Shown in pieces: positions 1 to 22,131 of a DNA stretch of 22,131 nt. Made by a program: the position numbers and the translations under genes. Position 1 is the first letter of the stretch. Every line of letters starts with the position of its first letter. Below the pieces are notes generated by a model. The model was not told the DNA's origin and did no database searches. It saw only the letters and a program-made list of their open reading frames with translations. The stretch spans positions 1 through 22,131 of the IMG/VR virus record IMGVR_UViG_3300019850_000034. One strand, given 5' to 3'. This DNA comes from a virus.

Positions 1-1
1 A

Positions 2-166
2 CGTATGTTTCAGAAAAAGAATATAGAAAGGAAATATAATAAAGGTGAATTAGAATATTGGAATCCTGAACAAACAGAATATCAAAATATGCTTATAAAT
101 GGATATGATCGTATATGGGATTGTGGCAATGCTAAGTATATTTATAAAATAAAAGGAGATATATAA
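2..166 (+). CDS. 3' part or short form of an unknown phage protein
   Basis: An open frame enters from the left edge and stops with TAA at 164-166. An ATG lies at base 5, so this could be a complete 53-aa protein or the C-terminal part of a longer one; no ribosome binding site is visible because the window begins there. The product is polar and aromatic-rich, ending in a pattern around GYDRIWDCGNAKYIYK. I do not recognise the family. The stop overlaps the next start by one base (TAATG), which implies translational coupling and supports this being a real gene end. Confidence 0.55.
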   Translation, partial: RMFQKKNIERKYNKGELEYWNPEQTEYQNMLINGYDRIWDCGNAKYIYKIKGDI

Positions 167-753
167 TGTCTGCATATGCATATTGGATTACACCTAAAGG
201 AAAAATAATAAGTCCTGAATCACGACATATTATATCTGTTGTTAAATATCCAAAAAAATTTGGTGAAACAGATAAAACAATAGATGATACATTTAATAAA
301 TATGGTGAACAAAAACTTTCTGATATTGAAGGTGAAGCAAGGGAAGAAGTTATGTTGCGTGTTATTAAACGTGGTTATATTCGTGTTAGAAATAATAACA
401 CAAGAAATTCTCAACATTGGTCTATACAGTTAAATATATTAACAAATAAGGTTAATGATATATTATGGAAATGGTCAAATAAAATTATAAAAGATGGTAC
501 AGCATTAGGTAAATATAGTACTGTTATAATTCATGAATTAGGAAGGAATGATAAAATGACACAAACAACTTTAGATAAAATTGCATCAGGTAAATCAATT
601 CGTGAACAAAAAGGATATCTAACAAAAGAAGAAACAAATAAAATTCATATTTATACAGAAGATGAAATGTATTTGATTGAAGATTGGAATGATGTTGATT
701 TTAAACAGATGAATGAAAATTCAACAACTTTTAAATATTTAAAAACAAAATAA
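166..753 (+). CDS. Unknown phage protein, 195 aa, YWITPKGKI N-terminus
   Basis: The ATG overlaps the upstream stop and has AAAGGAG about 6 bases before it, so the start is well supported. The N-terminus reads AYWITPKGKII, followed by a helical stretch rich in charged residues (EGEAREEVMLRVIKRGYIRVR, about residues 56-76) and a segment with W85, W101 and W103. From memory, proteins with a similar WITPxGKI opening and a downstream GEAREE-type helix occur in many large phages without known function. No signal peptide, membrane segment or catalytic motif is visible. It is followed after one base by the PurZ-like gene, so both are probably on one transcript. Function unknown. Confidence 0.8.
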   Translation: MSAYAYWITPKGKIISPESRHIISVVKYPKKFGETDKTIDDTFNKYGEQKLSDIEGEAREEVMLRVIKRGYIRVRNNNTRNSQHWSIQLNILTNKVNDILWKWSNKIIKDGTALGKYSTVIIHELGRNDKMTQTTLDKIASGKSIREQKGYLTKEETNKIHIYTEDEMYLIEDWNDVDFKQMNENSTTFKYLKTK

Positions 754-754
754 A

Positions 755-1759
755 ATGTTAAAAAAAGGAAAATTTAATATATTGATTGATGGACAGTTTG
801 GTAGTACAGGAAAAGGTTTATTTGCATCTTATATCACAGATAAATGTAATATAGATTTTGCTATTAGTAATAATAGTCCTAATGCAGGTCATACATTTTA
901 TAAGAATAATAAAAAATATATAACAAAACAATTACCTGTATCAGGTATATTAAATAAGAATTCTATTATATTTTTATGTGCTGGTTCTATTATTAATCCA
1001 TATATATTATTAGATGAAATAAAAAGATATAATATATCATCAAATAGATTGTTTATAGATCCAATGGCATCAATTATTGATATTAAAGATATTAATAATG
1101 AATTAGAAACAACATCTTCTGCAACATTAATATCATCAACACAAAATGGTGTAGGTAGATCATTATCAAGAAAAATAAATAGATCGGCAAAATTAGCTAA
1201 AGATAATAAGTTATTAAGCAAATATATTAGAGATATTGATATTAGATTGTTATTAGATAAAGGTTATACGGCTTTAATGGAAATCCCTCAAGGACTTGGA
1301 TTGTCATTATGTTCAGGTCTTAAATATCCTTATTGTACAAGTAGAGAAATAACTGTGTCTTCTGCTTTATCTGATGCACAAATACATCCATATTATCTTG
1401 GGAATGTATTGTCTTGTATAAGAACATTTCCAATAAGAGTTGGCAATATAAAAGTAGGAAATAAAGAAATAGGTTATAGTGGCCCATTTTATGAAGATAG
1501 TAAAGAAATAAAATGGGAAGATATAGAAGTAAATCCTGAATTAACTACAAATACAAAAAGGATACGAAGAATAGCAACATTTTCTATGATACAATATCAT
1601 TATATGTTAGATATATTGATGCCTGATTATATTTTATTAAATTTCTGTAATTATCTTAATAAAGATAAATTAAATGAATTGCTTCTAAAATTACCAGAAA
1701 TTACACATCTTGGATTTGGGCCAAAAAAAACAGATATAATAAAAAGAAATACATATTAG
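755..1759 (+). CDS. purZ-like: PurZ-like adenylosuccinate synthetase homologue
   Basis: This 334-aa protein is a phage member of the PurA fold, about 100 residues shorter than bacterial PurA. Seen in order: a P-loop-like GQFGSTGKG (residues 13-21) matching PurA GTQWGDEGKGK; PNAGHT (42-47) matching HNAGHT; STQNGVGRS (128-136) matching the IMP-loop GTTGRGIGP; PYCTSR (192-197) matching PYVTSS; RTFPIRVG (223-230); TTNTKRIRR (264-272) matching the aspartate-binding TTGRRRR; and GFGPKKTD (320-327) matching STGPDRTE. The PurA catalytic Asp is Ser17 here, as in phage PurZ enzymes that convert dGMP to N6-succino-2-amino-dAMP on the way to 2-aminoadenine. The PurA GTP-base motif (TKLD) is replaced by LLNFC near 294-298, which fits ATP rather than GTP use. 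A 1-base gap after the upstream stop and no clear SD suggest coupled translation. PurZ activity is inferred; no DatZ or DpoZ gene is in the window. Confidence 0.85.
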   Translation: MLKKGKFNILIDGQFGSTGKGLFASYITDKCNIDFAISNNSPNAGHTFYKNNKKYITKQLPVSGILNKNSIIFLCAGSIINPYILLDEIKRYNISSNRLFIDPMASIIDIKDINNELETTSSATLISSTQNGVGRSLSRKINRSAKLAKDNKLLSKYIRDIDIRLLLDKGYTALMEIPQGLGLSLCSGLKYPYCTSREITVSSALSDAQIHPYYLGNVLSCIRTFPIRVGNIKVGNKEIGYSGPFYEDSKEIKWEDIEVNPELTTNTKRIRRIATFSMIQYHYMLDILMPDYILLNFCNYLNKDKLNELLLKLPEITHLGFGPKKTDIIKRNTY

Positions 1760-1772
1760 TTTTTATATTTTA

Positions 1773-1780
1773 TATAAATA
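1773..1780 (+). promoter_or_regulatory. T4-type late promoter octamer before the lipoprotein gene
   Basis: An exact TATAAATA lies 22 bases before the AGGAGA ribosome binding site (1802-1807) of the lipoprotein gene. In T4 this -10 element is read by the phage late sigma factor gp55, with initiation about 6 bases after its last A, which would give a leader of roughly 29 bases. Position and orientation fit; no -35 element is expected for this class. Confidence 0.6.
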
Positions 1781-1814
1781 TATATATAAGATGTAAAAAA
1801 TAGGAGATTTTAAT

Positions 1815-2552
1815 ATGAAAAAAGGTATAAAGATTATATCATGTTTAGTTATTACTTCAATGATTTTAATGGGTTGTGGTCAAAAAGAATATTATCAAGC
1901 TGTTAATACTCAAAACCAGGCAATAACAGAAATGAATATAAAAGCACAAGAGGATGAACGAAAAAGTGATCAGATTCATGAAGAAAGAATGATGACAATG
2001 ATGTCTCAATCAATGAAAGCAGCATCAGAATCACCAGAAATTACAGACGACGTTTTGGTTCCAATACTTTTTATGAATATGGAAAATCAACGAACAATGG
2101 CAAAAGTATTAATGAGTAAAAATGGAAATGTTATGGCTCTTCAACCTATAAAAGCTCCTGATTCGTTTGGTGATAATGTAAGAAAAAGTGCTGGTTTAAT
2201 TCTTGGTATTGGTGGTATTGCTCTTGGTATTTCACAAGCACATGCTTTAAAAGACGTTGCTGTGGCTGGTATTGGAGCAGCAGGAACAAAAATTACAGCA
2301 TCGGGTGATGGTAATACAATAACATCAGATTCTTATAAAAATGGAACTGATAATGTAATAAATGGAAATGAAAATTCTATTTCAGCAAATTCTTGTCCAG
2401 ATTGTGATAAAGATGAAAATGAAGAAGCATATACTGATGGAAGACCTGCTAATTGGCAAGATGTATGTACTTCTGAATTTTTAGCATCTATTTCTGGAAA
2501 CTGTTCTTCATGTGACAGTTATTATGCTGGAAGATGTAGTGTTCAACCTTAA
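1815..2552 (+). CDS. Phage lipoprotein with cysteine-rich C-terminus
   Basis: The 245-aa product starts with a lipoprotein signal: basic MKKGIK, a hydrophobic stretch, then LMGC with Cys21 as the predicted lipidated residue. A charged, Met-rich helical region follows (about residues 35-75), then a hydrophobic glycine-rich segment (LILGIGGIALGIS, about 128-140) that could be a second membrane or packing segment. A Gly/Asn/Ser/Thr-rich low-complexity part (about 155-192) leads to a Cys-rich tail with CPDC and CSSC motifs. Phage lipoproteins of this general layout are common; roles include outer spanins and superinfection exclusion, and I cannot decide between them. It has its own late promoter octamer and ribosome binding site and is followed by a strong terminator, so it is a single-gene late unit. 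Confidence 0.75.
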   Translation: MKKGIKIISCLVITSMILMGCGQKEYYQAVNTQNQAITEMNIKAQEDERKSDQIHEERMMTMMSQSMKAASESPEITDDVLVPILFMNMENQRTMAKVLMSKNGNVMALQPIKAPDSFGDNVRKSAGLILGIGGIALGISQAHALKDVAVAGIGAAGTKITASGDGNTITSDSYKNGTDNVINGNENSISANSCPDCDKDENEEAYTDGRPANWQDVCTSEFLASISGNCSSCDSYYAGRCSVQP

Positions 2553-2576
2553 AACTAAACTAATATAATTAAATTG

Positions 2577-2611
2577 ATAGGATTGTATAAATAATATACA
2601 ATCCTATTTTT
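2577..2611 (+). terminator. Rho-independent terminator after the lipoprotein gene
   Basis: A perfect 13-bp stem (2577-2589 with 2595-2607) with a 5-base loop runs directly into a T run at 2607-2611. It sits 25 bases after the lipoprotein stop and just before the end of the convergent HNH gene, so it probably stops transcription from the left. On the minus strand the stem is followed by only a weak T-rich stretch, so it may work partly in both directions. Confidence 0.88.
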
Positions 2612-2613
2612 CT

Positions 2614-3750
2614 TTATCCTTCTCCACCTTCTTTACATTCTTTTCTTTGATATTGTTTTATGCCACATTTGTCAGCTTTATGTATTTCATTATGACAAGC
2701 TTTACATAAAGTTATACAATTGTCTGCATCAGCTGATTCAATAGGATTAACTTCTATACCTTCATAATGGTGGCAATGCAATTCAACATCGATTGCCCCA
2801 CATTTCTGGCAGGTATAATTATCTCTTTTTAGAACACATTTCCTTAATACAGGTTGTACTTCTCTTGAAGTATTAGTTTTATACCCTTTTGGATATAAAA
2901 TTTGTCTATATGTAGGACATGCTTGCTTACATTCATTAGAACAATATAAATTGCGTTCTCCTGATTGTTTACCATTTATACATTGTATTTTCATTTGTAT
3001 AGAATTCATAGTAGGTATATGCCATCTATCACAATACATGCATTTTACTTCTAATACATTATTGTCTTCTTTATTCCTTCTGCAAGCAATACCATATGGT
3101 TTTAATTGCTTTGTGTATGTATTATATACAGGTATATTATTTTTTGCATATATAATACCATTATATTTATTACCACATTTAGGACAACCATTACCTTGTA
3201 AATGAGCATTTGGTGTTTGTTTAAATATCCCATGTTTATGACATATTATTTTTACTTTAGTTTTATTATTCCTATATTGTACTAAAGAATAATTATATTT
3301 ATCACCATGAATACAATAAGCATCTTCTATAAATTGTTGAGTTGTCTTTTTAAATTTATTTGATAATTCAAATACACCACATTTAGGACAACCATTTCCT
3401 TTTAAATGAGATCCAGACATTTGTTTAAATATACCATGTTCAGGACATATTATTTTTACTTTAGTTTTTGCATTTATATATTTAACTAATTTATAATTAT
3501 ATCTATCACCATGTTTGCAATAAGCATCTTCTATAAACTCTTCTGTTGATTTTTTAATATTACCTGCACATTTAGGGCATCCTTGTCCTTTTAAATGAGA
3601 TCCAGACATTTGTTCAAAGATGCCATGTATATGACATATAATTTTAACTTTAATTCTGTTATTTTTATAATCAACAAGTTTATAATTATACCTATCACTA
3701 TGCTTGCAATAAGCATCAATGATAAACTCTTCTGTTGTTTTTCTTTTCAT
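2614..3750 (-). CDS. HNH homing endonuclease with three zinc repeats
   Basis: This 378-aa protein has three N-terminal repeats of about 65 residues. Each opens with a K-T/S-T-x2-FI helix, then H-x-D-(K/R)-YNY, then a zinc-ligand set C-x2-H-x15-C-x2-C. A linker domain with CMYC and further cysteines follows, then an HNH nuclease (CQKC, LHCHH, ADADNC, CKACHNEIH). Such repeats probably bind DNA and the HNH domain cuts it, as in free-standing phage homing endonucleases; from memory the repeat resembles domains annotated DUF723. It is the last gene of the minus-strand group gp16-HNH-HNH, 6 bases after the previous stop, with no SD. Its first residues are identical to those of the neighbouring HNH gene. 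Confidence 0.88.
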   Translation of the reverse strand: MKRKTTEEFIIDAYCKHSDRYNYKLVDYKNNRIKVKIICHIHGIFEQMSGSHLKGQGCPKCAGNIKKSTEEFIEDAYCKHGDRYNYKLVKYINAKTKVKIICPEHGIFKQMSGSHLKGNGCPKCGVFELSNKFKKTTQQFIEDAYCIHGDKYNYSLVQYRNNKTKVKIICHKHGIFKQTPNAHLQGNGCPKCGNKYNGIIYAKNNIPVYNTYTKQLKPYGIACRRNKEDNNVLEVKCMYCDRWHIPTMNSIQMKIQCINGKQSGERNLYCSNECKQACPTYRQILYPKGYKTNTSREVQPVLRKCVLKRDNYTCQKCGAIDVELHCHHYEGIEVNPIESADADNCITLCKACHNEIHKADKCGIKQYQRKECKEGGEG

Positions 3751-3782
3751 GATATTTTATTTTTCATCTAACATTTTTAATA
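3674..3782. repeat. 109-bp direct repeat, copy 1 (HNH/HNH junction)
   Basis: Bases 3674-3782 are identical to 5024-5132 (offset 1350). The unit covers the 5' end of an HNH gene, the 6-base spacer and the last codons of the upstream gene (LKMLDEK plus stop). Homology stops abruptly at 3783/5133, which marks a recombination joint. Confidence 0.95.
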
Positions 3783-5100
3783 TTTCTACACCTTCTTTGC
3801 ATTTCTTTCTTTGATATTGTTTAATGTCACATTTATCAGCTTTATGTATATTGTTATGGCAGGCTTTGCATAAAGTTATACAATTGTCTGCATCCGCTGA
3901 TTCTATAGGATTAACTTCTATACCTTCATAATGATGACAATGTAATTCTGTATCAGTTGCACCACATTTTTGACATGTATAATTATCCCTTTTTAGAACA
4001 CATTTCCTTAATGCAGGTTGTACTTCTCTTGAAGTGTTGGTTCTATCATCCTTAAATCCTTTAGGATATATTCTTTGTCTATATGTAGGACATGTTTGTT
4101 TGCATTCAATAGAACAATATAAATTTGATTCACCTGATTGTTTGCCGTTTATACATTTTATTTTATGATATACTGATCTTAATGTAGGTATATACCATCT
4201 ATCACAATACATACACTTAACTTCCAATACATTTTCATCTTCTTTATTTCTTTTACAAGAAACACCATAAGGACTTAATTGTTTTGCATATGTATCATAT
4301 AAAGGTATATTATTTTTTGCATATATAATACCTTTATATTCATTGTTACATTTAGGACATCCATGTTTAAGATTTATATGATTTCCCGCTCTTTGTTCAA
4401 ATACACCATGTTTATGACATATTATTTTAATTTTAGTTCTGTTATTTTTATATTGTATTAAAGAGTAATTGTACTTATCACCATGTATTCCTTGTGCCTT
4501 TTCTATAAACTCTTGTGTTGAGTTTTTAACATTACCTGCACATTTAGGACAACCACATCCTTTTAAATGAGAACTTGGTACTTGTTTAAATGTACCATGT
4601 ACAGGACATATAATTTTTACTTTAGTTCTGTTATTTTTATAATTAACAAGTTTATAATTGTATGTATCACCATGTATTTCTTGTGCCTTTTTTATAAACT
4701 CTTGTGTATAACTTTTTGCATTACCTGCACATTTAGGACATCCTTTTCCTTGTAAATGATATGATGGTACTTGTTTAAATGTACCATGTATATGACATAT
4801 AATTTTTACTTTAGTTTTTGCACCTTTATAATGTACAAGTTTATAATTGTATATATCACCATGTATTTCTTGTGCCTTTTTTATAAACTCTTGTGTATAA
4901 CTTTTTGCATTACCTGCACATTTAGGACATCCTTGTCCTTGTAAATGATATGATGGTACTTGTTCAAAAACACCATGTACAAGACATATAATTTTTACTT
5001 TAGTTTTTGCACCTTTATAATGTACAAGTTTATAATTATACCTATCACTATGCTTGCAATAAGCATCAATGATAAACTCTTCTGTTGTTTTTCTTTTCAT
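3757..5100 (-). CDS. HNH homing endonuclease with four zinc repeats and gp16-derived tail
   Basis: This 447-aa paralogue carries four of the C-x2-H-x15-C-x2-C repeats, the same Cys-rich linker domain and the same HNH domain (CQKC, LHCHH, ADADNC, CKACHNNIH). Repeats 2 and 3 are nearly identical in DNA. After KKCKEGVE, where the other copies end, the protein continues with ILKMLDEK, the same C-terminal residues as the adjacent gp16 gene. This tail comes from a duplication that also copied the intergenic bases and the start of the next HNH gene. Start at the minus-strand ATG 6 bases after the gp16 stop; no SD is visible, so translation may be coupled to gp16. Likely a free-standing homing endonuclease. 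Confidence 0.9.
   Translation of the reverse strand: MKRKTTEEFIIDAYCKHSDRYNYKLVHYKGAKTKVKIICLVHGVFEQVPSYHLQGQGCPKCAGNAKSYTQEFIKKAQEIHGDIYNYKLVHYKGAKTKVKIICHIHGTFKQVPSYHLQGKGCPKCAGNAKSYTQEFIKKAQEIHGDTYNYKLVNYKNNRTKVKIICPVHGTFKQVPSSHLKGCGCPKCAGNVKNSTQEFIEKAQGIHGDKYNYSLIQYKNNRTKIKIICHKHGVFEQRAGNHINLKHGCPKCNNEYKGIIYAKNNIPLYDTYAKQLSPYGVSCKRNKEDENVLEVKCMYCDRWYIPTLRSVYHKIKCINGKQSGESNLYCSIECKQTCPTYRQRIYPKGFKDDRTNTSREVQPALRKCVLKRDNYTCQKCGATDTELHCHHYEGIEVNPIESADADNCITLCKACHNNIHKADKCDIKQYQRKKCKEGVEILKMLDEK
4646..4964 (-). repeat. 189-bp tandem repeats inside the HNH gene
   Basis: 4646-4775 matches 4835-4964 with 2 mismatches over 130 bases at an offset of 189 bases (63 codons). Each unit equals one zinc-binding repeat of the endonuclease. 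Such near-identity points to recent in-frame expansion of the array. Confidence 0.9.
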
Positions 5101-5132
5101 GATATTTTATTTTTCATCTAACATTTTTAATA
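5024..5132. repeat. 109-bp direct repeat, copy 2 (gp16/HNH junction)
   Basis: This is the partner of 3674-3782. Here the unit joins the genuine gp16 C-terminus to the first HNH gene, so this is probably the ancestral arrangement and the other copy the derived one. Confidence 0.95.
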
Positions 5133-5592
5133 CTTCTTCTCTATTCATTACTAAATTATTATTAGTGATATTAACATTTTCTACTCCTTTTATAATACCT
5201 TTAACAGTTAATTCTTTTTCTTTTATATCTAATGATCTATTTTTATTATCAATGATTTGTTGATTATAAGAAATACCAGTAATACTTGTAGCTGCTGTTG
5301 TAACTGCATTAATTAATTGTCCAACAACTTCAATTTGTCGTGCATTTGCATTACCAGTGTATATTTCTTTTTCAATGTGATCAAGTATATTATTAGCTCT
5401 ATCTATATTATTTAATATGATTTTATCTACATCAGGTTGATCTTTTTCAATATCAAGTAATTCTTTTCTCATTGATTGTACTTTTTCTATTTCTTTATTT
5501 ATTTTATTACTATCAATATTAAATTCATTATTTAATGAATTTGTATTCAATTCTGGATCTGATTTATCTTCTTTATATTTTATATTATTCAT
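5107..5592 (-). CDS. 16: Small terminase subunit, gp16-like
   Basis: The 161-aa product resembles T4 gp16 (164 aa) in size and layout. It has a polar N-terminus, a long central helical region and the pattern ANARQIEVVGQLINAVTTAATSI (about residues 83-105), comparable with the [22 protein letters not shown] segment of gp16, then a polar helical C-terminus. gp16 forms a ring that recognises DNA for packaging and stimulates the gp17 ATPase. A good SD (AGGAGA on the minus strand, 5607-5602) precedes the ATG at 5592. Unusually it is divergent from gp17, not ahead of it on the same strand. Two HNH genes follow it. Identification is from pattern and position, not a search. Confidence 0.72.
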   Translation of the reverse strand: MNNIKYKEDKSDPELNTNSLNNEFNIDSNKINKEIEKVQSMRKELLDIEKDQPDVDKIILNNIDRANNILDHIEKEIYTGNANARQIEVVGQLINAVTTAATSITGISYNQQIIDNKNRSLDIKEKELTVKGIIKGVENVNITNNNLVMNREEVLKMLDEK

Positions 5593-5613
5593 TTATATAT
5601 ATCTCCTATAATA

Positions 5614-5621
5614 TATTTATA
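5614..5621 (-). promoter_or_regulatory. Late promoter octamer for gp16 (minus strand)
   Basis: TATAAATA reads on the minus strand here, just before the gp16 ribosome binding site. Initiation about 6 bases on would begin at roughly 5608, leaving a very short leader that starts next to the SD. Confidence 0.5.
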
Positions 5622-5632
5622 ACATAAGTAAG

Positions 5633-5640
5633 TATAAATG
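5633..5640 (+). promoter_or_regulatory. Possible late promoter (TATAAATG) for gp17
   Basis: A one-mismatch form of the T4 late octamer lies just before the AAGGAG (5643-5648) of the large terminase gene, back to back with the minus-strand octamer of gp16. The short distance to the SD makes it uncertain. Confidence 0.35.
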
Positions 5641-5658
5641 TAAAGGAGTTTGTTAAAA

Positions 5659-7194
5659 ATGCCAGTATATACAGATCAAGTAAAACGCCCAGGCGAAGAA
5701 TATTCTTATACTATAGAAGATATAAGAGAACTTAAAAAATGTAAAGAAGACATTTTTCATTTTCTTACATATATCAAAATTATTCATCCTGATGAAGGTC
5801 GTATCATATTTAATCCATACGAATATCAAAAAAAATTATTTAAATTACTTGTTGAAGAACGATTTGTTGCGTGTCTTATGGCAAGACAAATGGGTAAAAG
5901 TTTAAGTGTTGGTGCATATGTATTGTGGTATTCATTATTTAATCCTGATAAAGTTGTGGGCATCGTATCAAACAAAGAATCATCATCAATTGATTTCCTT
6001 TCAAGAATTAAAATAATGTATGAAGAACTACCTGAATGGTTAAAATGTGGTGTAGTAGAATATAATAAGAAAACAATAGTATTTGAAAATGGAACTATAA
6101 TTGTTGCTGGTGCAACAAGTAAGAACGCCTTCCGTGGTAAAACTGCTAATATAATTATTTCTGATGAGTTAGCATTTGTTGAAGGAGAAAAAGCAGAAGA
6201 GTTCTATATGTCAAACTATCCTACAATAAGTGTTTCTAAATATGGTAAATTTATTGCAATTTCAACTCCAAATGGTATAGGTGGTTTATTTTATGAATTA
6301 TATATGGGTGGTGTTAATGATTTAAATGAATTTAAAACATTGAGAGTTGATTATAGAGAACATCCAGAAAGAGATGAAGAATGGGCAAGAATACAATTAA
6401 GAAATATTGGACAACGTAGATTTGATCAAGAATATAATATTGAATTTCTTGGATCTGCTAATACTATTATCGACAAAAATACATTAGTTATATTAAAAAA
6501 TCAAAAATTTCCAGATCCGGTATATGGATTAAATGATAAATTAAAAATATTTGAAAAACCTATACCAGATTACATTTATATTCTTGGTGGTGATCCAAGT
6601 AAAGGTACAGGTGATCATGATGCATGTATTCAAGTATTAAAAGTAATATCTGTTAATCCATTTAAAACAGAACAAGTTGCTGTATTTAAAGATAATAAAA
6701 CAGATACACATTCATTTGCATATATATTAAACAATCTTTCAGTACAATATAATAATGGTTTTATAATGTTAGAAAATAATGGAGAAGGAGCTGCTGTTAT
6801 TCAAACTTTATGGTGGGAAATAGAATGTGAAAATCTTGTTTGTGAAGGAACTAAAGTTGCTAAATTAGGTATAAGATCAACAAGAAAAACAAAACCTATA
6901 GCAGTATTGAATATGAAAAAACTTATAGAAGATAAATGTGTTAAAATACATGATCCTGATACAATAAAACAATTAACAGCTTTTATAGATAAAGGTAATA
7001 ATAGATTTTCAGGTAATAATTATCCTGATGATTTAGTTGATTCTTTGTATTGGTCATTATATTTTATAAAATTTGATTTACTTGATGAAAGTATGAATTA
7101 TAAAAAAATAGAAGAAGATGATGATGATATTTGGTCATTTTTAAATGATTCGGATGATATAGATAATAATTATGAAATATTACAAAGATATTAG
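5659..7194 (+). CDS. 17: Large terminase subunit, gp17-like
   Basis: This 511-aa protein is the DNA-packaging motor ATPase and headful nuclease. The N-terminal ATPase has a Walker A-like ARQMGKS (residues 75-81), Walker B IIISDE with D169/E170, and coupling motif ISTPNG near 202-207. The C-terminal RNase H-like nuclease shows GGDPSKG with D312, LENNGEG with E372, and YPDDLVDS with D457/D458. It is shorter than T4 gp17 (610 aa). The frame is open from a TTG at 5650, but that lies 1 base from the SD AAGGAG (5643-5648), whereas ATG 5659 has a 10-base spacing, so I chose ATG. It is divergent from gp16 and followed by gp13 after a promoter region. Confidence 0.95.
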   Translation: MPVYTDQVKRPGEEYSYTIEDIRELKKCKEDIFHFLTYIKIIHPDEGRIIFNPYEYQKKLFKLLVEERFVACLMARQMGKSLSVGAYVLWYSLFNPDKVVGIVSNKESSSIDFLSRIKIMYEELPEWLKCGVVEYNKKTIVFENGTIIVAGATSKNAFRGKTANIIISDELAFVEGEKAEEFYMSNYPTISVSKYGKFIAISTPNGIGGLFYELYMGGVNDLNEFKTLRVDYREHPERDEEWARIQLRNIGQRRFDQEYNIEFLGSANTIIDKNTLVILKNQKFPDPVYGLNDKLKIFEKPIPDYIYILGGDPSKGTGDHDACIQVLKVISVNPFKTEQVAVFKDNKTDTHSFAYILNNLSVQYNNGFIMLENNGEGAAVIQTLWWEIECENLVCEGTKVAKLGIRSTRKTKPIAVLNMKKLIEDKCVKIHDPDTIKQLTAFIDKGNNRFSGNNYPDDLVDSLYWSLYFIKFDLLDESMNYKKIEEDDDDIWSFLNDSDDIDNNYEILQRY

Positions 7195-7213
7195 ATAAAC
7201 TATTATATTTTTA

Positions 7214-7227
7214 TATAAATATAAATA
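7214..7227 (+). promoter_or_regulatory. Two overlapping late promoter octamers before gp13
   Basis: TATAAATA occurs twice, at 7214-7221 and 7220-7227, sharing two bases, ahead of the AAAAGG (7235-7240) of gp13. Starts would fall near 7227 and 7233. Two perfect octamers in a 53-base gap are hard to explain by chance. Confidence 0.6.
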
Positions 7228-7247
7228 ATACAATAAAAGGGTTTTAT

Positions 7248-8243
7248 ATGGGATGCACAAAACAACAATTACATCAAAAATTAATTAGAGCACTTGGCGG
7301 CTCAATGATGAAAATAGAATTATGCATTGAAGATTTAAATGATGCAATTAATATGTCAAGAGATTATTATATTACTTGGGCTGTAGGTAATGCAACACAA
7401 GAAGTTTATTTTTTATTAATGCTTGAAAATGGTAGATATGTGTATGATTTACCTGTAGGTATTGTAGAAGTAATGAAATATCATGATCATTTTGGTAGTT
7501 ATGGTCTTGGTGGTTATGATGGATCATTTTGTGGTTATAATCCATTATGGTATACAGGGCCAGAACAAGGTAATACATCTTTCTTTTCACAAGGAGATCC
7601 ATTTACAGGATCATTTGGTGGAGTAGGTGGGATAGGTAATATGCATCAAGGTTCGTCACCATATACATTTGTTGATTATTACGCATCAAGAATGTATATG
7701 TCTATGATACATAATACAAGAGCAAATAGATATTTGTGGAAATATCATAAATCAACAAATCAAATAAAAATTCATCCAACACCTGAATGTGGAAATACAA
7801 TATCAAAAACAGTACCATCAGGTAGTATTTATGATACACCAAGTGCTGCATATCCTTGTCCTGTAGATAATATGAAAACTGAAACATATGAATCACCGGG
7901 TTATGTTTTAATAAAAGCAAATATGATAGAAGGTTCTTCATTACCAACATATGTTCCTGCACCAAGTGCAGATTTACAATGTAGTATGTATGACAATATA
8001 TCTGAAACTACTGTTGAATGGTTATATTCACAACCTTGGATTTTTCAATATTCTTTAGCTTTATTAAAACAACGATTAGGATTAATAAGAAGAAAATATT
8101 CAAATAATAGTTCTTTAGGTGGTGCTAATATATCACTTGATGGTGATATACTTGTTTCAGAAGGAAGAGAAGATCAACAACGATTAGAAGAAGAAATTGA
8201 TTCAAAATATAGTTATGATGGATATGGTATATATATTGGTTAA
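7248..8243 (+). CDS. 13: Neck / head completion protein, gp13-like
   Basis: The 331-aa product has the layout of T4 gp13 (309 aa): an N-terminal helical part where a leucine-rich segment leads into IEDLNDAINMSRDYY (about 27-41), a beta-rich centre with a glycine/aromatic-rich insertion (about 80-135), and a C-terminal helix with LLKQRLGLIRRKYS (about 272-285). A closing LDGDILVSEGRED segment and an acidic helix follow. gp13 joins the packaged head to the tail together with gp14. It is the first gene of a tight run leading to gp15 and has its own octamers and SD. The identification rests on layout and on gp14 following it. Confidence 0.78.
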   Translation: MGCTKQQLHQKLIRALGGSMMKIELCIEDLNDAINMSRDYYITWAVGNATQEVYFLLMLENGRYVYDLPVGIVEVMKYHDHFGSYGLGGYDGSFCGYNPLWYTGPEQGNTSFFSQGDPFTGSFGGVGGIGNMHQGSSPYTFVDYYASRMYMSMIHNTRANRYLWKYHKSTNQIKIHPTPECGNTISKTVPSGSIYDTPSAAYPCPVDNMKTETYESPGYVLIKANMIEGSSLPTYVPAPSADLQCSMYDNISETTVEWLYSQPWIFQYSLALLKQRLGLIRRKYSNNSSLGGANISLDGDILVSEGREDQQRLEEEIDSKYSYDGYGIYIG

Positions 8244-8262
8244 AATAAAGAGGTATAAATAA

Positions 8263-9060
8263 ATGTTATCCTGTAACTGTACACCTATAGAATCATGTAC
8301 TGCAGAGAATGGTTGTCCTTCTGATTGTGGTAATGCACCTACATCTGCATCACAACCAATTTGTTCTAAACCAAATTGGTCAATGTATGATTTAGATTCT
8401 TGTGAACATAATCTATTCCAATCAAGTATTTGTGAAATTACTGATATATCTGGATTTCCTATTGAATATCGTATTCTTAAACCAAAACATGATTATTTAT
8501 TTGGTGAAGATCCTAATAATAAATTAAGTTATCCATCAGTAACAAAATGTATATATGCTCCTGAAACAGAAACAACAATTCTTGAAATTTTTGGTCTTAC
8601 TGCTGATGATACATTACAATATATGACAATACCAAAAGCTATGTTTGTAAGGGATTTAACATCTGTTTTTACAGATACATTAGGCCCAAGTGCATTTATA
8701 CAACCAAGAATGGGTGATGTCATAAGAACTTTATGGAATGATAGACATTATGAAATAGCTTCAATTGATGAAGAACAAAATATATTTCTTGGTAAAAAAT
8801 TTACATGGGATTTAGTATTAAGACCTTTTAGATTTTCAGAACAATCTGATGAACATAGAGAAGTTCATACCGGATTACCCGATGATCCTTTTGATGATAT
8901 TATAACAGGTGATTATGAACCACCAGAAAAAGGAGAAGTTCCTAATTTATCTAAACATACTTATTTTGAACATACATTTGGTGATAATACAAATATAGAA
9001 CATGAAAGTGATGAAATACATGATTATCCTGATCCTGATGAAAGAGCATTTGGTAGATAA
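8263..9060 (+). CDS. 14: Neck protein, gp14-like, with Cys-rich N-terminus
   Basis: This 265-aa protein matches T4 gp14 in size and in the central patterns DYLFGEDPNNKL (about 73-84) and MGDVIRTLWNDRHYEI followed by FLGKKFTWDLVLRPFRFSEQSDE (about 146-190). These are conserved in T4-type neck proteins. The acidic C-terminus (DEIHDYPDPDERAFG) is also typical. The first 57 residues are unusual: cysteines at 4, 6, 12, 18, 22, 34, 47 and 57, a density far above the rest of the window's virion proteins. An AGAGG SD precedes the ATG. It lies 19 bases after gp13 and 3 bases before the next gene. Confidence 0.8.
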   Translation: MLSCNCTPIESCTAENGCPSDCGNAPTSASQPICSKPNWSMYDLDSCEHNLFQSSICEITDISGFPIEYRILKPKHDYLFGEDPNNKLSYPSVTKCIYAPETETTILEIFGLTADDTLQYMTIPKAMFVRDLTSVFTDTLGPSAFIQPRMGDVIRTLWNDRHYEIASIDEEQNIFLGKKFTWDLVLRPFRFSEQSDEHREVHTGLPDDPFDDIITGDYEPPEKGEVPNLSKHTYFEHTFGDNTNIEHESDEIHDYPDPDERAFGR

Positions 9061-9063
9061 ATT

Positions 9064-9699
9064 ATGAGATTTCAGAGACATATATCAGAAAGTAATTCTT
9101 TCATAACAGTAGAAGATGTTAAACAAATAAAGAATGAATGCAAGGAATTTTTTTATAAAAGTAGATTTCTCAAAGTTAATTATAAATTATATAGAAGAAC
9201 AAGGAAAAATATCAAGACATTAATTCCTGTAATTCCAAGAAAAAATAGACTACCTTTGGATACACCAAAAGAAGTACATAATGAACTTGATAAGTTATTT
9301 AAAAAGGAATTTGGATGGAAAGTAAGGTCAGAAGGTGTTTTTTGTTCTGGCAATCCACCACCAAATACATATGGTCAATTATATTATATGTTTCCTGTAG
9401 GTAATTTTAAATATATATGGTCACCTGAAATAAGAGATTTAACAGTAGAACTTAATAATATGGAGATTATAAAATCATATGGAGATGATTTTTATCCTAA
9501 TTATCTTGATTTTGATGATACAGTAAAAGAAAAGTTAGAAATGATTATTAATGAATATCAAGATAATGATTTTCTTAAAGCTTTAAGTAGTGGTAAAGAA
9601 ATATCAATAAAATGTAAAAAATATTATATGTTAAAAGATATTGATGTAGAATCTCATGCAGATATATATACAGAATTATTTAGAGGTGATTTGCCATGA
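9064..9699 (+). CDS. Paralogue A, possible ADP-ribosyltransferase-like protein
   Basis: A 211-aa protein of a family I have seen in large phages without assigned function. It has LYRR (42-45), PRKNRLPLDTP (58-68), FGWKVRSEGVFCSG (83-96), a YG..YYMFPVGNFKYIWSPEIRDL stretch (103-125), and near the end SGKEISIKCKKYYML (176-190). An R in a LYR motif, a Ser-containing strand and a late Glu in a KEI strand resemble the R-S-E order of arginine-type ADP-ribosyltransferases such as T4 Alt/ModA, but this is inference by eye. The start follows the gp14 stop by 3 bases without SD, so translation is probably coupled. The next gene is a duplicate. Confidence 0.78.
   Translation: MRFQRHISESNSFITVEDVKQIKNECKEFFYKSRFLKVNYKLYRRTRKNIKTLIPVIPRKNRLPLDTPKEVHNELDKLFKKEFGWKVRSEGVFCSGNPPPNTYGQLYYMFPVGNFKYIWSPEIRDLTVELNNMEIIKSYGDDFYPNYLDFDDTVKEKLEMIINEYQDNDFLKALSSGKEISIKCKKYYMLKDIDVESHADIYTELFRGDLP
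9232..9350 (+). repeat. 119-bp near-identical block shared with 9852-9970
   Basis: The two blocks align without gaps at an offset of 620 bases with 6 differences, all transitions, four of them silent. They encode the PRKNRLPLDTP to FCSG core of the paralogous pair, while flanking sequence is much more different, which suggests gene conversion or strong constraint on the core. Confidence 0.9.
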
Positions 9700-10295
9700 G
9701 TAAAATAAGGCAAATATTAGAAGGTTCTTATATAAGTGATGATTTTATTGATAAAATAAAACATGATTGTGCTTATTATTTTCATGAAGTTGGTTATGAA
9801 AAACCTTTATATAGAGGTGTTAAAAAAATAATTAAAGAATATGATATTATTATTCCAAGAAAAAATAGACTACCTTTAGATACACCAAAAGAAATACATA
9901 ATGAACTTGATAAATTATTTAAAAAGAAATTTGGATGGAAAGTAAGATCAGAAGGTGTCTTTTGTTCTGGTTGGAAAATGGAAGTCACTAATTATGGTGA
10001 ACCATATATAATAATTCCTATAGGCAAATTTAAATATGTATGGTCACCTGAAATAAGGGATTTAACAGTAGATCTTGAATATTTAGATGTATTAGTTCAT
10101 TTAAATAATAAAACAAATATTATAATGTCTAAATCAGAATATTTACCTATATTAGAAAATGTTGTTTCGTCATATAAAGATAAAGATTTAGATGATGCTA
10201 TTATAAATGATAAAGAAATATCAATAAAATGTAAAGAATATTACATTATTAATGAAAATTATCTTGATATAAAATATTCAGATTTATTTAAATAA
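9696..10295 (+). CDS. Paralogue B of the possible ADP-ribosyltransferase-like pair
   Basis: This 199-aa protein duplicates its neighbour. It has LYRG (38-41, closer to the ADP-ribosyltransferase R motif than the first copy), PRKNRLPLDTP (54-64), RSEGVFCSG (84-92), an IPIGKFKYVWSPEIRDL stretch (107-123) and DKEISIKCKEYYII (172-185). The start overlaps the upstream stop (ATGA). N-terminal and C-terminal thirds have diverged while the centre is almost unchanged in DNA. Position between gp14 and gp15 is not a standard T4 gene position, so it is an insertion into the neck operon. It could be a virion-packaged effector or a structural accessory. Confidence 0.78.
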   Translation: MSKIRQILEGSYISDDFIDKIKHDCAYYFHEVGYEKPLYRGVKKIIKEYDIIIPRKNRLPLDTPKEIHNELDKLFKKKFGWKVRSEGVFCSGWKMEVTNYGEPYIIIPIGKFKYVWSPEIRDLTVDLEYLDVLVHLNNKTNIIMSKSEYLPILENVVSSYKDKDLDDAIINDKEISIKCKEYYIINENYLDIKYSDLFK

Positions 10296-10296
10296 A

Positions 10297-10551
10297 ATGA
10301 GACCTATAAAAGCAGATGAAAATTATATAGATGTTTTATCTAAAATTGATGGTTATTTACAATCAAATGATAATAATTTGCCCACAATATCAGATATAAC
10401 AGGAAATATAATAAATGAAATAGACGATATTGAAAAATTATCATTAAATATTCCTGATGATAAATACAAAAACAATATATTAAATGATATACATATGATT
10501 AGAATAAATTTAATGGATATTATTGATAATATAAATGATATACATAACTAA
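10297..10551 (+). CDS. Small helical protein, 84 aa, unknown
   Basis: The ATG follows the previous stop after one base and the gene ends 19 bases before gp15. The product is acidic and rich in Asn, Asp and Ile, predicted mainly helical (for example a segment around IINEIDDIEKLSL and one around LMDIIDNINDIH). No motif is recognised. Its place in a tight operon between neck and tail-terminator genes supports it being real. Confidence 0.7.
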   Translation: MRPIKADENYIDVLSKIDGYLQSNDNNLPTISDITGNIINEIDDIEKLSLNIPDDKYKNNILNDIHMIRINLMDIIDNINDIHN

Positions 10552-10570
10552 AATTAAAAGGTAATTAATA

Positions 10571-11476
10571 ATGGGTGAAGATATAACAAGATTACAACAT
10601 GATATCAAAGATGGGTATCAATTTTATTATCAGGTGATGAGGAAAACCATTGTACAATTCCTTGATCTTTTTAATGATATTAAAATAGGTAGATATGATA
10701 CTGAAACTGGGCAATTATTATCATTTATTCAAATTCCTGTTAAATTTTCACCTAAAACAAAAAATTGGTATTGGATTGAAAAAATAGATTCAACAGGAAA
10801 ACGAATAAAAGATAAGATAATGCCTATAATAGGTATTTATCTTGTTGATATTGAAATGGATTCGGGTAGAAAGGTTAATAAGTTTTATTCTGCTGAAACT
10901 GGTTTTCATGAAAGATTAGGTAATAGACAATTAAAAAAAGAAAGATTTGTTAATCCTGTACCATATAATTATACATTTCAAGTTCAAATATTAGCAGAAT
11001 ATATGGTTGATATAATTCAAATAGTAGAACAACTTATGCCATATTTTGATCCTATGATGAATATAAAAATATCTATACCTGAACTTGATATAGATGGAGA
11101 AATAATACAAGAACTTGATTTAAAGGTTTTATATAATGGATCAAATAATGAAAATGCAGTAGGAATTGCGTCTGATGAATTAAGACATTTACAATGGAAT
11201 ATAGATTTTACTGTTGAAGGTTGGTTATTTAAACCTAAATACGATTTTCCTGTTATTAAAACTATATATGAAGATTTTATAATAGGAATGCAGAAAGATC
11301 CTGATAGTATATGTTCTGTATCAGAAACACCTTCTGGTGGGCCTGTTTTATTAGAAACTGTTGGGTTATCAGCAGAAAAATTTCCATTAGATGTTACAAG
11401 TCAAGAATTATCAGGATCATTATATGATAATTCTATAAAAACATTATATACGTTTGAAATTAAGGAAGAGTTATAA
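10571..11476 (+). CDS. 15: Tail terminator / sheath completion protein, gp15-like
   Basis: The 301-aa product matches T4 gp15 (272 aa) in order of motifs. There is an N-terminal YQVMRKTIVQFLDLFNDIKIGR segment like the RYATLMGDLFSNIQIKR of gp15, then the hallmark IVEQLMPYFDP (about 152-162; IVEQILPYFQP in T4). Later comes LRHLQWNIDFTVEGWLFKP (about 205-223; RRRIEWSLTFEVNGWMYPP in T4) followed by IKTIYEDF. gp15 caps the finished tail and provides the head-docking surface. An AAAAGG SD precedes the start. The stop overlaps the next ATG (TAATG). Confidence 0.9.
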   Translation: MGEDITRLQHDIKDGYQFYYQVMRKTIVQFLDLFNDIKIGRYDTETGQLLSFIQIPVKFSPKTKNWYWIEKIDSTGKRIKDKIMPIIGIYLVDIEMDSGRKVNKFYSAETGFHERLGNRQLKKERFVNPVPYNYTFQVQILAEYMVDIIQIVEQLMPYFDPMMNIKISIPELDIDGEIIQELDLKVLYNGSNNENAVGIASDELRHLQWNIDFTVEGWLFKPKYDFPVIKTIYEDFIIGMQKDPDSICSVSETPSGGPVLLETVGLSAEKFPLDVTSQELSGSLYDNSIKTLYTFEIKEEL

Positions 11477-11985
11477 TGAGTGATACAATACAAAATTTAA
11501 ATAAAGCAGTATCAAGTAATTATGAATTGATATTTCCAATATTACCTATAACAGAAAAACCTAAAGATATGGATATATTTTCATTGAATATTCATGGAAC
11601 TATAATACCATCAATGACTGTTGGAACAGTTGAACCATCTTGGCAAAATGCATCATTTCCAATGGCTATTGCACCGGTAACATTTGAACCTTGGAGTGTT
11701 GATTTTACCGTAGATTCTGATTTCTGTAACTGGTTTATATTATATCAATGGTTGTTATTTATAAATAATCCATTTACTGGTAAAGCAACATCATTAGAAG
11801 AATATTCCGTTAGAGCTTCTTTGAATTTTATAAATAATGATAAACAATCTGTAATGAGTATAGACATATATAATATATATCCTACATCATTAAATGAAGT
11901 ATCACTTTCACATAGAGATGGTGAAATAAATTTAGATTGTAATGTTAATTTTAATTATAGTTATTTTATACCTAAAAGAAAATAA
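11476..11985 (+). CDS. Tail-tube-like protein, possibly gp3-type tail completion
   Basis: This 169-aa protein has the size and pattern of tail-tube-fold proteins: NYELIFPI near the N-terminus (15-22), an IHGTIIPSMTVGTVEPSWQ loop, EPWSVDFTVDSDFCNWFILYQWL (about 74-96), and a closing strand set ending NVNFNYSYF. It resembles the true tube protein downstream (gp19) in outline but is clearly different, so it is a second member of the fold. Its coupling to gp15 suggests a tail-completion role like that of gp3, a baseplate tube initiator being the alternative. It is the last gene before a long leader region. Confidence 0.7.
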   Translation: MSDTIQNLNKAVSSNYELIFPILPITEKPKDMDIFSLNIHGTIIPSMTVGTVEPSWQNASFPMAIAPVTFEPWSVDFTVDSDFCNWFILYQWLLFINNPFTGKATSLEEYSVRASLNFINNDKQSVMSIDIYNIYPTSLNEVSLSHRDGEINLDCNVNFNYSYFIPKRK

Positions 11986-12015
11986 TTAATATTATATCCA
12001 AACTTTATCTATTTT

Positions 12016-12023
12016 TATAAATA
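12016..12023 (+). promoter_or_regulatory. Late promoter octamer for the tail sheath gene
   Basis: An exact TATAAATA lies 104 bases before the gp18 start. Initiation near 12029 would give a leader of about 100 bases that contains two hairpins. Confidence 0.62.
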
Positions 12024-12038
12024 CATTATAGAAATAGT

Positions 12039-12103
12039 ATAACATATAATGTTATTTATAAAGATGAAATGTAGAAAGTCCTATATAACGATTCTTATAT
12101 AGG
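12039..12103 (+). promoter_or_regulatory. Structured leader of the tail sheath mRNA
   Basis: Two inverted repeats sit between promoter and ribosome binding site: a 7-bp stem with a 3-base loop (12039-12045 with 12049-12055) and a perfect 9-bp stem with a 6-base loop (12080-12088 with 12095-12103). The second lies 10 bases before AGGAGA (12114-12119). Neither is followed by a T run, so they are not terminators. They could stabilise the mRNA 5' end or control translation of this abundant protein. Confidence 0.55.
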
Positions 12104-12127
12104 CAAAAATTATAGGAGAAAGAAATT

Positions 12128-14023
12128 ATGCCTTTTTATTTAAGTCCATTAGTTGATGTTCAAGAAATTGATCTTACAACAACAATTCCAGCGGTTGCTA
12201 CAAGTGTTGGTGTTGAAATATTAAGAAACACATATAAAGGCCCTGAAATGAAAACAGTCTTTATCGCAAATGAAGACGAATTGATTAGAACATTTGGTAT
12301 GCCTACAAGCAATAGATATTGTTATGAAGATGTATTATCTGGAGCAGGGTTCTTAAAATATGGTAGAAACTTTTTTTGTACAAGGGTTATGCCTTTATCT
12401 GCAACATTTGCGGGTGTTGAAGCGTATCCTGTATCTGGTGCCCCTGCATCAGGTGGTGCTCCGGGTGATAGTAATTTTGCACCATACGCAAATCCTTTTA
12501 AACTTCAAGATATTGGAAATGTAAATGATCCATATTTTGGTGATCCTGATGAGTTTGGTGATGAAACAGTTACTAATGCATCAGATTTGTGGATGATCTC
12601 TTCATCTCGTGGTGAATGGGGAAATAAAACAAGAGTATGTTTTGTTAATAAACTTACTTATGATAGATTAAATAGAACACCTAATTCAGAAATGTATAAT
12701 GAACCTTGGTATCCTTATCTTAGTGATGGTACTGTTAAACCAGAATGGGTAGGTCATGAAGATGAAGCTGTTATTTTTGATGTATTAAAACAAGATGCAC
12801 CTTTAACACATGATACAGATTTCTTATTAATTGTTCAAGATATTGCACAAGGTGAAAAAACATATGAGACAAGGGAAGTATGGAATATTTCTACTGATCC
12901 AATGTCAACAGATGGTGAAGGACGAACACGATATTGTGAAACATTAATAAACAATTATTCAAGATATATAAGAATATCATTAAATGAAACTCGTGTTGAT
13001 GAACCTTGGAGAATTACAACACCTATATGGGAAGAGTTTGCACAAGGTTTTAATGGTTATGATTATGTAACACATTTAGCAATGACTGATATATCAAATA
13101 TTGATCCAGGTATTCAAATGCAAGCACTTGATTTATATGCAAATGCAGAAGATATTGATGTTAATCTTTTTATTGATTCTAATAAACAAACAGAAATTAA
13201 AAGATATATGATTAATATCTGTGAAAAAAGAAAAGATTCAATGGCAATTCTTGATTGTAAATCAGAACATGTTATTAATAACAGAGGTGATGAAGTTGTA
13301 GATCTTACTGAATGGAGAAAGGGTATTGGAGCACATCAACTTGATAATCTTAATGAAAATACTTCATATGCAGCTCTTTATGGCAATTGGTGTGAAGTAT
13401 ATGATAAATATCAAAGAAAATATAGATGGTTACCGTCATCAGGTATTGTAGGTGGTATTTACGCTCATACTGATTATATGAGAGATCCTTGGTGGGCACC
13501 TGCTGGTCTTAATAGAGCAATTCTTAATAATATTAGAAGATTAGCTTGGAATCCAAAACTTAGTCATAGGGATATGTTATACAAGGATGGAATTAATCCT
13601 ATTGTATCATTTGCCGGACAAGGTAAGGTTATTTGGGGTCAAAAAACAATGTTGGATAAGTCATCAGCATTTAATAGAGTTAATGTTAGAAGATTATTTA
13701 TAGTTCTTGAAAAAGCAATTTCAACTGCAGCTAAATATTTCTTATTCGAATTCAATGATAGAATTACAAGAAATCAACTTAGATTAATGATTGAACCTTT
13801 CTTAGATGACGTTAAACAAAGAAGAGGTATTTACGATTCTAAAGTTGTTTGTGATGAAACAAATAATACACCTGAAAGAATTGATAGAAATGAACTTTGG
13901 TGTACTATTTTTATTAAACCTACCAGAGTTGCTGAATTTATTGTATTACAGTTCGTAGCAATGAAAACTGGTATGACCTTTGAAGAAGCACAAGAAGAAG
14001 TTATTAACTATCAAGGTCAATAA
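12128..14023 (+). CDS. 18: Tail sheath protein, gp18-like
   Basis: This 631-aa protein is the contractile sheath subunit (T4 gp18, 659 aa). The N-terminus MPFYLSPLVDVQEIDLTTTI and the PAVATSVGVEILRNTYKGPE segment are typical of the sheath, as is the FGMPTSNRYCYEDVLSGAGFLKYG region (about 56-79). The C-terminal core has LEKAISTAAKYFLFEFND (about 532-549), RRGIYDSKVVCDETNN and an IFIKPTRVAEFIVLQF strand. An AGGAGA SD sits 8 bases before the ATG. It is preceded by a long structured leader and followed by the tube gene, the normal T4 order. Codons in the gene are somewhat richer in C/G than in the small unknown genes, as expected for high expression. Confidence 0.97.
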   Translation: MPFYLSPLVDVQEIDLTTTIPAVATSVGVEILRNTYKGPEMKTVFIANEDELIRTFGMPTSNRYCYEDVLSGAGFLKYGRNFFCTRVMPLSATFAGVEAYPVSGAPASGGAPGDSNFAPYANPFKLQDIGNVNDPYFGDPDEFGDETVTNASDLWMISSSRGEWGNKTRVCFVNKLTYDRLNRTPNSEMYNEPWYPYLSDGTVKPEWVGHEDEAVIFDVLKQDAPLTHDTDFLLIVQDIAQGEKTYETREVWNISTDPMSTDGEGRTRYCETLINNYSRYIRISLNETRVDEPWRITTPIWEEFAQGFNGYDYVTHLAMTDISNIDPGIQMQALDLYANAEDIDVNLFIDSNKQTEIKRYMINICEKRKDSMAILDCKSEHVINNRGDEVVDLTEWRKGIGAHQLDNLNENTSYAALYGNWCEVYDKYQRKYRWLPSSGIVGGIYAHTDYMRDPWWAPAGLNRAILNNIRRLAWNPKLSHRDMLYKDGINPIVSFAGQGKVIWGQKTMLDKSSAFNRVNVRRLFIVLEKAISTAAKYFLFEFNDRITRNQLRLMIEPFLDDVKQRRGIYDSKVVCDETNNTPERIDRNELWCTIFIKPTRVAEFIVLQFVAMKTGMTFEEAQEEVINYQGQ

Positions 14024-14045
14024 TATAGTAAAATAGTAAAATAAA

Positions 14046-14065
14046 GAAAGATTTAATAGTCTTTC
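14046..14065 (+). other. Small hairpin between sheath and tube genes
   Basis: A 6-bp stem (14046-14051 with 14060-14065) with an 8-base loop lies between gp18 and gp19, directly before the late promoter octamer. With no long T run it is at best a weak terminator or an mRNA 3' end stabiliser. Confidence 0.35.
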
Positions 14066-14067
14066 CT

Positions 14068-14075
14068 TATAAATA
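14068..14075 (+). promoter_or_regulatory. Late promoter octamer for the tail tube gene
   Basis: An exact TATAAATA ends 5 bases before AAGGAG (14081-14086). Initiation near 14081 would yield a 13-base leader consisting almost only of the SD. Transcription may also continue from the sheath promoter. Confidence 0.5.
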
Positions 14076-14093
14076 TATAAAAGGAGAATAAAA

Positions 14094-14606
14094 ATGAGTG
14101 AAGGTTTTAATTTAGCAGGATTTATTTCAAACTTAAATAAGTCTGATCTATCAAGAGGGTATGTTTTTTATCTACATTTTAATAATACAGGTTTTCTTGA
14201 TGATGCTGCAAGATATCTTGTTAAATCATCAAGTTTACCAGCACAAACAATTGATATCACAGAAGCAAATTGGCAAGGTAATGTATATAAACTTGGTACT
14301 ACAAATACATATTCAGATTTTACAGTTGATTTTAATGTAGATATTCAAGATGATTTAAGAACAAAATTATTTAAGTGGTCAGAAGATATTCATAAAGTAG
14401 ATGACAATATGCATGGTGAACCTACAAATTATATGAAAGATTTTACAATTGAACATTTAAGTCATACATCAGGAAAACCGATATTGACTTATACAATGCA
14501 TAAAGCATTCCCGACAACTGTTGGTGAAATGTCTCTTGATTATAGTGCAAAAGATATTGCTACATTTAGTGTAACATTTGCATATCAATGGCATACTGTA
14601 GAATAA
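14094..14606 (+). CDS. 19: Tail tube protein, gp19-like
   Basis: The 170-aa product matches T4 gp19 (163 aa) in size and position directly after the sheath gene. Typical features are the RGYVFYLHF strand (about 21-29), YLVKSSSLPAQTIDITEANWQGNVYKL (about 42-68), a DFTVDFNVD strand pair, and a C-terminal FTIEHLSHTSGKPILTYTMHKAFPTTVGEMSLDYS region (about 111-145) ending in a closing beta strand. Hexameric rings of this protein form the inner tube through which DNA passes. A strong AAGGAG SD precedes the start. Confidence 0.94.
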   Translation: MSEGFNLAGFISNLNKSDLSRGYVFYLHFNNTGFLDDAARYLVKSSSLPAQTIDITEANWQGNVYKLGTTNTYSDFTVDFNVDIQDDLRTKLFKWSEDIHKVDDNMHGEPTNYMKDFTIEHLSHTSGKPILTYTMHKAFPTTVGEMSLDYSAKDIATFSVTFAYQWHTVE

Positions 14607-14635
14607 TAAAATAAAAAATAAAAGGTGAATATAAA

Positions 14636-15382
14636 ATGTCAAATCAATTAATACAATATTTAAATCAGTATAGTAATGATGTAGAACTTCCAAGTATAGG
14701 TAAAACAGTATCAATAAGACCTATTACAACAGGACAAATGAAAAGAGTATTAGCATATTCTGATAATGATGATCCTTTTGTGATAGATGATATTCTTGAT
14801 GATATTATAAATGATTGTGTAACAACAGAAGATTTTAATATCAATGATATATCTATTCAGGATAGATTTTCTTTAATTATTAACATTAGAAAAATTACTA
14901 AAGGTGATACTTATACTTTTCATACTAAATGTCCAGAATGTAAAACAGAACTTATTAATGTAATAGATATCAATAAGATGAAAAATAAACCGTATCCTGA
15001 AAAGATAAATCCTGTTATTAAACTAACGGATACATTATCAGCTAATATGTCTTTCATGACAAGAGGTATGCAAAAAGAAGCTGTTAATATTGTAAGAAAT
15101 GATAAAACACTTAATGAAGATCAAAAAATGGTAGAAATGGCGACATATTTATATGCAATTTCTATAGATTCTTTTGAAACACCTGCTGGTAATATAAATA
15201 ATGCAAGTGTAAATGATAAAAAAGAATTACTTGATAATTTAAGTGAAAAAACATATGAAAATATAACAAATTGGTTTAAAGAAGTAGATTATGGTTATGT
15301 TTTTACATATAAACCTTATTGTAGATTTTGTAAATGGGAAGATGAAGAACAAGATATACCACTATCAAGTTTTTTCTTCTAA
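14636..15382 (+). CDS. 26: gp26-like baseplate/tail assembly chaperone (0-frame product)
   Basis: The 248-aa protein resembles the T4 gp26 family: an N-terminal ELPSIGKTVSIRPITTGQMKRVL (about 17-39), acidic helices, a KITKGDTYTFHTKCPEC strand-knuckle with C99/C102, and a second CRFC knuckle at 229/232, together able to form a zinc ribbon. T4 gp26 works in baseplate hub assembly. The gene follows the tube and precedes the tape measure, the place where tailed phages encode tail assembly chaperones. The last codons SSFFF before TAA contain a slippery heptamer in frame and are followed by a GC-rich hairpin, so a second, longer product is expected. AAAGGTG is the SD. Confidence 0.8.
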   Translation: MSNQLIQYLNQYSNDVELPSIGKTVSIRPITTGQMKRVLAYSDNDDPFVIDDILDDIINDCVTTEDFNINDISIQDRFSLIINIRKITKGDTYTFHTKCPECKTELINVIDINKMKNKPYPEKINPVIKLTDTLSANMSFMTRGMQKEAVNIVRNDKTLNEDQKMVEMATYLYAISIDSFETPAGNINNASVNDKKELLDNLSEKTYENITNWFKEVDYGYVFTYKPYCRFCKWEDEEQDIPLSSFFF

Positions 15383-15405
15383 GGCATCTGATGTTATCAG
15401 ATGCC
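15370..15405 (+). promoter_or_regulatory. Candidate -1 programmed ribosomal frameshift signal
   Basis: The heptamer T TTT TTC (15370-15376) is in the zero frame as X XXY YYZ. A 6-base spacer, TTCTAA, contains the zero-frame stop. Then comes a perfect 10-bp hairpin (15383-15392 with 15396-15405, loop GTT), far richer in GC than its surroundings. After a -1 slip translation continues CTT CTA AGG CAT CTG ATG into the downstream 57-codon frame. Confidence 0.8.
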
Positions 15406-15564
15406 GATTTAAATAATATAATAGAAGAACAATATTATCTTTCTAAATATGCACATATATCTTATACTGAATCTACTTTAATGTCAGATTGGGAAAGAAC
15501 AATGTTATTAAACTTTATTATAAGGGATAATAAAGAAGAACAAAATAGTTATGAAAATATATAA
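15391..15564 (+). CDS. Frameshift extension of the gp26-like chaperone (57 codons)
   Basis: This short frame is in the -1 frame relative to the upstream gene and is reached exactly by the candidate frameshift, giving a fusion of about 309 aa (247 residues, then LLRHL, then these 57). It is acidic and helical, with IIEEQYYLSKYAHIS and a SDWERTMLLNFIIRD motif. From memory, a WER or ER motif before a helix is common in the second reading frame of tail assembly chaperones. Its own ATG (15391) lies inside the hairpin and only a weak AAGG precedes it, so independent translation is less likely but possible through coupling to the upstream stop. Confidence 0.75.
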   Translation: MLSDADLNNIIEEQYYLSKYAHISYTESTLMSDWERTMLLNFIIRDNKEEQNSYENI

Positions 15565-15571
15565 ACCTCAC

Positions 15572-15596
15572 TTTATTTTATATAATGTAAAATAAA
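15572..15596 (+). other. A/T inverted repeat before the terminator
   Basis: A 9-bp perfect stem (15572-15580 with 15588-15596) made only of A and T with a 7-base loop. It is too weak for a clear function and may arise from base composition. Confidence 0.3.
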
Positions 15597-15610
15597 AGGA
15601 TTAATAGTCT

Positions 15611-15652
15611 AAAGGGTATAATCTATATAAAAATAGGTTATACCCTTTTTTT
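15611..15652 (+). terminator. Rho-independent terminator before the tape measure gene
   Basis: A 16-bp stem with one G-U pair (15611-15626 with 15633-15648), a 6-base loop and a run of seven T (15646-15652). It is the strongest terminator in the window. The tape measure gene starts 26 bases later with no promoter visible in between, so the element probably attenuates readthrough. Confidence 0.9.
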
Positions 15653-15678
15653 ATAGATATTAAAGTTTAAGGTACAAT

Positions 15679-18600
15679 ATGAAACAAACAAGTATAAATG
15701 ATATAATAAAAGGTTATACAGAATCAGTAGATGTAACAAAAGATAATATAGATGATTTAACAGTAGAAATAGCTATGATGGCAAAACAAAGTAGTGATTT
15801 TATTAAAGAATCTTCTATAACACGAGATGATATTTATAAAAATTTATCAAAACATATAGTATCTACATCAGATAGTGTAGAAGAATTGGATAATTCTATT
15901 AAAGAAACATCATCAAATGTAAAAGATAGTAATAAAGAAATAGTAAAAAACACATCAAATTTTTCTCAAATTATGGGCAATGCTGTAGATCTTACTAAAT
16001 CAAAATTTTCTGATTTAGATACTGTTGATACTGTTCAACAACATACTAATGATATGTTTAGAGGTGTAATGGGTGATACAATGAGACATTTTGATATGGG
16101 AATGTCTTTGTTTTCATCAATGAAAAATGATTTTAAAAAAATATTTGGTATTAAGAAAAAAAAGACAGGTGTTGAAAAAGAAGTTAGTGGTATTAGAAAA
16201 ATATTGTTGAAAGGTTTATTACTTAATAAACAAGAACATCTTGAAGATTTAAGAGAAAGAAAAGATAAAGATAAAAAAAGCATGTTGTTTATAGAAATTA
16301 TAGCCATGTTGATAGGTGGTTTGTTAAGAAAACTTATTTTACCATTTGAAATAATAATAGAAACATTAAAAACGTTTGCTAAAGGATTAAACTTAAAATT
16401 ATTATTTAAAGGTACTAATAAATTATCAAAATCCATTTTAAAAATATCTGAATCATTTAAAATGTTATATAATAATATGAAATCTATTTTAAAAATGAGA
16501 TTTGCTAACATTTTTAAGAAAGGTGGTATTATATTCAAACTTAGTAAATTCTTTTCAATGATAAAAGATAAATCTAAAGTTATAACATCTATTGTAAAAA
16601 CTTTTGCATTTAAGTCAAGAGTGTTTACACTTATATTTAAATCTATAAAAGCAGGATTTAAATTTTTAGGATGGCCATTACAAATTATTTTTTCATTAAT
16701 AGACTTTATTAAAGGATTTGCTAAATCAAATGAAAAATCATTCTTTGGTAAATTTAAAGATGGTGTTGTTGAAATGATAACATCATTTTTTGAAATGCCT
16801 ATTAGATTATTAGCATGGATGATTGAAAAAGTATCATTTGGTAAAATAAGAGGACTTGGTGATGATTGGATAAGTTTGTTTAGAGAAAATGTATTAGGTA
16901 TATTTGCTCCATTAACTTATGTATTAAGTATTATAAAAAATGTGGGTTCTACTTTAAATAAATTAGGTAAATTTGGTAAGATGTTGAAATTTATAGGTAA
17001 ATTATTTCCAAAGTTTATAGGTAAATTATTTTATCCGATAACTATTTTGCTTAGTGTATTTGATTTTGTAAAAGGTTTTGCTGAATCAGAAGATAAATCA
17101 ATTTTTGGTAGATTAAAAAGTGGTATAGTATCAGTTTTTATGGGTTTGGTTGAATTACCATTAAAAATATTAGGTTTTGTTATTGATAAAATTATATCAT
17201 TTGTAACTGGTTCTGATTTTACTGGTTCTGGTAATTCATTAATTAAAATAGTTAAAGGTACATTTTCATTTATTGTGGATTCAATATTAAAACCATTTAG
17301 AATGATATGGGAATATTTAAAAATGGTAGGAAATATTTTCACAGGTGATTTTGAAGGTGCTATTGAAAATATAAAAAATATAGGTAGAGAGATGTTTTCA
17401 CCTATTCTTGATTTTTTTGAAAATATAAGTCAATTTATATGGAATCTTATTCCTGATAAAATACAAGATAATATTAAAGAAATATTTTCACCTATTACTG
17501 GATTTTTTGTTAAAATAGGTAAGTTTGTTGGTAAAATACTTAGTTTTGTTGCCAGTAAATTAAAAAAGATACCTGTTATTGGTAAATTCTTTAAATCTGA
17601 TAATGAAAAGAATACTGAAAAAATTAATGACCTTGTTAAACAAAAACAAAAATTAAAACAAGATATAGCAAAACAGGAACAAGAAATAAAAAGTGGTGAT
17701 AATAGAACATGGGCAGGTAGAAAAAGAACAACCATAATAAAAAACAAAAAAGAAGATGTTGCCAAAATAAATAAACAGATAGAAGAAGAAAAAGCCAAAC
17801 AAGGAACTGTAGTTTATGAAAAGGTAAAAGGTGAATTAAAAGTAAAACATGATTATAGAACTGAATTTCAAAAACAAAGAGCTTTATCAAGAAAAGAAGA
17901 GTCTAAGAAAACAAAAGAAAAAATTCGTTCAAGAACTACAGATGCTACAGGTGCTACAGGTGTTGCAGGTATTACAGGTGTTAAATCTAAAGCTTATTCA
18001 CGAATAAAAAAAGAAGAAGGTTATAGAAAAAATTTATATCGTGATTCAAGAGGTTATTGGACAGGTGGCCATGGTACATTGATATCAAAAGATAAATCAA
18101 TTACTAAAAAACAAGCTAATACACTTGCAAATAAGAAATTCGGTTTTTCCGAATCTATGTCAAATAAAGAGAAATCATCATTATGGAATAAACAATACAA
18201 TAAAGATTTTATAAAAGCAAAACAAAGTATGGAAAAATACGCTCTTAAACAAGGTGTGCCTCTTAATGATAAACAAAAAGATGTATTAACAGATATGTCT
18301 TATAATATGGGCATTAAGAAATTATCAGGTTTTCATGATATGTGGGGTGCTTTGAAGAAAGGTGATACAAATAAAGCTGCAAATGAAATGATGGATTCTA
18401 AATGGTACGGTCAAGTAGGTGATAGATCAAAAAATCTTGTTGCTGAAATGAGATCTTCTAAACCATCACAACTTGAAGGTATAAATGGTGCTGTAATTGC
18501 TAAAGCAAATATGAAAAAAAGAGAAGTAGAAAGTAGAAAAGGTCTTGGAAAAACAATAAGTAAGAATATGAAGAATATGAATAAAACTGTAGCGTCAAAT

Positions 18601-18711
18601 CAACAAACACAACCTGTTGTTATAAATAATAACAACCAAAACCATGAACCACCAGAAGATATTGAAAGTATGAGCATTTTATGGTTAAATAAATCTTATG
18701 GATTAGGATAA
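15679..18711 (+). CDS. 29: Tape measure protein with C-terminal GH24 lysozyme domain
   Basis: At 1010 aa this is the longest gene. Residues 1-170 are polar and helical. Residues about 200-640 alternate hydrophobic helices and basic linkers, with an internal repeat at about 328-395 and 447-512 sharing DF.KGFA.S..KS.FG....G. A coiled, charged stretch (about 650-745) and a Gly/Thr-rich linker (754-768) follow. Then comes a T4-lysozyme-type domain (about 772-945) with the complete triad E780, D789, T795 at T4 spacing (E-9-D-6-T, in EEGY, YRDSRGYWT) and an N-rich tail. The first part sets tail length and probably inserts in the inner membrane at DNA entry; the lysozyme cuts peptidoglycan. In T4 the tail lysozyme is in gp5 instead. 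Weak AAGG SD. Confidence 0.9.
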   Translation: MKQTSINDIIKGYTESVDVTKDNIDDLTVEIAMMAKQSSDFIKESSITRDDIYKNLSKHIVSTSDSVEELDNSIKETSSNVKDSNKEIVKNTSNFSQIMGNAVDLTKSKFSDLDTVDTVQQHTNDMFRGVMGDTMRHFDMGMSLFSSMKNDFKKIFGIKKKKTGVEKEVSGIRKILLKGLLLNKQEHLEDLRERKDKDKKSMLFIEIIAMLIGGLLRKLILPFEIIIETLKTFAKGLNLKLLFKGTNKLSKSILKISESFKMLYNNMKSILKMRFANIFKKGGIIFKLSKFFSMIKDKSKVITSIVKTFAFKSRVFTLIFKSIKAGFKFLGWPLQIIFSLIDFIKGFAKSNEKSFFGKFKDGVVEMITSFFEMPIRLLAWMIEKVSFGKIRGLGDDWISLFRENVLGIFAPLTYVLSIIKNVGSTLNKLGKFGKMLKFIGKLFPKFIGKLFYPITILLSVFDFVKGFAESEDKSIFGRLKSGIVSVFMGLVELPLKILGFVIDKIISFVTGSDFTGSGNSLIKIVKGTFSFIVDSILKPFRMIWEYLKMVGNIFTGDFEGAIENIKNIGREMFSPILDFFENISQFIWNLIPDKIQDNIKEIFSPITGFFVKIGKFVGKILSFVASKLKKIPVIGKFFKSDNEKNTEKINDLVKQKQKLKQDIAKQEQEIKSGDNRTWAGRKRTTIIKNKKEDVAKINKQIEEEKAKQGTVVYEKVKGELKVKHDYRTEFQKQRALSRKEESKKTKEKIRSRTTDATGATGVAGITGVKSKAYSRIKKEEGYRKNLYRDSRGYWTGGHGTLISKDKSITKKQANTLANKKFGFSESMSNKEKSSLWNKQYNKDFIKAKQSMEKYALKQGVPLNDKQKDVLTDMSYNMGIKKLSGFHDMWGALKKGDTNKAANEMMDSKWYGQVGDRSKNLVAEMRSSKPSQLEGINGAVIAKANMKKREVESRKGLGKTISKNMKNMNKTVASNQQTQPVVINNNNQNHEPPEDIESMSILWLNKSYGLG
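17938..17982 (+). repeat. Five 9-bp repeats coding a Thr-Gly linker
   Basis: Five degenerate copies of ACAGGTGYT encode TDA-TGA-TGV-AGI-TGV, a collagen-like flexible linker that separates the tape measure body from the lysozyme domain. Confidence 0.85.
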
Positions 18712-18714
18712 ATT

Positions 18715-19458
18715 ATGATATTTATACAAGAATTTCCAAGATCAGGGGCGGCAACTGATTTAACAAGGATAAACATTAATGCTTATCAAATAAAACAACA
18801 AAACTTAAATCCAAGAGATCCAAACTATATACAAAAATCTGGACTAATAAGTTCTTGGAGTTTCATTGGTTTTAGTGATATCCAAGAAGGAATTAGTCAT
18901 AATTGGGAATCTTATGGTTCTATATTAGGTCGTGTTACTGAAAAAATAGCAACTGCAAAATCAGATTTTAAACAAGTAAATACGGCTATAACTGGTGTTG
19001 TAGGTGGTTCTGAAGGTGCCAATAAAGGATTACAAAAAGCATTAAATAATACTAATACCGAATCAGCAAAATATAAAGTTGATACACCTCTTGTATATAC
19101 AGGATCACAAAGAAGACAAATTTCATTTACGTTTACTCTTCAACAATGGCAAAATTTAAAAACTGATGTATTAGATCCAATTCACGAGTTTAGAAAATTG
19201 TCTTGTGCCGGAATTGAAGGAAAAAGTGTAGATGTTATTGATTTCCCTGCTGTATTTTCAATAAATACTATACCTGTAGGATTTGTGCATATTCAAGATG
19301 CAGCTTGTACTGATGTTCAAATAACATGGAATTCACCTCATTCTGCTGGTATTCCAAAACGAGCAGAATTAACAGTTACATTTACTGATTTAAGACCATT
19401 ATATAAATCAAGTTGGGGTGATGCAGCTGGTGGTTTAATTACAACTGATACTGAATAA
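18715..19458 (+). CDS. 48: Baseplate tail-tube cap, gp48/gp54-like
   Basis: This 247-aa protein directly follows the tape measure, as genes 48 and 54 follow 29 in T4. A conserved block runs VYTGSQRRQISFTFTLQQW (about 127-145) through LDPIHEFRKLSC, a FPAVFSINTIPVGFVHIQDAACTDVQITW stretch (about 177-205), and AELTVTFTDLRPLY (about 216-229). This fits the tube-like fold of gp48 and gp54, which join baseplate to first tube ring. I cannot separate gp48 from gp54 by eye; only one such gene is present here. The start is 3 bases after the previous stop, with AGGA upstream. Confidence 0.75.
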   Translation: MIFIQEFPRSGAATDLTRININAYQIKQQNLNPRDPNYIQKSGLISSWSFIGFSDIQEGISHNWESYGSILGRVTEKIATAKSDFKQVNTAITGVVGGSEGANKGLQKALNNTNTESAKYKVDTPLVYTGSQRRQISFTFTLQQWQNLKTDVLDPIHEFRKLSCAGIEGKSVDVIDFPAVFSINTIPVGFVHIQDAACTDVQITWNSPHSAGIPKRAELTVTFTDLRPLYKSSWGDAAGGLITTDTE

Positions 19459-19469
19459 AAATTATAACA

Positions 19470-19532
19470 TTTACATTATTTGTATTATATTATATAATAA
19501 TATACTATAAGTGATAAAAGCAATAATGTAAA
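19470..19532 (+). other. 11-bp inverted repeat before an HNH gene
   Basis: TTTACATTATT (19470-19480) pairs with AATAATGTAAA (19522-19532), enclosing 41 A/T-rich bases. The distal arm lies 14 bases before the HNH start, which lacks an SD. It may fold over the start region; the T4 homing genes I-TevI and others use upstream hairpins to limit translation, but that link is inference. Confidence 0.45.
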
Positions 19533-19546
19533 AATGAATTTATAAA

Positions 19547-20881
19547 ATGGCAAAAAGAAAAACAACACAACAGTTTATAGAAGATGCAAAGAAAGTGCAT
19601 GGTGATAAGTACAATTATTCTTTAATACAGTATAAGAACAATAAAACTAAAGTAAAAATAATTTGTCCTGAACATGGTGTATTTGAACAAAGACCAAATC
19701 ATCATTTAAAAGGACAGGGATGTAAAAAATGTAGTATAATATTAAAATTAAATGAACAAAGAAAAACAACACAACAGTTTATAGAAGATGCAAAGAAAAC
19801 ACATGGTGATAAATACGATTATTCTTTAGTGCAATATAAAAATGCAAGAACTAAAGTAAAAATTATATGTCCTGTACATGGTATATTTGAACAAAGAGCA
19901 ATAAATCATTTAGATGGTAGAGGTTGCCAAAAATGTGGTGGTACTATAAAAAAATCAACACAACAATTTATAGAAAAAGCACAAGAAATACATGGTGATA
20001 AATATGATTATTCTTTAGTTGATTACAGAAATGCACATACTAAAGTAAAAATAATATGCCCTGAACATGACACTTTTGAACAAAGCCCTCATTCTCATTT
20101 AAATGGTAGAGGATGTAAAAAATGTAAAAATATATCAATATCAAATATATTTAAAAAATCAATACAACAATTTATTATAGATGCAAAAAAAATACATGGT
20201 GATAAATACAATTATTCTTTAGTACAATATAAAAATTCTGATACTAAAGTAAAAATTATATGTCCTGTACATGGTATATTTGAACAAAAACCTGATAATC
20301 ATTTACAAGGATGTGGATGCCCTAAATGTGTAGGTAGATATAGAAAAAAATATGCAAAGAATAATATACCAGTTTATGATACATATGTAAAACAATTAGA
20401 ACCTTATGGTGTTTCTTGTAGAAAGAATAAAGAAGATTCAAATGTATTAGAAGTTAAATGCATGTATTGTGATAGATGGTATATACCTACATTAAGTTCT
20501 ATATGGAGTAAAATTCAATGTATAAATGGAAATTCATTAGGAGAATGTAATCTGTATTGTTCTAATGAATGCAAACAAGCATGTCCTACTTATAAACAAA
20601 TTTTATATCCTAAAGGATTTAAAGATGATAAAACAAATACATCAAGGGAAGTTCAACCTGCATTAAGAAAACTTGTTCTAAAAAGGGATAATTATACCTG
20701 TCAAAGATGTGGTGCAACTGATATAGAATTGCATTGCCACCATTATGAAGGTATAGAAGTTAATCCTATTGAATCTGCTGATGCAGATAATTGTATTACA
20801 TTATGCAAAAATTGTCATAATGATATACATAAAGCTGATAAATGTGGCATTAAACAATATCAAAGAAAAGAATGCAAATAG
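19547..20881 (+). CDS. HNH homing endonuclease with four zinc repeats
   Basis: A 444-aa member of the same family as the minus-strand pair. The four repeats have complete ligand sets at C40/H43/C59/C62, C108/H111/C127/C130, C171/H174/C190/C193 and C239/H242/C258/C261. A Cys-rich linker domain follows (CMYC 305-308, C325, C334, C338, C342, C346), then the HNH nuclease with CQRC 385-388, H398/H399, N415, CKNC 420-423 and H424/H428. It lacks an SD. It lies between the gp48-like gene and gp53, and the tail genes on both sides are intact, so it is free-standing and not intron-borne. Confidence 0.9.
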   Translation: MAKRKTTQQFIEDAKKVHGDKYNYSLIQYKNNKTKVKIICPEHGVFEQRPNHHLKGQGCKKCSIILKLNEQRKTTQQFIEDAKKTHGDKYDYSLVQYKNARTKVKIICPVHGIFEQRAINHLDGRGCQKCGGTIKKSTQQFIEKAQEIHGDKYDYSLVDYRNAHTKVKIICPEHDTFEQSPHSHLNGRGCKKCKNISISNIFKKSIQQFIIDAKKIHGDKYNYSLVQYKNSDTKVKIICPVHGIFEQKPDNHLQGCGCPKCVGRYRKKYAKNNIPVYDTYVKQLEPYGVSCRKNKEDSNVLEVKCMYCDRWYIPTLSSIWSKIQCINGNSLGECNLYCSNECKQACPTYKQILYPKGFKDDKTNTSREVQPALRKLVLKRDNYTCQRCGATDIELHCHHYEGIEVNPIESADADNCITLCKNCHNDIHKADKCGIKQYQRKECK

Positions 20882-20906
20882 AATAAGGAAAGCAAGGAAG
20901 ATTAAA

Positions 20907-21290
20907 ATGAGTATTAAAAAAACAAAAAGAACATATAGAGATTTAACATCTTATGAATTGCCTATCTCATCTCGTTTAAATGCCTATAATATATTGAAAA
21001 TAACAGAAACTAATCAACATTTCTTAAATATATTTAAACATTTTGAAATATCACAAAATATAAAAAATGATGATAATTTCTTTACAAAGCATATATGTAT
21101 AGATACAGATTGGCTCGATAACATAAGTTATGAACATTATCAAACAAGTTATTATTGGTTTGTTTTGGCTGAATTGAATGATGTGGTATCACCATTTGAG
21201 TCTTTATATGAAGGAAAAATGATTAAAGTTTTAAAACCATCATATTTTTATTATATATTTAGAGATTTTAAAAAGATTAAGGATTTATAA
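20907..21290 (+). CDS. 53: Baseplate wedge protein, gp53-like
   Basis: The frame is open from 20769, but that part overlaps the HNH gene; ATG 20907 has AAGGAAG 6 bases upstream and is the better start, giving 127 aa. The sequence RDLTSYELPISSRLN, then WLDNISYEHYQTSYYWFVLAELNDVVSPFESLYEG (about 68-102) and a closing VLKPSYFYYIFRDF match the YG-x-YYW-x3-N-x-i-dPf pattern of gp53-type baseplate wedge proteins. It is shorter than T4 gp53 (196 aa). It is enclosed by two HNH genes, with one base between its stop and the following ATG. Confidence 0.7.
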   Translation: MSIKKTKRTYRDLTSYELPISSRLNAYNILKITETNQHFLNIFKHFEISQNIKNDDNFFTKHICIDTDWLDNISYEHYQTSYYWFVLAELNDVVSPFESLYEGKMIKVLKPSYFYYIFRDFKKIKDL

Positions 21291-21291
21291 A

Positions 21292-22131
21292 ATGCCAAAA
21301 AGAAAAACAACTGAACAGTTTATAATTGATGCTAGAAAAGTACATGCTGATAAATATGATTATAAATTAGTTGATTATAAGAATGCAAAAATCAAAGTAA
21401 AAATTATATGCTTTGAACATGGTATATTTGAACAAGAAGCAGATTCTCATTTAAGAGGATGTGGTTGTCCTAAATGTGCAAATATGTATAAATCAAACAA
21501 AAAAAGAAAAACTATAGAACAATTTATAATAGATGCACAGAAAGTTCATAGTGATAAGTATAATTATTCTTTAGTTCAATATAAGAATAATAAGACTAAA
21601 GTAAAAATTATATGTCCTGTACATGGTACATTTGAACAAATACCAACTAATCATTTAAAAGGACAAGGTTGCCCTAAATGTGCAGGTAAATATGAAGAAA
21701 AATATTTTACTAATAATATACCTGTTTATAATACATACACAAATCAATTAAAACCATATAATATTGATTGCAGAAAAAATAAAAAAGATTTAAATGTATT
21801 AGAAGTTAAATGCATGTATTGTGATAGATGGTATATACCTACATTGAATTCTATACAAGCTAAAATACAGTGTATAAATGGAAATGGGTATGGAGAATGC
21901 AATTTATATTGTTCTGATACATGCAAACAAGCATGTCCTACTTATGCTCAAAAAATATATCCTAAAGGATTTAAAAATGATAGAACCAATACTTCAAGGG
22001 AAGTACAACCTGCATTAAGAAAACTTGTTTTAAAAAGGGATAATTATACCTGTCAAAAGTGCAGTGCAACTGATACAGAATTACATTGTCATCATTATGA
22101 AGGTATAGAAGTTAATCCTATTGAATCCGCA
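21292..22131 (+). CDS. HNH homing endonuclease with two zinc repeats, 3' end cut off
   Basis: The ATG follows the gp53 stop after one base, without SD. 280 codons are open to the window end. There are two zinc repeats (C-x2-H-x15-C-x2-C each), then the Cys-rich linker (CMYC, LYCSDTC) and the first half of the HNH domain (CQKC, LHCHH, ending at NPIESA). The missing part should hold ADADNC and the final CxxCH. It is the shortest array of the four copies. Confidence 0.9.
   Translation, partial: MPKRKTTEQFIIDARKVHADKYDYKLVDYKNAKIKVKIICFEHGIFEQEADSHLRGCGCPKCANMYKSNKKRKTIEQFIIDAQKVHSDKYNYSLVQYKNNKTKVKIICPVHGTFEQIPTNHLKGQGCPKCAGKYEEKYFTNNIPVYNTYTNQLKPYNIDCRKNKKDLNVLEVKCMYCDRWYIPTLNSIQAKIQCINGNGYGECNLYCSDTCKQACPTYAQKIYPKGFKNDRTNTSREVQPALRKLVLKRDNYTCQKCSATDTELHCHHYEGIEVNPIESA

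Follow-up and report, generated by a model that had tools for sequence, protein, structure and literature searches.

Positions 14636-15382 (+ strand) of the window, that is, the whole 22,131-nt stretch of viral DNA analyzed here, encode a 248-amino-acid protein with two CxxC pairs. This protein matches PF12322 (E 2.5e-22, 80.1 bits, above the curated cut-off of 24.5) and phrog_150 (E 2.7e-24), which identifies it as a gp26-family protein and a candidate short tail assembly chaperone (TAC-N). Its AlphaFold2 model is confident (pLDDT 89.6), and a Foldseek search of solved structures ranked the HK97 tail assembly chaperone 2OB9 first, but with an E value of 0.18. Superposition on 2OB9 with VIA-align aligned 83 of 107 residues (Z 7.4, rmsd 3.5), followed by 3KLU (Z 7.0) and 3FGX (Z 6.5), both of which we take to be phage tail chaperones, and by 5IR0 (Z 5.3), with all other structures at or below 3.2. 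The gp26 profile retrieved nothing significant among the sequences of solved structures, and family searches found no similarity by sequence to lambda gpG/gpGT. At Z values below 8, the comparison is supportive rather than decisive of a predicted HK97-type TAC-N fold, and the fold match by itself would be moderate evidence; considered alongside the neighbouring genes and the frameshift described below, it fits a chaperone of the gpG type.

Neighbouring genes encode the sheath, tail tubes and a sheath stabiliser. The next gene (15679-18711, + strand) encodes a 1010-residue protein with a C-terminal phage lysozyme domain (PF00959, E 5e-13, residues 777-921), which its place and length mark as the probable tape measure protein, no family match naming it as such having been found. 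Between both genes, a terminator scan located an intrinsic terminator (15611-15648, + strand; one found versus 0.2 expected). About 20 relatives (for example L032, L035, L037 and L059) have similar terminators in this position, and since their stems differ in sequence from one relative to another they are probably selected; the terminator may govern how much chaperone is made relative to tape measure protein.

Further features were recorded in the window. Two tail-tube-like genes, both matching phrog_45, flank the sheath gene (11476-11985 and 14094-14606, + strand), which suggests a tube duplication. The core of T4-type late promoters, TATAAATA, occurs 20 times against 12 expected, among others at 1773, 7214, 7220, 8254 and 14068 (+ strand), with several copies just upstream of gene starts. 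A 334-residue protein encoded at 755-1759 (+ strand) has PurZ, the succino-amino-deoxyadenylate synthase, as its best match, ahead of adenylosuccinate synthase (NF038379, E 7e-59, 199 bits, under the 300-bit cut-off), which hints at a diaminopurine-type DNA modification. Four related proteins (2614-3750 and 3757-5100, − strand; 19547-20881 and 21292-22131, + strand) are built of repeated KTTEEFI..HGDKYNYSLV..CPKC units and a C-terminal HNH-like region, and one of them matches the IscB model in its C-terminal part (E 1.5e-8); they resemble homing endonucleases that have inserted between genes for structural proteins. Finally, the adjacent paralogous genes 9064-9699 and 9696-10295 (+ strand) share PRKNRLPLDTPKE(V/I)HNELDKLFKK, and no family match was found for the former.

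A slippery heptamer closing the gp26-like frame

The gp26-like frame ends with TCA AGT TTT TTC TTC TAA and thereby carries, in phase, the heptamer T TTT TTC (15370-15376, + strand), which differs from the G GGA AAG of lambda. It is followed by a 6-nt spacer, TTCTAA (15377-15382), that ends with the zero-frame stop codon (15380-15382), and by a putative stimulatory hairpin (15383-15405) in which the arms GGCATCTGAT (15383-15392) and ATCAGATGCC (15396-15405) enclose the 3-nt loop GTT. The −1 frame, entered at 15376, stays open up to the TAA at 15562-15564 and yields 62 codons that would be read solely after the slip (15376-15564, + strand; junction peptide SSFF-LLRHLMLSDADL...). These are the elements of a canonical −1 frameshift signal: an in-frame X XXY YYZ heptamer, a spacer of 5-9 nt and a stable structure downstream. 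The genes of the window contain 59 in-frame X XXY YYZ heptamers, three of them of the T TTT TTN type, and only T TTT TTC at 15370 is followed by a perfect stem of at least 8 bp starting 4-9 nt downstream. Heptamer, spacer and open −1 frame are thus as described in the initial annotation, which had proposed from the letters alone that a −1 programmed frameshift produces an extended gp26-like chaperone. The hairpin that it had called perfect and GC-rich does pair perfectly over 10 bp, but just half of the stem is G-C, which is rich solely relative to the AT-rich genome in which it lies.

Joint conservation of heptamer and −1 frame

The window protein alone, used as query, had no matches in the viral contigs. 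Relatives in uncultured viral contigs were therefore reached through the sheath gene and then by gp26 alignment, which gave 72 loci; the junction set was made up of these, the window, L014 and ten cultured T4-superfamily phages, with duplicates removed. Start and codon counts refer to 62 loci and, after thinning by extension identity, to 56 representatives.

A T TTT TTN heptamer closes the gp26-like frame in 59 of the 61 other distinct loci (60/62 with the window), and a homologous −1 frame remains open for 50-69 codons past the stop in 60 of them (61/62 with the window). Both loci that lack the heptamer, Vibrio phage D495 (L022, 2214-2396) and the Serratia Ackermannvirus Kevin (L026, 2253-2420), read xTTTTC at this place and keep the −1 frame open. 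The sole exception as to frame is Synechococcus phage S-SCSM1 (L017, 3678-3871), which has the heptamer intact and its gp51-like part in the +1 frame, while its relatives B23 and S-CAM3 show the ordinary −1 layout; a sequencing error, a local rearrangement or a −2 shift may account for the displacement. The residue that precedes the two phenylalanines varies among F, D, N, S, G and H, and its codon nonetheless ends in T in 54 of the 56 representatives versus ~37 predicted by codon use. A synonymous-codon null model that ignores shared ancestry puts the logarithm (base 10) of the probability at about −19. The heptamer, the −1 frame and the homologous extension are hence conserved together across the T4 superfamily. 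The alignment check suggested at the outset, namely whether heptamer, hairpin and −1 frame travel together, was borne out for the first and the last of these, whereas the hairpin is limited to the subclade of the window. An indel error in the window sequence was ruled out, because independent records show the heptamer and the two frames as well.

The extension aligned weakly with phrog_634 ('baseplate hub assembly catalyst') when taken from the window (E 0.015), and with E values of 4e-6 to 8e-10 when taken from L038, L085 and L041, over profile positions 57-112. A profile of the fused proteins of the window clade aligned with the fused proteins of cultured T4-superfamily phages across the junction (E 6e-32), while T4 gp51 as a single sequence gave a weak alignment to the clade profile that covered the body region only. 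The link to gp51 thus derives from phrog_150 and phrog_634 together with the cultured-phage profile, and on these profile matches the extension (TAC-C) belongs with the gp51 C-terminus. In Kevin, the −1 extension matches phrog_9633, a family devoid of assigned function, which probably represents the second part of chaperones made by frameshifting.

A natural control comes from eight phages of the T4 type, T4 among them, that encode gp26 and gp51 separately. Vladimirov, Gautam and Davidson (2022) reportedly found frameshifting to be maintained in several groups of T4-like phages, with the T4 group relying on two genes instead. T4 gp51 combines a full-length gp26 relative (PF12322, E 4e-52, residues 1-201) with a C-terminal extension, and its residues 147-246 match phrog_634. 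In none of the eight phages does gp26 end with the heptamer; five of them retain Phe-Phe at the same place, written TTC TTT. Loss of the heptamer with retention of both phenylalanines indicates that the heptamer tracks the need for a frameshift and not the amino acids. The window shares with T4 gp26/gp51 the membership in PF12322/phrog_150 and the layout of a gp26-like body plus an extension. T4 itself, however, has two divergently transcribed genes and a gp26 end without the heptamer, whereas the window has one gene and a −1 frame; no second gp26-like gene of the T4-type arrangement was found among the open reading frames of the 22-kb fragment.

The hairpin, other stimulators and alternative readings

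The segment 15370-15430 folds at −19.6 kcal/mol (z −5.3), and none of 200 shuffled versions folded as well. Among seven distinct sequences of the subclade, 95.7% of the pair cells are kept and three pairs are changed on both sides; the fraction compares with 90.0% in shuffles and 30-54% when the stem is slid. The stem starts exactly 6 nt past the heptamer in eight sequences, L030-L032 and L035-L038 having the same spacing as the window. Conservation of the hairpin throughout the family was rejected, as z falls below −2 in only 18 of 63 loci. Distant relatives accordingly keep both frames without the hairpin, a constellation that the initial annotation had listed against frameshifting; this leaves the case for the frameshift unharmed. 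The same relatives, many of which have the heptamer and both frames without any stable stem at this place, would also suit a reading in which the heptamer alone drives the frameshift and the hairpin formed by chance or serves as a terminator. We consider this improbable, because the stem keeps a fixed 6-nt distance in eight sequences with pairing above that of shuffles, and because no T tract follows it and the actual terminator lies further downstream, at 15611-15648.

Some cyanophages (S-PM2, S-H34) carry instead a Shine-Dalgarno-like GGAGGG element ~10 nt upstream of the heptamer, which resembles a Shine-Dalgarno sequence more closely than any other place in their gene. An upstream stimulator of this kind was rejected for the window, where the value, 0.3 kcal/mol, corresponds to the 62nd percentile of its own gene. 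No Rfam match was found at the locus. Lineages thus seem to have different stimulators around the same retained heptamer. A broader scenario, which we hold to be evenly poised between right and wrong, is that all these loci represent one orthologous site at which the heptamer was kept superfamily-wide and the stimulator turned over (a hairpin in the subclade, GGAGGG in some cyanophages, nothing detectable in others), and that the heptamer disappeared once an ancestor of the T4 type duplicated the gene and hard-wired gp51.

The extension could also be a separate 57-residue gene, translated by reinitiation at the ATG 15391-15393 (+ strand) with TAAGG (15380-15384), 6 nt upstream, as ribosome-binding site and with no fusion made. 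Such an ATG with a usable Shine-Dalgarno-like sequence is indeed present in the window, and phage databases annotate the extension as a gene of its own, for example in S-PM2, S-SCSM1 and K567. The ATG is nevertheless not conserved: ATA replaces it in relatives that share the peptide, an ATG is missing from the first 17 extension codons in 42 of 62 loci, and ATG, GTG and TTG are all missing in 19 of 62. A separate, well-placed start across relatives, the observation that the initial annotation had flagged as speaking against a fusion, was therefore not seen. Furthermore, homology and openness of the −1 frame extend back to the heptamer, TAAGG is accounted for by the stop codon and the stem, and a separate gene gives no reason to keep the heptamer, which has been lost in precisely those phages that encode gp51 as a full-length gene of its own. 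Altogether, reinitiation is very unlikely.

Just as little credit is due to the proposal that the long form stems from transcriptional rather than ribosomal slippage. About 20 relatives do have nine T in succession, a length at which RNA polymerase is known to slip, but in the window and in over half of the relatives the run comprises just six or seven T before a different base, which is too few for efficient transcriptional slippage, and both the conserved heptamer phase and final C and the covarying hairpin at 6 nt fit a ribosomal signal.

Two chaperones from one gene and their place among known systems

Together, these data lead us to conclude with high confidence that this T4-superfamily phage makes its two tail assembly chaperones from the locus by −1 frameshifting of the gpG/gpGT type. 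Sequence comparison bears out both the slip site and the fusion frame, the conservation of the two together and, within the subclade, the covariation of the stem. The frameshifted, extended gp26-like chaperone predicted by the initial annotation is accordingly well supported as far as sequence and modeling reach, by the joint conservation, the lack of a conserved start, the loss of the heptamer where gp51 is separate and the HK97-like body. In the mechanism that we infer, including frameshift efficiency, the short:long ratio and the roles in assembly, most ribosomes would terminate at the TAA at 15380 and release the short, gp26-like TAC-N. A minority would pause at the 10-bp hairpin, 6 nt past the heptamer, while TTT is held by the tRNA in the P site and TTC by that in the A site; both tRNAs would slip one base back to TTT TTT, and the −1 frame would then be read to 15564. 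The gp51-type extension would form the last 62 residues of the resulting 309-residue fusion, TAC-NC. If the two forms act like gpG and gpGT of lambda, the short one would cover the probable tape measure protein, the product of the next gene, in many copies, while the rare long one would use its extension to recruit tail tube subunits.

The likeness to lambda gpG/gpGT (Xu, Hendrix and Duda 2004; PMC5009743) consists in a short and a long chaperone made from one gene by −1 frameshifting near its 3′ end, and in a site upstream of the tape measure gene, which in the window is only a probable one; compared with gpG, the body encoded in the window is longer and has two CxxC pairs. A 2016 review described the G-T frameshift as widespread in long-tailed phages 'except T4' (PMC5009743), and the initial annotation likewise knew of no description of it for T4 itself. 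For T4-like phages, chaperone frameshifting is already on record: citing papers credit Vladimirov, Gautam and Davidson (2022) with identifying the T4-like tail chaperone genes and, specifically, polyT slippery sites in TAC-N genes (PMC12846349), and PRFect cites the same work for separate short and long chaperone genes in some T4-like phages (PMC10885494). As portrayed in those papers, the chaperones of Vladimirov et al. very probably correspond to the same gene pair, with a gp26-type body and a gp51-type extension. Relative to that set as so portrayed, the window phage represents a deep uncultured lineage with a covarying 10-bp hairpin 6 nt past the heptamer. The chaperone locus of Vandenendeviridae and Andersonviridae (phage Adele, PMC12846349) belongs to phage families other than that of the window.

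The lineage and its hairpin are thus a further instance of an already known chaperone frameshift, which is conserved far beyond the cultured T4-like phages. The short 'gp51' gene annotated in many T4-like phages is most likely no gene but the second half of the fusion. The contrast with T4 offers a clean evolutionary control and a route to testing the short:long ratio in tail assembly.
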